A DNA stretch of 64,000 nucleotides. It comes from Oceanotoga teriensis. GTDB lineage: Bacteria > Thermotogota > Thermotogae > Petrotogales > Petrotogaceae. Numbering within the stretch: position 1 is the first letter of the stretch; each line of letters opens with the position of its first letter. Shown in pieces: positions 1 through 64,000 of this stretch. The stretch is taken from positions 159,170 to 223,169 of the forward strand of contig NZ_QGGI01000001.1 in assembly GCF_003148465.1 (NCBI RefSeq), read 5' to 3'. The position numbers were made by a program, and so were the translations under genes. The notes beneath the pieces are model-generated. The model was not told where the DNA came from. It ran no database searches and worked only from the letters and a program-made list of their open reading frames with translations.

Positions 1-438
1 GTATATGCCTCTGGGTTTCTTGCTAAAAAAGAACTTGGAAATTTTCCAGTTGTTGGAAAATTTATGAAAGATCTTGGATCTATTTTAATAGATAGAAATG
101 ATCCAAAAAGTGGTGCAGCTTCATTAAGAAAATTTGCTAAAAGTGTGAAATCAGGAAAAATAATAACCATTTTTCCTGAAGGAACGAGATCTTTAGATGG
201 TAAAGTAGATGAATTTAAAAAAGGAACTTTAATGGTTCCTTATAGATATAAAGCTAATATTTTGCCAGTAACCATAAATGGAACACTCGATATAAGTAAA
301 AGAGGTACTTATATCTTTAAAAGATCTAAAAATGTTAGCATAAAAATACATGATATTGTTAATCCAGAAAATTTTGCTTCTGAAGGAGAATTAAGAGAAC
401 ATCTTAGATCCATAATATCAAATGATATAAAAATTTAA
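1..438 (+). CDS. plsC: 1-acyl-glycerol-3-phosphate acyltransferase, C-terminal part
   Basis: The open frame enters the window already running (frame 1, beginning VYASGFLAKKELGNFPVVG), so the N-terminus with the family's HX4D catalytic motif lies upstream. The visible part has the PlsC glycerol-phosphate-binding motif FPEGTRS (bases 172-192) followed by the usual K-G-T and P-V sequences. PlsC enzymes transfer an acyl group to the sn-2 position of lysophosphatidic acid at the membrane, making phosphatidate. The next gene follows 25 bp later on the same strand, suggesting co-transcription. An ATG at 64 is internal and should not be taken as the start. Confidence 0.9.
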   Translation, partial: VYASGFLAKKELGNFPVVGKFMKDLGSILIDRNDPKSGAASLRKFAKSVKSGKIITIFPEGTRSLDGKVDEFKKGTLMVPYRYKANILPVTINGTLDISKRGTYIFKRSKNVSIKIHDIVNPENFASEGELREHLRSIISNDIKI

Positions 439-463
439 ATTATAATATTTAGGGGGCTTTACA

Positions 464-1312
464 ATGAATTTATTTGATTACAAAAATTATTTTGAAAATG
501 AATTATTAAATTTTGTAAAACTCGAAATTTCTAATGAAGACATAAAAAAATCATTATTATATTCATTATCTTCTGGTGGAAAAAGATTGAGACCATGGTT
601 TATAAATTCAATATCCAATGAAATAAATGTTAAAGATACATTATTATGTGAAATAGCTATAGAAATACTTCATACAACATCTTTAATACATGATGATCTT
701 CCAGCAATAGACAATTCTAAACTTAGGCGTGGTAGAGAAACTAACCATATAAAATTCGGAGAATATAATTCTATTTTAACTGGAGACTATGGTTTTGTAT
801 TTCCTTCAAAAATATTAAAAAAACTACCTTATGGAAATAATATAAAATTAAACACAATAAACGCCTATTTAAATAGTACTTTAAGATTAATTGAAGGTGA
901 AACAGAAGATGTAATTTTTGAAAAAAAAGGAATTAACCCAGCCTACAAAGAAATAATTAACATGTATAAGAAAAAAACAGGAGAATTATTTGGATTATCT
1001 TTTAGTATACCTTTTATATTAAAAGGCGATGAAGATAAATCAAAAATATTTTATGAAAATGGTATTAAATTTGGTATTTCTTTTCAAATATATGATGATT
1101 TAAAAGATATTTTATATGATTCTAAAGAATTAGGAAAAGATGTTGGAAAAGATGAAAATAAAAAAACATTGATTTCTAAAATTGGAGTGGAAGAAGCTAA
1201 AAAATTTGCTGATGAAAATCTTCAAAATACTTTAATTTCTTTTAAATCAGAAAATTTACACCATACTCTAAAAAATATAATAGAATTAAAAAACATTATA
1301 GAAAAAAGATAG
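464..1312 (+). CDS. Polyprenyl diphosphate synthase (FPP/GGPP synthase type)
   Basis: Trans-isoprenyl diphosphate synthase of 282 aa, typical length. It condenses isopentenyl diphosphate with an allylic diphosphate to give C15-C20 products. Visible motifs: GGKRLRP near residue 38 (IPP binding), the first aspartate-rich motif in HDDLPAID followed by LRRGRETNH, and the second one YDDLKD around residue 210. The four-residue spacing inside the first motif (DDLPAID) is typical of bacterial IspA-type short-chain enzymes, but product length cannot be set from this alone. The start is ATG preceded by AGGGGG. It is 10 bp from the next gene. It would supply prenyl chains from the MEP pathway, of which IspD is also in this window. 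Confidence 0.88.
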   Translation: MNLFDYKNYFENELLNFVKLEISNEDIKKSLLYSLSSGGKRLRPWFINSISNEINVKDTLLCEIAIEILHTTSLIHDDLPAIDNSKLRRGRETNHIKFGEYNSILTGDYGFVFPSKILKKLPYGNNIKLNTINAYLNSTLRLIEGETEDVIFEKKGINPAYKEIINMYKKKTGELFGLSFSIPFILKGDEDKSKIFYENGIKFGISFQIYDDLKDILYDSKELGKDVGKDENKKTLISKIGVEEAKKFADENLQNTLISFKSENLHHTLKNIIELKNIIEKR

Positions 1313-1322
1313 GTGATATTAT

Positions 1323-3779
1323 ATGGCTGGGGAAAAAAAAGAAAAAGAAATAAAAGAAAACAAAAGAAAATTAAAGTTGAACTTTGATATAAAAAAATTA
1401 ATAAATTTTCAAAAGCTAAAATTGAATCTAAAAAGATTAAGATATAACAAAAAAGTTTTTATGATAATTATAATAAGTCTAATAATTATCATAGGTGTTG
1501 TAAGTTTTTTTATATTTATAAACTCAAATCAAAATTCTAAAGTTACTAAAATGATAAAATCTAAAGAATTAAGTGTTATAGTTCCTCAGGATGCTTTTAA
1601 TTCTGAAAAAAAATTTATAATTGAAGAAATACCTGAAAATTCTATAGAATATCAAAATTTAGTATCTTTAGGTAATTTTTATGGGAAAATTTATAATGTA
1701 AAACCAGAAGACGGAAAAGAAGAATCTTCTCTTATACCTCTGAAAGTAAGATATAAAATACCTCCAAATTTATATTTTGGAGATAATTTTATTAATTTTA
1801 CTTTAGGATATTCATCGGATGGAGAACCTCCTATAGTATCAGAATTTTCTGGTGCAAGAGTGATAAAAGAAAACAATACCTATTATTTAGAAGCCGAAAC
1901 TTTTCATCTATCTAAAATTGGTCTTATAGTAAAATCACCTCAAGAATCAGATTATGGAATGAAAACATTGATCGAAAAACCAGTGAGTATAGAACCTGAT
2001 GTTTTATTAATACCAGGTACAGATCTTAATTTCACGGGATATCTTTCTAATACTTCAACTTCTGAAAATCCTTATGGAAACAATTTCTGGAGTGTTTTAT
2101 TTCCAAAAAGGAGTATTTGGGAATACAAGTACCCTATGATAGATACCAAAAGTAAAGTATATTATGATTCTTATCTCGGATATTTAATAAGAACTGGTTC
2201 AAAAAGTTTTATAGAATTTGAAGCTAAGAGACTTGCACAACAATTAAAAAGATTTCCAAATAAAGAATTTGATATAGTAGCTCATGGAATAGGTGGGCTA
2301 ATAGCTAGATATGCTATCGAATCAGATAAAGAAATTAATAATGTTAAAAATATAGTTTTAATATCAACACCTAATAAAGGAACTAATTTAGCCAATCCAA
2401 TTTTTTATAATTTATTTTACGGTAAAAATAGCAAATTATTATCAAATGCATTTAATATTTCTGAACAAACTGCAATAAACATATCTTATAATACAAATTT
2501 CTTTTTAGAACAAATAAATTCATATTATGAAGATATTATGCCAAATTCTAAATTTTTAAATCAATTAAATTCATATGGAAAAAATGAAAACACGAGATAC
2601 CTCGCAATAGCTGGAAATAACCCAAAAATGTCTAAAGAACTTTCAAATTCTTCTATTTCAAAAATTTATCCTGAATTTTTGAATTCTAAAGGCGACGGTG
2701 TTGTTTCAGTAGAAAGTGCTTTACTTGAAAATGCTGATAAAAATCTTTTATATTCAAAAAATTTTTATGAAATGTATTCAAATCCAGATGTATTAGATAG
2801 TATTAAAAGATTTTTGAATGAATCGGTAGAAAAAATTGAAATAAAAGATTTTCAAGATGATGATTTTATAGAAACTTATACCGAAAAAGAGGCTAAAGAA
2901 AAGATCATAGAAGAAAATTATAGATATTTCAAACTTCCAGAACAGTATAATGAAGAAAACATATTAACTAATTTAAATACTTTAAGTAAAATTAATACTT
3001 CAAATTCTATCTTAAGAAAAATTGGGAATAAAATCCTTATAGAAACTGAACAGGGCATTTATTCAATTTATGGAGAAAAGATTTTTGATTCTATTATCAA
3101 AGGTGGAGTCGTATACAACAATAGATATTATGTATCTACAGATACAGGGATATATGTTAGTGATGATCAAAATGATTTATTTCTAAAAATATCAGATGAA
3201 ACGAAAAATGCAGATGAAATTTATTATATACCAGATAAAGGACTTTTATATATCGTTAATTCTTCCGATAAATCGTCTGTATACTTTAAAAATCAATTAA
3301 TAGATAACTCATCTAAATTAACAAAATTTAAAATATTAAATGATGATATATATTTAATATTTAATGATAAAATTTCTAAAATTGAAAATGATAGAATTGT
3401 TGATATAATAAACGAAAAATATTTAAAAGAAAATTTGAAAATTGATTTTGATAGTATAATTGATTTTGAAAAGAATAATGATTTATACTTTATTTTGACT
3501 TCTGATTATAAACTTTTAATGTTTGACCTAATAAATCTAAAAGGAGAAGTAATCGGCGATCAAGATATTGGAAAAGTAAAATTATTAAAAAAAGATAATA
3601 GACTATTTATAATAGGTTCTGATACTCTAACTTATATAGATTTAACTAATAGAATATTTAAAGGTAATTATCAAAGATTAAATTCAGATATACATGATAT
3701 AATGTTTATTGATAATGATGTTTATCTATTAAATAATGATATAAGGGGTTATGAAATATGGCTTGGAAAAATAAAATAA
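1323..3779 (+). CDS. Membrane-anchored lipase-fold protein lacking catalytic Ser and His
   Basis: 818 aa. A lysine-rich cytoplasmic start is followed by one membrane helix at about residues 45-68 and a large outside domain. Residues ~225-500 resemble the class 2/PGAP1-like alpha/beta hydrolase fold: a LIPGTDLNFTG oxyanion-type strand, a nucleophile elbow region AHGIGGLIARY, STPNKGT, and GDGVVSVESA before the last helix. The elbow normally reads GHSxGG; here the nucleophile position is Gly322. The place where lipases carry the catalytic His (KNFYEMYSNPDV) has no His. Residues ~540-818 are short repeated beta-strand units resembling a beta-propeller. The next gene starts inside its last 22 bp, implying translational coupling. 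Function unknown; probably a binding or scaffold protein, not an active lipase. Confidence 0.6.
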   Translation: MAGEKKEKEIKENKRKLKLNFDIKKLINFQKLKLNLKRLRYNKKVFMIIIISLIIIIGVVSFFIFINSNQNSKVTKMIKSKELSVIVPQDAFNSEKKFIIEEIPENSIEYQNLVSLGNFYGKIYNVKPEDGKEESSLIPLKVRYKIPPNLYFGDNFINFTLGYSSDGEPPIVSEFSGARVIKENNTYYLEAETFHLSKIGLIVKSPQESDYGMKTLIEKPVSIEPDVLLIPGTDLNFTGYLSNTSTSENPYGNNFWSVLFPKRSIWEYKYPMIDTKSKVYYDSYLGYLIRTGSKSFIEFEAKRLAQQLKRFPNKEFDIVAHGIGGLIARYAIESDKEINNVKNIVLISTPNKGTNLANPIFYNLFYGKNSKLLSNAFNISEQTAINISYNTNFFLEQINSYYEDIMPNSKFLNQLNSYGKNENTRYLAIAGNNPKMSKELSNSSISKIYPEFLNSKGDGVVSVESALLENADKNLLYSKNFYEMYSNPDVLDSIKRFLNESVEKIEIKDFQDDDFIETYTEKEAKEKIIEENYRYFKLPEQYNEENILTNLNTLSKINTSNSILRKIGNKILIETEQGIYSIYGEKIFDSIIKGGVVYNNRYYVSTDTGIYVSDDQNDLFLKISDETKNADEIYYIPDKGLLYIVNSSDKSSVYFKNQLIDNSSKLTKFKILNDDIYLIFNDKISKIENDRIVDIINEKYLKENLKIDFDSIIDFEKNNDLYFILTSDYKLLMFDLINLKGEVIGDQDIGKVKLLKKDNRLFIIGSDTLTYIDLTNRIFKGNYQRLNSDIHDIMFIDNDVYLLNNDIRGYEIWLGKIK

Positions 3780-4960
3780 TAATTATACTCATATTAATAA
3801 TAAGCATAACCTCCATAGCCTCAAATTATGAAAGTGCTTATACATTTTATTTATCTGGATTAAAAGCTTTTAGATCTGGAGATTATGAAGTTGCTGAAAC
3901 ATTTTTAATGAAATCACTGGAAAGTTCAGCCAAGATAGAAGCTGATATACCTGAAATAAAACTTTATCTTGGATTGTCAGCATTTCATAATCAAAAATAT
4001 GATTTAGCTGAACAATTGTTAAAATTATTTCCAGAAAATTCTCTTGCAAAAGAAGCTTTAAATTCAATAAAAAATAATAATTTAACTCAAGAATTAAATT
4101 TTGATGAATATAAAATAACCCAAGACTCAAGCCCAATTGAAGAAGAAACTAAATCTAATAACACAGGAACTTTCATAATCATAACTGTAATAATATTTAT
4201 TGTATCGGCCTTGATAAGTATAATGATGATATTTATATTAAGAAAAACAATGACTATAAAACCTAAAAAATCTGATATTACGGTTGAAGAAATTGCTGAA
4301 AAACAAATAGAAGAAACCCCAAAAATAAACTTAGAAGAAGTTATGAATCTAAAACTGGATAATTTAGATACCATATGGCAAAAATCTTCTGCATTAAAAA
4401 AACTTTTAGGTGAAATTGATGATGATATTGAAAACAATGAAATAAACGAAGAGAGCGCTACACTTGAAGACAAAACAGATCAATTAAAAGATTTAATTGA
4501 TGAATCTTTAAAAGAGGCAAATATAGATGAAATTGAAAGTCTTCTCAATAATTTAGAAGATAAATCATTTAATGAAAAAGATTCCGAAACAGATAATCAA
4601 GATACTGATGAAAAATTAATCGAATCAGAAAATAAAAATATTGATGAAAAATTGATTGAAACAGAAAATCAAAAAAATGATTTAAATATTGATTTTAAAG
4701 TAGAAGCAGAAGAAAATCAAAAATTATTAGATGAAATTGGTTCAAATATAAAAGCAGATACTGATTTAAATAATAAATTCAAGTCAATAATGAAAGAAGA
4801 TGAAATTGAATTAGTGCAAGAAGCTGAAACTGCTCTTGACTTAGAAAAATTGATACAAGATATAGAAGAATATAATAAAGAAAAAGGATCTAAAAAATAT
4901 TCTCAAACCCAATTAGATAAAATTTTTAAAAACAATTTTTTTAAAGTAAATATAAAATAA
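3758..4960 (+). CDS. TPR membrane protein with long acidic cytoplasmic tail
   Basis: 400 aa. An N-terminal signal or anchor helix (residues 5-22) is followed by two or three tetratricopeptide-like helices (about 25-105: AYTFYLSGLKAFRSGDYEVAE, then LYLGLSAFHNQKYDLAE), a second membrane helix at about 138-162, and a strongly acidic, probably coiled or disordered C-terminal part rich in E, D, N and K (about 170-390). The repeats LIESENKNIDEK and LIETENQKND lie within this tail. The start overlaps the preceding lipase-fold gene by 22 bp, so the two probably work together at the envelope. No enzyme motif is seen; function not recognised. Confidence 0.7.
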   Translation: MAWKNKIIIILILIISITSIASNYESAYTFYLSGLKAFRSGDYEVAETFLMKSLESSAKIEADIPEIKLYLGLSAFHNQKYDLAEQLLKLFPENSLAKEALNSIKNNNLTQELNFDEYKITQDSSPIEEETKSNNTGTFIIITVIIFIVSALISIMMIFILRKTMTIKPKKSDITVEEIAEKQIEETPKINLEEVMNLKLDNLDTIWQKSSALKKLLGEIDDDIENNEINEESATLEDKTDQLKDLIDESLKEANIDEIESLLNNLEDKSFNEKDSETDNQDTDEKLIESENKNIDEKLIETENQKNDLNIDFKVEAEENQKLLDEIGSNIKADTDLNNKFKSIMKEDEIELVQEAETALDLEKLIQDIEEYNKEKGSKKYSQTQLDKIFKNNFFKVNIK

Positions 4961-4990
4961 AAAAGTCCCTTCTAAGTGAAGGGACTTTTT
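4961..4990. terminator. Bidirectional intrinsic terminator
   Basis: A 12-bp perfect stem (AAAAGTCCCTTC / GAAGGGACTTTT) with a 5-nt loop. A run of T follows on the plus strand, and on the minus strand the stem also ends in T. It terminates the TPR gene on one side and the tRNA-Gly gene on the other. Confidence 0.9.
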
Positions 4991-5064
4991 GGAGCGGATA
5001 ATGGGACTCGAACCCACAACATCCAGCTTGGGAAGCTGGCGCTCTGCCATTGAACTATATCCGC
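4990..5064 (-). tRNA. tRNA-Gly (anticodon CCC)
   Basis: Read on the minus strand, a complete cloverleaf folds: acceptor GCGGATA/TATCCGC, D arm GTTC/GAGC, anticodon stem CCAGC/GCTGG with loop TTCCCAA (anticodon CCC), T arm GTGGG/CCCAT with loop TTCGAGT, discriminator T and an encoded CCA (4990-4992). The gene has its own promoter upstream and shares a hairpin terminator with the convergent gene. CCC reads GGG glycine codons, which are rare in such AT-rich DNA. Confidence 0.97.
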
Positions 5065-5076
5065 TTACAAGATATA

Positions 5077-5105
5077 ATTATAATACTAAAAAAAATAAAA
5101 ATCAA
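5077..5105 (-). promoter_or_regulatory. Sigma-70 type promoter of tRNA-Gly
   Basis: On the minus strand, -35 TTGATT (5100-5105), a 17-bp spacer, and -10 TATAAT (5077-5082). The -10 ends 12 bp before the mature tRNA 5' end, as expected for a short leader. Confidence 0.8.
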
Positions 5106-5125
5106 GTGTTAAGGAGGGATATTTT

Positions 5126-6019
5126 GTGCACAAAGATAAATATTTTAAAATAATGTCTATAAGCACCCTAACTATTTTTATTGTTGCTTGTATTACATTA
5201 TTACCACCGCGATTCAAGGGTAATATTTCTTATAATGATACTATTTTTACATTGGGTAGCATAAGCATAAAATGGTATGGTTTATTAATTTCTTCCTCTA
5301 TTTTAATAGCTACTTTAATTGCTTTAAAACAATCCAGAAGAGAAAAAATACTTGAAGATGATTTGATAAATGCAATAATAATAGGAATAGTAGTATCTGT
5401 GATAAGTGCAAGATTATATTATGTATTATTTAATCTCGATTATTTTTCAAAAAACCCCTCAGAAATATTAAAAACATATCATGGTGGAATGGCCATACAT
5501 GGAGCTATATTAGGTGCTATTTTATCAACTTATTTATATACCAAATTCAAAAAAAACTCTTCTATAAAATTTTTACAAGGAACAGATCTATTTACACATG
5601 TATTGCCTTTATCTCAAGCTATTGGAAGATGGGGAAACTTTTTTAATAATGAAGCATATGGTACTCCAACAAATCTTCCATGGAAAATGTTTGTAGAACC
5701 TCAAAATAGAATGCCAGGTTATGAAAAATTTGAATTTTTTCATCCAACATTTTTATATGAATCTTTTTTTGATCTTATAATTTTCTTAATTCTTTTATAT
5801 TATATTAGAAATAAAAGAGAGAAATTTGGTGAAGTAACAGCTCTTTATATGATGTTATATTCAATAATTAGAGGTAATATTGAACTTTTAAGAACGGATA
5901 GTCTATATATAGGAAATATAAAACAGAATGTATTAATAAGTATTGTACTTTTTATAATAGGTTTAATTTTATTTATAAATTTAAAGAAGAAAAGAAGTGT
6001 AAATATTGAAAAAAAATAA
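5126..6019 (+). CDS. lgt: Prolipoprotein diacylglyceryl transferase
   Basis: 297 aa polytopic membrane enzyme that moves diacylglycerol from phosphatidylglycerol to the lipobox cysteine of prolipoproteins. Seen in sequence: seven or so hydrophobic helices, the motif HGGMAIHGAILGA (around residue 120) and the Lgt signature GRWGNFFNNEAYG (around 170), which holds the family's invariant Arg, Asn and Glu. A GTG start (VHKDKYF) lies just after AAGGAGGGA. Its last codons overlap the next gene by 14 bp. Length matches the family. Confidence 0.95.
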   Translation: MHKDKYFKIMSISTLTIFIVACITLLPPRFKGNISYNDTIFTLGSISIKWYGLLISSSILIATLIALKQSRREKILEDDLINAIIIGIVVSVISARLYYVLFNLDYFSKNPSEILKTYHGGMAIHGAILGAILSTYLYTKFKKNSSIKFLQGTDLFTHVLPLSQAIGRWGNFFNNEAYGTPTNLPWKMFVEPQNRMPGYEKFEFFHPTFLYESFFDLIIFLILLYYIRNKREKFGEVTALYMMLYSIIRGNIELLRTDSLYIGNIKQNVLISIVLFIIGLILFINLKKKRSVNIEKK

Positions 6020-6824
6020 AATACTTAAATTAATAATAGTATTTTTAATTGTTTATCTATTATTAATTCCAGTAACTATAACTATTCAAAAAAATGATAC
6101 AATAAAAATATATAGCACTGGCTTCACTAAAATATTTACTTTTGATTATGAAACAGAAAATTTCAAAGAAAAAAATTTTATTTTTTATACACAAGAAAAA
6201 ATAAAACCAATTAATATAATAAACATTAAAAACTCTTTTTTAAGATTACAATATGGGGAAAAAATAATACAGAAACAAAAAAACATAAATTCAGCTTTAT
6301 TCATATATAATTCAAAATATGATATGAAATCAAATAAAAATTTTTATACCAATAAAAAATGGATATATGATGAAATACCTCTGATTGAAAATTTTTATTC
6401 ATATCTTCCTAAATTCAAAGATAATATTTATATATTATATCAACCATTCAAAAGATCTTTTAATATAATGCCAAATATATACATAGTAAATTCAAAGAAA
6501 GATATATATCATGAATTGACTCATTATTATTTTCCCGGAATTGTAAAAAAAAGTTCATTAAACGATGAATGGCCAGAAATTATTGCTGAATCTGTTTCGC
6601 TATTAAAATTAAAACAATTCGATGAAATGGCTTATAACAACGAAATAAATTTAAAAACATTAAATTTTTATGTTGAACCATATGGTAAAAAAACATTAAA
6701 TTTTTTAGAACTTATGAATTATTCAAAAAATAAAACTTTTAATTTTTTAAATTACATATTAAATAATTATAATAAATTAAATGATGAAGAATTCTATCAA
6801 ATAATTATTCGGGGTGATTTTTAA
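6006..6824 (+). CDS. Membrane-anchored HExxH metallopeptidase-like protein
   Basis: 272 aa starting at TTG, overlapping lgt by 14 bp. One N-terminal hydrophobic helix (about 8-27) anchors or exports a domain with YHELTHYYFP: His169-Glu170-His173 form the HExxH zinc motif. Candidate third ligands are Glu191 and Glu195 in EWPEIIAES, the arrangement of gluzincin peptidases. No named family is recognised. The position inside the lgt transcription unit suggests a role at the cell surface. Codon use is as biased to A/T as its neighbours. Peptidase activity is inferred from the motif only. Confidence 0.6.
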   Translation: MKKNKILKLIIVFLIVYLLLIPVTITIQKNDTIKIYSTGFTKIFTFDYETENFKEKNFIFYTQEKIKPINIINIKNSFLRLQYGEKIIQKQKNINSALFIYNSKYDMKSNKNFYTNKKWIYDEIPLIENFYSYLPKFKDNIYILYQPFKRSFNIMPNIYIVNSKKDIYHELTHYYFPGIVKKSSLNDEWPEIIAESVSLLKLKQFDEMAYNNEINLKTLNFYVEPYGKKTLNFLELMNYSKNKTFNFLNYILNNYNKLNDEEFYQIIIRGDF

Positions 6825-7783
6825 TGCTTAATTTATTTCTTATATTATTCGGATTAATATTATTGGCAAAGGGTGCTGATGTATTAATCGAAGGAGCTTT
6901 AGGATTTTCAAAAAAACTGGGAGTTTCTGAACTTTTTACTGGTCTTACACTTGTAGCTTTTGGAACAAGTGCCCCTGAATTAGTGGTCGGTATAAGTGCA
7001 TCTTTAAATAATTCTGGAATAGCTCTTGGTAATGTCTTAGGATCTAATGTATCCAATATAGCTTTAATACTTGGAATGGCAGTTTTAATAAAACCAGCTC
7101 CAATGGGAAAATCAACCATGAAATTTGAAATGCCTTTTTTAATAATAATTTCAACCGTAATTTTTTCTATGATAATTGAAGATTCAAGTGTTATAAGTAG
7201 ATTTGATGGACTAATATTAATATCTTTTTTATTAATTTTTATTATTTATTTATATATGATGGCAAAAAATGATAAAGAAGTTCAAAATCAATTATTAGAA
7301 GATATAAAAGATGATGAAAATGATGAAATGGGATGGACAAAAATAATTTTATTAAGTTCAATAGGTATTATTATGTTGGCAATTGGTGGAGACTTAACTG
7401 TAAACAATTCCATAAAACTTGCAAGAATAATAGGAATATCAGAATCTTTAATTGGAGTAACAATAGTTGCAGTAGGAACATCTCTTCCAGAACTCGTAAC
7501 GGCAATCGCAGCTTCAAAAAAAGGTTCTAATGACATCCTTTTAGGTAATATTATAGGATCAAATATATTTAACATATTAACAATAGTTGGAATTTCTTCT
7601 TTAATAAATGATATAAAACCTGATAGAGGATTGACTTTTGATGCTTTTTATTCATTAATACTTGCAATAATTTTATTGTTTGGTACTTTATTATCTAAAA
7701 AGAAAAAAGTAGGAAGACCTCTTGGATTTATTTTTATTTTAATGTATATTTTTTATATATATCAAAGTATAGTACTTGGATAA
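6824..7783 (+). CDS. Ca2+/Na+ antiporter, CaCA family (YrbG-like)
   Basis: 319 aa with about ten membrane helices built as two homologous halves. Each half carries the alpha-repeat signature of the family: GTSAPELVVGISAS with GNVLGSN in the first (about 48-85), and GTSLPELVTAIAAS with GNIIGSN in the second (about 220-260). The Glu in each PEL is the ion-binding residue in this superfamily. An acidic loop of about 25 residues sits between the halves. The start codon overlaps the previous stop (TAATG), indicating coupled translation. The ion could be Ca2+ or another cation. Confidence 0.9.
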   Translation: MLNLFLILFGLILLAKGADVLIEGALGFSKKLGVSELFTGLTLVAFGTSAPELVVGISASLNNSGIALGNVLGSNVSNIALILGMAVLIKPAPMGKSTMKFEMPFLIIISTVIFSMIIEDSSVISRFDGLILISFLLIFIIYLYMMAKNDKEVQNQLLEDIKDDENDEMGWTKIILLSSIGIIMLAIGGDLTVNNSIKLARIIGISESLIGVTIVAVGTSLPELVTAIAASKKGSNDILLGNIIGSNIFNILTIVGISSLINDIKPDRGLTFDAFYSLILAIILLFGTLLSKKKKVGRPLGFIFILMYIFYIYQSIVLG

Positions 7784-7795
7784 GGGGATGTAAAA

Positions 7796-8479
7796 ATGAA
7801 AATTGAAAATATAGGTCATTCAGCATTTTATATTCAATCAATCAAAAATATAATAATAGATCCATTTATAACAGGAAATACTCAGGCTAAAAAAAATAAA
7901 GATGATTTTGAAAAAATAGATTATATTTTAATTACACATGGACATGATGATCATATTGGAGATAGTATATATCTTGCAAAAAAAACAAATGCTAAAATAA
8001 TATGTAATTTTGAGATTGCATTATATTTACAAAAAGTTGGATTGCAAAATATACATCCAATGCATATAGGTGGTAGTTATAAATTTGAATTTGGAAAGGT
8101 AAAAATGACTTCGGCTCTTCATGGTTCATCAATAATAGACGGAAATGAAATAATATATGCAGGAAACCCGTGTGGATATTTGATTGAAATAGAAAACAAA
8201 AAAATATATCATGCTGGTGATACAGGTTTAAGTATGGAAATGCACTTATTAAAAACAGAAAATATAGATATAGCTTTATTACCAATAGGCGGAAATTATG
8301 TTATGGATATAGATGATGCTATCAAAGCCGTAGAAATTATTAACCCAAAATTTGTAATTCCAATGCATTTTAACACTTGGGATATTATTAGAGCTGATAA
8401 AAATCTATTCAAAAGTAAAGTAGAGTCTCTTGGAAAAAAATTTTTGAATTTAAATCCAGGAGAAATATTAGACTTTTAA
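7796..8479 (+). CDS. Metal-dependent hydrolase, UPF0173 / metallo-beta-lactamase fold
   Basis: 227 aa, the usual length of UPF0173 proteins. The metal-binding signature [10 protein letters not shown] is at about residues 44-53. Further ligands are visible in SALHGSS (about 104), HAGDTGL (about 140) and the terminal IPMHFNTW (about 182). The fold hydrolyses ester or related bonds with two metal ions; the physiological substrate of this subfamily is not known. Starts at ATG after GGGGATG, 12 bp after the exchanger gene, and the phosphatase gene follows closely. Confidence 0.87.
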
Positions 8480-8500
8480 ATAACTAATGAGGTGATTATT

Positions 8501-9694
8501 ATTAAAAAAAACATAATATTATTATTTATTATTTTAATAAATATATTTACTTTTTCATATAAATACATATTCTTTTTTATTGGTGATGGAATGGGATTTA
8601 ATCATATTTCTATATCTCAAACATATTTAGAAAAAAATAATGAAACAAATTTAAATTTATACAAATTAGAAAATTTATCAACTTTAAAAACTAATTCTTT
8701 AAATACTGTAACAGATTCAGCAGCTGCAATAACTGCTATGATGTCATTTGAAAAAACCTATAATGAACAGATAAATATAGATAAAGAAGGAAAAAAAATT
8801 TCTCCAATAACCTATCATTTAAAAGATTCCGGATATAAAATAGGTATAATAACCAAATCTTCTATTACTGATGCAACACCTGCTGGATTATATGCAAGAA
8901 CCTCTAATAGAAAAAATCATAAAGAAATAGCTGATCAACTTTTAAAAAGTAATATAGATCTCGCAATTGGTGGAGGAACTGCATTTTTTGATAATGACAA
9001 AATAAAAAATTCGAATTTCAGATATAATAACAGTTTAAAACAAATTCCTTCAGAAGAACAAGAATTAATACTAACTAATTATTCAAATGTTCCTTTTGCA
9101 ATAGATTCAAAAACAAATTATTTGAAACCTGGATTAGAATACGCATTAAAAAAATTTTCAAATGATAATTTCTTTATACTCATCGAAGGTGCAAGAATAG
9201 ATCATGCTTCACATGCACATGATATAAAAACAATGATATATGAAATGTTAGAACTAGACTCAACTTTAGAAACAGCTTTAAATTTTTATAATAAACATAA
9301 AAATGAAACTTTAATAATTTTTACTTCTGATCATGAAACTGGCGGATTATCTCTTGGTGATGGTTTTTTAAGTATTTCTAAAATTGAAGACCAAAAATTT
9401 TCTTATGAAAAAATTGCCAATACAATTAAAAATACAAATAATTATGATGATTTTATAAAAGAAGTAAACATTAAAGGTTTAGAAAAAGAATATAATGAAA
9501 CTAAAAATTCAAAAGATTATACTTACAATTCTCCATTGATAAGAAAATATCTTGATACTATGCAAAAAAAAGCTGGGTTCTCATGGTCAACATATGGTCA
9601 TACTATGAGTAATGTTCCATTATTTTCAGAAGGTTTAAAATATCCTAATTTAGTAGATAATACAAAAATTTTCACTTTCATATTAAATAAATAA
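8501..9694 (+). CDS. Alkaline phosphatase, exported
   Basis: About 397 aa. Family residues are visible: FIGDGMG (metal Asp), TDSAAAITAM (the nucleophile Ser following TD), GARIDHASHAHD, FTSDHETGG and YGHTMSN (metal His/Asp). A hydrophobic signal peptide (KKNIILLFIILINIFTFS) sends it outside. It hydrolyses phosphate monoesters. Start choice: the only conventional start, GTG at 8492, is itself part of the ribosome binding site GAGGTG. An ATT at 8501, six bases after the GTG, sits at the right spacing and gives a standard N-terminus of one residue followed by KKNII, so I place the start there with reservation. Confidence 0.85.
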   Translation: MKKNIILLFIILINIFTFSYKYIFFFIGDGMGFNHISISQTYLEKNNETNLNLYKLENLSTLKTNSLNTVTDSAAAITAMMSFEKTYNEQINIDKEGKKISPITYHLKDSGYKIGIITKSSITDATPAGLYARTSNRKNHKEIADQLLKSNIDLAIGGGTAFFDNDKIKNSNFRYNNSLKQIPSEEQELILTNYSNVPFAIDSKTNYLKPGLEYALKKFSNDNFFILIEGARIDHASHAHDIKTMIYEMLELDSTLETALNFYNKHKNETLIIFTSDHETGGLSLGDGFLSISKIEDQKFSYEKIANTIKNTNNYDDFIKEVNIKGLEKEYNETKNSKDYTYNSPLIRKYLDTMQKKAGFSWSTYGHTMSNVPLFSEGLKYPNLVDNTKIFTFILNK

Positions 9695-9774
9695 AAATAT
9701 GAAATTTTTTTCATTAAATATAAATAAACTCTCTATATAAGGTTATATAACTTTAAAATCAATTATTTAAAGCT

Positions 9775-9802
9775 TTGAAAAATTTTTCTTTTCTTGTATA
9801 AT
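9775..9802 (+). promoter_or_regulatory. Strong sigma-70 promoter for a small RNA
   Basis: -35 TTGAAA (9775-9780), 16-bp spacer, extended -10 TGTATAAT (9795-9802). Predicted start near 9809, exactly at the foot of the first hairpin described next. Confidence 0.8.
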
Positions 9803-9808
9803 GAAAAT

Positions 9809-9916
9809 ACAGAACACTCAAGATGGTTACCCTCCCTCCTGAAGTGTTCTGTCCCCGGAAAATTTTAGTGAATTCTATAATTCACTCATAAAGGCCTTTA
9901 TAAGGCCTTTTTTTTA
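9809..9916 (+). ncRNA. Candidate small regulatory RNA with C-rich anti-SD loop
   Basis: About 108 nt between a consensus promoter and an intrinsic terminator, with no open frame of note. Hairpin 1: perfect 10-bp stem ACAGAACACT (9809-9818) with AGTGTTCTGT (9843-9852), enclosing a 24-nt loop that contains CCCTCCCTCCT (9830-9840). Hairpin 2: AGTGAATT/AATTCACT (9867-9886) with loop CTAT. Hairpin 3 is the terminator. The loop is complementary to GGAGG ribosome binding sites, including 7 nt of AGGAGGG (9968-9974) before the next gene. It resembles the loop-CCC design of Gram-positive sRNAs such as RsaE but is not a family I recognise. The signatures of SRP RNA, 6S RNA and tmRNA are absent. Confidence 0.68.
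9890..9916 (+). terminator. Intrinsic terminator of the small RNA
   Basis: AAAGGCC/GGCCTTT stem extended by two inner A-T pairs, three-base loop, followed by seven or more T. It separates the RNA from the O-antigen-ligase-like gene 65 bp downstream. Confidence 0.85.
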
Positions 9917-9980
9917 TTGTTTTTTTAATAAAAATATGGTAATATTATTATGATAAAAAAATAAATTAGGAGGGTTTGTT

Positions 9981-12602
9981 TTGCAAAATTTAAAAAAAGA
10001 TAAAGAAATATCAATATTTATTTTAATGATATTATTAATACCATTTTTAATGATTCCAAATTTTGTTTACGAATTTTCAACTCAAAAAAACTTAGTCTTC
10101 AGTGTATTTTCATTTATATTATTTTCATATTTTATATTTAAAAAAAATGATGAAAAATTAAACTTTTCATATACTCATTTATTCTTCTTACTATTTGGAT
10201 TCTCTTCTTTATTATCTTTAATATCAGTACAAATTCAAAACCCTTCATACATAAATTATTCTTTAAATGTATCTTTATATATATTTGTAATAATAGGAAT
10301 TTCATTATCTATAACAAATTCATTTGGAAAAAACTTTAAATATATTGAATACGCTTTGATGGCTTTTATAATAACTGGTACAATACTTGCAATAGATGGA
10401 TTATTAAATAAATTTTTAGGATTTGACTTATTTTTTGGTAAAATAGGAGATCCTTCACAAAGAATAACCTTAAGAACAACTATAGGTAATCCTAATTTTG
10501 TATCAGATTATTTAGCTCAAACAATACCACTATCAATATATTTTATATTAAAACCAAATTCAAAATTATATCAAAAAATATATTTATACATAAATATATT
10601 TTTATCTTTTTGGGTAGTTTTATTTGCCCAAACGAGATCTGTATATTTGGGATTCACTGTAGGTTTAATATTTTTCATTTTATCACTATTAATATCTAAA
10701 AAAGATCTTGATTATAAAAAATATTTAATTAGTAAAGATTTCTGGATCAAAATATTTTTACTGATATTCATTTTAGTATTTCTATTTATAATGTTTAATA
10801 CAAATACTATGTTTAATAAATCTGGTGAAGTAAATGCCATCTCAAGATTTTCAGCAATGTCTTCAAAATCATCTTGGGATGAAAGAAATCTTTCTTGGAT
10901 GGTTTCTATTGAACAATTTAAAGATAAAGATTATCCTCTCAATAAAATTATAGGTGGAGGAATAGGCACATATCCAGTATATTCAATAAAATATATGGAA
11001 GAAATACAAGCTAAAAATCCTGAAAAATACTATTATGCTTGGAACAATTTTAAAAGGGCCCACAATGATTATTTACAAGTCCTTGGAGAAACCGGATTAT
11101 TGGGGATAATGTCCATTTCTTTATTGATAATTACTCTTTTAATGAGATACTTTAAAATTTTAAGATCTGATATTGAATTTGAAAAAAAGATCATGATTTC
11201 ACTTTTTGGTTGGATAGCAAGTATAATAATAATACATGCTGCAACTGAATTTGCTTTACATATGCAACCAAATATATTAATAGCTCTTTTTATATTCTCA
11301 ATAGCAATGTCAAAACAATTTAGTAATTCAAATAAAATACTAAAATTTAATCCAAAAATTATATATACCATATTAGTAATAATAACCGCATTTTCAGTGT
11401 TTTTCAAATATAAAGATACCATGTCTGAAGCATATTTTAAACTTGGAGATGCCGAAAACACAAAAATGAATTACTATATAGAAATTTATCAATCTCAAAT
11501 TCCACAGCAAATAACTCAATATGAAAATGAAATAAAAAAAGGGCAAGACTATATAAAAAATATGAATCCTTTTTCTTCAGAATTTAATTCTTTAAAAAAA
11601 CAAATTGATGAATTAAATGAAGGTTTAAAAAAATATAAAAACTTACAAATCGAGTACAAAGAAAAAGCTCATCAATCTTATAAAAAAGCTTTTGAGTACT
11701 TTTTAAAATCATTAGATTTTAATAATAATTTTGGAAAATCTCAATTTTATCTTGCTCAACTATTTTCTGTTTCAGAATTTAGATTAGAAGAAATATTAAA
11801 CACAAAAGATTTAAATGATATATTTGAAGGAAATACTTCTGAATATAAATATATTGTAAAAGACTTTAAAGGTCAAGAAGATCTTTTTCCAATATCAAAT
11901 CCTATAAGAAAAGATGTTTCTAATCTATATAATATTTCTACAACAACTAATGAAAAAAATATATTATTAAATATCCAGATGTTTTATGATCAAATAAATT
12001 ATTTAGAAAGTGCTTTTTTATCATTTAATGAAAAAAATTCTTATAGATTAATATCAAAATTATATTATAATATAATAAAATTATATGATAACATAGAAAA
12101 AAACACAAATAATGAAAAATTGAAAATTGAACTACAAAATAAGATAAAGGAAGATTATAAAAATTTTATTTATTGGAATGAAAAATCAATTTCTATAATT
12201 CCAGGTGGCTGGAATAGATTTCCAGAGTGGGAGAATGTATATTTTGAATACTCATATCTTTCAATAAATTTAATGGGTATAATACCAAGTGATGAAATAC
12301 TTAATAATCTATACAATATATCTAAAAAAGAAGGAAAAGCGAATTATTATATGGCAAAAAAAGATAGAGGAATTCCAGACAAATCTTTAAAACTTTTTAT
12401 AGAACTTTATTTACAAATACCAGATACTCAAATAAGAGAAGATATCACAAAAAATATAATAAATTCATATAATGATGTATATAATTTTTATAAAAATAAA
12501 GAAGAAAAAAATGAAATAAAAAATTCTTATCTAGAAAGATATGAAAGCAGAATAAAAGAATTCTTAGATAATTATGAATATTTCAAAAGAAAAATCGGGT
12601 GA
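9981..12602 (+). CDS. O-antigen ligase/polymerase family membrane protein with C-terminal helical domain
   Basis: 873 aa. The first ~490 residues hold about a dozen membrane helices with a large outside loop containing the Wzy/WaaL signature region (AHNDYLQVLGETGLLG, about 357-372). This region joins or polymerises lipid-linked glycans at the periplasmic face. The remaining ~380 residues are soluble, helical, TPR-like and rich in K, E, N and Y, with a predicted coiled coil at about 505-560. TTG start after AGGAGGG. The SD is complementary to the loop of the preceding small RNA. No glycosyltransferases are nearby, so the glycan acted on is unknown. The next gene starts within its stop codon. 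Confidence 0.83.
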   Translation: MQNLKKDKEISIFILMILLIPFLMIPNFVYEFSTQKNLVFSVFSFILFSYFIFKKNDEKLNFSYTHLFFLLFGFSSLLSLISVQIQNPSYINYSLNVSLYIFVIIGISLSITNSFGKNFKYIEYALMAFIITGTILAIDGLLNKFLGFDLFFGKIGDPSQRITLRTTIGNPNFVSDYLAQTIPLSIYFILKPNSKLYQKIYLYINIFLSFWVVLFAQTRSVYLGFTVGLIFFILSLLISKKDLDYKKYLISKDFWIKIFLLIFILVFLFIMFNTNTMFNKSGEVNAISRFSAMSSKSSWDERNLSWMVSIEQFKDKDYPLNKIIGGGIGTYPVYSIKYMEEIQAKNPEKYYYAWNNFKRAHNDYLQVLGETGLLGIMSISLLIITLLMRYFKILRSDIEFEKKIMISLFGWIASIIIIHAATEFALHMQPNILIALFIFSIAMSKQFSNSNKILKFNPKIIYTILVIITAFSVFFKYKDTMSEAYFKLGDAENTKMNYYIEIYQSQIPQQITQYENEIKKGQDYIKNMNPFSSEFNSLKKQIDELNEGLKKYKNLQIEYKEKAHQSYKKAFEYFLKSLDFNNNFGKSQFYLAQLFSVSEFRLEEILNTKDLNDIFEGNTSEYKYIVKDFKGQEDLFPISNPIRKDVSNLYNISTTTNEKNILLNIQMFYDQINYLESAFLSFNEKNSYRLISKLYYNIIKLYDNIEKNTNNEKLKIELQNKIKEDYKNFIYWNEKSISIIPGGWNRFPEWENVYFEYSYLSINLMGIIPSDEILNNLYNISKKEGKANYYMAKKDRGIPDKSLKLFIELYLQIPDTQIREDITKNIINSYNDVYNFYKNKEEKNEIKNSYLERYESRIKEFLDNYEYFKRKIG

Positions 12603-12856
12603 TAAAAATATATAAAATTAGCATTTTTTTAATGTTATTTTCATTATTGTGGTTTTTAATAGTTTTTGGTGTATATAATAAAATTTCATATTTAAATGAT
12701 ATTTCACAAGACAATTTCCTAAAATATTATATAGACTCTCAAAGCATATTAATTGCTAGAAAATATGTTTTAACTGATGAAATAGAATCTATAACATTAA
12801 ACGGTTATAAAGTATATAGAAAAAACGGTAAACTTACCATTGAGGAGGAAAAATAA
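12599..12856 (+). CDS. Small single-pass membrane protein, unknown
   Basis: 85 aa: one membrane helix (about 8-28), then a short outside domain with charged C-terminus (KVYRKNGKLTIEEEK). It overlaps the ligase gene by 4 bp and the degV gene by 1 bp, so it is clearly translated in the operon. The nominal GTG at 12599 lies within the SD-like GGGTGAT; an ATA at 12608 is better spaced, so the first three residues are uncertain. No family recognised. Confidence 0.65.
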   Translation: MIKIYKISIFLMLFSLLWFLIVFGVYNKISYLNDISQDNFLKYYIDSQSILIARKYVLTDEIESITLNGYKVYRKNGKLTIEEEK

Positions 12857-13737
12857 TGTCTAAAGCAATAATGGTTGATTCCGGATGTGCCATGACAGAT
12901 AAACAAATAGAAGATAATAATTTAGAATTTATGGGAATGAAAATAGTTATTGATGATAAAACTTTTACTGAAAATGAAGACATAAAAAAGGATGAATTTT
13001 ATAAAATAATACAATCATCTGAAGAATTTCATACAACCCATCCTTCAATAGGAGAAATAGTTGAAAATTATAAAAAACTGAAAGAAAAAGGTTATACTGA
13101 AGTAATAGATATACATTTTTCTTCAAAAATGTCTGGATTGATAAACACTTGTCATATGGCAAAAGAAATGATTGAAGGACTAAATATTAAAATAATTGAT
13201 ACTGAAAATGTTTCTATTGGAGCAAACTTAGTAGCTATTAAATGTATAGAACTCATAAATTCAGGAAAAACTTATGAGGAAGTTTTAAATTTGTTACCTG
13301 AAATAAAAAAATCTTCATATATGCAATTTTCGGTTCCTACTTTAAAATATTTAATAAAAAATGGTAGAATAGGTAAAGCCCAAGGACTTGCTGGAACTCT
13401 ATTAAACATAAAACCAATATTAGGTGTTGAAGATGGATTTATAGCCCCAATTGCGAAGGTAAGAGGTCTTAAAAAAATGTATAATACAATGGTAAATAAC
13501 GCCATTGAGTTCATAAAGAAAAGACCTCATAATGTAAAAGTATACATAACTTATGGTGATGAAAAAAATATTGAACATATGAACACTGCATTTGAAATGT
13601 TTAATGAAGAACTCAAAAAAATAAATATTGAGCCAAAAGAAATCATAAGAGGAAGACTATGGCCAACAATAGTTTGCCATAGTGGACCAGAAGTTGTAGG
13701 ATTAGCTGTTTATGGAGAGGAAAAAGAAATAATATGA
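12856..13737 (+). CDS. DegV family fatty-acid-binding protein
   Basis: 293 aa, normal for DegV/FakB proteins, which hold a fatty acid for phosphorylation by FakA. Visible features: an N-terminal MVDSGCAMT motif (family D-S), HTTHPSIGEIVENY with the T-S/P region (around 57), IHFSSKMSGLINTC (around 92), and PTLKYLIKNGRIGKAQGLAGTLLNIKPIL (about 156-186), which is highly characteristic. No FakA kinase is seen in this window. ATG after GAGGAGG; the stop overlaps the recG start (ATGA). Confidence 0.9.
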   Translation: MSKAIMVDSGCAMTDKQIEDNNLEFMGMKIVIDDKTFTENEDIKKDEFYKIIQSSEEFHTTHPSIGEIVENYKKLKEKGYTEVIDIHFSSKMSGLINTCHMAKEMIEGLNIKIIDTENVSIGANLVAIKCIELINSGKTYEEVLNLLPEIKKSSYMQFSVPTLKYLIKNGRIGKAQGLAGTLLNIKPILGVEDGFIAPIAKVRGLKKMYNTMVNNAIEFIKKRPHNVKVYITYGDEKNIEHMNTAFEMFNEELKKINIEPKEIIRGRLWPTIVCHSGPEVVGLAVYGEEKEII

Positions 13738-16070
13738 AACATGTAGAAGAAATTATAGAATCAATGGAATACATAATAACTTTAAAAGAAAAAAATATGA
13801 AAAACTGGGAAGAAATATTTCCCAGTTTTAATTCACTTGCAAGAGAATCCTACAAAGAATTAAAAAAATTTAATATGATTGAAGATATGAAAAAAATTCT
13901 ATCCTATGTAAAACCTTTAAATATGCTTCCTCCAGAAAGACAAACAAAAAGATTAAACAATTTAAAAACTTCTTTAATAGACTTAAAAAATAAGTATTTG
14001 ATATCTCAAACAACCAATATTAAAGAAAATAAATTAAATTTATTCACAGATATAAAATATATAAAACATGTCGGTACTAAAAGAGGTAATTTATTAAAAA
14101 ATTTAAACATAGAAAACATATATGATGCTCTTTATACTGCGCCAAGAGATTGGGAAGATAGAAGAAAAGTGAAAACTATTTATAATATATCAGATGGTGA
14201 AACAGCTTTAATTGTTGGGAAAGTAGCAAATATGGATGAAGTAAATATAAATAAAGGTTTAAAAATAATAAATTTTTCCATAAACGATGGAACTGGAATA
14301 ATGACAATATCTTTTTTTAATCAAGATTATATAAAAAACTACTTAAAAAAAGATACAATATGTGCTTTTTATGGAAAAGCTGAATATAACTTTGGACAAA
14401 AACAAATGAAGAGTCCCGATTTTCAAATACTTGAAAATAAAAATAATTTACAAAATAAGATAATACCTATATATCCTTTAACTTCAGGTATATCTCAAAA
14501 TATAATGAGAAAAATAATGAAACAAATAAATCCTCAAATATATTATCTTGAAGAATTTTTACCTGATAAATTTATAAAAACATTTAATCTTTTAAATATA
14601 AATCAAAGATTAACGGGAATACATGAACCAAAAAGTTCTTATCATATAAAAAAATCTCTAATAACTTTTAAATATGAAGAAATATTTTTGTTTGAATATG
14701 CTATATTAAATTCTAAGAAAAAAATTAAAAAACATTTAAAAGGATACTCGAAGAATATTAATGGTGAATTATCAAAAATATATATTAACAATTTAAATTT
14801 TAAACTTACAAATGCTCAAAAACGTGCTCATATAGAAATTAGAGAAGATATGAAAAAAGAATCTCCAATGAATCGATTATTACAAGGAGATGTTGGATCA
14901 GGTAAAACTGCGGTTGCTGAAATAAGCATAATAGATAATTTTGAAGCAGGCTTTCAATCTGCTTTAATGGTTCCAACTTCAGTGTTAGCAAAGCAACAAT
15001 ATCAAAAAATAAAATTAAACCTTGAAAAAATAAATATAAAAACTGAATTATTAATTGGTGAAACTAAAGAAAAAGAAAAAAAAGAAATAAAAGATAAATT
15101 AAAAAATGGTGAAATTGATTTAATAATCGGAACTCATGCAATAATACAAAATGATGTGGAATTTAAAAAATTAGGACTAATAATAATAGATGAACAACAT
15201 AGATTTGGAGTAAATCAAAGATTATCTTTAATTCAAAAAGGATCATCTCCAGATATTCTTGTAATGACTGCAACTCCAATTCCAAGAACTTTAGCTTTAA
15301 CTCTTTATGGTGATTTAGATGTAAGTATAATCGATGAAATGCCCTCAGGGAGGAAAAAAGTAAAAACTATTTTAAACAGCGACAATAATTTAAAAAACAT
15401 ATATGATTTTATAAAAGATGAATTAAAAAAAGAAAACCAAGCTTTTTTTATATATCCTTTAATAGAAGAATCTGAAGCTATAGATTTAAAAAATGCAAAA
15501 GATATGCATGAACAAATATCAAAGATTTTTTCAGATTATAATGTAGGACTTCTCCATGGAAAGATGAAATCGGTTGAAAAAAATGAAATCATGGAAAAAT
15601 TTTCAAAAAAAGAAATAAATATACTCGTATCAACCACAGTAATAGAAGTTGGAGTTGATATCCCTGATGCAACAGTTATGGTTATAGAACATGCTGATAG
15701 ATTTGGTTTATCTCAATTACATCAATTAAGAGGAAGAGTTGGAAGAAGTAGTAAACAATCTTATTGTTTTTTAACAACATCTTCAAACATTTCAAAAGAA
15801 ACAAAAACAAAATTAACTCAATTTTCAGCTAACAATGATGGTTTTAAAGTATCTGAAATAGACTTAAAATGGAGAGGTCCTGGAAAATTTTTTGGAACTC
15901 AGCAACATGGTATACCTGATTTTAAATTCATAGATATAACAGAAGATTTAAAAATAATAGAAGAAGTAAAAAAATATATTGAACAAGACAATATTCTTGA
16001 TGATAAAAAAATAATTCAAGAAATAAAGATGAGATTTAAAAACTCAACAGAATTAATAAAGGCAATTTGA
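13734..16070 (+). CDS. recG: ATP-dependent DNA helicase RecG
   Basis: 778 aa superfamily 2 helicase that remodels stalled forks and Holliday junctions. Domains in order: an N-terminal helical extension (1-~110), the wedge/OB domain (about 150-235), and two helicase lobes. Motifs: GDVGSGKT (Walker A, about 384), DEQHRFG (DExH box, about 485), TATPIPRT, HGKM, and the QLHQLRGRVGRS arginine-finger motif (about 660). The C-terminal RecG wedge-linked motif FGTQQHG is present. Starts by ATGA overlap with degV. All essential motifs look intact. Confidence 0.96.
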   Translation: MKHVEEIIESMEYIITLKEKNMKNWEEIFPSFNSLARESYKELKKFNMIEDMKKILSYVKPLNMLPPERQTKRLNNLKTSLIDLKNKYLISQTTNIKENKLNLFTDIKYIKHVGTKRGNLLKNLNIENIYDALYTAPRDWEDRRKVKTIYNISDGETALIVGKVANMDEVNINKGLKIINFSINDGTGIMTISFFNQDYIKNYLKKDTICAFYGKAEYNFGQKQMKSPDFQILENKNNLQNKIIPIYPLTSGISQNIMRKIMKQINPQIYYLEEFLPDKFIKTFNLLNINQRLTGIHEPKSSYHIKKSLITFKYEEIFLFEYAILNSKKKIKKHLKGYSKNINGELSKIYINNLNFKLTNAQKRAHIEIREDMKKESPMNRLLQGDVGSGKTAVAEISIIDNFEAGFQSALMVPTSVLAKQQYQKIKLNLEKINIKTELLIGETKEKEKKEIKDKLKNGEIDLIIGTHAIIQNDVEFKKLGLIIIDEQHRFGVNQRLSLIQKGSSPDILVMTATPIPRTLALTLYGDLDVSIIDEMPSGRKKVKTILNSDNNLKNIYDFIKDELKKENQAFFIYPLIEESEAIDLKNAKDMHEQISKIFSDYNVGLLHGKMKSVEKNEIMEKFSKKEINILVSTTVIEVGVDIPDATVMVIEHADRFGLSQLHQLRGRVGRSSKQSYCFLTTSSNISKETKTKLTQFSANNDGFKVSEIDLKWRGPGKFFGTQQHGIPDFKFIDITEDLKIIEEVKKYIEQDNILDDKKIIQEIKMRFKNSTELIKAI

Positions 16071-16080
16071 GGTGTAAAAA

Positions 16081-16632
16081 ATGCTAAAAATAGAAACTGG
16101 ATATTTAAAAGGTAGTTCATTTGATACGGTTCCTTCGAAAAAAACTCGATACACGCCTTCACAATTGAGAAGAACTCTAATAAATATATTTGAAATATCT
16201 GATTATAATTTATTGGAAGTATTTGGTGGAAGTGGTTCTTTTTCATTTGAAGCTATAAGTAATTATGCTAAAAGTTCCACCATAATAGAACAATCATCTA
16301 AATCTGTAAATATCATAAAAAATAATTCAAAAAAACTTGGTATAGAAAATGAGATAAATGTCATCAAAGGTGATTTTAGAACCATAATTCCCGAACTAAA
16401 AAAAAACAATCAAAAATATGATATGATATTTGCAGATCCACCATTTAATCTTGGTTTTGTAGAAGAATTTTTAAAAGTAATAGACAATAATTCTGAAATT
16501 TTAATAGATGGTGCTTATATCATAATAGAAAAATCTAAAAGAGAAAATTATAATTATACACCTTTAAATTTAGAATTAGACGAAATTAGAAACTATGGAG
16601 ATATTGATTTATTAATATATTTTAGAAAATAA
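16081..16632 (+). CDS. rsmD: 16S rRNA (guanine966-N2)-methyltransferase RsmD
   Basis: 183 aa, the usual size. N-terminal GYLKGSSFDTVPS and RYTPSQLRRTLINI are the RsmD signature. The SAM site LLEVFGGSGSFSFEA is at about residue 42 and the N6/N2-type catalytic motif DPPFNLG is at about 120. It methylates G966 of 16S rRNA in the 30S subunit. It ends at a terminator shared with the opposing amidase gene. In many bacteria rsmD is followed by coaD, which is not the case here. Confidence 0.92.
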   Translation: MLKIETGYLKGSSFDTVPSKKTRYTPSQLRRTLINIFEISDYNLLEVFGGSGSFSFEAISNYAKSSTIIEQSSKSVNIIKNNSKKLGIENEINVIKGDFRTIIPELKKNNQKYDMIFADPPFNLGFVEEFLKVIDNNSEILIDGAYIIIEKSKRENYNYTPLNLELDEIRNYGDIDLLIYFRK

Positions 16633-16658
16633 GAGGCCATTTTAATTGGCCTCTTTTA
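16631..16658. terminator. Bidirectional terminator between rsmD and amidase gene
   Basis: Stem AAGAGGCCA (16631-16639) with TGGCCTCTT (16647-16655), 7-nt loop, T run to the right. The amidase stop codon (16642-16644) falls within the hairpin. Confidence 0.82.
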
Positions 16659-18000
16659 TATTGAAATAATCTAATATCGACTTTTTTATAATTTCAGCAA
16701 AATCATCTACATAATCTCCATTTAAAAATTTCTTTTCTACATCTGGATTACTCAAAAATTCAAGTTCAAATAAAACTGCAGGTGATCTTGTATAAGACAA
16801 GACAGCATAAGTTTCTGGTTTAGTTCCTCTACTCTTAAAATCTTTATCCAATAAATTATTTTCTAATTCAATTGCAAATTTTTTACTTTCTTTTATAGAA
16901 TCTTTTTTTACCGATACCCAATCATCTATGGTTGCTTTATCTTTCTTTGAATCATATTTCATTTTCCAAGTTATAAGACTTCTATACTTAGCACTGGAAA
17001 AATCATAATAATAAACTTCACTTCCCCTAACCGAAGGAATGTCTGGAAAAGAATTTAAATGAATGCTTAAAAATAAGTCAGCATTTTTATCATTAGAATA
17101 AGCTGCCCTTTCATAGAGACCAATATATTCATCTTTTTCTCTTGTTAAATATACATCTATATCATATTCTGCAAGCAAATTTAAAACTTCTTTTGCAACT
17201 TTTAAAGTAAAATCTTTTTCTTTTGTTGAATTTGGCCCTATCATTCCAGGATCCCATCCTCCATGTCCTGGATCTATTACAAGAACCGGCATATCAACTT
17301 CATCAAATTTAAATTCCATAACAATTTTTTTATCTTTGATAGTTTTTTTCATTTTAGCTTTACTTCTAAAAAGTATTTTTACCCAAACTTCAGTCTGAGA
17401 GTAATGATAAGCTTTAATATATCTTATTTTAGAATTAAATTCTTTATAATAATAAGAATTTGGAAGTTCTGCTCCCTTAATTTTAATAAGATATCCCATA
17501 GAATTAACCAATGAATATACTTCAACAATGGCTTCCTCAGAAAGATCAATTTCTGTTTTTGCGGTATCTTCAGTAAAATAAGTATTTATAGAATTTATAT
17601 TTGATAAAGGAATATTTAAATAATAAGCAACAGAAGACTCTAATAATTCTAAGTTTAAAAGTTTTGAAATTATATTCGCTGTGGTATAAATATTATTTTC
17701 ATTTACTATAAATTCTTCATCATTAATCTTTATAACCTCATCTTGATCTACAACTGCAACTTTTTCATTTAAAAATATAAAAGTTTTAGATTTTTCAGAT
17801 TTGAGATAAATTAAAGAATCGTTTTCAATTTTAAATTCTTTGTTTAATTTATGAGCTATATATTTAAAATCAATATAAGTAATTCCATTTTGTTCAAAAT
17901 AATACTCATTTTCCATAGGTCTCCATTGTAAAAAAACATTTTTTGAAAACATAAATGTTCCAATAATAATTAATAAAATAGTTAAAAATAATCTTTTCAT
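16642..18000 (-). CDS. N-acetylmuramoyl-L-alanine amidase (Amidase_3)
   Basis: 452 aa exported zinc amidase that cleaves the bond between MurNAc and L-Ala in peptidoglycan. Signal peptide at residues 1-18 (LFLTILLIIIGTFMFS). Residues ~20-215 form two beta-rich segments resembling copper-amine-oxidase-N/AMIN-like wall-targeting domains. The catalytic domain (~238-450) has VIDPGHGGWDPG (Zn His), the Glu in ERAAYSN, LSIHLNSFPD (Zn His) and VLFELEFLSNP (catalytic Glu). It is the last gene of a long minus-strand unit; the gene just upstream encodes a LysM wall-binding protein, a natural partner. Confidence 0.93.
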   Translation of the reverse strand: MKRLFLTILLIIIGTFMFSKNVFLQWRPMENEYYFEQNGITYIDFKYIAHKLNKEFKIENDSLIYLKSEKSKTFIFLNEKVAVVDQDEVIKINDEEFIVNENNIYTTANIISKLLNLELLESSVAYYLNIPLSNINSINTYFTEDTAKTEIDLSEEAIVEVYSLVNSMGYLIKIKGAELPNSYYYKEFNSKIRYIKAYHYSQTEVWVKILFRSKAKMKKTIKDKKIVMEFKFDEVDMPVLVIDPGHGGWDPGMIGPNSTKEKDFTLKVAKEVLNLLAEYDIDVYLTREKDEYIGLYERAAYSNDKNADLFLSIHLNSFPDIPSVRGSEVYYYDFSSAKYRSLITWKMKYDSKKDKATIDDWVSVKKDSIKESKKFAIELENNLLDKDFKSRGTKPETYAVLSYTRSPAVLFELEFLSNPDVEKKFLNGDYVDDFAEIIKKSILDYFNIKEAN

Positions 18001-18022
18001 TAAATCACCTATATATTAAGGT

Positions 18023-18334
18023 TTATTTTACTTCGAAATCAACTATATCATAAGGTATTCTAATAATCTGACCTATATAAATTTTAGAAGAATCTTCTAT
18101 TTTATTATAAATCATAATATCTTGTATTTTTGTAAAAAAATTATTAGATATAGAAAGTAATGTATCACCAGATTTAATTTCATATTCAAAATAATCCTTA
18201 GTTTTTTCTAAAAGATTTAGAGAAATAAAATCTTCACTTTCAAAATTTTCACTAATGTAAAAAATTTGATTGAAATCATTTGAAAAGCCACTCAAAAAAA
18301 CAGCTATAAAAATAATAATAAAACATTTTTTCAT
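18023..18334 (-). CDS. Small exported LysM-domain protein
   Basis: 103 aa: signal peptide (about 1-18, KKCFIIIFIAVFLSGFS), a short linker, then one LysM domain at the C-terminus (YEIKSGDTLLSISNNFF ... IYIGQIIRIPYD), which binds peptidoglycan glycan strands. TTG at 18337 and ATG at 18334 both follow GGAGGG; the ATG has the better spacing. The start overlaps the cheB stop. Probably helps place the downstream amidase. Confidence 0.85.
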   Translation of the reverse strand: MKKCFIIIFIAVFLSGFSNDFNQIFYISENFESEDFISLNLLEKTKDYFEYEIKSGDTLLSISNNFFTKIQDIMIYNKIEDSSKIYIGQIIRIPYDIVDFEVK

Positions 18335-19374
18335 CAATTACCCTCCAAAATATCTACAACTTTCTGAGCAATTTTATCATTTGCTAAAACATAATCAGCA
18401 TAACCATCTTCAACAACCGCCTTAGGCATTCCATATACTACACAGGTTTCTTTAGCTTCAGCAATTACTTTACCGCCTAAATGGTTTATCTTAAAAGCTC
18501 CTTTTGCACCATCTCTTCCCATACCTGTAAGTACAACACATATAGAATTAGATTTAAAAATTTCTGCAGCAAGATCAAATGTAAAATCTGCAGCCGGTCT
18601 AACATTATTTATCTTATCCGATGAATCCAAAAATAATTTAACACTATTAAACTCTTTTTTTAACCCAAGATGAAAATTACCAGGAGCAATATATACATGA
18701 TTTTTTTCTAAAATATCTCCTTCTTCAGCTTCTTTGACTGTTAATTCTGAAATTCTATTCAATCTATCGGCAAGAGATTTTGTAAATCCTGCCGGCATAT
18801 GTTGAACAACAACAACGGGAATATTTAAATTACCTGGCAAAACAGGAATAACTTTATCAAGAGATCTTGGACCACCAGTTGAACTTGCGATAAGAAGTAT
18901 TTTATCTTTAGATAAATTTTTAGTTGTTGTTATTTTTTTAGTTGGCCTACTCTGAATTTTTAAATTATCCACAGAAATTTTAAACACATCATTAATCTTT
19001 TTTAATAAATCATCTTGCACCTGTCTAAATGTCCATGACGTACTTCCAGCAGGTTTCTGAATAAAATCAACAGCACCATTTTCCAGACATTCTATTGTAA
19101 TAGAAGCCCCTTCTGAAGTAAGACTACTAACCATAATAACTCTTGTTGGATACTTTTTCATTATTATTTTTAATGCTTCGAGACCATTTAACTTAGGCAT
19201 TTCAACATCTAATGTAATTATATCTGGTTTTAAATTCACTGCTTTTTCTACAGCCTCAAGTCCATCTCTGGCCATACCAATTACCTTCATGTTTGGTTGT
19301 TTATCAATTATATCTTTTAAAACCATTCTCATAAAAGCAGAATCATCAACTATAAGAACCTTAATTTTATCCAT
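18334..19374 (-). CDS. cheB: Protein-glutamate methylesterase/deamidase CheB
   Basis: 346 aa. Residues 1-120 are a receiver domain (DD at 10-11, phospho-acceptor Asp56 in TLDVEMP, SSLT, K in QKPAG). The ~150-346 part is the methylesterase with ASSTGG (Ser nucleophile), VVQHMPAGFT (His) and LTGMGRDGAKG (Asp). It removes methyl groups from chemoreceptors to reset adaptation. Start ATG at 19374 after GAGGAGG; the longer frame up to 19404 runs through the SD and is rejected. No other che gene lies near it; the only receptor in the window starts at 62012. Confidence 0.95.
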   Translation of the reverse strand: MDKIKVLIVDDSAFMRMVLKDIIDKQPNMKVIGMARDGLEAVEKAVNLKPDIITLDVEMPKLNGLEALKIIMKKYPTRVIMVSSLTSEGASITIECLENGAVDFIQKPAGSTSWTFRQVQDDLLKKINDVFKISVDNLKIQSRPTKKITTTKNLSKDKILLIASSTGGPRSLDKVIPVLPGNLNIPVVVVQHMPAGFTKSLADRLNRISELTVKEAEEGDILEKNHVYIAPGNFHLGLKKEFNSVKLFLDSSDKINNVRPAADFTFDLAAEIFKSNSICVVLTGMGRDGAKGAFKINHLGGKVIAEAKETCVVYGMPKAVVEDGYADYVLANDKIAQKVVDILEGN

Positions 19375-19378
19375 ATTG

Positions 19379-19801
19379 CTACCTCCTCTTAGAAAAAAGA
19401 ACAATAATGACCAGGAAAATTATCGCTATAATTATACCATATTTTGGACTCAAGTTGAAAATAGCCCTTCCAAAAATAATTACACCAATCACAACAGAAA
19501 ATACGGCTGCAATTAAAACTATTGCAGCCGATATATCTTTTATTTTTCCGACTATATGATTATATTCAGGATTTATAAAATCCATTATCTTTTCAATTAC
19601 CGTATTTAAACTTTCCATTAATAAAACGATCATAACAGCAAAAGCTATCCATAAAAATTCTATACCAGTTAAATTCAAAAAAAGAGAAATAAATAAAACT
19701 AAAAGTCCTATAAATATTTGAATTCTAAAATTATTTTGAGTGTTAAAAATTTCTGATAAACCTTTAGCTGCATATTTCACGCTATTAATAAATCTTTTCA
19801 A
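19379..19801 (-). CDS. dgkA: Diacylglycerol kinase / undecaprenol kinase (DgkA family)
   Basis: 140 aa integral membrane kinase with three or four helices. The DgkA signature is present: FRIQIF near residue 25, then ESLNTVIEKIMD (about 64-75) and the H-x-x-x-G-K-I-K-D-I-S-A-A-I-V sequence (about 82-97), holding the catalytic Glu and metal ligands. Gram-positive-type members phosphorylate undecaprenol, which fits neighbours acting on the cell wall. It lies 1 bp after kor gamma and just before cheB. Confidence 0.9.
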   Translation of the reverse strand: MKRFINSVKYAAKGLSEIFNTQNNFRIQIFIGLLVLFISLFLNLTGIEFLWIAFAVMIVLLMESLNTVIEKIMDFINPEYNHIVGKIKDISAAIVLIAAVFSVVIGVIIFGRAIFNLSPKYGIIIAIIFLVIIVLFSKRR

Positions 19802-20416
19802 TTATTCATATCCTCTTCCCAGTCTCGTCACTAAATGTTTATTTTTCAACTTATAAGTCTTATCTATAGAATTATATCCTAATTTCAAAGCACTTTCATC
19901 GAGTTCATGATAACTTTCTTTTACATTTTCTTTCATAGTTTCGATTAAAGCATCTATAGAAACTATATTTGTAACTTTTGCAAGCATACCTAATCCTACC
20001 ATATTAGCAACATTTAAATGTTTTAATTCAGTATAAGCGAGTTTAGAAGGTGAAACTTTTAATATTTTTTTTGTTATTCTATTAGCAGTTTGTGGAATTT
20101 GATTTACAAATTCATCATCATAAAAAACAACTCCATTTTTCTTCAAAAATTGAAGATGAGGAAGTCCAAGTTCATGCATTATATAAATGACATCAAAAGT
20201 ATCTGATTTCGGATAATCTATCTGTTCTTCATCAAATAAAACATCACAATAAGCCAATCCACCTCTAACCTGTGCTCCAAAATGTTGAGTTTGAACAACC
20301 CAATACCCTTCTTTCATCAAAGCTTGCGCTAAGACCATTCCCATCAAAATATTACCTTGACCTGCTTCACCTGAAAATCTTATTGCTTTTGGAGTTGAAA
20401 TAGAAAGATTCATCAT
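19802..20416 (-). CDS. korC: 2-oxoacid:ferredoxin oxidoreductase, gamma subunit
   Basis: 204 aa gamma domain: GEAGQGNILMGMVLAQALMKEGYWVVQTQHFGAQVRGG (about 17-53) is the typical start of this subunit. Together with alpha and beta it oxidises 2-oxoacids (2-oxoglutarate, pyruvate or branched chain) to acyl-CoA with ferredoxin as electron acceptor. It overlaps the beta gene by 4 bp. The alpha subunit, normally just upstream of beta, is not in this unit. The substrate cannot be fixed from sequence; the symbol is by resemblance. Confidence 0.88.
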   Translation of the reverse strand: MMNLSISTPKAIRFSGEAGQGNILMGMVLAQALMKEGYWVVQTQHFGAQVRGGLAYCDVLFDEEQIDYPKSDTFDVIYIMHELGLPHLQFLKKNGVVFYDDEFVNQIPQTANRITKKILKVSPSKLAYTELKHLNVANMVGLGMLAKVTNIVSIDALIETMKENVKESYHELDESALKLGYNSIDKTYKLKNKHLVTRLGRGYE

Positions 20417-21240
20417 TTAACACCTCCATTAACAACAGATTCTCTCATCTTCTCATAATATTCAAGATACCCTGCTTTATCTTCGTTTATAAATTCACCC
20501 ATCACAATTTTTCCTTTTAATTCTTCTTTTGACATATCTTTAGATTTTGAAATAGAAATAGTATTATCTTTAAAATACTGATGAAGTTGAGCAGGTTTAG
20601 GCATACTATTATATCTTCCAAAATAAGTATGACAATTACTTATTACTTCAATAATAGAAATACCTTTATGTTTGATTCCTTTTTCAATAAATTTAGCAGT
20701 TTGTAAAAAATGATAGACGGTAGATCTTGCAACATATGTTGCACCAGAAGCAATTGCGAGTTGTACAGGATCAAATTGATTTTCAATATTTCCATAAGGT
20801 GCGGTTGATGCCAATGAATCACTCGGGGTTGTAGGAGAATATTGACCACCTGTCATTCCGTAGATAGAATTATTAAATATAACCACAGTTATATCAAGAT
20901 TTCTTCTACAAGCATGAATAAAATGATTACCACCAATAGCAAGCATATCTCCATCTCCACCCATAACAATAACATCAAGATCCGGTCTTGCTAATTTAAC
21001 ACCAGTAGCAAAAGCAATTGATCTACCATGTAAAGTATGCATAGTATTAAAATCGAGATAACCTGTTACCCTTGAAGAACAACCTATTCCCGATACAACG
21101 GCAACTTTATTCTTGTCCAATCCAAGATTATTTGCCGCTTCTAAAAAAGATTTCATAACTATACCATTACCACAGCCAGGACACCATACATGTGTCATTC
21201 TGTCTTTTCTCAAATAGTTAAAGTATTTTTCTGATGGCAT
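20413..21240 (-). CDS. korB: 2-oxoacid:ferredoxin oxidoreductase, beta (TPP) subunit
   Basis: 275 aa. WCPGCGNGIV at residues 19-28 and the thiamine-diphosphate site GGDGDMLAIGGNH ... IFNNSIYGMTGGQYSPTT (about 92-137) are diagnostic. GIGCSSR near 50 supplies another conserved Cys. It binds TPP and relays electrons towards ferredoxin. ATG after GGAGGTG. The gene upstream is dCMP deaminase, not korA/korD, so the complex must be completed by a gene elsewhere. Confidence 0.92.
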   Translation of the reverse strand: MPSEKYFNYLRKDRMTHVWCPGCGNGIVMKSFLEAANNLGLDKNKVAVVSGIGCSSRVTGYLDFNTMHTLHGRSIAFATGVKLARPDLDVIVMGGDGDMLAIGGNHFIHACRRNLDITVVIFNNSIYGMTGGQYSPTTPSDSLASTAPYGNIENQFDPVQLAIASGATYVARSTVYHFLQTAKFIEKGIKHKGISIIEVISNCHTYFGRYNSMPKPAQLHQYFKDNTISISKSKDMSKEELKGKIVMGEFINEDKAGYLEYYEKMRESVVNGGVK

Positions 21241-21276
21241 TGATGCACCTCCAATTATTTTATTTGAAAAAAGAAA

Positions 21277-21783
21277 TTAATTCATTATCTTAGTTTCAAT
21301 ATTACATTTCTTAAAAAATAATTTCGTTAAATTATCTGGATAAGGATTTTTAAAAATAACTTTTCCTATTCCAGCATTTATTATAAGCCTTGCACAAACA
21401 GAACAAGGTTGATGAGTTACATATATTATAGAATTATCCGTTTTAATACCAAATTTAGCAGCTTGCATCAAAGCATTTTGTTCAGCATGCAAACCGAAAC
21501 ATACTTCTTGATGTTCTCCACTCTTTATTTCAAGTGCATCTCTTATACACCCTATATCTTTACAATGAGGAAATCCTGAAGGAGGCTGATTATAACCTGT
21601 TGCTAAAATTCTTTTATCTTTAACAATAATAGCCCCAACTTGTCTGTGTAAACAACTCGATCTTTCACTTACCAAAAAAGAAACTCTCATAAAATAATCA
21701 TCCCAAGATTCTCTTGGACTTTTTATTACATTTTCAAAATCAATACTCTCAAGATATTTTGATACTCTATCTTTTAATTCCAT
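21277..21783 (-). CDS. dCMP/cytidylate deaminase family protein
   Basis: 168 aa zinc deaminase. HAEQNALMQAA (His and Glu of the active site, about 100) and QPCSVCARL (two zinc Cys, about 128) form the signature. The N-terminal WDDYFMRVSFLVSERSSCLHRQVGAIIV is that of the ComEB/dCMP-deaminase group. It converts dCMP to dUMP for thymidylate synthesis. The start is one base past the HemW-like stop. Confidence 0.92.
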   Translation of the reverse strand: MELKDRVSKYLESIDFENVIKSPRESWDDYFMRVSFLVSERSSCLHRQVGAIIVKDKRILATGYNQPPSGFPHCKDIGCIRDALEIKSGEHQEVCFGLHAEQNALMQAAKFGIKTDNSIIYVTHQPCSVCARLIINAGIGKVIFKNPYPDNLTKLFFKKCNIETKIMN

Positions 21784-21784
21784 T

Positions 21785-22915
21785 CTATTCCTCCATTTCT
21801 ACTATCTTCAAAAATACATATCTGGAATGATTAAAACCATTTTCATTTAATTTTAATTTCTCATTTTTATCAAAAAAAGCAGAAAAATTTCCAATCAAAT
21901 AATCTATGTATTTGTCAACATCTATACATTCATAACGCTTTTTTAATTCTCGTAAATCAATTCCTTCAAATAAGCGTAATCCCATAAATAAAGTCTCTTT
22001 AAAATCATCAAAAAAACTATTTTTGACTGAATATTCTTCAGGAAGTTCTTCAGAATTTAATTTATTCATATACCGTGAAATATTTTTCTCATTTACATAT
22101 CTGTTTCTATTATAATACCCACCAGCAGAAATGCCAAATCCGATATAATTCAAATTTCGCCAATAAAACTTATTATGATACGACTCTTTGTCAAAAATTG
22201 CCCAGCTTGAAATCTCATAACGTTTATAATCAAATTCATTTAATTTTGAATATATGAAATCAAGCCCCTCATCAAAAAAATCATCCTCTGGCATTAAAAA
22301 TTTTTGTTTCATTTTTTCTAATAAAGAATCATGATCGCTATCATAAACATAATAAGAAATATGTTCTGGTCTATGTAACTTTATAAAATTCAAATTACTT
22401 TTAACTACATTCAAATTATCTTCTGGTAAACCCATTATAAAATCAAAACTTATATTATCAAAAAAATTTCTCAATAAATAAATATTATCAGATATGGTTT
22501 CTGGATAATAAGGTCTATTAACTAATTTCAAAATATTTTTATCAACACTCTGAACTCCTAAAGAAATTCTATTTATACCAGCTGATTTATATACTTCTAA
22601 ATCTTTCTCATTCAAAATACCAGGATTCATTTCCATAGTAATTTCTTCAAAAGTTCCCAAAAAATTATCTTTTAAAAAATCCATTACTTCTTTAATATAA
22701 AACGATTTTACATAATTTGGTGTACCACCACCAAAATAAACCGTTTTAATAGAATTTTTCAATAGAAAATTTTTTCTTAACAAAATTTCTTTTTTTAAAC
22801 AATTAAAATACTCTTTTTGCATTGATATATTTGTAGTAGATGGATAATCACAATATAAACATTTTGATTTACAAAATGGAATATGAAAATAAAGCGCCAG
22901 ATCATTAGAGTTCAA
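21785..22915 (-). CDS. hemW: Radical SAM protein, HemW-like (coproporphyrinogen oxidase family)
   Basis: About 376 aa. HIPFCKSKCLYCDYPS holds the CX3CX2C cluster motif. FGGGTPN, MEMNPG, ISLGVQS, FDFIMGLP and YVYD follow in the family order, then the HemN C-terminal domain ending near 370. HemW proteins bind heme and deliver it to acceptors; true HemN activity is unlikely without the extra N-terminal residues. An ATG at 22933 is available, but GGAGGAGG lies inside that extension, so TTG at 22915 is the better start. Overlaps the previous gene's end by 11 bp. Confidence 0.85.
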   Translation of the reverse strand: MNSNDLALYFHIPFCKSKCLYCDYPSTTNISMQKEYFNCLKKEILLRKNFLLKNSIKTVYFGGGTPNYVKSFYIKEVMDFLKDNFLGTFEEITMEMNPGILNEKDLEVYKSAGINRISLGVQSVDKNILKLVNRPYYPETISDNIYLLRNFFDNISFDFIMGLPEDNLNVVKSNLNFIKLHRPEHISYYVYDSDHDSLLEKMKQKFLMPEDDFFDEGLDFIYSKLNEFDYKRYEISSWAIFDKESYHNKFYWRNLNYIGFGISAGGYYNRNRYVNEKNISRYMNKLNSEELPEEYSVKNSFFDDFKETLFMGLRLFEGIDLRELKKRYECIDVDKYIDYLIGNFSAFFDKNEKLKLNENGFNHSRYVFLKIVEMEE

Positions 22916-23702
22916 AAAATATTCCTCCTCCATTTGAAGAAAAATAAATTATTAATGGTAAATCAAAATCTTTATCTATTAAATAAATTTCATAGTCCAG
23001 AGGCTCTTTAAAAACGGCATTTAAAGAAATTTCAAAATCATGGTTTAAAAATTCAAACCCATAATAACTAAATATATATGGATATATATTTAAATTATTT
23101 ATTCCAAAACCTATTCCTAAAAAATTTGTGTAATATTTATCCAAAGTATCTATTTTAATACCACTTACAAAAGTATCGTTTCTAAAGCCTAAAGTAATTG
23201 GTAATTTAAAATATTTATCTGAATACCCATCAAATCTATACGAATTTATTTCATCAAAAGATATTAAACTTAATCCACCTTTAAAATATCCAGGGACTAA
23301 AATTTTATTAAAACTGTATGAATATTCATGAAAACCACCAGTAAATACCTCTGTTCTTGAAAAACTATTACTCTTAATAATACCTAATAAATCATTAGAA
23401 GATCTCATTTCATATCCAAAAACAAAATTTGAATTATAAATTGGAATATTTAAAAAAGCAGAAAATAATCTTTCACCTGTCTTAATTTTAACCTCTCTAA
23501 AAAAAATTTTTTGTGTAATAAAAGATCTATGTAAATCATTGAAAGAAACTTTAGCATTAATATCTTTTAAATCTTCACTTCCAATACCAATATTAAAATA
23601 AAAATCATCTGAAGTACTTGGAATATTATATAAATTTATATTATACGAAGAAAAAGATAAAGATACAATGATTAAAAAAATACTAAAAAAAACTTTTTTC
23701 AT
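22905..23702 (-). CDS. Exported beta-rich envelope protein, unknown
   Basis: 265 aa: clear signal peptide (KKVFFSIFLIIVSLSFS), then alternating hydrophobic/polar segments rich in Y, F, N, S and G with no long helix, ending in a phenylalanine-containing strand (GGGIFFEL). This pattern suits a small outer-membrane barrel or other all-beta surface protein. No motif is recognised. It is the first gene of the minus-strand unit running to the amidase. ATG after GAGG. Confidence 0.6.
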   Translation of the reverse strand: MKKVFFSIFLIIVSLSFSSYNINLYNIPSTSDDFYFNIGIGSEDLKDINAKVSFNDLHRSFITQKIFFREVKIKTGERLFSAFLNIPIYNSNFVFGYEMRSSNDLLGIIKSNSFSRTEVFTGGFHEYSYSFNKILVPGYFKGGLSLISFDEINSYRFDGYSDKYFKLPITLGFRNDTFVSGIKIDTLDKYYTNFLGIGFGINNLNIYPYIFSYYGFEFLNHDFEISLNAVFKEPLDYEIYLIDKDFDLPLIIYFSSNGGGIFFEL

Positions 23703-23721
23703 ATATATACCTCCTCAAAAG

Positions 23722-23746
23722 GCAAAACCGGGCTATAATACCCGGT
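23722..23746 (-). terminator. Terminator after gatB
   Basis: On the minus strand, ACCGGG (23741-23746) pairs with CCCGGT (23727-23732) across an 8-nt loop and is followed by TTTTGCCTTTT. It separates the gat operon from the next minus-strand unit. Confidence 0.78.
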
Positions 23747-23748
23747 CT

Positions 23749-25176
23749 TTATTTTAATAAGTCTAAAAATATTTCATTAACTTTTGAAGGATTGGCCTTT
23801 CCTTTTGTTTGTTTCATAACTTGCCCAACGAAAAAACCGAGTAAGTTGTTCTTACCATTTTTATATTTTTCAACATTTTTAGGATTAGCTTTTAAAATTT
23901 CTAAAGCCATTTTTTTCAATTCTTCATCATCATCAATCTGTTCAAGTCCTTTTTCTTTTACTATAATTGATGGCATTATTCCTTCAGAATAAACTTGTGG
24001 AAAAATATCTTTAGCTATTTTTGTAGATATTTTATTAGAATCCAAAAGATCCTTTAAATCTTTTAAATGTTCTGGTTTAAAGTTCAAATCATTTACTTCA
24101 TCTTCATTTTCTTTCATAAGTCTTAAGATATCTCCTATAAACCAATTAGATACAAATTTTCCATCTTTTACAATTTCTACACATTCTTCATAAAAATCTG
24201 CAAATTCTTTATTAGAAGAAATAACATCTGCATCATATTCTGGAATATCATAATTTTCAACAAATCTTTTCGATTTTTGTTCGGGTAATTCAGGTAGTCT
24301 ATTTTTTACTTTTTCTATTCTATCTTTTTCAATCACTAAATAAGGTATATCTGGTTCTGGAAAATATCTATAATCGGCTTCTTCTTCTTTTGTTCTCATA
24401 GAAAATGTTGATTTAGTAGTTGCATCCCAACCTCTTGTTTCTTGAACCATATTCTCATTATTTTTTAAAACTTCTATTAATCTTTCTCTTTCGTATTCAA
24501 GAGCCTTTTCGACAAATTTAAAAGAATTTATATTTTTTATTTCAACTCTTTTTGATGATTTTCCAGTTTCTTCATCAATAATAGAAATATTAGCATCACA
24601 TCTCAAAGCACCTTTTTCCATATCTCCAGAAGAAATATTAGCATATCTCAAAATATCTCTAAGTTTTTCCATAAATTCTCTTGCTTGAGAAGGGCTTTTT
24701 ATATCTGGTTCTGTAACTATTTCTATTAAAGGTATACCAGCTCTATTATAATCAATCAATGATTCTTTAGCAGTTGAAATTTGATCTCCTTGATGAAGCA
24801 TTTTTGCTGTATCTTCTTCCATATGTATTCTATTAATTCTAATTTTATCACCATCAATTTTTATATACGCATCACTTACAATGGGATAAAAATACTGTGT
24901 TATTTGATATCCTTTTGGGAGGTCTGGATAAAAATAATTTTTTCTATCAAATTTAGAAATTTCATTAATTTTTCCATTTAAAGCTAATCCAGCCATAATT
25001 GCTAAATCTACTGCTTCTTCATTTAATACCGGTAAAGAACCTGGTTGTCCAGAACAAATTGGACATACATTTTTATTAATTTCATTTTCAAAATGATCCG
25101 CTGAACATTTACAAAAAGCCTTTGTTTTAGTAAGTAATTGAGTATGAATTTCTAATCCTATAATAGTTTTATACAT
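23749..25176 (-). CDS. gatB: Aspartyl/glutamyl-tRNA amidotransferase subunit B
   Basis: 475 aa, full length. GLEIHTQL at residues 6-13, CKCSADHF and NVCPICSGQPGSLPVLN (zinc cysteines), YFYPDLPKGYQITQY, and ALRCDANISI are all present. The C-terminal tail (~330-475) is the YqeY-like tRNA-binding domain. With GatA and GatC it converts Glu-tRNA-Gln and/or Asp-tRNA-Asn to the amidated forms. Follows gatA immediately with a 1-bp overlap; gatC is not in the window. Confidence 0.97.
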   Translation of the reverse strand: MYKTIIGLEIHTQLLTKTKAFCKCSADHFENEINKNVCPICSGQPGSLPVLNEEAVDLAIMAGLALNGKINEISKFDRKNYFYPDLPKGYQITQYFYPIVSDAYIKIDGDKIRINRIHMEEDTAKMLHQGDQISTAKESLIDYNRAGIPLIEIVTEPDIKSPSQAREFMEKLRDILRYANISSGDMEKGALRCDANISIIDEETGKSSKRVEIKNINSFKFVEKALEYERERLIEVLKNNENMVQETRGWDATTKSTFSMRTKEEEADYRYFPEPDIPYLVIEKDRIEKVKNRLPELPEQKSKRFVENYDIPEYDADVISSNKEFADFYEECVEIVKDGKFVSNWFIGDILRLMKENEDEVNDLNFKPEHLKDLKDLLDSNKISTKIAKDIFPQVYSEGIMPSIIVKEKGLEQIDDDEELKKMALEILKANPKNVEKYKNGKNNLLGFFVGQVMKQTKGKANPSKVNEIFLDLLK

Positions 25177-26519
25177 TATTCATCAGCTCCCAGCTTAAAA
25201 ATTTGATTAGCAAACCCAAGAAGTTTTGCATCTTCAAGCCTTCTTCCCATAAACTGTATCCCAAATGAAAGATGATCTATATTTCCAAAAGGCACTGAAA
25301 TAGCAGGAGTTCCAGCAAAATTAGCAGGTATAGTAAATATATCCATCAAATATCTATCAAGTGGAGAAAGCTTTTCATCAAATTTAGGTGGTAACACAGG
25401 AGCTGTTGGTGTTAAAATAAAATCATATTCTTTAAATATCTCTTCTATTTTTGTTTTTATTAAATTTCTAACTTTCATTGCTTTAGAAAAATATGCATCA
25501 TAATAAGCAGAAGATAATGTAAAAGTTCCCATTAAAATTCTTCTCTTAACTTCTATACCGAAACCATTATTTCTAGTATTTTTATACATATCCGTTAAAC
25601 CCTCTCCATCTATTCTATTTCCATATCTTGCCCCATCAAATCTTGAAAGATTTGATGATGCTTCAGACGGAGCTATAATATAATAAGCAGCAACAGAATA
25701 TTCCATTTCTGGAATATCTACTATATCTATAGTTACTTTATTTGCTTTAATTTTATTAACAGCATTATCAAAAGCTTTTTTTACATTTTCATTTTGAATT
25801 TTATCATATACAATTGAGGGAATAGCTATTTTTATATCAGAAAAATCTTTATTCAAATATTCCATAAGATTTTCTTCAAAAGATATAGTTGTTGAATCTT
25901 TTTCATCTTTACCTTTCATAATATCAGTAATCAAAGCTACATCAAAAACATCTTTAGCCAAAACACCGATTTGATCTAAAGATGAACCAAAAGCAGTTAA
26001 TCCATATCTTGACAAAACTCCATAAGAAGGTTTAAATCCAACAACACCACAAAAAGAAGCCGGTTGTCTAACAGATCCTCCAGTATCAGAACCGAGTGCA
26101 AAAGGAACCATGCCACAAGAAACTGCTGCTGCAGACCCTCCAGAACTTCCACCAGAAACCCTGTTCAAATCAAGAGGATTCTTCACTGGTCCATAAACAG
26201 AATATTCATTTGTTCCGCCCATTGCAAACTCATCCATATTTGTTTTTCCTATAACAGAAAACCCTCTATTTATTAATCTTTCTACGACGGTTGCAGTATA
26301 TACAGATCTATAATCTTTTAAAATTTTTGAAGAACAAGTCATAGATGTATTTAAAATATTTATATTATCTTTAACTAAAAAAGGTATACCATAATAATCT
26401 CCATTTGAATTTCCATAAACAATATCTTGAGAAATTACAGCATTAATATCTTCATTTTTATCTTCAATAATCTTTTTATAATCATCTATAACTTTTTTAC
26501 CTTTTAAATCATTAAGCAT
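25176..26519 (-). CDS. gatA: Aspartyl/glutamyl-tRNA amidotransferase subunit A
   Basis: 447 aa amidase-signature enzyme that releases ammonia from glutamine for GatB. Catalytic Lys in PFLVKDNI (about 46), the signature NRVSGGSSGGSAAAVSCG (about 120-137) with the cis-Ser and nucleophile Ser near GSDTGGSVRQP (about 143-153), and the C-terminal TPTAPVLPP. It overlaps the hslO stop by 8 bp and is 1 bp from gatB. Length is slightly short for the family but no motif is missing. Confidence 0.97.
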   Translation of the reverse strand: MLNDLKGKKVIDDYKKIIEDKNEDINAVISQDIVYGNSNGDYYGIPFLVKDNINILNTSMTCSSKILKDYRSVYTATVVERLINRGFSVIGKTNMDEFAMGGTNEYSVYGPVKNPLDLNRVSGGSSGGSAAAVSCGMVPFALGSDTGGSVRQPASFCGVVGFKPSYGVLSRYGLTAFGSSLDQIGVLAKDVFDVALITDIMKGKDEKDSTTISFEENLMEYLNKDFSDIKIAIPSIVYDKIQNENVKKAFDNAVNKIKANKVTIDIVDIPEMEYSVAAYYIIAPSEASSNLSRFDGARYGNRIDGEGLTDMYKNTRNNGFGIEVKRRILMGTFTLSSAYYDAYFSKAMKVRNLIKTKIEEIFKEYDFILTPTAPVLPPKFDEKLSPLDRYLMDIFTIPANFAGTPAISVPFGNIDHLSFGIQFMGRRLEDAKLLGFANQIFKLGADE

Positions 26520-27387
26520 TATCGGACCTCCTTTTAATGTTTATTACTTCATCTAAATCTTTAGAATTTATTTCATATTTCTTAGAACACCATGAACAAT
26601 GAACTGCAAGTTCATTATCTTTTTTCATCTCTTCAAGTTCATCAAAATTAAAAGTTATTAAAGAATTTAAAACTTTTTCTTTTGAGCAATTACAAACAAA
26701 AGAGGAGTTTTTATATTCAATATAATCTGGATTTCCAAAAACTTTAATTATATCTTCAAGAGATTTTTTTCTTAATAATGAAGATATAGAATCCATATTT
26801 ATAAAAGTTTTTTCAAAAAAAGCTATATCTTCATCTTTCATAGTTCTATCTAAAATCTGCAACATCAATCCTCCAGCTGAAACTATACCTTCTTTATCAG
26901 CAAAAACTCCCAAACTTACAGCTGAAGGAACTTGTTCAGATTGATTCATATAATAAGCTATATCTTCAGCAATTTCTCCATTTATTAAAGGCATATTAGA
27001 AACAACTGGTTTTTTTAATCCAAGATCTCTTATAACATTTAAAGAGCCATTTTTTAAAACTTTAGAAACATCAAATTTGCCATTTTCTTTAAATACTGCT
27101 TCCAATTTTTTATTTGAAATATAACCTTTAACTTCAAGATTTGAGTTCGATTGTGCAACTATATCTCCAACATCATCATTTGTTGAAATCATAAGAGTTA
27201 CCCTCTCTTTTTCACTCATCCAACTTCCAAGTAAAATTGAAGCTGACAAAAGTCTTCCTAAAATTACAGAAGACATTGGAGAAAGATCATGCCTAATGAC
27301 TGATTCTTTTACTATATCTGTAGAGTTTGTGCAAACTACTCTAACTCTATTATCAAAAAAACCTGCTTGTACGACATTATTTAACAT
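26512..27387 (-). CDS. hslO: Redox-regulated chaperone Hsp33
   Basis: 291 aa. Hsp33 is a cytoplasmic holdase activated by oxidation. The C-terminal zinc switch is seen as CNC (about 229-231) and CSWC (about 262-265), the CXC-CXXC set. The N-terminal domain has the family segments HDLSPMSSVILGRLLSASILLGSWM and GGLMLQIL. The start is ATG at 27387 with GAGGTGG before it; the longer frame to 27423 runs through the SD. It lies directly after the HD-domain gene. Confidence 0.94.
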   Translation of the reverse strand: MLNNVVQAGFFDNRVRVVCTNSTDIVKESVIRHDLSPMSSVILGRLLSASILLGSWMSEKERVTLMISTNDDVGDIVAQSNSNLEVKGYISNKKLEAVFKENGKFDVSKVLKNGSLNVIRDLGLKKPVVSNMPLINGEIAEDIAYYMNQSEQVPSAVSLGVFADKEGIVSAGGLMLQILDRTMKDEDIAFFEKTFINMDSISSLLRKKSLEDIIKVFGNPDYIEYKNSSFVCNCSKEKVLNSLITFNFDELEEMKKDNELAVHCSWCSKKYEINSKDLDEVINIKRRSDNA

Positions 27388-27388
27388 G

Positions 27389-28888
27389 TTACCACCTCGT
27401 TGTAATCTTAACTTCAGATGCACTTGGAATAATTGAATATTTTTTTAATATTTCTCTATCATCTAATTTCATATATATTCTAACTATTTGAATCAAATTA
27501 CTTTCCATAAGCTTATAAGCAGGATATTTTTCATAAACTTGTTCAAATGAAATAATATCTTCATTAATATCTTTTATATAAACATCACTCGCTAAAAATT
27601 CTTTAGGATGAACCAAAGATAATTTATAAGGAGAATCTATTTTAAATATCAAATCAAAATCTTCAAGAATTTTCCTAAGTATTTCTTTATCCTCTTTATC
27701 TATATCAAGATCTAAAGTTTTTTCAATATTTTCTTTGATGATATTCAATGAATTTTCAGCAACAGACATACTAACAACAGAAGGATCTACTCCAGTCATT
27801 GAAAAAGGAATTTCCATAACAAGTTTCCATAAATCTCTTTGTTTTAATCTCATAATTATTTCATGTGCATAAAAAATTTTATTCGATTTTTCCATAAGAT
27901 TTGAATTCAAAGTTAAATCATATCTATCTTTTTCATATATAATATCATATAGAAATTCAAGTTCATTTATAATACTTGAATCTGTTAATTTTACAAATTT
28001 TTCAGGTGTTTCAACTCTCTCTTTAAGATCTAAAACATCATATGCAACTTTTAAAACTTCTTGAAGCATTTGATCTGCAGCTCTTGAAGTTTTATGAAAA
28101 TAAACATTTTTATACATCATAAATCTTGAAAATAAAGAAGTATATATATCATCTATTACTTTTATAGAATAAACTATTTTTCCATTATTATGCATTCCTG
28201 AATTTCTTATAAGCCTATCAACAGCACCAGTACCAAAATGTCTTGTTCCTGCATAATATGAATCTCTTAAAACAAAATCAAGTCTATCAGCACCTAAAGG
28301 ACCTTGAACTATGTTAAAATCAACACTTCCAGTATTTTCACCTTCAAAAACTTCTATTACAAGATTCATCAATTCATTTAATGCTTCATCAATATTATCA
28401 TCGCAAACTTCTTTTTTTATAGTTAGGCTTAAATCTTTATAAAAATCATTTTTAGTTCTATGATCATTTATATTATAAAAACCTTTTTTTATATCTTCTA
28501 TTAATTTCCCTTTTATTATTCTTTCTCTAAATTCATCATGGCCATCCTTATAACCCATCTTTTTATAAACAATATCATCAAATTGATGTGAATAAGGGCC
28601 ATGACCAATATCATGAACCAATCCAGCAATTCTTAAAACTCTATATTTAGAATGATTTTCTGGGTAAAGATGTTTAGCATAAAGGCCTGAAAGGTGCATT
28701 ACTCCCAACGAATGTCCAAAACGGGTATGTGTTGCAGATGGATAAACATATTCCGCACCTGCAAGTTGGCTTAAATACCTAAGTCTTTGCATAGAAGGAG
28801 TATCAGTTATAACTATTTCTAATGGATATAAAAATATTTCAGAATGAATAGGATCTCTGGATACTTTATAATAAAGTTCATTATTCAT
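27389..28888 (-). CDS. HD-domain phosphohydrolase (SAMHD1/YwfO-like)
   Basis: 499 aa. An N-terminal HD domain: RYLSQLAGAEYVYPSATHTRFGHSLGVMHLSG (about 40-72) with the first His, LVHDIGHGPYSHQFD (about 91-105) with the His-Asp pair, and a later conserved Asp in LGADRLDFVLRDSYYAG (about 202-218). This order is that of the dNTP triphosphohydrolase-related YwfO/SAMHD1 proteins. A C-terminal ~200 aa part is variable. Substrate unknown. ATG at 28888 is well spaced from GGAG; the GTG nine bases upstream overlaps the SD. Confidence 0.87.
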   Translation of the reverse strand: MNNELYYKVSRDPIHSEIFLYPLEIVITDTPSMQRLRYLSQLAGAEYVYPSATHTRFGHSLGVMHLSGLYAKHLYPENHSKYRVLRIAGLVHDIGHGPYSHQFDDIVYKKMGYKDGHDEFRERIIKGKLIEDIKKGFYNINDHRTKNDFYKDLSLTIKKEVCDDNIDEALNELMNLVIEVFEGENTGSVDFNIVQGPLGADRLDFVLRDSYYAGTRHFGTGAVDRLIRNSGMHNNGKIVYSIKVIDDIYTSLFSRFMMYKNVYFHKTSRAADQMLQEVLKVAYDVLDLKERVETPEKFVKLTDSSIINELEFLYDIIYEKDRYDLTLNSNLMEKSNKIFYAHEIIMRLKQRDLWKLVMEIPFSMTGVDPSVVSMSVAENSLNIIKENIEKTLDLDIDKEDKEILRKILEDFDLIFKIDSPYKLSLVHPKEFLASDVYIKDINEDIISFEQVYEKYPAYKLMESNLIQIVRIYMKLDDREILKKYSIIPSASEVKITTRW

Positions 28889-28900
28889 AATAAACACTCC

Positions 28901-29566
28901 TTATATAAAATTGAATACTATCAACATGATATAAGCCAACACAACTATCGCACACATAAAATAATAAATATATTTCCATATATTCCATGATGTTTTAGAA
29001 AATGTAACAGGCATAAGCCATCCAAAAGTAAACCCAGCTGCAAGACCGCCTAAATGAGCAAAATTATTTATAGTATTCATAGTAAATCCAAAAAGAATAT
29101 TTATAATAATAAAAGGTAATAAAGCTGTACCTGTTAGAGGTTTCAACATCCTTGGTGTATCTTGTCTAAAACCAGATCCAAATAAAAGTCCAACAAGACC
29201 AAAAATTGCTCCAGAAGCTCCAACAGAAAATGTTCCTGGTATTATAAGTTGTGTCATCAAATTACCAAAAAAACCAGAAATAACATAAACAGAAAAATAT
29301 TTATAAGGACCATATATTCTCTCAACCATATTTCCAAAATAAAAAAGGGCATACATATTAAATAATATATGTAAAATACCTCCATGTACAAACATGGAAG
29401 TTATCAATCTATTAAACTGTCCCGCACTTACAAAAGGTCCATATTGTGCACCAAATCTCAATAAAATCAAAGGATTATTAAAAGCACCAAATCCTCCAAA
29501 CAAAAACATCAAAGCAAAAATGATTAAATTTGCTATGATTAAATAATTAGTAACAGTTTTCTGCAT
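28901..29566 (-). CDS. Rhomboid-family intramembrane serine protease
   Basis: 221 aa with six or seven membrane helices. The catalytic dyad is visible: GASGAIFGLVG (Ser of GxSG, about residue 120) and NFAHLGGLAAGF (His, about 170). MFVHGGILHILFNMYALFYFG (about 60-80) is the conserved His-Asn helix. It cuts other membrane proteins within the bilayer; the targets are not known. It starts at the ROK kinase stop (overlap of one base) and precedes the HD gene by 12 bp. Confidence 0.93.
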   Translation of the reverse strand: MQKTVTNYLIIANLIIFALMFLFGGFGAFNNPLILLRFGAQYGPFVSAGQFNRLITSMFVHGGILHILFNMYALFYFGNMVERIYGPYKYFSVYVISGFFGNLMTQLIIPGTFSVGASGAIFGLVGLLFGSGFRQDTPRMLKPLTGTALLPFIIINILFGFTMNTINNFAHLGGLAAGFTFGWLMPVTFSKTSWNIWKYIYYFMCAIVVLAYIMLIVFNFI

Positions 29567-30513
29567 TATTCCACTCCTTTTGAAAATATGGCAGCAGAAG
29601 CAGCTCCTAATATACCTGCATTTTCTACAAGATCTGACTGCTCTATTCTATAAGTGCCTCTAAAACTAACCATAACATATTTTTTTGTTCTTTCTCTTAA
29701 TGGTTTAAATAAGGTTTCACCAGCTTTACTCATGCCTCCACCTATAATTATCATTTCTGGATTAAACATATGAACATATCCTCCGATGGCCCTTGCAAGA
29801 ACCTCAACAGTTTCATTAACAACAATTTTTGCAAGTTCATCATTTTCTTCACATGCTTTAAATACATGTTTAGACTCTATTTTGTTTATGTCTCCAGCAA
29901 ATTTAATCATTAAAGATTCAGGATACCTCGGAGCCAATTCTCTTGCATGTAATCCAACAAATTTAGCTGATGCTACAGATTCCAAACAACCCCTTGAACC
30001 ACAACCACACATTGGTCCCTCTGGAACTATAACTATATGTCCAAGTTCAGCTCCAATACCATTATTTCCAGTTATAAAAGTACCATTTGCAACTACTCCA
30101 GAACCTATACCAGTACCAAGAGTTAAAGCAATAAAATTTTGAGAACCTTTTGCTTTACCAAAATACCATTCTCCAAGAGTAAAAGCATTTGCATCGTTTT
30201 CCACTATTATTTCTTTATCAATTAATTCTGAAACTTTTTCTGTAAGATGAAAATCACGCCAATCTGGAAAATTTGGTGAAAATCTAACTATTCCTTTTTT
30301 TCTATCAATTGAACCAGGAGATCCAATTCCTACATATTCAAAATCATCATCTCCAGCAACTTCTTTTATAGCTAAAGCAATATTCTCAACGATTTTATCT
30401 GGGCCTTTGTCAACCTCTGTAGCTCTTGAAACTTTTCTAACTATTCCTTTTTCTCTATCAACTAATCCAACTTTTATTTCTGTACCACCAAGGTCAACTC
30501 CAACTATGTACAC
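29566..30513 (-). CDS. ROK-family sugar kinase (glucokinase type)
   Basis: 315 aa. Phosphate-1 motif GVDLGGTEIKVG at residues 5-16, active-site VENDANAFTLGEWYFG (about 109), GTGIGSGVV, and the ROK zinc motif CGCGSRGCLES (about 172-182). These enzymes phosphorylate glucose or a related hexose with ATP. A GTG nine bases further upstream overlaps the GGAGAGTG ribosome site; the second GTG (VYIVGVDLGG) is spaced correctly and chosen. First gene of the unit that runs through gatB. Confidence 0.9.
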   Translation of the reverse strand: MYIVGVDLGGTEIKVGLVDREKGIVRKVSRATEVDKGPDKIVENIALAIKEVAGDDDFEYVGIGSPGSIDRKKGIVRFSPNFPDWRDFHLTEKVSELIDKEIIVENDANAFTLGEWYFGKAKGSQNFIALTLGTGIGSGVVANGTFITGNNGIGAELGHIVIVPEGPMCGCGSRGCLESVASAKFVGLHARELAPRYPESLMIKFAGDINKIESKHVFKACEENDELAKIVVNETVEVLARAIGGYVHMFNPEMIIIGGGMSKAGETLFKPLRERTKKYVMVSFRGTYRIEQSDLVENAGILGAASAAIFSKGVE

Positions 30514-30567
30514 TAAAATCACTCTCCTGTATATATTTAAAATTTATTTATTTAATCATCCTTTTAT

Positions 30568-30596
30568 ATTATACCTTAAGGAATTTTAATTTACAA
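30568..30596 (-). promoter_or_regulatory. Promoter of the ROK kinase-gatB unit
   Basis: Minus strand: -35 TTGTAA (30591-30596), 17-bp spacer, -10 TATAAT (30568-30573). About 55 bp upstream of the ROK start. Confidence 0.65.
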
Positions 30597-30677
30597 AAAA
30601 TATATTTAAATATTATATTTCATATCCTTTCAATTATCTGTTATAATCATAAAAGTAAAATAATGGAGGTGTAAAAA

Positions 30678-31325
30678 ATGAATTACGCAATAATAGTTTC
30701 TGGTGGAATTGGAAAACGTTCTGGTCTTAATATTCCAAAACAATTTTATAAAATACGAAATAAAACAATATTAGAAACAACTATAGAAAAATTTGAAAAC
30801 TCAAATATAGATAAAATACTTATAGTATCCAATATAGACTACATAAACAAAACAAAAGAAATAACCAAAAAATTCAAAAAAGTTAACACTGTAATAGCTG
30901 GTGGAAATTCAAGAGCCGAAAGTGTTTTTGAAGGTTTAAAGTACTTACAAAATAAAAATATAGATATAATTTGCATACATGATGTAGTAAGACCTTTTAT
31001 TCAATCTGAGGATATCAACAAATACTTAATAGAATCTAAAAATCATGATGCTATAATACCAGCAATACAAGAAATTGATACAATTTCTCTTACAGACTCT
31101 AATGGAAATATAATAAAATTTCTTGAACGTTCGAAAGTATTTAGACATTTAACTCCACAATTTTTCAATTATGAAAAATTATTCATTAGTTATAAAAAAA
31201 ATATAAAAAATATAAAAAAATTTACAGATGATGCTTCAATATACTTTGAAGAATATAAAAATATAAAAATAATACCTGGAAACAAAGAAAATATAAAATT
31301 AACAAATCCAGAAGATTTTAAATGA
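30678..31325 (+). CDS. ispD: 2-C-methyl-D-erythritol 4-phosphate cytidylyltransferase
   Basis: 215 aa. Nucleotide-binding start VSGGIGKRSGLNIPKQFYKI (about 8-27), then HDVVRPFIQSEDI (about 100), the substrate Arg/Thr region RSKVFRHLTPQ (about 150) and TDDASIYFEEY. IspD joins CTP to MEP in the non-mevalonate route to isoprenoids, supplying the polyprenyl synthase at 464. TarI-type ribitol-phosphate cytidylyltransferases share this fold, but no tar genes are present. ATG after GGAGGTG. The stop lies in a terminator that also belongs to the opposing gene's coding end. Confidence 0.85.
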   Translation: MNYAIIVSGGIGKRSGLNIPKQFYKIRNKTILETTIEKFENSNIDKILIVSNIDYINKTKEITKKFKKVNTVIAGGNSRAESVFEGLKYLQNKNIDIICIHDVVRPFIQSEDINKYLIESKNHDAIIPAIQEIDTISLTDSNGNIIKFLERSKVFRHLTPQFFNYEKLFISYKKNIKNIKKFTDDASIYFEEYKNIKIIPGNKENIKLTNPEDFK

Positions 31326-32025
31326 AAAAGAGAGAAATCTTTAGATTTCTCTCTTTTTCATATTTTAAATAAAATTGAATATCCTCAATATCATTACCAA
31401 AAAAATCTGCCCCTATTTTTTTATAAAGATTTGAATCTTCATAAAAAGGATATCCACCAACAATTACCATCATTTTTTTTAAATTATCTTCTTTTTTTAT
31501 ACTTTTTACAAGTTTTTTCAAATTATCTAAATTTTTTTTAAGAGTTACAGATATAAGTATTGCATCAAAATTATTTTTATTTAAAAATCGCATATATGAT
31601 TTTATAGGAACGTTTGTACCTAAATAATTTATATTAAATCCTTCAGCATAAAGCAAATCTGAAATCATCTTTATTCCTATTTCATGATATTCACCCTCAA
31701 TAGTTCCACAAATTATATTTTTTTGATTTTCTTCATGATTAAATTCATTAACAAAAATATGTGACATTATAATTTTTGTTGATTCAGAAAAATAATGTTC
31801 ATCACCAACATCGATCTCATTATTTTCCCACATATCTCCAATTTTATACAAAGATTCTCTAAATACATTTAAATAAATATCTTTTATACTAAAATTCATT
31901 TTTTTTAGATTTAATATAAATTTTAAAGCTCTATCTAATTCATTATTAAATATCAATTTTATATATTCATCTCTGAATTGTTCAAATTTTTCTAATTTTT
32001 TATTTTCAGTATTAAAATTAATCAT
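31318..32025 (-). CDS. Stand-alone cobalamin-binding protein (CarH-type B12 module, no HTH)
   Basis: 235 aa. Residues ~1-95 form the four-helix cap of methionine-synthase-like B12 modules. It holds Trp66 and, exactly ten residues later, Glu76-His77, matching the W-x9-EH motif of adenosylcobalamin photoreceptors such as CarH. Residues ~104-225 are the Rossmann-like B12 domain with Glu112-x-His114-x-x-Gly117, where His114 is the expected lower axial ligand, plus the VGGYPF strand end. CarH's light-state upper ligand (the His after that Trp) is Glu67 here. There is no MerR DNA-binding domain. Start ATG at 32025; the GTG upstream overlaps the SD. Role: B12/light/redox sensing or corrinoid methyl transfer. 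Confidence 0.82.
   Translation of the reverse strand: MINFNTENKKLEKFEQFRDEYIKLIFNNELDRALKFILNLKKMNFSIKDIYLNVFRESLYKIGDMWENNEIDVGDEHYFSESTKIIMSHIFVNEFNHEENQKNIICGTIEGEYHEIGIKMISDLLYAEGFNINYLGTNVPIKSYMRFLNKNNFDAILISVTLKKNLDNLKKLVKSIKKEDNLKKMMVIVGGYPFYEDSNLYKKIGADFFGNDIEDIQFYLKYEKERNLKISLFFI
31324..31359. terminator. Hairpin terminator of ispD inside the opposing gene's 3' end
   Basis: A nearly loopless inverted repeat: 17 bases (31324-31340) pair perfectly with 31343-31359; the core is AGAGAGAAATCT. The T-rich right arm acts for ispD. The B12-protein gene on the other strand reads through this hairpin to its stop at 31318-31320, so those codons are constrained by both jobs. Confidence 0.8.
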
Positions 32026-32112
32026 ATTTAACACCCCATATGAATTAATAAAATTTTTATCTATATAAATTTAACTCTTTTTATTACTAAAAAATTAATA
32101 ATAGATTGCTTT

Positions 32113-32943
32113 TTAAAAAGAAAGTTTATTAAATATCATAGGATAAATTCCGATACCAAAAAATACTATAAAAAAATATCTAATCATATCAAAAATAACA
32201 TGATCAACAAAAAAAATTTTTAATGAAATCTTTAAAATAAAAATTAATCCTATTCCTAAAAAAATTCTTAAAAATTTTTTAATAAATTTTATATCAGTAT
32301 TAAAATTAATATATTTTTTTTCTAATATAATACCCAAAACAAATCCAAAGTAACTTCCATAAACTTTATAAAAATCTGCCGATTCTACAAATAATAATAA
32401 GGGCGCAAAAATCATTAATAAAATAATATACATTTTATTTCTACTCAAAACTCTATAATAAAAAAAGTAAGTAATATAAGAAATAAATACCCCTAAAATA
32501 ATTCCAACTAAAACATCTTTTGGATAATGAACGCCCAAATAAAGTCTTGAAAAGCCTATTAATATTATCATTATAAAAGAAAAAAAATAAATAATTTTTT
32601 TCCTAATATAAAAAGACAAAGAACTATAAAATGTTCCTGCACCCTGACTATGGCCACTTGGGAAAGAATAACCTGTAGCAGTTTCAACTCTCAAACTTCT
32701 TATATTTTCTTCTCCAATTGGTCTATTAAATTTAAATATATCTTTTAAAAAATTATTAACTAATAAGCTCGAAAAAATAGAAAATCCCATATATTCTCCA
32801 AATCTCTTATCAATTCCCCAATAAATAACTGCCAAAACCGGTATTATAAAAAGTTCTTCTCCAAAAATAGTTATTATTTCAAAAAAAACATCAAAAAAAT
32901 TATTATTAATGCTTTGAATACTTTTTAAAATTTCTAGTTCCAT
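32113..32943 (-). CDS. PAP2-family membrane phosphatase
   Basis: 276 aa with about seven helices. The three acid-phosphatase motifs are complete: KDIFKFNRP (Lys-x6-Arg-Pro), YSFPSGHSQGAG and SRLYLGVHYPKDVLVG (with the His nucleophile). Members dephosphorylate lipid phosphates or undecaprenyl diphosphate outside the membrane. It has an extra C-terminal membrane part (~190-276) beyond the minimal family length. Independent transcription is likely; ATG after GAGGTG. Confidence 0.9.
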   Translation of the reverse strand: MELEILKSIQSINNNFFDVFFEIITIFGEELFIIPVLAVIYWGIDKRFGEYMGFSIFSSLLVNNFLKDIFKFNRPIGEENIRSLRVETATGYSFPSGHSQGAGTFYSSLSFYIRKKIIYFFSFIMIILIGFSRLYLGVHYPKDVLVGIILGVFISYITYFFYYRVLSRNKMYIILLMIFAPLLLFVESADFYKVYGSYFGFVLGIILEKKYINFNTDIKFIKKFLRIFLGIGLIFILKISLKIFFVDHVIFDMIRYFFIVFFGIGIYPMIFNKLSF

Positions 32944-33069
32944 AAAAACACCTCAAATTATTATATTTTAATATTATATTATATCATTTTATCTAGTCCA
33001 TATCTTAACAAGAAATTTATTTATATTTTTAATGATATAATAAAATATAAATATTAAGGGGGACTTTTT

Positions 33070-33132
33070 ATGATGTATATAATTAATATTAAATTTTTAG
33101 GTAATATAAATGTATTTGCTGATAGTGGATGA
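33070..33132 (+). CDS. Candidate 20-residue leader peptide
   Basis: ATGATG start directly after a strong AAGGGGGA ribosome site, encoding MMYIINIKFLGNINVFADSG, then TGA, ending 26 bp before the MFS gene. A TATAAT-like element lies about 30 bp upstream. The hydrophobic peptide has no homologue I can name. It may be a small protein or a leader whose translation controls the transporter gene. Confidence 0.45.
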   Translation: MMYIINIKFLGNINVFADSG

Positions 33133-33158
33133 ATAAAATAATTATGAGGTGATAGCAA

Positions 33159-34337
33159 ATGCATTTTGAAATTGATAAAATAGAAAGAAATATAAAAAAG
33201 AATTATATATTTACATTTTTTTCAAATTTAAATTTAACTGGTACAATTTGGATAATATTTTTATCTTATAAAGGAATGAATTTGACCCAAATAGGCTTAT
33301 TAGAAGGAATATTTCATTTGACTTCATTTTTTATGGAAGTACCAACAGGAATAATTGCAGACTTTTTCGGTAGAAAAACTAGTAGAAGTTTTGGAAGATT
33401 TATTTCTATAATTTCTAACATTATATTTATAAATTCTAATAATTTTTATTTTTTTACAATAAGCATGATATTTAATGCACTATCTTATAATCTTGAGTCT
33501 GGAGCAGGTCAAGCTTTATTATACGACTCTCTAATTAATATATCAAAAGAAGAAGAATTTTTAAAAATATCTGGAAAAATAGAATTTATAACTCAAATAG
33601 GTATGTTATTTGGATACTTATTAGGTGGTTATTTTGCCGATAAAAGTTTTGAATTAGCTTATAATATAGCAATTATAATAGGAATTATAAATTTTCTTTA
33701 TAGCTTTTCTTTTGAAGAACCTAAAATAAAATATAATTATAATTCAAAAAATTTCGCAAATTTTATCAATCAGAACAAAGATAGTTTTAAAGAATTGATC
33801 AAAGATAAAAAATTGTTTTTTATTGTTTTATTTTCAGAATTATTAACCATGTTTTGTACAACAGTATTTTTTTACTTACAAAATGATCTATATTATAAAG
33901 GTTTCAATACTACAAAAATAGGATTAATATTTTCAATTTCTGGTGTAATAAGTGCTTTTTTTTCAATATATACACAAAAAATAAAAAACGTTCTGACAGA
34001 AAAAGGTATTTTTTTGATATTTCCAATAATAATTTCTATTTCTTTAATATCTATGGGAATTTCAAAAATACCTTATATATTTTTTATTTTAATTTCTATA
34101 TCAGAAAGCATAATTTTTGTAACTTATTCTGATTATATAAATAAAAAAATCTCTTCTGATAAAAGAGCTACTATCCTTTCTATGTGTTCTATGATATTTA
34201 GTATATATATGATAATAATATTTCCTCTATTCGGAAAAATTGGTGATATATATGGTTTACAAAAATCTTTTTTAAGTTTAGGTTTAATCTTATTAATACC
34301 AATTTTTATAAATATTATAATAAATATAAAAAAGTAA
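33159..34337 (+). CDS. MFS transporter
   Basis: 392 aa, twelve predicted helices in two halves. The family signature is seen in LLEGIFHLTSFFMEVPTGIIADFFGRKTSRSFGR (cytoplasmic loop 2-3, G-x-x-x-D-x-x-G-R-K) and a helix-4 E-S-G-A-G. Typical of drug or metabolite efflux-like groups; the substrate is not identifiable. Preceded by GAGGTGAT and a possible leader peptide; ends in a strong terminator, so it forms a short unit of its own. Confidence 0.85.
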   Translation: MHFEIDKIERNIKKNYIFTFFSNLNLTGTIWIIFLSYKGMNLTQIGLLEGIFHLTSFFMEVPTGIIADFFGRKTSRSFGRFISIISNIIFINSNNFYFFTISMIFNALSYNLESGAGQALLYDSLINISKEEEFLKISGKIEFITQIGMLFGYLLGGYFADKSFELAYNIAIIIGIINFLYSFSFEEPKIKYNYNSKNFANFINQNKDSFKELIKDKKLFFIVLFSELLTMFCTTVFFYLQNDLYYKGFNTTKIGLIFSISGVISAFFSIYTQKIKNVLTEKGIFLIFPIIISISLISMGISKIPYIFFILISISESIIFVTYSDYINKKISSDKRATILSMCSMIFSIYMIIIFPLFGKIGDIYGLQKSFLSLGLILLIPIFINIIINIKK

Positions 34338-34345
34338 TTTATATT

Positions 34346-34384
34346 AAGAGTATTATGATTTTCATATCATAATACTCTTTTTAT
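34346..34384 (+). terminator. Terminator after MFS gene
   Basis: 14-bp perfect stem AAGAGTATTATGAT / ATCATAATACTCTT with a 6-nt loop followed by TTTTTAT. Confidence 0.88.
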
Positions 34385-34472
34385 ATCACGACAATTATTT
34401 TAATATTATATGAATATATGTTATAATATATTATAAAAACATTAATATTATAATGATGAGGTGATTAAAATA

Positions 34473-34868
34473 TTGATATACGAAGTTCTTGGTTGGATAA
34501 ATGTTTTTCTTTTAATATTAAATGGAAGTTTATTTATATTAAAAAAAATTTATAAAAATTATAAATTTAAAAATTCCAAAAATAAAACAAAATATTTATC
34601 TTTATTAAAAAAAATCTCTTTTTTTCACAAAATAAATGGACTTTTGATTATATTAATAGCCATAATACATGCATACCTAATACTTGGAACTGTATTTTAT
34701 ATACATACAGGTTCAATTTTATTAATTCTGATAATTATAAACTTTTTATTATATATATTCAAAAATTTAAAGATCTTTAAAAAATGGCTTTTAATACATA
34801 AATTAAATACAATTATTATATTCACTGCATTAATAATCCATTTAACAAATCCATGGATATTCGGATAA
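34473..34868 (+). CDS. Minimal four-helix di-heme membrane cytochrome b (predicted)
   Basis: 131 aa, four membrane helices. Helix 2 has His52 and His66 and helix 4 has His109 and His123: two HX13H pairs, the spacing by which ferric-reductase/cytochrome b561-type proteins bind two stacked hemes. His78 is an extra one at the helix 3 boundary. A secreted DOMON protein follows 17 bp later, as in cytochrome b561-DOMON electron carriers. Start: GTG at 34461 lies inside the GAGGTGAT ribosome site, so TTG at 34473 is preferred. No flavin or NADH domain is present, so its electron donor must be quinol or another protein. Heme binding is inferred from spacing only. Confidence 0.65.
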   Translation: MIYEVLGWINVFLLILNGSLFILKKIYKNYKFKNSKNKTKYLSLLKKISFFHKINGLLIILIAIIHAYLILGTVFYIHTGSILLILIIINFLLYIFKNLKIFKKWLLIHKLNTIIIFTALIIHLTNPWIFG

Positions 34869-34885
34869 TAAAGGAGGAAAAACAA

Positions 34886-35401
34886 ATGAAAAAATTTTTT
34901 TTGATATTTATCTTTATTATAAGTATAATATTCATATTTTCTGAAAAGAGTTTATTAATCGAAGATTTTGAATATAAAAACGAAATTATAACTAAAACTG
35001 GAATGAAAATTTATTGGACTTTTAATGAAGAAAAAAGTATATATATGCTTTTAAAAGCCCCTTCTAACGGATGGATATCTATAGGTTTCAATCCAACATT
35101 TAAAATGAAAGATGCAAAAATAATTTTAATAGGATTTGAAAAAAATAACATTATTCTCGAAGAACATTTAGGAGTTTCATCTACAAAACATAAAAAAATT
35201 GATGAAAAATACATAAAAAAATATACTGGTAAAAGATCAAAAGAATTTTCAATAGCTGAGTTTGAAATTCCATTAAATAAAGAATCAAGATATACAATAA
35301 CAAAAAATGAAATCATAAAAGTAATAACAGCTTTTCATAATAATTCTGATAATTTTTTAATCAGACATTCCAAAAGAGAAACTTTAAACATTAAATTTTA
35401 A
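34886..35401 (+). CDS. Secreted DOMON-domain protein, candidate b-type cytochrome
   Basis: 171 aa. Signal peptide at residues 1-19 (KKFFLIFIFIISIIFIFS) then one DOMON beta-sandwich: W44 strand, SNGWISIGFNP (60-70), Met74 in KMKDAKI, and near the end His161 in FLIRHSKR. Met and His at these two places are the axial heme ligands in the DOMON cytochromes of AIR12 and cellobiose dehydrogenase. DOMON domains otherwise bind sugars. ATG at 34886 follows AAGGAGG; an upstream in-frame ATG has no such site. Probably the extracytoplasmic electron acceptor or donor for the preceding membrane cytochrome. Confidence 0.72.
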   Translation: MKKFFLIFIFIISIIFIFSEKSLLIEDFEYKNEIITKTGMKIYWTFNEEKSIYMLLKAPSNGWISIGFNPTFKMKDAKIILIGFEKNNIILEEHLGVSSTKHKKIDEKYIKKYTGKRSKEFSIAEFEIPLNKESRYTITKNEIIKVITAFHNNSDNFLIRHSKRETLNIKF

Positions 35402-35428
35402 GAGGCTATATATAATCTCTTTTTATTT
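35402..35428 (+). terminator. Weak terminator after the DOMON gene
   Basis: Imperfect stem AGAGG...(T)CTCT with an AT-rich middle, followed by TTTTTATTTT. It makes the following operon largely independent of the cytochrome genes. Confidence 0.45.
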
Positions 35429-35431
35429 TCT

Positions 35432-35473
35432 GTAACTTTTGTTACGGATTAATTTTTCATATATTGATACAAT
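35432..35473 (+). promoter_or_regulatory. Class II activator-type promoter with CRP/FNR-like operator
   Basis: Perfect palindrome GTAACTTTTGTTAC (35432-35445) lies upstream of a -10 element TACAAT (35468-35473); there is no good -35 hexamer. With +1 at 35480 the palindrome is centred at -41.5, the standard place for CRP/FNR-family activators. From memory, GTAAC-N4-GTTAC is the type of site predicted for HcpR, a nitrosative-stress regulator of hcp genes; no hcpR gene is in the window. A second imperfect inverted repeat CGGATTAA/TTTATCCG brackets the -10. Confidence 0.68.
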
Positions 35474-35504
35474 TTATCCGAATTAAAACATGAGGTGAAA
35501 AAAT

Positions 35505-36638
35505 ATGAAAATAGATGAGAATAATTCAATATATGAAATAATTACAAAATATCCTGAAACTTTAGAAATATTAATTGAAATGGGTTTTAAAGAATTCAAA
35601 AATATGAATAAATTAAAAACTCTTGGAAAAAATATAAATCTAAAAATGGCTTTAGATATGAAACAAATACCATTAAATATTTTTTTAAAAAACTTAGAGT
35701 TAAAGATCAATAATAAAAAAGAAAAAGAAGAAGTAATAAATATAAAAGGAATACTACCTTGTCCAGTAAAAATACCCATACTTGAAGAATTAAACAAATA
35801 TATAAAAGAAAAAAAAGAAAATTTCAACATTGACTTAAAAACTGCTTCAATGGGCATAAATTGGTTAAAAGAAGATTATAAGATTTCTATAAAAAATAAA
35901 GTACCAGATATATTTATTTCTGCTGGATTTGATTTATTTTTTAATAAAAAAACATATCAAAATTTTCAAGATCTATCAAACATAAAAAATTATAATAAAG
36001 ATTTTCAAAATGATGAAATTAATTTAAAAGACCCAAAAAACACTTATTCTATTTTAGCAGTTGTTCCAGCAATTTTTTTGATTAATAAAAATGAATTAAA
36101 AAATGAAATACCTGATAGTTGGGAAGATTTATTATCTGGAAAATATGATAATAAAGTAAGTTTACCCATAACTGATTTCGACTTATTTAACGCTATTCTT
36201 CTTAATATACATAAAAAATTTGGTGAAGAAGGAATTGAGAGTTTAAAAAAAACATTAATAAGTAATCTTCATCCTTCTCAAATGGTTCAATCGTATAAAA
36301 CAAAGCTAAACAAACCTGCTATAACTATAATGCCATATTTTTTTACAAAAACTATAAATAAAAACTCACCAATGATTCCAATATGGCCTAAAGATGGAGC
36401 TATAATAAGCCCCATATTTATGATAAATAAAAATAATAATAAATTAAAAAATATTTCAGAATTTTTCGCTTCAAAAAAAATAGGAAAAATTTTTTCATAT
36501 AATGGCAAATTTCCAAGTACACATCCTGATATTGATAACATGATCACGAAAGATAATAAATACTTATGGTTAGGTTGGGATTATATATACAACAATGATC
36601 TTTCTGAATTAATAAAAAAACTAAAAAATATATTTTAA
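35505..36638 (+). CDS. Cytoplasmic binding-protein-fold protein with N-terminal DUF1858-like domain
   Basis: 377 aa. Residues ~8-62 (IYEIITKYPETLEILIEMGF ... LKMALDMKQIPLNIFLKNL) resemble the DUF1858/hybrid-cluster-associated domain, but without the redox cysteines often seen there. Residues ~80-377 resemble a type 2 periplasmic binding protein (GILPCPVKIPILEEL, DIFISAGFDLFF, ILAVVPAIFLINKNELK, WEDLLSGKYDNKVSLP). No signal peptide or lipobox is present, so it should stay in the cytoplasm, which is odd for this fold. First gene of the operon ending with hcp; ATG after GAGGTG. It may bind a small anion or metal complex for cluster assembly. Confidence 0.7.
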   Translation: MKIDENNSIYEIITKYPETLEILIEMGFKEFKNMNKLKTLGKNINLKMALDMKQIPLNIFLKNLELKINNKKEKEEVINIKGILPCPVKIPILEELNKYIKEKKENFNIDLKTASMGINWLKEDYKISIKNKVPDIFISAGFDLFFNKKTYQNFQDLSNIKNYNKDFQNDEINLKDPKNTYSILAVVPAIFLINKNELKNEIPDSWEDLLSGKYDNKVSLPITDFDLFNAILLNIHKKFGEEGIESLKKTLISNLHPSQMVQSYKTKLNKPAITIMPYFFTKTINKNSPMIPIWPKDGAIISPIFMINKNNNKLKNISEFFASKKIGKIFSYNGKFPSTHPDIDNMITKDNKYLWLGWDYIYNNDLSELIKKLKNIF

Positions 36639-36661
36639 TAAATAGAAAGGATAATCTAAAT

Positions 36662-37363
36662 ATGAACTTAATAACAATATCTGGTCCGCCATCATCAGGA
36701 AAAACATCGATAATATTAAAAACTATTCAAGCTTTAAAAGAAAGAAATTTAACAGTAGGCGTAGTAAAATTCGATTGTTTATACACAGATGATGATAAAT
36801 TATATAAAAAAATGAAAATCCCTGTAAAAAAAGGTTTATCAGGTTCATTATGTCCAGATCATTATTTCATAAGTAATATAGAAGAAGTTGTAGAATGGGG
36901 ATTAAAAAACGAATTAGATATTTTAATAACAGAAAGTGCTGGACTTTGTAACAGATGTTCACCTTATATAAAAGATATAAAATCAGTATGTGTTATAGAT
37001 AACTTAAGTGGTATAAACACTCCCAAAAAAATAGGTCCTATGTTAAAAACAGCTGATATAGTAATAATTACAAAGGGAGATATAGTGTCACAAGCTGAAA
37101 GAGAAGTTTTTTCATCAAGAGTACAAACAGTAAATTCAAAAGCAATAATAATACATATAAATGGGTTGACTGGACAAGGTTCTTATGAATTCAGTACATT
37201 AATATACGACAAAAAAAATTCAATAAAAAGTGTTTCGGGAAAAGAATTAAGATACCCTATGCCATCAGCTTTATGTTCATATTGCCTTGGAGAAACACGA
37301 ATAGGAAAAGAGTTTCAAATCGGTAATATAAGAAAAATAAATTTAGGTGATTTTGATGATTAA
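36662..37363 (+). CDS. UreG/HypB-like P-loop GTPase with cysteine pairs
   Basis: 233 aa. P-loop SGPPSSGKTS (residues 6-15), GVVKFDCLYTDDD (switch region with Cys40), ITESAGLCNRC (SIMIBI G3-like region with Cys97 and Cys100), ITKGDIVSQAE (the T/NKxD base-recognition element) and a C-terminal CSYCLGETRIG. HypB and UreG use GTP to deliver nickel; the cysteine pairs suggest metal or cluster binding here. No hydrogenase or urease gene is near. It overlaps the ABC ATPase gene by 8 bp, indicating a tight functional pair. Confidence 0.75.
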   Translation: MNLITISGPPSSGKTSIILKTIQALKERNLTVGVVKFDCLYTDDDKLYKKMKIPVKKGLSGSLCPDHYFISNIEEVVEWGLKNELDILITESAGLCNRCSPYIKDIKSVCVIDNLSGINTPKKIGPMLKTADIVIITKGDIVSQAEREVFSSRVQTVNSKAIIIHINGLTGQGSYEFSTLIYDKKNSIKSVSGKELRYPMPSALCSYCLGETRIGKEFQIGNIRKINLGDFDD

Positions 37364-38375
37364 AAAAAATAGTTTTAAAAATTTAAAAATTTTTGAAATA
37401 GAAGAAAAATATCCTTTTTCAAAATCTTTTTTTAAACAAAATCAAATTCCCATAGAAAACCATAGAGAAAAAACAATAACTGAAATTCTAAAAAATCTTG
37501 ATGAATTTGAAATGGAAAAAATTGGTATGACAGAAGAAGAAATAATAGATAATCTTATATACTATATAGATGAAATGCTAAAATTTATTGGGGTAGACAA
37601 TACAAATGAAGTGGAATCATTAACAATAATAAGTGGTACAGATAAATCTGGAAAAAAAGAAAAATTTGATTCTATAAATATAAAAAAAAGTGAAATTATT
37701 TCAATAGTTGGACCAACTGGTTCTGGAAAAAGTAGATTATTAGCTGATATTGAATGGACTGCAAATAAAGATACTCCAACTAAAAGACAAATTTTAATAA
37801 ATAACAAAATTCCAGATCCTAAATGGAGATTTTCAACTTCAAATAAGCTTGTGGCTGAATTATCTCAAAATATGAACTTTATAATGGACTTAAGTGTGAA
37901 AGAATTTCTTAAATTGCATGCACAAAGTAGATTAATAAATAATCCAATAAAAATAATAAAAGAAATAATAGAATCTGCTAATTATTTGTCTGGAGAAAGT
38001 TTCAATGATAAAACACCAATAACAAGTCTTAGTGGTGGACAATCAAGAGCTTTAATGATAGCTGACACAGCTATTCTTAGTAAATCGCCAATAGTATTAA
38101 TAGATGAAATAGAAAATGCTGGAATAGATAGAAAAAAAGCTATTAATTTACTTATAAACAAAGAAAAAATAGTATTAATTGCCACTCATGATCCATTACT
38201 TGCATTGATGGCTAATAAAAGAATAGTTATAAAAAATGGTGGTATTGAAAAAGTAATGATAACAAATAATAAAGAAATCCAAAATTTAAAAAAATTAGAA
38301 ACACTTGAAAAAGAGATTCAAAATATAAGAACAGAACTCAGAAACGGTAAAATAATAGAAAATATAAACATATAA
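37356..38375 (+). CDS. ABC ATPase without permease, with N-terminal ScdA/DUF542-like segment
   Basis: 339 aa. Residues ~10-60 ([22 protein letters not shown] ... TITEILKNL) resemble the N-terminal helical module of iron-sulfur repair proteins (ScdA/RIC), without its CC pair. The ABC domain follows: Walker [10 protein letters not shown] (~125), Q-loop region, signature SLSGGQSRA (~227), Walker B IVLIDEIE (~248), H-loop ATHDP (~277). No membrane protein is encoded in the operon, so it is unlikely to be an importer ATPase by itself. ATG at 37356 is preferred to the GTG at 37347 that forms part of the SD. Confidence 0.78.
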
Positions 38376-38400
38376 TATCTTCAACAAGGAGGGGTATCAA

Positions 38401-40044
38401 ATGAGTATGTTTTGTTATCAATGTCAAGAAACTGCAAAAGGAACAGGTTGTACAGTAATGGGAGTATGTGGTAAAACTTCTGAAGTTGCAAACTTACAAG
38501 ATCTTTTATTGTATACAATAAAAGGTATAGCTTTACTAAATGAAAAAGGAAAAAAAGGAAATTTAAAATTTCCAAAAGCAGACTATTTTATAATGAATGG
38601 GCTTTTTATGACTATAACAAATGCAAATTTTGATGAAAAAGCTTTCATAGAAGAAATAAAAGAAGGTTTAGTATTAAGAGAAAATATAAAAAAAGAATTA
38701 CTAAAAAATAATTTATTAGTTGATGAATTACATGACTGTGCCGTTTGGACTGCAAATACTGAAGAAGAAATAAAAGCTAAATCTGATTCTGTACAAGTTG
38801 GAATTTTAGCAACAAAAAATGAAGATATCAGATCTTTGAGAGAATTAATAACTTATGGATTAAAAGGTATAGCTGCATATGCTGAACATGCATATAACTT
38901 AAGCAATATAAATCAAGAAATATTCGATTTTGTATCAAAAGCACTTACAAAAACATTGAATGATGATCTCAGTATTGATGATCTCGTATCCTTAACTTTA
39001 GAAACTGGAAAATATGGCGTAGATGTAATGGCTTTATTAGATCAAGCTAATACTTCTACATATGGGAATCCAGAAATTACTGAAGTAAATATAGGTGTAA
39101 AAAATAATCCTGCAATCTTAATATCTGGACATGACTTAAAAGATTTAGAACAATTATTAGAACAAACTCAAAACACAGGAGTAGATGTATATACTCATGG
39201 TGAGATGCTTCCAGCACATTATTATCCTAAATTTAAGAAATACAATAACTTTATAGGAAATTATGGAAACTCTTGGTGGAAACAAAAAGAAGAATTCGAA
39301 TCTTTTAATGGCCCAATTCTTTTTACAACAAATTGCATAGTACCACCAAAACCAGCGCATATAAATAGAATATATACAACAGGTTCAGCTGGTTATCCAG
39401 GATGTAAACATATTGAAAAAGATTCTAATGGAAAAAAAGACTTTACTGAAATAATAAATCATGCAAAAAAACTAAATTCTCCAAAGGAAATAGAAAATGG
39501 TAAAATAACTGGAGGTTTTGCACATGCTCAAGTATTTGCACTTGCTGATAAAATTGTAAATGCAATTAAAACTAAAAAAATTAAAAAGTTTTTTGTAATG
39601 GCTGGTTGCGATGGTAGAATGAAATCCAGAGAATATTACACAGATTTTGCCAAAAAGTTGCCAGAAGATACTATAATACTTACAGCTGGATGTGCCAAAT
39701 ACAGATATAATAAATTAAATCTTGGAGATATAGATGGAATTCCAAGAGTTCTTGATGCTGGTCAATGTAATGATTCATATTCTTTAGCAGTTATAGCTTT
39801 GAAATTAAAAGAAATTTTTGAATTAAATGATATAAATGAACTACCTATTGCATATAATATAGCTTGGTATGAGCAAAAAGCAGTAATAGTTTTATTAGCA
39901 TTATTATATTTAGGTGTAAAAAATATAAAACTTGGTCCTACATTACCTGGATTTTTATCACCAAATGTAGCTAATGTGCTTGTAAAAAATTTTGGGATAA
40001 ATACTATTAACAATATAGATGATGATATGAAACAATTATTATAA
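38401..40044 (+). CDS. hcp: Hybrid cluster protein (hydroxylamine/NO reductase), class I
   Basis: 547 aa, full length. N-terminal cysteines C5-x2-C8-x8-C17-x5-C23 bind the [4Fe-4S] cluster and have the short spacing of class I enzymes of anaerobes. Hybrid-cluster ligands are visible: His/Glu region [42 protein letters not shown] and VLDAGQCND. Hcp reduces hydroxylamine and, as shown in E. coli, NO to N2O at low concentration. It lies 25 bp after the ABC ATPase gene with AGGAGGGG before the ATG and is the last gene of the operon. No Hcr reductase partner is seen. Confidence 0.97.
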
Positions 40045-40049
40045 TTGTA

Positions 40050-40084
40050 AAAAGGAATCCTATAAAAAAGGATTCCTTTTTGTA
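40050..40084 (+). terminator. Terminator after hcp
   Basis: 11-bp stem AAAAGGAATCC / GGATTCCTTTT with a 9-nt A-rich loop and T tail. It may also serve the converging AraC gene. Confidence 0.86.
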
Positions 40085-40091
40085 TAAATTA

Positions 40092-41045
40092 TTAACTTCT
40101 ATGATACAATCTTCTATAATCAGCTGGACGAATTCCAGTATTTTTTTTAAACAATTCTGAAAATCTACTTGCACTTTTATAACCGACTATATTTGCTATC
40201 TGACCAACATTGAGATCTGTTTTCATTAAAAGATGTTGTGCTTCAGTAACACGTTTTCTTTGTATATACTCCGTTATAGTACATTTATTAACCATTTTAA
40301 ATGTTTTCTTCAATTTTGTAAGACCCATACAAGCTATTTTAGATAACTTATCTAAGGTTAAATCAAAAGAATAATGATCATTTATATATAAATTAACATT
40401 TTTAATATATTCTCTATCTTCTTTAGATAAATTTTTTTCTTCATTAATTTTATATGCATACCTATCATAAATTAAAGATAATGCTTCAAAAACTTTCCCT
40501 TCATAAAAAAGTTTTGCCGAAATACCTTTACCTCTATAATTTAAAAGTTGATAAAGCAGCATAACTATCTCTGGAAAATCTTCTTTTTCATCCACACTTA
40601 ATAAGGCTTTTCTTGGATTAATATATTCTTTTCCAAATTTTTTAATTAAATAATTATCACAATATTCAGGTAAAAATTCTATACCTATTGTTTTTATTGG
40701 TATATTTTTATGAAATATAGCTTGATATTTGTTTTTTGCCCAAAAACTTTTAATAATACTCGAACTCAGTCTATTATAAGGGTTAAGTTCTTCGCCAGAA
40801 ACAGATTCAAAATAAGAAATACTAAAATATTCATCTAAATCATGCTCCATATAAAAATCATCATTAAAATAAAAATCATGAATTACAATAGAAAATAAAT
40901 TTTCATTATTATAAATCCAATAATATCCTTTTCCAATATAAGGATCTAATGCATAACATTTTCCAATATTATTAAATTTTGTACAAGAAAAAATTTCTTT
41001 AAATCCAAAACGTTTTAATTCTTTTTCATGTATATTTGCTTGAAT
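40092..41045 (-). CDS. AraC-family transcriptional regulator, probable ATT start
   Basis: 317 aa with the start proposed here. The C-terminal ~100 residues are the double helix-turn-helix: LDKLSKIACMGLTKLKKTFK and NVGQIANIVGYKSASRFSELFKKNTGIRPADYR. The N-terminal part (~1-210) would be the sensing domain. The first ATG (40850) has no ribosome site. The frame stays open 65 codons further up to an in-frame TAA, and directly after a perfect AAGGAGGGG plus 5 bases stands ATT (41043-41045); no ATG, GTG or TTG exists in that stretch. It is divergent from the ABC-ABC-MATE operon, its likely target. Confidence 0.82.
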   Translation of the reverse strand: MQANIHEKELKRFGFKEIFSCTKFNNIGKCYALDPYIGKGYYWIYNNENLFSIVIHDFYFNDDFYMEHDLDEYFSISYFESVSGEELNPYNRLSSSIIKSFWAKNKYQAIFHKNIPIKTIGIEFLPEYCDNYLIKKFGKEYINPRKALLSVDEKEDFPEIVMLLYQLLNYRGKGISAKLFYEGKVFEALSLIYDRYAYKINEEKNLSKEDREYIKNVNLYINDHYSFDLTLDKLSKIACMGLTKLKKTFKMVNKCTITEYIQRKRVTEAQHLLMKTDLNVGQIANIVGYKSASRFSELFKKNTGIRPADYRRLYHRS

Positions 41046-41111
41046 TTTTACCCCTCCTTATCATGATTAGACATTACTTTATCCCAAAAAGACTTATAAC
41101 AAAAAAAACTA

Positions 41112-41140
41112 TTAAAATTTTAATATTAATATATTATAAT
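41112..41140 (+). promoter_or_regulatory. Promoter of the ABC-ABC-MATE operon
   Basis: -35 TTAAAA (41112-41117), 17-bp spacer, -10 TATAAT (41135-41140). Leader of about 87 nt. It lies between the divergent AraC and transporter genes where AraC could act. Confidence 0.55.
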
Positions 41141-41233
41141 GTAGGAGAAACTACAAATGTTCTATTCAATTATATATATTCAATTAAAATTTGTCAAATA
41201 AAACAATAATTTATAAAGAAGGTGTATTAAACA

Positions 41234-43024
41234 GTGTCATTAAAAAACAAATCAACATTAAAAAAGTTATTAGAATTTGCAGATAATAGAAAATATTTTA
41301 TTATATTTTCTATATTTTTTTCAGCACTAAGTTCTATCTTGTCTTTTTTACCTTTTATATTTATATGGTTTATAATAAAAGACATACTTTCTGTTTTTCC
41401 TGATATAACTAAAGCAACAGAAACAATTAAATATGGATGGTTAGCTATGGGAAGTTCAGTAATAAGTGTTCTTTTATATTTTACAAGTTTAATACTTTCT
41501 CATCTCGCTGCATTTAGGGTTGAAAAAAATATCAGAAAATTTTCAATGCATAAAATTATAACTTTACCTATAGGGTATTTTAAACAAAATCCAAGCGGAA
41601 AATTAAGAAAAATAATAGATGATAATGCAAGTTTAACCCATACATTTTTGGCTCATCAACTTCCTGATATATCTGGATTAGCTGTAATGCCTTTTGCAAT
41701 AATAACAATATTATTTATATTTGATTGGAAACTTGGTATTGTATGTTTATTTCCATTAATGATAAGTTTTTTATTTTTAAAAGAAATGATAGGCGGAAAC
41801 AGACAAATGTTTATGGAAAATTATATGAATTCGCTTGAAACCATGAACTCTTCTGCTGTTGAATATATAAGAGGAATTCCAGTTGTAAAAGTTTTTCAAC
41901 AAACTGTTTTTTCATTTAAAAATTTTTATAATTCTATTAAAAATTATAAAAAATATGCTTCAAATTTTGCATTAAGTTGTAGAATTCCTTTAATAAAATA
42001 TACATTATCAATAAATTTGCCTTCGATGCTTTTAATGCCATTTGGTTTGATCATATTATTAAATACAAATAATTATAAGTCTGCCCTATTAGATCTCATA
42101 TTTTATATGTTATTTGTACCTGTATGTACAGTTATGATGAATAAAATAATGCATTTAAGTGAAAGTGTAATGTCCGCAAGGGAAGCTTTAAATAGAGTAG
42201 AAAATATTTTAGAAGAAAAAAACATAAATTTTTCAGAAAAAAATATTACTATAGAAAATTTTTCTATAAAATTCAATAATATTACTTTTAAATATCCAAA
42301 TGCAAAAGAACCTGTATTAAAAAATATAAATTTAGAAATACCAGAAGGAAAAGTTATAGCATTAGTAGGACCCTCTGGTGGTGGAAAAAGTACTTTAGCA
42401 AATTTAATACCAAGATTTTGGGATATAGATCAAGGAAGTATAACTATTGATAATATAAATATAAAAGATATACCTGAAAAACAATTAATGGATAACATAG
42501 CTTTTGTTTTTCAAAATAGTAAATTATTTAAAACAAGTTTATTCGAAAATATAAAAATGGGAAATCCAAAAGCTACGAAAAAAGATGTATTAAAAGCTGC
42601 CAATTTAGCTCAATGTGATGATATATTACAGAAAATGCCTCATGGATTAGAAACTGTAATAGGAACTAAAGGTGTTTATTTATCAGGAGGAGAACAACAA
42701 AGAATAGCTCTTGCAAGAGCTATTTTAAAAGACTCTCCTATAATAATTTTAGACGAAGCAACTGCATTTGCCGATCCAGAAAATGAGTATCAAATTCAAA
42801 AAGCTTTTGAATCTTTAATTGAAAATAAAACTGTTTTAATAATAGCCCATAGATTATCTTCAATAAAAAATGTTGATAAAATATTTGTTATAAAAAATGG
42901 AAGAATAGAAGAATCTGGTAATCATAATGAATTATTACTAAATGACAAATTATATTCAAAAATGTGGGATGAATATAAATCTTCTATATCCTGGAAAGTT
43001 GGAAAGGAGAATATAAATGTATAA
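41234..43024 (+). CDS. ABC transporter half-subunit 1 (TMD-NBD, YbtP/IrtA-like)
   Basis: 596 aa. Six membrane helices in residues ~18-310, then an ATPase domain: GPSGGGKST (Walker A, ~378), LSGGEQQR (signature, ~483), IIILDEATAFADPENE (Walker B, ~505), H-loop IAHRLSS. The variant ATAFADPENE after Walker B is, to my recollection, frequent in the exporter-fold pairs next to AraC genes that import siderophores (YbtPQ/IrtAB type), although drug export is equally possible. GTG start after AGAAGGTG. The next half-transporter overlaps by 8 bp, so they likely form a heterodimer. Confidence 0.88.
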   Translation: MSLKNKSTLKKLLEFADNRKYFIIFSIFFSALSSILSFLPFIFIWFIIKDILSVFPDITKATETIKYGWLAMGSSVISVLLYFTSLILSHLAAFRVEKNIRKFSMHKIITLPIGYFKQNPSGKLRKIIDDNASLTHTFLAHQLPDISGLAVMPFAIITILFIFDWKLGIVCLFPLMISFLFLKEMIGGNRQMFMENYMNSLETMNSSAVEYIRGIPVVKVFQQTVFSFKNFYNSIKNYKKYASNFALSCRIPLIKYTLSINLPSMLLMPFGLIILLNTNNYKSALLDLIFYMLFVPVCTVMMNKIMHLSESVMSAREALNRVENILEEKNINFSEKNITIENFSIKFNNITFKYPNAKEPVLKNINLEIPEGKVIALVGPSGGGKSTLANLIPRFWDIDQGSITIDNINIKDIPEKQLMDNIAFVFQNSKLFKTSLFENIKMGNPKATKKDVLKAANLAQCDDILQKMPHGLETVIGTKGVYLSGGEQQRIALARAILKDSPIIILDEATAFADPENEYQIQKAFESLIENKTVLIIAHRLSSIKNVDKIFVIKNGRIEESGNHNELLLNDKLYSKMWDEYKSSISWKVGKENINV

Positions 43025-44759
43025 TTATCTTAAAAATAAATTTGCATTGAGTAATATAGGTACTAAAAGTCTCATAAAAGGCATCTTTTTAAGTTCTTTA
43101 ATAAATCTTTGTATGATGCTACCTGTAGGAATTTTTATAATGATGATAAATGAATTACTAAATCCATTAATTCAATCAAATTCTCAATTTCCAAGTATAT
43201 TAAAATATTTAACTTTGATAATAATAACATTAATAATAATGTTTATAGTTAATTATTTTCAATATTCATCAGTATATATATCAACTTATAATGAAAGTGA
43301 AAACAGACGTATAAAACTCGCTGAAAAATTAAGAGAACTTCCACTTTCTTTTTTTGGGAAAAGAAATGTATCAGATTTAACAAGTATATTACTCGCTGAT
43401 TGTGCATCTTTAGAACATGCTTTTTCACATGCAATACCTCAATTATTTGGTTCTATAATATCAACAATAATAATAATAATAGCATTAATAACTATGAATT
43501 GGAAGATGGGATTAGCTGTATTGTGGGTATTACCTGTATCATTTGGAATAATAATTATCTCAAAAAAAATACAAACAAGAACAAAAGCTTTACACAAAAA
43601 AGCCAAACTCGATGCTACTGAACAAATTCAAGAATGTTTTGAAAATATACAAGATATTAAAGCATATAATATAACTAAAAATTATATGAATGATCTCGAT
43701 AGAAAATTAGATATTTCTGAAAAAGCTCAAATAAAATCAGAATTCATAATGGCAACCTTTGTAACCTCTTCACAAGCTATTTTAAGATTGGGATTAGTAA
43801 CAGTTGTTCTAATAGGAAGTAATCTATTAATAAATGGACAAACAGATTTTATAACTTATTTAATTTTCTTAATAACAGCATCGAGATTATATGATCCTTT
43901 ATCTGGAAATCTTGAAAATATAGCTGAAATATTCAGTATAGAATTACCAATAAATAGAATGAAAGAAATAGAAAATTATAAAATTCAAAATGGTAAAAAA
44001 GAATATGAATTAAAAAATTTTGATATAAAGTTTGAAAACATTTCATTTTCTTATAAAAAAGATGAACCCGTTTTAAAAAATATAAATTTCACAGCAAAGC
44101 AAGGTGAAGTAACTGCTTTAATAGGTCCTTCTGGTTGTGGAAAAAGTACAATTGCAAAACTTGCTGCAAGATTTTGGGATCCTGATGATGGAAAAATCTT
44201 TTTAGGAGAAAATGATATAAACAAAATAGATCCAGAATCTTTATTAAAAAACTATACCATAGTATTTCAAGACGTCACCCTTTTTAATGATTCTATATTA
44301 GAAAACATAAGAATAGGTAATAGAAATGCAAGTGATCAAGAAGTTAAAAAAGCGGCTAAACTTGCTATGTGTGATGATTTTATAAATAAATTGCCTGATA
44401 AATATAACACCATAATTGGAGAGAATGGTTCTTCTCTTTCTGGTGGTGAAAGGCAAAGAATCTCAATTGCAAGAGCTTTTTTAAAAAATTCTCCTATAGT
44501 TCTTTTAGATGAAGCAACTGCTTCTTTAGATGTAGAAAATGAAACCCAAATACAAAAAGCAATTTCAAAACTAATCCAAAATAAAACTGTTATAGTAGTA
44601 GCTCATCGTATGAGAACAATAGAAAATGCTGATAAAATAATAGTATTGGATGATGGTCATATAATTCAAGAAGGTAATTCAAAAGAATTATTAAATAAAA
44701 ATGGACTATTCAAACATATGTTAGAACTTCAAAATCAAAGTATGGAATGGTCTTTATAG
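43017..44759 (+). CDS. ABC transporter half-subunit 2 (TMD-NBD)
   Basis: 580 aa, same build as its neighbour: six helices (~20-305) and an ATPase with GPSGCGKST (~368), LSGGERQR (~474) and IVLLDEATASLDVENE (~494), VAHRMRT. Both nucleotide sites of the expected heterodimer appear to have catalytic Glu residues. The start lies in the last codons of subunit 1. The substrate is unknown; co-transcription with a MATE pump and an adjacent AraC regulator suggests handling of one toxic or metal-chelating compound. Confidence 0.88.
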   Translation: MYNYLKNKFALSNIGTKSLIKGIFLSSLINLCMMLPVGIFIMMINELLNPLIQSNSQFPSILKYLTLIIITLIIMFIVNYFQYSSVYISTYNESENRRIKLAEKLRELPLSFFGKRNVSDLTSILLADCASLEHAFSHAIPQLFGSIISTIIIIIALITMNWKMGLAVLWVLPVSFGIIIISKKIQTRTKALHKKAKLDATEQIQECFENIQDIKAYNITKNYMNDLDRKLDISEKAQIKSEFIMATFVTSSQAILRLGLVTVVLIGSNLLINGQTDFITYLIFLITASRLYDPLSGNLENIAEIFSIELPINRMKEIENYKIQNGKKEYELKNFDIKFENISFSYKKDEPVLKNINFTAKQGEVTALIGPSGCGKSTIAKLAARFWDPDDGKIFLGENDINKIDPESLLKNYTIVFQDVTLFNDSILENIRIGNRNASDQEVKKAAKLAMCDDFINKLPDKYNTIIGENGSSLSGGERQRISIARAFLKNSPIVLLDEATASLDVENETQIQKAISKLIQNKTVIVVAHRMRTIENADKIIVLDDGHIIQEGNSKELLNKNGLFKHMLELQNQSMEWSL

Positions 44760-44771
44760 TAGGAGGATAAA

Positions 44772-46124
44772 ATGACGGATGAAAGATCAGAATTATTAAC
44801 TCAAAAACCTATTAAGTTGATGTTTAAATTATGTACTCCAGCAATAATAGGAATGGTTGTCATAGGATTATATTCATTTATGGATGGAGTATATGCAGGT
44901 CAAATGCTTGGTTCTAAAGAAATGGGTGCAATTTCAATAGCTTATCCAATTACTTTCATAAATAATGGAATAGCTACATTAATAGGAATAGGATCAGCCT
45001 CTTTACTTTCAAGGGCTATAGGTAAAAAAGATTATAAAACTATTGATAAAATAATGGGAAATTTAATAGCAACTGTTTTATTATTATCGAGTATAGTAAT
45101 GGTTTTTGGTATAATATTCGCAAAACAACTTTTGCAATTAAGTGGTGCTGAAGGTGATATATTAGAATTTGGTATAAGATATTTAAGAATAATCTTTTTA
45201 GGTTCAATATTTGTCAATTTTGCTCAAAGTGCTAATATGGTTATGAGAGGCGAAGGAATAATGAAAAAAGCCATGTTAATAATGGGTTTTGGTGCAATAT
45301 TAAATATTATTCTTGATCCAATATTTATTTTATTATTTAAAGAAAAAGGATTAGAAGGTCTTGCAATGGCAACATTAACTTCTCAAATAATACAAGCAAT
45401 TATAACTTTAAAATATTTTCTAACAAAAAGCAAATTTATAAAAATAAAAAAAATAAAAATAGAAAAATCTCTTCTAAAAGATATTTTTTCAGTTGGTATT
45501 TCAGCTATGATGATGCAAATATTAAGTATGGTTCAACAAATGCTATTATATAGAATGGCATTTAAATATGGAGATCAAACTCAAGGTATTTTAATGGCTG
45601 CCTCTTTAAGAATTCAAGCTTTTTCTTTTATACCGTTATGGGGAATGTCTCAAGGTTTACAACCTGCAATTGGAACTAATTATGGAGCAAAAATGTATGA
45701 TAGAGTCAAAAAAATAAATAATACTTTTGTCTTAGGTGCAACTGTTCTTGCAATGATTTTTTGGCTTCCTATAGAATTATTTTCAAAACAAGTTTTATCC
45801 CTATTCATAACAAATGAAAGCATAGTAAACACAGGAATATCAAACTTCAGAATTTTTTATAGCATATTTATTCTGTATGGTTTAATGATAATGATGATAA
45901 CTTTTTTTCAATCAATTGGAAATGCAAAAAGTGCTGGAATTTTAGTATTTTCAAGACAATTAATATTTTTTGTACCCGCAATAATAATTATGCCAAAGAT
46001 ATTTGGAATATCTGCTGTTTGGTTTACTCAACCATTATTTGATGGAATAGTGATATTATTAGGAACTTTATTATTATTAAAAGAATATAAAAAAATGTCT
46101 AAATTAACATTAGTTAATGCATAA
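44772..46124 (+). CDS. MATE-family efflux transporter
   Basis: 450 aa with twelve helices in two similar halves, starting with the usual MATE N-terminus LTQKPIKLMFKLCTPAIIGMVV, then FMDGVYAGQMLGSKEMGAISIAYP and RGEGIMKKAMLIMGFGAILNIILDPIFI. MATE proteins use Na+ or H+ gradients to expel cationic compounds. Third gene of the operon, 12 bp after the second ABC subunit, followed by a very strong terminator. Confidence 0.9.
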   Translation: MTDERSELLTQKPIKLMFKLCTPAIIGMVVIGLYSFMDGVYAGQMLGSKEMGAISIAYPITFINNGIATLIGIGSASLLSRAIGKKDYKTIDKIMGNLIATVLLLSSIVMVFGIIFAKQLLQLSGAEGDILEFGIRYLRIIFLGSIFVNFAQSANMVMRGEGIMKKAMLIMGFGAILNIILDPIFILLFKEKGLEGLAMATLTSQIIQAIITLKYFLTKSKFIKIKKIKIEKSLLKDIFSVGISAMMMQILSMVQQMLLYRMAFKYGDQTQGILMAASLRIQAFSFIPLWGMSQGLQPAIGTNYGAKMYDRVKKINNTFVLGATVLAMIFWLPIELFSKQVLSLFITNESIVNTGISNFRIFYSIFILYGLMIMMITFFQSIGNAKSAGILVFSRQLIFFVPAIIIMPKIFGISAVWFTQPLFDGIVILLGTLLLLKEYKKMSKLTLVNA

Positions 46125-46125
46125 T

Positions 46126-46163
46126 AAAATCGCTAATAGTAATTACTATTAGCGATTTTATTT
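46126..46163. terminator. Loopless palindromic bidirectional terminator
   Basis: A 34-bp perfect palindrome (46126-46159) with core ATCGCTAATAG, then T-rich sequence on both strands. It serves the MATE gene and the converging acetyltransferase gene. Confidence 0.85.
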
Positions 46164-46167
46164 TTAT

Positions 46168-47031
46168 CTATAATTTTTTTATCATCTCTAACTGCCCTAT
46201 TTCAACTATACTATTTCTGTCTTTTATCTTTCTAAATCCTATGTCGAACAAATATTCTATAATATCATTTTCAGAATCAACATTCAATAATTTTCCCTCA
46301 ATATTTTTTAATTTACATTTTTCATGAAAATTTTTAAACAATTGATTTAAAATATCAACTTTATAATTTTTAATAGATCCAAAAGAATATATTTCATTTT
46401 CTCTAAAAGTTAAATAACCTACTAATTCATCTTTAAAATAAGCCTCTAAAACTTTTACTTCATTTTTTATCTCTTCTAAAGTTTCAAAGGAATTTTGCCA
46501 AGAAGGCAAATAAAAAGTCATTTTCTTATAATCATCTTTATAAAAATATTCATATTCTTTTATTATTATATCTTCTTTAAAATCTCTTATATTAAAATCT
46601 TTAAAAGAAAAAATTGATAAATTTCTATTTTTAATAAATCCTTTTTTTCTATACAAATTAATAGCTTTAAAATTATTATCTATTACTTCCAGTAAATATT
46701 GTTTAAATAAAGATTCTTTCAATAATAATTCTAATTTTTCAAATAATGTTTTTGTTATTCCTCTTCCCCTGTTCTTTTTTGAAACTCCTGTAAAAATATC
46801 ATAAATAGTATACTCATCTTTAAAAAAACCAGAGCCATTAATAATAAATCCTACAACTTTATCATTTTCTAATGCAATCAAAGAATAATCTTTATCAACT
46901 CTTCTACATTTCAAAGTTCTCATAAAAAGTTCTTTAGTCATAGAAATATCAGCAACATAATCTGAAAAAGCATCTTTAAATCCTTCAAGTAAATCTTCTA
47001 AATCTACTTCATTTAAAGTTTTTATAATCAT
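46168..47031 (-). CDS. GNAT-family acetyltransferase
   Basis: 287 aa, longer than a single GNAT domain. Residues ~1-145 hold a clear domain with the acetyl-CoA loop SKKNRGRGITKTLFEKL (about 90-107, R-G-x-G-I form). The remaining ~140 residues contain KAYFKDELVGYLTFRENEIYSFGSIKNY, which looks like a second, degenerate GNAT half. The substrate is unknown. Its own AAGGGGGAT ribosome site and a terminator upstream separate it from the TetR gene. Confidence 0.8.
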   Translation of the reverse strand: MIIKTLNEVDLEDLLEGFKDAFSDYVADISMTKELFMRTLKCRRVDKDYSLIALENDKVVGFIINGSGFFKDEYTIYDIFTGVSKKNRGRGITKTLFEKLELLLKESLFKQYLLEVIDNNFKAINLYRKKGFIKNRNLSIFSFKDFNIRDFKEDIIIKEYEYFYKDDYKKMTFYLPSWQNSFETLEEIKNEVKVLEAYFKDELVGYLTFRENEIYSFGSIKNYKVDILNQLFKNFHEKCKLKNIEGKLLNVDSENDIIEYLFDIGFRKIKDRNSIVEIGQLEMIKKL

Positions 47032-47052
47032 AATATCCCCCTTTATATTATG

Positions 47053-47085
47053 AAAAAGGATAATATACGATGTATATTATCCTTT
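47053..47085 (-). terminator. Terminator after the double-TetR gene
   Basis: Minus strand: 14-bp stem (AAAGGATAATATAC with its complement), 3-nt loop, then TTTTT. Ends the long catabolic operon. Confidence 0.82.
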
Positions 47086-47089
47086 CATA

Positions 47090-48211
47090 TTATTCTTTTA
47101 TACCATTTTTAAAATAATCAGATACTTCTTTTATTATTACTTTCTCATCAGTTACGTTTTCAAGAAAGAGTTTTTCAATTCCAAGATAATGAGAAAAACC
47201 CATTAAAAAATTTGCTATTAATGATTTATCTTCAATCTTTATACTATCTAAATTATTTTGATATCCTCTTTCAAAATTATCATAATATCTTTTGGCAGAT
47301 TCATTAACAACAAATTCTGCTTCTCTAACAATCTCATAATAGCTTTTATTATGTGAAAAAAAGAATAAAAATAAATAAATACCTCTCAATTCTTTCTCAA
47401 GTCTATTAAGAGTTTCTTTAGAATTTAAAGATAAAAATCTTCTCGTATTTTTACTTATTATATCTACTATAGAAGAAAGAAATTCTTCTTTTGAATTAAA
47501 GTATATATAAAAAGTACCTACAGCATATCCTGCTTCTTTAGTTATATCATATATATTCACATTATAATAACCTTTTTCACCGAATAATTTTATACCTGCA
47601 TTTATCAATTTACATCTTGAAGTTTTACATTCTATCATATCGGGTTCTTCAAGTTTTTCAGAAAAAACTTTAGAAAAATCTACTTCGAGTTCTTCAAAAA
47701 TACCATTAATAATTATATTTTTTAAAATTTCATTCTTATATTCTTTAGAATTAAATATATATCTTATATTTATAAACCTAACAGCTCCAGCTACAAAGAG
47801 ATACTCTGTTTCACTTATTTCTCTGTTAAAAACTCTTGACAAACCGATAATATACATTTTTCTTAATCTTTTTTCAAATTCTGGAAATCTATATTGGGCT
47901 TCTCTAAAAATGGTAATATGTTGTCTATGCCTATCTCCTGATTGAATAACTATATCCAAAAATTTTTCAAGTCTATCTTCAGCTGTTATACCTCTTATAT
48001 TATTAAATTCTCTTTCAAAATAAGTCAAAAGTTCATCAACCTGATATTCAAATATAGACTTTTTATTTTTAAAATATCTATAAAAGACACCATTAGAAAC
48101 TCCTGCCTCTCTACAAATTTCAGCGACAGAAACAGTTTCATACCATTTTTTTGAAAATAGATCTCTTGATGCTTCCAATAGTTTATCTAATGTATCGGTT
48201 TTTTTCTTCAT
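47090..48211 (-). CDS. Double TetR regulator (two TetR DNA-binding domains in one chain)
   Basis: 373 aa, twice the usual length. HTH 1 at residues ~8-55: LLEASRDLFSKKWYETVSVAEICREAGVSNGVFYRYFKNK. HTH 2 at ~198-245: KLINAGIKLFGEKGYYNVNIYDITKEAGYAVGTFYIYFNSKEEF. Each is followed by its own helical ligand/dimer domain. This is the last gene of the operon, 6 bp after the LivM-hydrolase fusion, so it probably regulates its own unit. A pair of identical 18-bp direct repeats lies at the operon promoter (57897-57936) and is its likely target. One polypeptide may act like a covalent dimer. Confidence 0.85.
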   Translation of the reverse strand: MKKKTDTLDKLLEASRDLFSKKWYETVSVAEICREAGVSNGVFYRYFKNKKSIFEYQVDELLTYFEREFNNIRGITAEDRLEKFLDIVIQSGDRHRQHITIFREAQYRFPEFEKRLRKMYIIGLSRVFNREISETEYLFVAGAVRFINIRYIFNSKEYKNEILKNIIINGIFEELEVDFSKVFSEKLEEPDMIECKTSRCKLINAGIKLFGEKGYYNVNIYDITKEAGYAVGTFYIYFNSKEEFLSSIVDIISKNTRRFLSLNSKETLNRLEKELRGIYLFLFFFSHNKSYYEIVREAEFVVNESAKRYYDNFERGYQNNLDSIKIEDKSLIANFLMGFSHYLGIEKLFLENVTDEKVIIKEVSDYFKNGIKE

Positions 48212-48217
48212 AACATA

Positions 48218-49930
48218 CTAACCCCTATTCATAAAATTTATAAACATTTTTTTGAATAATTCAGGTTCTTCAACCATCAATGAATGTCCTACATTATCAT
48301 ATTCTTTTAATTCAGCATTATAAAATTCTGCTGTTCTAACAGCCATTTCTTTAGTAATTAAAATATCTTTTTTACCAAATAAAACCATTGTAGAAAAATT
48401 TATTTTATCTTTTAAATCAGTAAAATCATATTTTTCTAAAGCTCTTGCATTCTCTACAAAACATTTTGGATTCATAAGCAATGAATCATTAACAAGTTCA
48501 TTTAAAAACTTTTTATCTTTATTAAGAGGCATTATACCTTTAATACTTTCTTTTAAAATACTTCTATTATTTTTCAACAAAGCCAATGAAGAATAATTTT
48601 CTTCAGGTGTTTTAAATCCATAATAAGGAGCTGAAGAAATCAAAATCAATTTATTCACCTTATTATTATACCTTAAGGCTAAGCTTTGAGCAACTGCACC
48701 ACCAAGAGAATGTCCAACAATAACAGCTTTATCTATATTCAGTGAATTCATAAATTCATTTATATAATCAGCATATTCATCAATATTAGCGTTTTCAATA
48801 TGATCTGAATGTCCAAAATTTGGCATATCAACAGTATATATTTTATATCCTGATATATTATTAACTTTATTAAACCATTTATGAGAACCAAAATTACCAT
48901 GTATCATTATAACAGATTTTCCTTCACCATTTACATCATAATATATATCTTTTCCTTTAACTTTGATTTTTTGTTTTGGTTTATCATTTTTTCTCAAATT
49001 ATTTTTTATAAAATATATAAAAGGCCTTTCCAAATATTTAACATATCCCATCATAAGACCATATATTATTCCTTTTGGGAAGAAAAGAACAAAAACTATT
49101 AATAATATTCCAAATATTATAGACATAGGTATACTACCTCTTGAAAATAGGAAAGGTAAACCCGTAATTATAATAGAACCAATTAATCCTCCATGTATAG
49201 AGGCCATTCCTCCAATAACAATCATTGCAAGTAAATTTAAAGAGTTCCCTAATGCAAAATCTGTAGGTGCAATATAACCAATAGTATGAGCATATAAACT
49301 TCCAGCAATACCACCATATATAGCACTCAAAACAAATGATTCTAATTTAGCAAATGATAAATTAACGCCATAAGATCTTGCTGCTATTTCACTATCTCTT
49401 GTCATTTTATATTTCAACCCATTAGGTGAATTTATTATTCTTCCAGCAATATAACTTAAAATTGCATAAAATGCAAGATTTATTAAATACATATAAAAAT
49501 CAGAATCAACAAGAGGCTTTATATCTCTCAAACCTATATGCCCACCAAATAATTCAAAAGAAGATATTATCTGTTCAACAGCAATTCCAAAAGCCATAGT
49601 AGCTATTGCAAGATAAAAACCTTTAAGTCTTAAAGCAGGAAGTGCTATTATAGCACCAAGTATAGCTGAAAAAACAATTGCTAATAGCAAGTTCAAAATA
49701 AATGGAGTATTAAAATTTAATGACATCGTAGCTGTGGTATAAGCTCCTATAGCCATAAAAGCTCCATGTCCGATTGAAACTTGTCCTGTATAACCAGATA
49801 ATATATTTAACCCTAAAGCAGCTATTGCAAATATTAAAATAGTCGAAAATATCATTAATAAAAAAGATTGAGACATAAAAATTAATCCCAAAAGCAAACC
49901 TATTATAAAAGTTATCATTATTTTTTTCAT
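48218..49930 (-). CDS. Fusion of LivM-type ABC permease and alpha/beta hydrolase
   Basis: 570 aa in one unbroken frame. Residues 1-~290 are a branched-chain-amino-acid-type permease (LNILSGYTGQVSIGHGAFMAIGAY, LRLKGFYLAIATMAFG, EIAARSYGVN). About 25 residues later comes a complete alpha/beta hydrolase (~316-570): HGNFGSHKW oxyanion region, nucleophile Ser408 in GHSLGG, Asp522 in FGKKDIL and His549 in NVGHS. The last helix places the hydrolase on one side of the membrane, probably inside, so substrate could be hydrolysed on entry. LivM alone is normally ~290-330 aa. The remaining transporter genes are just upstream. Confidence 0.9.
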   Translation of the reverse strand: MKKIMITFIIGLLLGLIFMSQSFLLMIFSTILIFAIAALGLNILSGYTGQVSIGHGAFMAIGAYTTATMSLNFNTPFILNLLLAIVFSAILGAIIALPALRLKGFYLAIATMAFGIAVEQIISSFELFGGHIGLRDIKPLVDSDFYMYLINLAFYAILSYIAGRIINSPNGLKYKMTRDSEIAARSYGVNLSFAKLESFVLSAIYGGIAGSLYAHTIGYIAPTDFALGNSLNLLAMIVIGGMASIHGGLIGSIIITGLPFLFSRGSIPMSIIFGILLIVFVLFFPKGIIYGLMMGYVKYLERPFIYFIKNNLRKNDKPKQKIKVKGKDIYYDVNGEGKSVIMIHGNFGSHKWFNKVNNISGYKIYTVDMPNFGHSDHIENANIDEYADYINEFMNSLNIDKAVIVGHSLGGAVAQSLALRYNNKVNKLILISSAPYYGFKTPEENYSSLALLKNNRSILKESIKGIMPLNKDKKFLNELVNDSLLMNPKCFVENARALEKYDFTDLKDKINFSTMVLFGKKDILITKEMAVRTAEFYNAELKEYDNVGHSLMVEEPELFKKMFINFMNRG

Positions 49931-49932
49931 AA

Positions 49933-50814
49933 TTAAACTCTCCCTTCAAACTTTTTACCAAATATACCTGAAGGTTTTACAACTAAAACTACTATGATTA
50001 ATATCAATATTATAGATAACTGATAATCTGGTGATATATAAACACCAACTACTTTCTCTAATATTCCAAGAATCATTCCTCCTACTATAGCACCAAACAA
50101 ACTTGAAAATCCTCCCAAAACTCCTGCAGTAAATCCATACAATTGCATATTTGTCATCATATTAGGATGTACATAAGTTTTAGGTGCTGCAAGTATACCT
50201 ACTAATGCTGCAAGAGAAATTCCTATTCCCCAAACTATAGAATCTACTTTATTTATATCTATTCCTACAACACTCGAACCAACTTCATCTTGAGCTCTTG
50301 CTCTTATTGCAGTACCTATTTTTGTATATTTTAAAAATATAGCCAATAAAATAGAAACACTTAATGCTATAACAGTAACAATTAAATCATTTATTGGTAA
50401 AACTAATATATTTTCTCCAAATTCCATTATAATAGGCATACCATCATTGAGTTCTGGTAATTGTAAATATTCAGTTCCCCAAATAACTATAGATAATCCT
50501 TCAAAAACCATCAAAAGGCCTAAAGTTATTATCAACATAGCACCATGTGATAAATGTTTTACAGGTCTCATTAAAAATTTTTCTATCAATACTCCAAGAA
50601 TAAATCCAAAAACAACTGCAGATATCAAAGCAATAAATATATTATTGGTTAATGTATAAACGCTAAAACCTATAAAAGTTGCAAACATTCCGGCATTTCC
50701 ATGGGAAAAATTCATAACACTGACAGTTCTAAATATCAATGCTATACCAAAGGCCATAAGTCCATAAAGAGCCCCTTGTGGTATTCCCAATATAATACTT
50801 TGTATTATAAGCAT
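49933..50814 (-). CDS. livH: Liv-type ABC transporter permease, LivH
   Basis: 293 aa, eight helices. GALYGLMAFGIALIFRTVSVMNFSHGNAGMFATFIGF (15-50) and RARAQDEVGSSVVGIDINKVDSIVWGIG are the family's conserved blocks, the latter being the cytoplasmic coupling loop. Forms the membrane channel with the LivM domain of the next gene, which starts 2 bp later. Liv systems move branched amino acids, but relatives carry amides, urea and short organic acids. Confidence 0.93.
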   Translation of the reverse strand: MLIIQSIILGIPQGALYGLMAFGIALIFRTVSVMNFSHGNAGMFATFIGFSVYTLTNNIFIALISAVVFGFILGVLIEKFLMRPVKHLSHGAMLIITLGLLMVFEGLSIVIWGTEYLQLPELNDGMPIIMEFGENILVLPINDLIVTVIALSVSILLAIFLKYTKIGTAIRARAQDEVGSSVVGIDINKVDSIVWGIGISLAALVGILAAPKTYVHPNMMTNMQLYGFTAGVLGGFSSLFGAIVGGMILGILEKVVGVYISPDYQLSIILILIIVVLVVKPSGIFGKKFEGRV

Positions 50815-50824
50815 AAAATCACCC

Positions 50825-51517
50825 CTATATTCCTAAATAAGCTTTTTTAACTTTTTCATCATTTAAAAGATCTTTAGCAATACCTTGTGCAACTATATTT
50901 CCAGTTTCAAGAATATATGCTCTATCAGAAATTCTCAAGGATTTCAAGGCATTTTGTTCTACAAGCAATATTGAAACTCCAGAATTTTTTAGTTCTTTTA
51001 AAACATTAAATATATCATCAGTAATAACTGGTGCCAATCCCAAAGATGGTTCATCTAGCATGAGAACTTCTGGCTCTCCCATCATAGCTCTACCAACAGC
51101 GAGCATTTGCTGTTCTCCACCAGATAATGAACCTGCAGCCTGTCTTTTTCTATCTTTTAAAATTGGAAATAAGTCATAAACATCTTTTATAACTTTAGAA
51201 TAATTACCTCTAATAAAACTCCCCATTTTCAAATTTTCTTCTACAGATAATTCTGGAAAAACTCTTCTATTTTCTGGACATAAAACCAAACCTTCTTTTA
51301 CTTTTTGAACAGAGGAATATTTGCTTATATCTTTTCCTTTAAATTCAATATTTGAAGATGATTTTACAATACTCATCATTCCAAAAAGAGTTGAAGTTTT
51401 TCCAGCTCCATTAGAACCAAGTATTGAAACTATTTCACCTTTATTCAATTCAAAGCTTATATTTTTTACGGCCTTTACATGACCATAATTAACTATTAAA
51501 TTATTGACTTTAAGCAT
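50825..51517 (-). CDS. livF: Liv-type ABC transporter ATPase, LivF
   Basis: 230 aa. Walker A LGSNGAGKTS (~32), LCPENRRVFPELSVEENL, signature SLSGGEQQM (~133), Walker B VLMLDEPSLGLAP (~152), H-loop VEQNA. The start is ATG at 51517; the GTG six bases upstream is part of the GGAGAGTG site. It overlaps the end of livG. Confidence 0.95.
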   Translation of the reverse strand: MLKVNNLIVNYGHVKAVKNISFELNKGEIVSILGSNGAGKTSTLFGMMSIVKSSSNIEFKGKDISKYSSVQKVKEGLVLCPENRRVFPELSVEENLKMGSFIRGNYSKVIKDVYDLFPILKDRKRQAAGSLSGGEQQMLAVGRAMMGEPEVLMLDEPSLGLAPVITDDIFNVLKELKNSGVSILLVEQNALKSLRISDRAYILETGNIVAQGIAKDLLNDEKVKKAYLGI

Positions 51518-52265
51518 TTTCACTCTCCCCCAGATATACTTTTATTACTTCTTCATTATTTGCTATCTCTTCTGGAACTCCTTCAGCAATTTTTTCTCCA
51601 AAACTCATAACAGTTATCTCGTCTGAAACCTTCATAACAAGGTTCATATCATGTTCAACAAGTAAAATAGTTTTACCATTAGATTTAAGCATTTTTATTA
51701 TATCTCTTATCTCAGATGTTTCATTATGATTCAAACCAGCAGCAGGTTCATCAAATAACAAAAGTTCAGGATCAGAAACCATAGCTCTTGCAATCTCTAC
51801 CCTTTTCAAAACACCATAAGGTAATTGAGACGGATAAGAATTAAGTCTATTTTTTATTTGAAGAAGCTCTGTAACTTCCAATATCTTATTTTTTGTTTGT
51901 ATATCAAAATCTCTTTTTTTCTTAGAAAATATTTCAAATAAATTTCCTTTATAATTATGAACAAATCCAGAATAAATATTATCATATACATTCATACCTT
52001 GAAAAAGTTGTAAATTTTGAAAAGTTCTTGAGATACCTTTATATATTATTTTTTCTGGCGTAAGATTTATTAAAGATTCACTCTTAAAAATAACATCACC
52101 TTTGTCTGGCTGTATAACTCTTGTTATTGCGTTAAATAAAGTAGTTTTTCCAGCTCCGTTAGGACCTATCAAAGAATGTATTGTTCCTTTTTTAACATTC
52201 ATATTCATATCTTTAACTGCTATTAATCCACCAAAAGAAACTCTTACATCTTTTATCTGAAGCAT
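51510..52265 (-). CDS. livG: Liv-type ABC transporter ATPase, LivG
   Basis: 251 aa. Walker A IGPNGAGKTT (~33), GISRTFQNLQLFQGMNVYDN (Q-loop), a degenerate signature LPYGVLKRVEIARAM in place of LSGGQ as usual for LivG, Walker B LLLFDEPAAGLNHNE, and the C-terminal EKIAEGVPEEIANNEEVIKVYLGE tail typical of LivG. Separated from livK by a hairpin terminator, so it is expressed at a lower level than the binding protein. Confidence 0.95.
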   Translation of the reverse strand: MLQIKDVRVSFGGLIAVKDMNMNVKKGTIHSLIGPNGAGKTTLFNAITRVIQPDKGDVIFKSESLINLTPEKIIYKGISRTFQNLQLFQGMNVYDNIYSGFVHNYKGNLFEIFSKKKRDFDIQTKNKILEVTELLQIKNRLNSYPSQLPYGVLKRVEIARAMVSDPELLLFDEPAAGLNHNETSEIRDIIKMLKSNGKTILLVEHDMNLVMKVSDEITVMSFGEKIAEGVPEEIANNEEVIKVYLGESENA

Positions 52266-52279
52266 TATTTCACCCCTTT

Positions 52280-52306
52280 AAAAAAGCGGGGAATTAAAAC
52301 CCCGCT
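52280..52306 (-). terminator. Intra-operon terminator/attenuator between livK and livG
   Basis: Minus strand AGCGGGG (52300-52306) pairs with CCCCGCT (52285-52291) across an 8-nt loop and runs into TTTTTT. Placement directly after the binding-protein gene lets partial read-through set a high binding-protein to membrane-complex ratio. Confidence 0.8.
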
Positions 52307-52321
52307 GTATTAAAAACTTTT

Positions 52322-53485
52322 TTATTTAAAATATAACCAATCTGTAGAATTTACAAATATATTATCTTTAACTTCTAATAAATACATAGAGTTTTTACCC
52401 AATCTTGAATTTTCTCTTTCTGTATTAAAATCAGCATAAGTAACTCCATTTGTTATTTCACCAGACCAATTATTGAAAGTTTCTAAAGCTTCAACCAAAC
52501 TTTCTCTTGTAAGATCTTTTCCAGCTCTTTTAACTGCTTCTGTAAATGTTTCTGCAGCTATTAAACCTGCAACTGCATATGCATTTGGTATTTCTCCATT
52601 ATTATATTTTCCATATATTTTTAATGCAGGAGTTTCTGGATTTTCAAAGTCTACATCAACCCAAGCAGCTGTTTTTACACCTTCTGCAGCATTACCAGCT
52701 AATTGAATAAATGTAACAGAAGCATTTGCATAAGATAAAACATATTCTTGATTTCTTAATCCATACTGTTTAGCTTGTTTAATAAAATTAGGTGCTTGTG
52801 CTCCATAAAGCATTACTGCAACAGCATCTGGTCTTTTACCTATCAATTTAGTTATTTCAGTTGCAAAATTATCTGCTGCAGGATTTATAGCCAAAGAAAT
52901 AGCTGCTTTTTTACCATTTTTACTTAGAACTTCTTCAAAAGAATCAGCAAATTCTTTACCATCCTCTGCATTTCTATAAACAAGAGCTATATTTTTATAA
53001 CCTTTATCAACAAAATAATTAGCTATTATATTACCTTCAACTTTATAATTTGGTTGTACAGGAAAAACATATTCTTTAGCTGGGAAACTTAATAATGAAG
53101 AACCACTACCTTGATATACAAATGGAACTTCACTTTCATTTAAATAATTCATAACAGCTAATACTCCTGGTGTACCAAGTCCTCCAACTATTGAAAAAAC
53201 ATTATCAGATTCAACGAGTCTTTTAACTTCTACGGTAGTTTTTGCAGGATTAAATTGATCATCAGCAACTATTAAGTTTATCTTTCTACCATTAATACCG
53301 CCATTATCATTAACCCAATTAAAATATGCCTGCATTCCTTTAGTCATAGGTTGTCCAATTGAAGCTATTGGTCCTGATAATGCTTGAAAAGAACCTATTT
53401 TAATTTCTGTATCAGTCACGCCAACTTCAGCAAAAGCAAAAACGATCAATAAAACTGCCATTAAAGTTCCGAGGATTTTCTTCAT
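52322..53485 (-). CDS. Liv-type ABC transporter substrate-binding protein
   Basis: 387 aa exported binding protein: signal peptide at 1-19 (KKILGTLMAVLLIVFAFA), then VGVTDTEIKIGSFQALSGPIASIGQP and YFNWVNDNGGINGRKINLIVADDQFNP, the standard start of type 1 Leu/Ile/Val-like binding proteins. No lipobox Cys is visible after the hydrophobic stretch, so it is free in the periplasm or toga space. The ligand residues cannot be assigned from sequence; the enzymes upstream suggest a short-chain acid rather than an amino acid. Confidence 0.92.
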   Translation of the reverse strand: MKKILGTLMAVLLIVFAFAEVGVTDTEIKIGSFQALSGPIASIGQPMTKGMQAYFNWVNDNGGINGRKINLIVADDQFNPAKTTVEVKRLVESDNVFSIVGGLGTPGVLAVMNYLNESEVPFVYQGSGSSLLSFPAKEYVFPVQPNYKVEGNIIANYFVDKGYKNIALVYRNAEDGKEFADSFEEVLSKNGKKAAISLAINPAADNFATEITKLIGKRPDAVAVMLYGAQAPNFIKQAKQYGLRNQEYVLSYANASVTFIQLAGNAAEGVKTAAWVDVDFENPETPALKIYGKYNNGEIPNAYAVAGLIAAETFTEAVKRAGKDLTRESLVEALETFNNWSGEITNGVTYADFNTERENSRLGKNSMYLLEVKDNIFVNSTDWLYFK

Positions 53486-53496
53486 AAAATCACCCC

Positions 53497-54702
53497 TTAT
53501 ATTAAATTACGAATAACTATTGCAGTCCCCATTCCTCCACCTATACAAAGTGAAGCAAGTCCATACTCTTTTTTTTGTTTCAACATTTCATGAATCAAAG
53601 TTACTATAATTCTATTACCTGATGCACCTACAGGATGTCCCAAAGCTATAGCTCCACCATTCAAATTAGTTCTTTCCATAAACCAATTTTTATCTTTCTT
53701 ATAATAATCACTTAGTTCTTTAATTACACCAAGAGATTGAGATGCAAATGCTTCATTTAGTTCAAACAATGATATATCATCTAAACTTAAACCAGTTTTC
53801 TCCATAACTTTTTTTATTGCTGGAACTGGTCCCAATCCCATAAATGCAGGATCTACTCCAGCTTGAGAAAATGCAATTATTTCAGCAATTGGTTTTAAAT
53901 TATATTTTTCAACTGCTTCTTCTGAAGCAAGAATCATAATACTCGCCCCATCATTAATTCCTGAAGAATTTCCAGCAGTAACAGTTCCATCTTTTTTGAA
54001 AGCTGGCCTCAACATTCCAAGTTTTTCAACACTTGTAAGTCTAGGATGTTCGTCAGTATCAAATACAACTTCACCTTTTCTTGTTTTTATTTTATAAGGA
54101 ATTATTTCATCTTTAAATCTTCCATTCTCTATTGCTTGATTAGCCCTTAATTGAGACGTATATGCAAATTCATCTTGTTCCTCTCTGCTTATATTATATT
54201 TTTGTGCTATATTTTCAGCAGTTACACCCATATGATATTGATTAAAAACATCTGTTAAAGAATCATTTATCATATGATCTATAACTGTTTGATTACCCAT
54301 TTTACTTCCGAATCTATTATTTGAATTTATTAAATATGGTGCCATAGACATATTTTCAATACCACCAGCAACAACTAAATCTGCTTGTTCAGACATTATA
54401 TCTGTTGCACCTATCATAACTGCTTTCATTCCTGAACCACATATCATATTTATAGTATAAGCAGGAGATTCAACAGGTATTCCAGCATAAATAGCAACCT
54501 GCCTACCTGGACCCATTCCTTGGCCTGCACCTAAAATATTACCAATTATTGTCTCATCTATATTATTAGGACTCAAATTATTTATACTTATCATTTCTTT
54601 TAAAACATGTGCTCCGAGCTTGGATGCAGGTTCATTTTTAAGAGTTCCGCCAAATGTTCCTAAAGCTGTTCTTTTTGCATCAATAATAAATACTTTGCTC
54701 AT
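53497..54702 (-). CDS. Acetyl-CoA acetyltransferase (thiolase)
   Basis: 401 aa degradative/biosynthetic thiolase. The nucleophile Cys in [12 protein letters not shown] (~89), the His in [10 protein letters not shown] (~351), and the second Cys in SLCIGGGMG (~387) form the catalytic set. It splits acetoacetyl-CoA into two acetyl-CoA or runs in reverse. It lies between the CoA-transferase and the binding-protein gene in the same operon. Starts at ATG after AAGGAGG. Confidence 0.96.
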
Positions 54703-54734
54703 ATATTGTTCCTCCTTAATAATAAATAATAAAA

Positions 54735-56048
54735 TTAAATATATCCAAGTTCTTTAGCTTCTGTTAAAAGTTTTTCTCTAAAATCAGGGTGTGAAATTTC
54801 TATTAATGCTTTTACCCTCTGTGAAAGACTTTTACCTCTTAAGTGAGCTACACCAAATTCAGTTACTACATAATCCACATCATGTCTTGGAACAGAAATA
54901 GTAGATCCTTGTGGATGTGCTGAAACTATGGTAGAAATTGCTCCTTTTTTTGCAGTTGATCTCAAAGCTATAATACCTTTACCATTTTTACTTTTAATAG
55001 CTCCTCTATGTGTATCAAGTTGTCCTCCAGTTCCTGAAAATTGTTTAGTACCAATTGCTTCTGAAACAACTTGACCTTGTAAATCAACAGAAATAGCAGT
55101 ATTAATAGAAATCATATTATCATTTTGAGCTATTACAAAAGGATCATTAACATAACTTCCTCTCATAACCCATACGCCTGGATTATTATTCAACCATTCA
55201 TACATCCTTTTAGATCCAAGTGCAAAAGTACAAATAGATCTGCCTTTCCATAAATTCTTTTTATTATTTGTTATTACACCAGCTTCAAACAAATCAATCA
55301 TAGATTCTGTAAACATCTCCGTATGAACTCCGAGATCTCTCTTATCAACTAATAACTTTGCCACAGCATTAGGAATTCCACCTATTCCTATTTGAATAGT
55401 AGATCCATCATCTACTAAATCAGCTATATATTTAGCTATCTTTTCTTCAAGTTCGGATGGTTCAACTATTGGTAAAGCCGGAATTTCCCAATCAGATTCA
55501 ACTATATAATCAGCTTGATTTATATGTACTTGGGTTTCTCCGTGAATCCAAGGCATATTATTATTAACTTCTAAAACAACCATATCAGCATTTTCAATTA
55601 CTTCCATTTCATAGACATTTGAAAGACCTAAACTAAAATATCCTGAATTTTCAAGCATTGGAGTAACAGTTCCCCAAAACACTAATTTTGAATCATCCTC
55701 TTTTTCACTCATTATTTTATCTGTACCAGCCATATGAAGATTATTAGGAATATAATCAACAGTGCATAAACCTTCAGATTTTGCTTTTCTTGTAGGTGGC
55801 GCATAAAACCATGAATGATTTGCAAATTTATTCTCATACTCTTTTTCCATAAAAAATGGATACTCTTTCATATTAAGACAAGTTAATACCTTTATATATT
55901 CAAAATTATCTTTATATTTATGAAGATTACTCAAAAACCCTTGAGCTTCTGTAGCCGCAAGACCTACGACTACAGTTGCTCTTTTAGGGAGTGAAAGAAT
56001 AGCATCTTCAATTGATTTTAATTTATTATTATATTGCTTTCTCCACAT
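54735..56048 (-). CDS. Acetyl-CoA hydrolase/CoA-transferase family (4-hydroxybutyrate/butyrate type)
   Basis: 437 aa. Family I CoA-transferase fold of the AcH1/Cat1-Cat2 group. DLVDDGSTIQIGIGGIPNAVAKLL (~210-235) is the CoA-binding glycine loop, HTEMFTESMIDL contains the expected catalytic Glu, and the C-terminal VDYVVTEFGVAHLRGKSLSQR is diagnostic. It moves CoA from acetyl-CoA to a short carboxylic acid. The ATG at 56048 fits the GAGGGATG ribosome site; the longer frame from 56069 runs through it. Confidence 0.92.
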   Translation of the reverse strand: MWRKQYNNKLKSIEDAILSLPKRATVVVGLAATEAQGFLSNLHKYKDNFEYIKVLTCLNMKEYPFFMEKEYENKFANHSWFYAPPTRKAKSEGLCTVDYIPNNLHMAGTDKIMSEKEDDSKLVFWGTVTPMLENSGYFSLGLSNVYEMEVIENADMVVLEVNNNMPWIHGETQVHINQADYIVESDWEIPALPIVEPSELEEKIAKYIADLVDDGSTIQIGIGGIPNAVAKLLVDKRDLGVHTEMFTESMIDLFEAGVITNNKKNLWKGRSICTFALGSKRMYEWLNNNPGVWVMRGSYVNDPFVIAQNDNMISINTAISVDLQGQVVSEAIGTKQFSGTGGQLDTHRGAIKSKNGKGIIALRSTAKKGAISTIVSAHPQGSTISVPRHDVDYVVTEFGVAHLRGKSLSQRVKALIEISHPDFREKLLTEAKELGYI

Positions 56049-56073
56049 ATTGACATCCCTCTTTTTCAATTAT

Positions 56074-56814
56074 TTAAAGAATAGTACCTCCGTTAACACT
56101 TAAAACATGACCTGTTATATAAGAAGCTTCTTCTGATGCTAAGAAAAATACAGCATCTGCAACTTCAGTCGCTTTTCCCATTCTTTTAAGAGTTACTTTT
56201 TCAACTATTGAATTTAAAACTTTTTCAGGCATTTTTTCAGTCATTGGAGTTAAAATAAAGCCAGGAGCAACAGCATTAACTCTTATATTTGCACCTTTTC
56301 TTGCAAATTCTTTAGCCCATGAATAAGTCATAGAAATAACTCCACCTTTTGTTGCAGCATAATTTGTTTGGCCTATATTACCTTTTTCTCCAACAATAGA
56401 AGAAATACTTACTATACTACCTTTTTCATTTTCAAGCATAAGCGGAACAACTGCTTGAGTCATGTTAAATACGCCTTTTAAATTTACATTTATTACTCTA
56501 TCCCATGCATCTTCTTCCATTTTTTGAATCAAAGCATCAGCTGTAATACCAGCATTATTAACTAAAACATCGATTCTACCGTATTCATTTTTTGCCAATT
56601 CTACAAATTCTTTTATATTTTCTCTATTAGTTACATTAAGAACATATCCTTTTACATTTGAATACGCATTTTCAAGTTCATTTAATGCATCTTCATTCAT
56701 ATCAAGAGCATATACAACAGTAGCTTCTTCTTTAGCCATTTTCTCTACAATAGCTTTACCTATACCTCTTGCACCACCAGTTACAACACATACTTTTCCT
56801 TTCATTCTATCCAT
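56074..56814 (-). CDS. fabG: Short-chain dehydrogenase, 3-oxoacyl-(ACP/CoA) reductase type
   Basis: 246 aa SDR. NAD(P) motif TGGARGIG (~12-19), NNAG (~87), catalytic Ser138-Tyr151-Lys155 region SISSIVG ... YAATKGG, and the FabG/PhaB ending YITGHVLSVNGGTIL. In this operon it most likely interconverts 3-hydroxyacyl-CoA and 3-oxoacyl-CoA. The Asp in VYALDMNED after the second strand favours NAD+ over NADP+, consistent with an oxidative role. Start ATG at 56814 after AGGAGG; the longer frame to 56883 is rejected. Confidence 0.9.
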   Translation of the reverse strand: MDRMKGKVCVVTGGARGIGKAIVEKMAKEEATVVYALDMNEDALNELENAYSNVKGYVLNVTNRENIKEFVELAKNEYGRIDVLVNNAGITADALIQKMEEDAWDRVINVNLKGVFNMTQAVVPLMLENEKGSIVSISSIVGEKGNIGQTNYAATKGGVISMTYSWAKEFARKGANIRVNAVAPGFILTPMTEKMPEKVLNSIVEKVTLKRMGKATEVADAVFFLASEEASYITGHVLSVNGGTIL

Positions 56815-56840
56815 CTTAATTCCTCCTATCAAAAAATGAT

Positions 56841-57854
56841 TTAACCTACGTAATCTCCCCACTGAACAGTTGCAGCTGCCCAAACAAAGCCTATTCCAGC
56901 TCCAACCATAACAACGATATCTCCATCTTTTATCTTTTCTGATTCAAGACCTAATTTAATAGATAAAACTTGATCATTTTGACCTATATGACCATATTCA
57001 TTTAAATAAGTTGTTTGTTCAGAATCAAGACCTAATTCATCTAAAACCGCATCATGAGCAGATTTTTTAAAATGTAATATCGCAAGATAATCTATATCTT
57101 TATCAGTTCTACCACTTTTTGAAAGTGATTCTCTTATTACATGATAAAAATTCGGCATAGTCCTTTCACCAAGTTTTTTCTTAAAAGATTCAGCATCTCT
57201 AACAACAAAATGCATATCTTTAACATCTTCTTCAGTCATAGGCCAATTTTTAGATCCACCAACCTCAACTACACAATCTTCAGAAAAGGATCCATCGCCT
57301 TTAAATGCCGTTCCTAAAATAACATTTTTGTTATATCCCTTTCTTAAAACCATTGCTGCACCACCAACACCAATATCAAACATAAACGATGTCTCCGCAA
57401 CTGAATAATCAATTAAATCAGAGTTTCTATATCCAGAAACAAGTAAAGCTGTTTTATAATTTTCATTTCCTTTCAATAAAGAACTTGCTGTTTCCATACC
57501 AACCATCATAGAACCACACATAGCTTCCATATCAAAACCCCATGCATTAACAGCCCCTATTTCTTCAGCAACTTTTAAACTGGCTAACCAACAAGGATAA
57601 TCTTTATGTTGTGCACCATTCCAAATAACAATGTCTATTTCTTTTGGATCTATACCAGCTTCTTTTATAGCTTCTTTTGCTGCCTGTATTCCCATATAAC
57701 TTGTAGTATCTTTTGGACCAGGAATAGTTTTTTTATCAACGCCAAATTTCTGGCTTATGACCCATTCAGGTATTCCTGTTTTTTCTGCAATTTCAGCTGA
57801 ACTAATATAATTTTCAGGACAATATGTACCTAATCCCATTATTCCGATATTCAT
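56841..57854 (-). CDS. KAS III-like (FabH superfamily) condensing enzyme
   Basis: 337 aa thiolase-superfamily protein. Active-site Cys113 lies in EAMCGSM. The second residue is the His of LHFKKSAHD. Where FabH has the Asn of GN(T/S), this protein has His in YGHIGQND, giving Cys-His-His. It may form or cleave a 3-oxoacyl-CoA rather than start fatty acid synthesis, as no other fab gene is nearby except the SDR. First gene of the catabolic operon; ATG at 57854 after AGAGGTGAT, the longer frame from 57926 is rejected. Confidence 0.8.
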   Translation of the reverse strand: MNIGIMGLGTYCPENYISSAEIAEKTGIPEWVISQKFGVDKKTIPGPKDTTSYMGIQAAKEAIKEAGIDPKEIDIVIWNGAQHKDYPCWLASLKVAEEIGAVNAWGFDMEAMCGSMMVGMETASSLLKGNENYKTALLVSGYRNSDLIDYSVAETSFMFDIGVGGAAMVLRKGYNKNVILGTAFKGDGSFSEDCVVEVGGSKNWPMTEEDVKDMHFVVRDAESFKKKLGERTMPNFYHVIRESLSKSGRTDKDIDYLAILHFKKSAHDAVLDELGLDSEQTTYLNEYGHIGQNDQVLSIKLGLESEKIKDGDIVVMVGAGIGFVWAAATVQWGDYVG

Positions 57855-57896
57855 TAATATCACCTCTTGATATAAAATAGCTTTTTTAATCTCTTC

Positions 57897-57936
57897 TGAA
57901 TCACTTCTCATTTTTATATGAATCACTTCTCATTTT
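57897..57936. repeat. Tandem 18-bp direct repeat, candidate double-TetR operator
   Basis: TGAATCACTTCTCATTTT occurs perfectly twice (57897-57914 and 57919-57936), 22 bp apart, i.e. about two helical turns so both lie on the same DNA face. Copy 2 covers the predicted -10 and start site, copy 1 the early leader, as for a repressor. Confidence 0.72.
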
Positions 57937-57959
57937 AATATAAAAAAATAAAATATCAA
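57932..57959 (-). promoter_or_regulatory. Predicted promoter of the KAS III/Liv catabolic operon
   Basis: Minus strand: -35 TTGATA (57954-57959), 16-bp spacer, -10 TAAAAT (57932-57937), start near 57925, leader about 70 nt. Confidence 0.55.
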
Positions 57960-58218
57960 AAGCTATTTTATTAGCATAAGAGATATTCTACAACAAATAA
58001 ATAGAAATATACCTTAAAAAATTTAATTTTGGTATTTTTACTAAGTTTTACATTTCTTTGATAAAATGATATCAAATTTTACAAAATTTATGAAATCAAA
58101 ATATACACCAATAAAAATGGTTTAAAGCTATTTTAAAAGATATATTCAAACAAATTAAATACAAACTTTAATTTTATGATAAAATAAAAATAAGTAAAAA
58201 ATAAATGGAGGTCTTTAT

Positions 58219-58968
58219 ATGTATGAAAATTTTGCAGAAATCTATTCAAAAGGAGAGTACACTTCTTATAGTCAAAGTATATCTGAAGTATTTCCTATTT
58301 TATTAAATTATTTAAAAATAAAATCGAATAACATATTAGATATTGCATGTGGAGAAGGTACATTTTGCAGAAATATTAAAATTCAAAACCCTTTAATAGA
58401 AGTAGAAGGATTAGATATATCAAATAAAATGATAGAAATCGCCAATGGCAAAACAAAAGATTTAAATTTAAATATAAAATATTATGTTCAAAATATGATC
58501 GATTTTAAAACGAATAAACAATACGATTTAATAACTTCTTGGTTTGATAGTATAAACTATATAAATTCTGAAGAAGAACTAAATAAATTGTTCAAATCAG
58601 TATATAATCATTTAAAAAAGAATGGTTATTTCATATTTGATATAAATAGTATATATGCATTATCAAATATATGGCCTGGTGAAAGAATACAAAATGAAAA
58701 CGAAGATTTTATAGAAATTCATTCTGGAGATTTTAATTTTGAAAATAATATTGCAACATTAAAAATAATTATATTCAAAAAATTAAAAAATGGAACTTAT
58801 AAAAAAATAGAGGAATATCATAAAGAAAAAGGATATACCTTAAAAACTATAAAAAATATTTTAAGAAAAAACAATTTTCAAATAATTAATATTTATAGTT
58901 GTTTAGATCCATTAATAAAAGCTCAAGAAAATGATAATAGATATTATATATTTGCTAAAAAAGATTAA
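58219..58968 (+). CDS. SAM-dependent class I methyltransferase
   Basis: 249 aa. The SAM site ILDIACGEGTFCRNI (motif I, about 40-54), EGLDISNKMIEIA (motif II), and YDLITSWFDSINYI (motif IV) are clear. The overall form is that of methyltransferases acting on small molecules; target unknown. Monocistronic: own SD (GGAGG) and a terminator at its stop codon. Confidence 0.87.
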   Translation: MYENFAEIYSKGEYTSYSQSISEVFPILLNYLKIKSNNILDIACGEGTFCRNIKIQNPLIEVEGLDISNKMIEIANGKTKDLNLNIKYYVQNMIDFKTNKQYDLITSWFDSINYINSEEELNKLFKSVYNHLKKNGYFIFDINSIYALSNIWPGERIQNENEDFIEIHSGDFNFENNIATLKIIIFKKLKNGTYKKIEEYHKEKGYTLKTIKNILRKNNFQIINIYSCLDPLIKAQENDNRYYIFAKKD

Positions 58969-59001
58969 GGAGAAGTAATAAAAATTACTTCTCCTTATTT
59001 G
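58966..59001. terminator. Bidirectional terminator
   Basis: 14-bp stem TAAGGAGAAGTAAT / ATTACTTCTCCTTA with AAAA loop, then T-rich. It includes the methyltransferase stop codon; the opposing MFS gene's last codons lie in its right arm. Confidence 0.83.
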
Positions 59002-60319
59002 TTTTAAAAATGCTCAATATCTTAGTATATATTCCCAAATTAACATCTCTTCTTCTAAAAGAAATAGAATTACTTATAACAATACCTTTATATTTCAAAG
59101 GCTTCTCAAAAGCTTTAACATTACTCAAAAGCAATATAGAATAAATTCTTAATATAAAGCCTATTATAAAAATCAATTGAATACCATAATAACTTTCATC
59201 AAAAATATAAAATACTTTTCCTTTTAAAAAATTCCCTAAAAATCCTCCCGCTAAAGAAGCACAAATAGCTGCAAACCCCGAAGCAATAGAATAAGCTGCG
59301 ACATAATTTTCAACTGGATCTTTAGCGATTTCAAGTAATAAATTTAATATGGCTAAATTTATTGCAGACCAAGCAAAAGCAGAAAAAATTGAATCCATTA
59401 AAATTATAGACTTATAATTATAAACTCTCATCAAAAAAAACAATAAAGTTGATATAGTTGATATAGTCATTCCTAAACTTAAAATATTTTTATTTCCAAA
59501 TTCATCGATCATATTTCCATATAACATATATAAAAAAATAGACAATATACTCGTTAACATACTCATATGACCTAAAAATTCATAATTAACATTCAAAATT
59601 GTAATTTCATAATATGAAAAATAAGGTCTTGTAAATTCAACTGCAAAAGTCCAAACCATTATAAACTTTAAAAACCTTTTAAATTGACTATCCTTAAACG
59701 TTTTACCCAATTTAACATCAAGAGCTTTTATATCTGATTCAGGTATATTATGTTTATATAAAAGATAAACAGAAAATATTGAAAAAAAACTCATTATTAA
59801 AGTTATAAATAACATACTCTTACCAGTATCTTTTAAATTTAATAATTGTGAATAGACAAATAACATAACTATACCGGAAATAGATGAAAATATATTTCTA
59901 AATCCAAAATATTTTCCCCTATCTTCAAATTTAATTATATCTCTCATGGATGAAGTCCATATATTCCCTACAAAAGTTCCAAAAAAAGAAAATATTGAAA
60001 AAACAGCAACTAAAATATACTTATTTTTAAAATCTAAAAAAATTAATACAGGTAATATTAAAAAAACAGTTCTAGACAAAAAAGCAAAAAACATTAAAGA
60101 TTTTTTTCGACTTCTAAATTTTTTTAATATTTTTTTTGTGAAAATCTGAAACAATTGTGCAATAACTGGAAATGAAGATATTAAAGAAATTTCAAGTGGA
60201 TTAGAACCAAAAAACAAAGCAATAGATGTAATTATAAAACCTTGTGTTGCAATGAAAAAAGAATTATAAACACTACCTTCAGCTATAGAATATTTCATAG
60301 TTGATGTTAATTTTGTCAA
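58985..60319 (-). CDS. MFS-like membrane transporter
   Basis: 444 aa, about twelve helices. The loop after helix 2 reads KKILKKFRSRKKSL, and helix 5-6 has IKFEDRGKYFGFRNIFSSISG, features of the MFS-1 group without a clear sugar or drug motif. TTG start after GGGGTGA. An inverted repeat lies in its upstream region. Substrate unknown. Confidence 0.8.
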   Translation of the reverse strand: MTKLTSTMKYSIAEGSVYNSFFIATQGFIITSIALFFGSNPLEISLISSFPVIAQLFQIFTKKILKKFRSRKKSLMFFAFLSRTVFLILPVLIFLDFKNKYILVAVFSIFSFFGTFVGNIWTSSMRDIIKFEDRGKYFGFRNIFSSISGIVMLFVYSQLLNLKDTGKSMLFITLIMSFFSIFSVYLLYKHNIPESDIKALDVKLGKTFKDSQFKRFLKFIMVWTFAVEFTRPYFSYYEITILNVNYEFLGHMSMLTSILSIFLYMLYGNMIDEFGNKNILSLGMTISTISTLLFFLMRVYNYKSIILMDSIFSAFAWSAINLAILNLLLEIAKDPVENYVAAYSIASGFAAICASLAGGFLGNFLKGKVFYIFDESYYGIQLIFIIGFILRIYSILLLSNVKAFEKPLKYKGIVISNSISFRRRDVNLGIYTKILSIFKTNKEK

Positions 60320-60371
60320 TATTTTTCACCCCGAAAAAATCATATGTTAATTAATATTATAACCTTTTATA

Positions 60372-60401
60372 TAAACATAAGTTTAACTATTCTTATGTTT
60401 A
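60372..60401. repeat. Palindromic operator-like site upstream of the MFS gene
   Basis: TAAACATAAG (60372-60381) and its exact complement CTTATGTTTA (60392-60401), separated by 10 bp, in the upstream region of the MFS gene near a TATAAT-like element on the minus strand. No T run follows, so a protein-binding site is more likely than a terminator. Confidence 0.5.
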
Positions 60402-60526
60402 ATTAAACTAATTATAAAGAATGAATACAAGAAAAAAAGCTCCTTATTTTAATTTATTTTTTACAATATTTTTATATCTTATACATCAAAATAACTTATT
60501 ATTAACTAAATTTATGTAATTTTAAA

Positions 60527-60555
60527 TTGACTTCCATGATTTGGTGTATTATAAT
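60527..60555 (+). promoter_or_regulatory. Consensus sigma-70 promoter of the papain-like amidase gene
   Basis: -35 TTGACT (60527-60532), 17-bp spacer, -10 TATAAT (60550-60555). Confidence 0.85.
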
Positions 60556-60596
60556 ATTAGTACACTATTATTTTATTTATCTTTGGGGTGAAAAAG

Positions 60597-61856
60597 TTGA
60601 AAAAAACGTTTTTATATTTCATAACAATATTTTTATCTATAATACTATCAAATTGGATAATAAATAAAAATTTATTCAATGAAAGCTCATATAGAATTGG
60701 ATTATTAATAATATTGATATCTATAGGATTCTTAATTTTATACTCTACATTCAAAAACTTAAGTTATCATATATCAAAATTCAAAAAAACTACTTTAAAA
60801 GAGAGTTTAAAAGTTTTTATAACTTATTTTTTACTTGCTTTTTTAATAACTGGTTCAAATTTATTCAAAGAATATACAATAATAATATCAATTCCTCTAT
60901 TAATAGCTAATATAACTTTTTTATCTTTATTAATGATAAAATTATTTAAAATAATATTTAAAAAAAATTTTAAAAAAAACCTAATAACGATTAGTTTAAT
61001 ATTCAACCTTTCAATAACAGTTTTTTCAAACACAATAAATATTCAAAATAATAATAATCTTTTCTTTAATCTTTATAAAAACTATGAAAATATGACAATG
61101 GAATCATTTTATGCACTTCAGAAATATTTAGCAATATCAATAACTGGAGTTCAATATATACCAAGAAATCATAAATTTATAAAAAAAAGTCAAGTAAAAT
61201 TAATAACAAAAAAATTAAATCCAGGAGATATAATAGTAAGAAGACTTAACTGGCAATTAACAAATATAGGAATTGGAAGTTTTTGGACTCATTCTGGAAT
61301 ATATCTTGGCAATTTAGATCAAATGAATGATTATTTTAAAAATATAAAACAATTAAATGGGAAAAAATTTTCAGATTATATAAAACAAAAATTTCCTTTA
61401 ATATACAAAAACTTAAAAAACAATGATTATTCAATAATAGAAGCAATTGCAAAAGGAGTATCAATAAACAAAGTAGAAAACATGGGAGAATCTGATTATT
61501 TTGCTGCTGTCAGATCAGATCTGAACCAAGAAGAGATATTTGAAGTAGTTTTAGAATCATTTTCTCATTATGGAAAAGAATATGATTACAAATTTGATTT
61601 TGAAAATTCAGATGAATTAGTATGTTCAGAACTTGTATACTTATCTTATAAAAAATTTATAAATATTCCTTTTAAATATAGTAAATTCAGATGGATGTTA
61701 AGTCCAAACGATTTAATAGAATATGCCCTTAAAAACAAATTCAGTGTTCCAATATTTTTAGATGGATCCGAAAAAACAAAAATTGCTACTTTAAAAGATG
61801 CTAAAGAATTGGAATTGAGCTTACAAAGAAATATTTTAGACATTTTACAAAAATAA
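60597..61856 (+). CDS. Membrane-anchored permuted papain-like amidase (YiiX/C92-like)
   Basis: 419 aa. Four N-terminal membrane helices (about 8-155) carry a soluble C-terminal domain of the permuted NlpC/P60 type: LNPGDIIVRRLNW (start), FWTHSGIYLG (catalytic His), YSIIEAIAKGVSINKV, and SDELVCSELVYLSYK (catalytic Cys). YiiX/YaeF relatives have the same His-before-Cys order. The enzyme may cut peptide or acyl-amide bonds at the envelope. TTG at 60597 fits the GGGGTGA site better than GTG at 60588, which is part of it. Strong promoter and own terminator. Confidence 0.8.
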   Translation: MKKTFLYFITIFLSIILSNWIINKNLFNESSYRIGLLIILISIGFLILYSTFKNLSYHISKFKKTTLKESLKVFITYFLLAFLITGSNLFKEYTIIISIPLLIANITFLSLLMIKLFKIIFKKNFKKNLITISLIFNLSITVFSNTINIQNNNNLFFNLYKNYENMTMESFYALQKYLAISITGVQYIPRNHKFIKKSQVKLITKKLNPGDIIVRRLNWQLTNIGIGSFWTHSGIYLGNLDQMNDYFKNIKQLNGKKFSDYIKQKFPLIYKNLKNNDYSIIEAIAKGVSINKVENMGESDYFAAVRSDLNQEEIFEVVLESFSHYGKEYDYKFDFENSDELVCSELVYLSYKKFINIPFKYSKFRWMLSPNDLIEYALKNKFSVPIFLDGSEKTKIATLKDAKELELSLQRNILDILQK

Positions 61857-61886
61857 ATCCTCTTTTATAGAGGATTTATTTTTTAT
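61851..61886 (+). terminator. Terminator after the amidase gene
   Basis: 13-bp stem AAATAAATCCTCT / AGAGGATTTATTT, 5-nt loop, T run. The stop codon is in the left arm. Confidence 0.86.
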
Positions 61887-62011
61887 CATCTGTTAAATAA
61901 ATAATTCAAAATTTAACATCATATTCATATATCATGTGATATAATAAATTAAAGAAACGATTATTATTATTTTAATAAAAGGTTTCTCAGAAAAAATGGG
62001 AGGTGCATTTT

Positions 62012-63991
62012 ATGAAAAGCATCAAATTGAAAGTTATTTTATTAATTATTGTTATTTCATTCATACCTTTAGCAATTGTATCTTTTTTTAGCACTTACAA
62101 TTATTATAATACTGTAAAAACTAATGTTGATGAAACATTATTATTACAAAATGAAAAGACAAAACTTTTTTTTGAAAACACAAATTCCAATCTCGAAGAA
62201 TTCATGATATTTTTATCTAATGAAGAAAATGTAATAAACTCTAAAGAAAATAAAAATTCAGAACAAACATTTTTAATGACATCTTTTGCAAACATTCAAC
62301 AAAAATATACTTATATTAGAAATGTATTTATTGGATTAGAAGATGGAGTCTTTTTTATGAAACCAGATCAAAAATTACCGGATGATTATGATCCAAGAAT
62401 TAGAGATTGGTATAAAAATTCTTTAATCACCGATGATGTATTATTTACAGATCCTTATGTAGATGCAGCGAGTGGCGATCTAGTAATATCTATTACTAAA
62501 AGAGTCAAAAATTCAAATATTACTACAGGTGTTGTAGGAATAGATATTTCAATGGTTTCATATATAAATTCTCTTAAAGACAGTGAAATATTCAACTCTT
62601 CTCACTCGTTTATAATGAACAATGATGGAACTGTATTAATAGACACTATTCCTGAAAATATTGGAAAATCAATATCGGACAGTAATCTATTCAAAAGTAT
62701 AAATAATGATAATGGAAAATCTGAATATATTGATTCAAATACAAAAGAAAAAAGATTTATATACTTTAACACCCTTGAAAATGGTTGGATATTGGTAACT
62801 TCAGTTCAAACAAAAGAAGTTCTATCTCAAGCAACACAAGTACTCATAACGATGCTAATATTCTCAACAACAATAATAATAATATCATTAATCATAGGAA
62901 TTATTTTTGTAAAAAAAGTAATAAGTGATCCTTTAACAAAATTAAAAGAAAAAATAAAAATATTTGGAACAGGAGATTTAAATGTAAATTTCGAAACTAA
63001 ATTGAAAGACGAAATTGGAATTATAGCCAACAGTTTAAATGAAATGGCAATAAATATAAAAGAACTAATGAATTCAATAAATGAAGCATCTGAAAATATC
63101 AATTCTTCTTCAAATGATTTGGCAAGTGTAGCCGAAGAGAGCTCAGCAGGAACTGAAGAATTAAGTTCTCAAATGAATTTTATAGAAAATAAATTAGAAG
63201 ATAGTTCATCTGCCGTTGAAGAAATAACAAGTGGAATAGAAGAAATGGCTTCAAGTTCTTCTACACTATCAAATGCAGCACAGTCATTATTAACATCGAC
63301 TAAAGACACCAAAATTTCTACAACAAATGGTTTAAAAACAATAAAAGCTATAACATTAGAAATTAATGAAGCTTCAAAAAAATCAAAAGATTCTCAAAGA
63401 AATGTTGACAATTTATCTAAAAAATCAGAAAATGTTGGTAAAATAGTAGATTCTATAGATTCCATAACTCAACAAACAAATCTTTTAGCTTTAAATGCAG
63501 CTATTGAAGCAGCTCGTGCTGGAGAAGCTGGAAAAGGTTTTGCTGTAGTTGCAGATGAAATAAGGAAACTTGCTGAAGAAAGTGCTAAAGCAACCAATGA
63601 AATATCACAAATACTTTTAGAAATAAAAGATGATACCAATACAGTAAACAAATCAACTCTTGAAACTACTGATGTAATAGAAAAAGCCAATGAAAGTATG
63701 ACATTAGTAGCTAAAGAATTTGAAGTTATTTCAGATAAGATAATTCAAATAAATGAACAAATAGAAAGTATAACTGCTACATCTGAAGAACAAAGTGCAA
63801 GTACTCAAGAAATGAGTGCAGCTATGGACAGAGTAGCAAAAGGAATAGTAGAAATAAATTCGCAAGTAAAAGATGCAACCAAAGCTGTTTTTGATCAATC
63901 AGAAGCTGCTCAACATGTAAGTGCTAACTCTGAAGAATTGGCTGCATTATCAGATGGCTTAATTTCACAAGTAAATAAATTTAAATTTTAA
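62012..63991 (+). CDS. Methyl-accepting chemotaxis protein with amino-acid-type dCache domain
   Basis: 659 aa. Membrane helix 1 (~8-30), periplasmic double Cache domain (~35-275), helix 2 (~280-303), HAMP (~305-358), then the signalling helices with the receptor tip [43 protein letters not shown]. The sensor domain has Tyr126, Arg131, Trp133, Tyr134, Tyr149 and Asp178, the residues and exact spacing of the dCache_1AA amino-acid-binding motif. It would report amino acids to CheA/CheW; the adaptation enzyme CheB is at 18334. ATG at 62012 follows GGGAGGTG; the GTG at 62003 is in that site. Confidence 0.95.
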
Positions 63992-64000
63992 CTTAAACCT

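Follow-up and report, generated by a model that had tools for sequence, protein, structure and literature searches.

A candidate trans-acting small RNA with a conserved C-rich loop beside an alkaline phosphatase gene in the Petrotogaceae

Introduction

The Cuckoo/CcsR RNAs of Alphaproteobacteria (CIN1 locus), which carry a C-rich motif in a hairpin loop, are among the described systems that most resemble the small RNA (sRNA) presented here. The CcsR RNAs are co-transcribed with the gene of a DUF1127 protein and are released from one precursor by RNase E processing (PMC10253847). In Sinorhizobium, NfeR1/alpha-r14 acts in trans through anti-Shine-Dalgarno C-rich motifs located in unpaired regions of its hairpins, of which alpha-r14 has three, each with CCUCCUCCC; the motif is ultraconserved and the stems vary, and it has been shown experimentally that NfeR1 silences ntrB via the unpaired CCUCCUCCC motifs (PMC10746234). 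RsaE/RoxS, from Staphylococcus and Bacillus, carry unpaired UCCC-type motifs, through which RsaE has been proposed to block ribosome-binding sites (PMC9266662).

The window, that is, the whole stretch of 64,000 nucleotides analysed here, comes from a genome of the Petrotogaceae, and an earlier note made from its letters described in it a small RNA gene with a C-rich loop. An AT-rich genome of 2.8 Mb, and a RecG whose closest match is 1gm5, the RecG of Thermotoga maritima, also point to this family of the Thermotogota. To our knowledge, conserved sRNAs of deep-branching thermophilic or anaerobic lineages have hardly been described, and in an Rfam survey the Thermotogae appear with a single sRNA family (PMC9029176).

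Results

Anatomy of the RNA gene

All the parts that had been claimed for this gene (promoter, hairpin, C-rich run, second hairpin and strong terminator) are found at their places, and together with the neighbouring gene they form the following series:

8492..9694, + strand: alkaline phosphatase gene (PF00245, Pfam E 3e-49), constant 5' neighbour of the sRNA
9775..9802, + strand: sRNA promoter, TTGAAA (9775-9780), 16-nt spacer and TATAAT (9797-9802), 11/12 consensus
9809..9917, + strand: sRNA with predicted ends, about 108 nt long (fold z, matches of covariance model R1, no Rfam family)
9809..9852, + strand: hairpin 1, arms 9809-9820 and 9841-9852 enclosing the C-rich loop (93% of cells paired)
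9825..9839, + strand: C-rich invariant loop GGUUACCCUCCCUCC, its apical UUACCCUC predicted fully unpaired (identity, unpaired probabilities)
9853..9860, + strand: second invariant element CCCCGGAA, its CCCC predicted unpaired in all species (identity, unpaired probabilities)
9867..9886, + strand: hairpin 2, variable (12 sequences aligned and folded)
9890..9917, + strand: intrinsic terminator, differing in stem sequence yet kept in every genus (terminator scan, alignment)

The stretch 9809-9916 folds with an energy of -34.6 kcal/mol, against -17.0 +/- 2.9 in shuffled sequences (z = -6.0), none of the 200 shuffles folding as well, and the terminator scan returned one terminator where 0.1 would be expected. 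Hairpin 1 has a length of 10-12 bp. Its loop had been described as C-rich and 24 nt long; it is indeed C-rich, but not all of it is open, for AGG/GG and CCU/CC are predicted to form an inner helix, which would leave about UUACCCUC fully unpaired. Partition functions place UACCCU(C) and CCCC in the open in every species, while the CCU/CUCC part of the C-rich run pairs weakly with the AGG/GG on its 5' side; the accessible seed is therefore mainly UUACCCUC, and not a bare anti-Shine-Dalgarno CCUCC. The element CCCCGGAA, mostly unpaired by prediction, was absent from the earlier description. The accessibility of both loop and CCCC is thus that of modelled structures, in which a conserved and unpaired C-rich seed is present, as in the trans-acting C-rich antisense sRNAs.

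Comparison with known families

At the gathering threshold, Rfam 15 recognises only a tRNA in the window, and its best match to the sRNA below that threshold reaches 22.3 bits when 58.7 are needed, so that the RNA, as had been supposed, has no Rfam match at the threshold or near it. RsaE/RoxS gives no match in a comparison with all Rfam families up to E = 10; what the two have in common is the type of motif, here a UCCCC placed 3' of the hairpin, within a different fold and a different phylum. With NfeR1/alpha-r14 the sRNA shares an anti-Shine-Dalgarno C-rich motif in an unpaired hairpin region, the probable action in trans, and a motif that is kept as the stems vary; however, instead of three CCUCCUCCC hairpins it has a single C-rich hairpin with another motif, UUACCCUCCCUCC, and the CCCCGGAA tail; it belongs to a different phylum, and we claim likeness in kind and not common ancestry. 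It is a C-rich hairpin-loop sRNA like Cuckoo/CcsR, but it is single-copy, has its own promoter and, in place of a co-transcribed DUF1127 gene, has as neighbours the alkaline phosphatase and either a Wzy_C ligase or an rsmD-like gene. The claim that its unpaired C-rich motifs resemble those of known antisense sRNAs is borne out. We take the RNA to represent a new family within a functional kind already described, the C-rich antisense sRNAs; it probably silences mRNAs by pairing with them.

Conservation and distribution

BLAST and the covariance model R1, with a cut-off of E 1e-5 across the phylum, detect a single copy of the sRNA in each of 12 genomes from six genera, all in the window's own family, at covariance-model E-values of 1e-20 to 1e-27, a conservation because of which it must be regarded as more than a chance structure. 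The other 91 genomes searched in the phylum give no covariance-model match at E 1e-5. Two genera of the same family (here g6, with seven genomes, and g8, with two) do not yield the sRNA even in a lax search (best E 0.06), and none of the lax matches inspected in them has a hairpin with a C-rich loop. Outside the family, only weak chance matches appear, such as that of genome G088, which by eye falls in CRISPR-like repeats, and a scan of genome contigs for the pattern GGTTACCCTCCCTC returned, among the matches listed, unrelated organisms only.

Between genera, the mean pairwise identity is 96% in the loop GGUUACCCUCCCUCC and 94% in CCCCGGAA, against 70% in the 5' arm of the stem, 50% in hairpin 2 and, beyond the terminator, 47%. 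To judge by the sequences, a near-invariant loop and tail amid a drifting 5' arm, hairpin 2 and flanks is the pattern that would be expected of seed regions. The promoter is also kept (74%, versus 51% for the spacer upstream of it, on the phosphatase side): in 12/12 aligned genomes TATAAT is identical, TTTG(A) nearly identical, and the distance to the RNA constant. The stem of hairpin 1 shows one two-sided change (A-U to U-A) and several consistent one-sided changes, with 29-52% of positions paired in slid controls. In a first count, covariation did not rise above that of shuffles (180 of 500), because the sequences aligned are few and similar, and the support from covariation is therefore modest. 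Hence, of the conservation anticipated for loop and stem, that of the loop (96%) is clear and that of the stem comes down to a few pair changes. As regards the three-hairpin structure proposed for the relatives, the RNA itself is recovered in the 12 genomes, but not the three-hairpin unit, given that the middle hairpin is dispensable: hairpin 2 is present in genera g1, g2 and g5, with one sequence in g1 and g5 and a different one in g2, whereas g3, g4 and g7 lack it.

Genomic neighbourhood

In 9/9 loci examined, the gene immediately 5' of the sRNA is the same alkaline phosphatase orthologue, on the same strand. This orthologue (E 1e-80 or better) occurs in only the 12 genomes that bear the sRNA, the remaining genomes having more distant phosphatases at most, and no paralogous phosphatase that was checked has such an RNA alongside. 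The constant neighbour suggests a link with phosphate metabolism. Phosphatase orthologue and sRNA are present or absent together across the family (L220-L227).

On the other side, g1, g2 and g5 have a Wzy_C ligase that runs in the direction of the sRNA, and g3, g4 and g7 have a different, convergent gene, which from its sequence we take to be a putative rsmD-like methyltransferase; the syntenic block of phosphatase and sRNA has, then, switched its other flank. With its own promoter and terminator, the sRNA is independent of the downstream gene, as trans-acting C-rich antisense sRNAs are. The earlier claim of an independent small RNA gene is upheld by this promoter and terminator, by the lack of an Rfam match and by the conservation of the loop across genera, and the gene is very probably real, previously uncatalogued and regulatory.

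Target tests at ribosome-binding sites

Pairing was assessed on samples of translation starts, 393 in the window's genome, 311 in G003, which has the sRNA, and 315 in G015, which lacks it, equivalent to about 15-20% of each genome. In these samples the duplex energies of the loop were not better than those of 60 loops shuffled with CCUCC left intact (in the window's genome, ranks 25, 15 and 23 of 60), and among the sampled starts the pairing of loop and ribosome-binding site was no better in the sRNA-bearing genomes than in G015. Nor were the exposed-seed words GAGGGT and AGGGTAA enriched at these starts, and the counts of extended-complement patterns showed no clear excess over a reversed-pattern control. 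Ribosome-binding sites complementary to the RNA are thus not above background in the 393, 311 and 315 genes. The many GGAGG sites to which a global role had been attributed do exist, but any CCUCC would match them, and therefore they carry no weight for that role; global repression as such is not supported, the sites being no better than those of CCUCC-keeping shuffles or of the genome without the sRNA, and target prediction yields no excess over shuffled loops in the sampled starts. Pairing with AGGAGGG at 9968-9974, before the gene at 9981, does exist, but with ordinary strength (rank 72 of 393 sampled), and in half of the genera that gene, which had been singled out as a target, does not even lie downstream of the sRNA.

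Among the sites sampled in the window's genome, that of glgP, GGAGGGAGGAUAUCC, is the strongest, with 13/15 positions complementary to the loop, and in the sRNA-bearing genera the glgP sites reach -19 to -25 kcal/mol (G009, whose start was not located, is excluded). However, the site is equally strong in g6 (-21.7 kcal/mol), where there is no sRNA, and therefore no co-evolution with the sRNA is shown; the site is also strong for the 16S tail (rank 2), and glgP was set aside as a specific target. In three genomes of g3, gltB also has extended complementarity at its ribosome-binding site, with an exact GGAGGGAGGGU; it was likewise set aside, as only five genomes, all of that genus, yielded the gene. 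Autoregulation of the phosphatase was rejected too, its ribosome-binding sites being by eye not notably complementary. The RNA may yet have a small specific regulon, with a few targets.

Two observations on these leaders may be added. The ribosome-binding site of glgP (at L294, ~12249, in the window's genome; relatives compared in L368-L388) is exceptionally long and G-rich, as GGAGGGAGG or GGGAGGG, in 7/8 genera of the family, with or without the sRNA, g8 having a plain AAGGAGG instead. A gltB-like leader in g3 (L035-L037) contains CCGGGG and GGAGGGAGGGUUA, complementary to the tail and loop of the sRNA and in the right order for pairing.

Discussion

The reading that we favour, with a probability of roughly 0.6, is that of a trans-acting antisense sRNA, with its own promoter and terminator, that would act on a limited set of mRNAs and would probably be helped by Hfq. 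A sigma-70-type promoter and an intrinsic terminator would yield a small RNA specific to the family, whose hairpin 1 would display the C-rich apical loop UUACCCUC, with a reach extending into CCUCC once the weak inner helix opens, while the single-stranded CCCC(GGAA) could provide a second contact. The loop would pair with AGGG/GGAGGG at or near the ribosome-binding sites of those mRNAs and so block the initiation of translation, a pairing that Hfq, encoded in 21/21 genomes of the family, would probably assist. Its transcription, pairing, repression and dependence on Hfq we infer from sequence.

Alternative explanations are that loop and tail act away from ribosome-binding sites, as a sponge for another sRNA or as a site for protein binding; the conserved letters would then serve for binding a partner rather than as an antisense seed. 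That the whole 15-nt loop is kept, including GGUUA, beyond what an anti-Shine-Dalgarno core needs, and that complementary ribosome-binding sites are not enriched, agree with such a function; even so we consider it unlikely, as the unpaired C-rich layout is typical of antisense sRNAs and no partner RNA or protein has been identified. It is somewhat less plausible still that the RNA derives mainly from the 3'-UTR of the alkaline phosphatase mRNA, by read-through and processing, and signals the expression of the phosphatase to other mRNAs. In every genome the RNA follows the same phosphatase on the same strand, and the two are absent together, which would suit this origin; against it stand the conserved TTGA/TATAAT promoter at a constant distance upstream of the hairpin and a stretch from phosphatase stop to promoter that is not conserved (51%). 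Both modes, 3'-UTR and own promoter, could exist side by side.

If, on the other hand, the RNA acted in cis on the gene that follows at 9981 (Wzy_C/O-antigen ligase), as its leader or attenuator, its place in g1, g2 and g5, on the same strand and with about 65 nt between terminator and gene, would be suitable and the terminator could attenuate. Yet in g3, g4 and g7 another gene comes next, on the opposite strand, with the RNA core unchanged, and where the ligase does follow it has its own conserved promoter-like TATGGTAATAT; since the downstream gene changes between genera, a leader function is very improbable, and synteny largely refutes it. Scarcely any credence can be given to a role as the mRNA of a short peptide, for which the window offers a 22-codon ATG frame, MVTLPPEVFCPRKILVNSIIHS, because start codon and frame are not shared between genera: in g3, g4 and g7 the frame lacks a start and has a TAG stop immediately ahead of GTT, where g2 is one base short.

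Returning to the antisense sRNA, a more ambitious formulation may be put forward only tentatively, as possible rather than probable: this RNA would be the founding member of a Petrotogaceae sRNA family, a phosphatase-linked, Hfq-assisted repressor with two seeds (UUACCCUC loop and CCCC tail) and conserved targets in central metabolism, such as glgP. If true, this two-seed repressor would represent one of the first conserved trans-acting sRNA regulons known in the phylum. The single copy, the near-invariant seeds, the covariance model and the constant neighbour make sRNA regulation in this lineage, and with it any service of Hfq to sRNAs in Thermotogota, directly testable.

A minor observation concerns the promoter, whose spacer between -35 and -10 contains (9778-9789) GAAAAATTTTTC, a perfect palindrome in the window and in L008 (the corresponding spacers of L008, L009 and L010 were compared); in g3, g4 and g7 the spacer is unusually well kept, as GAGAAAAAAATTTCATGATG, and it might be an operator for some regulator.
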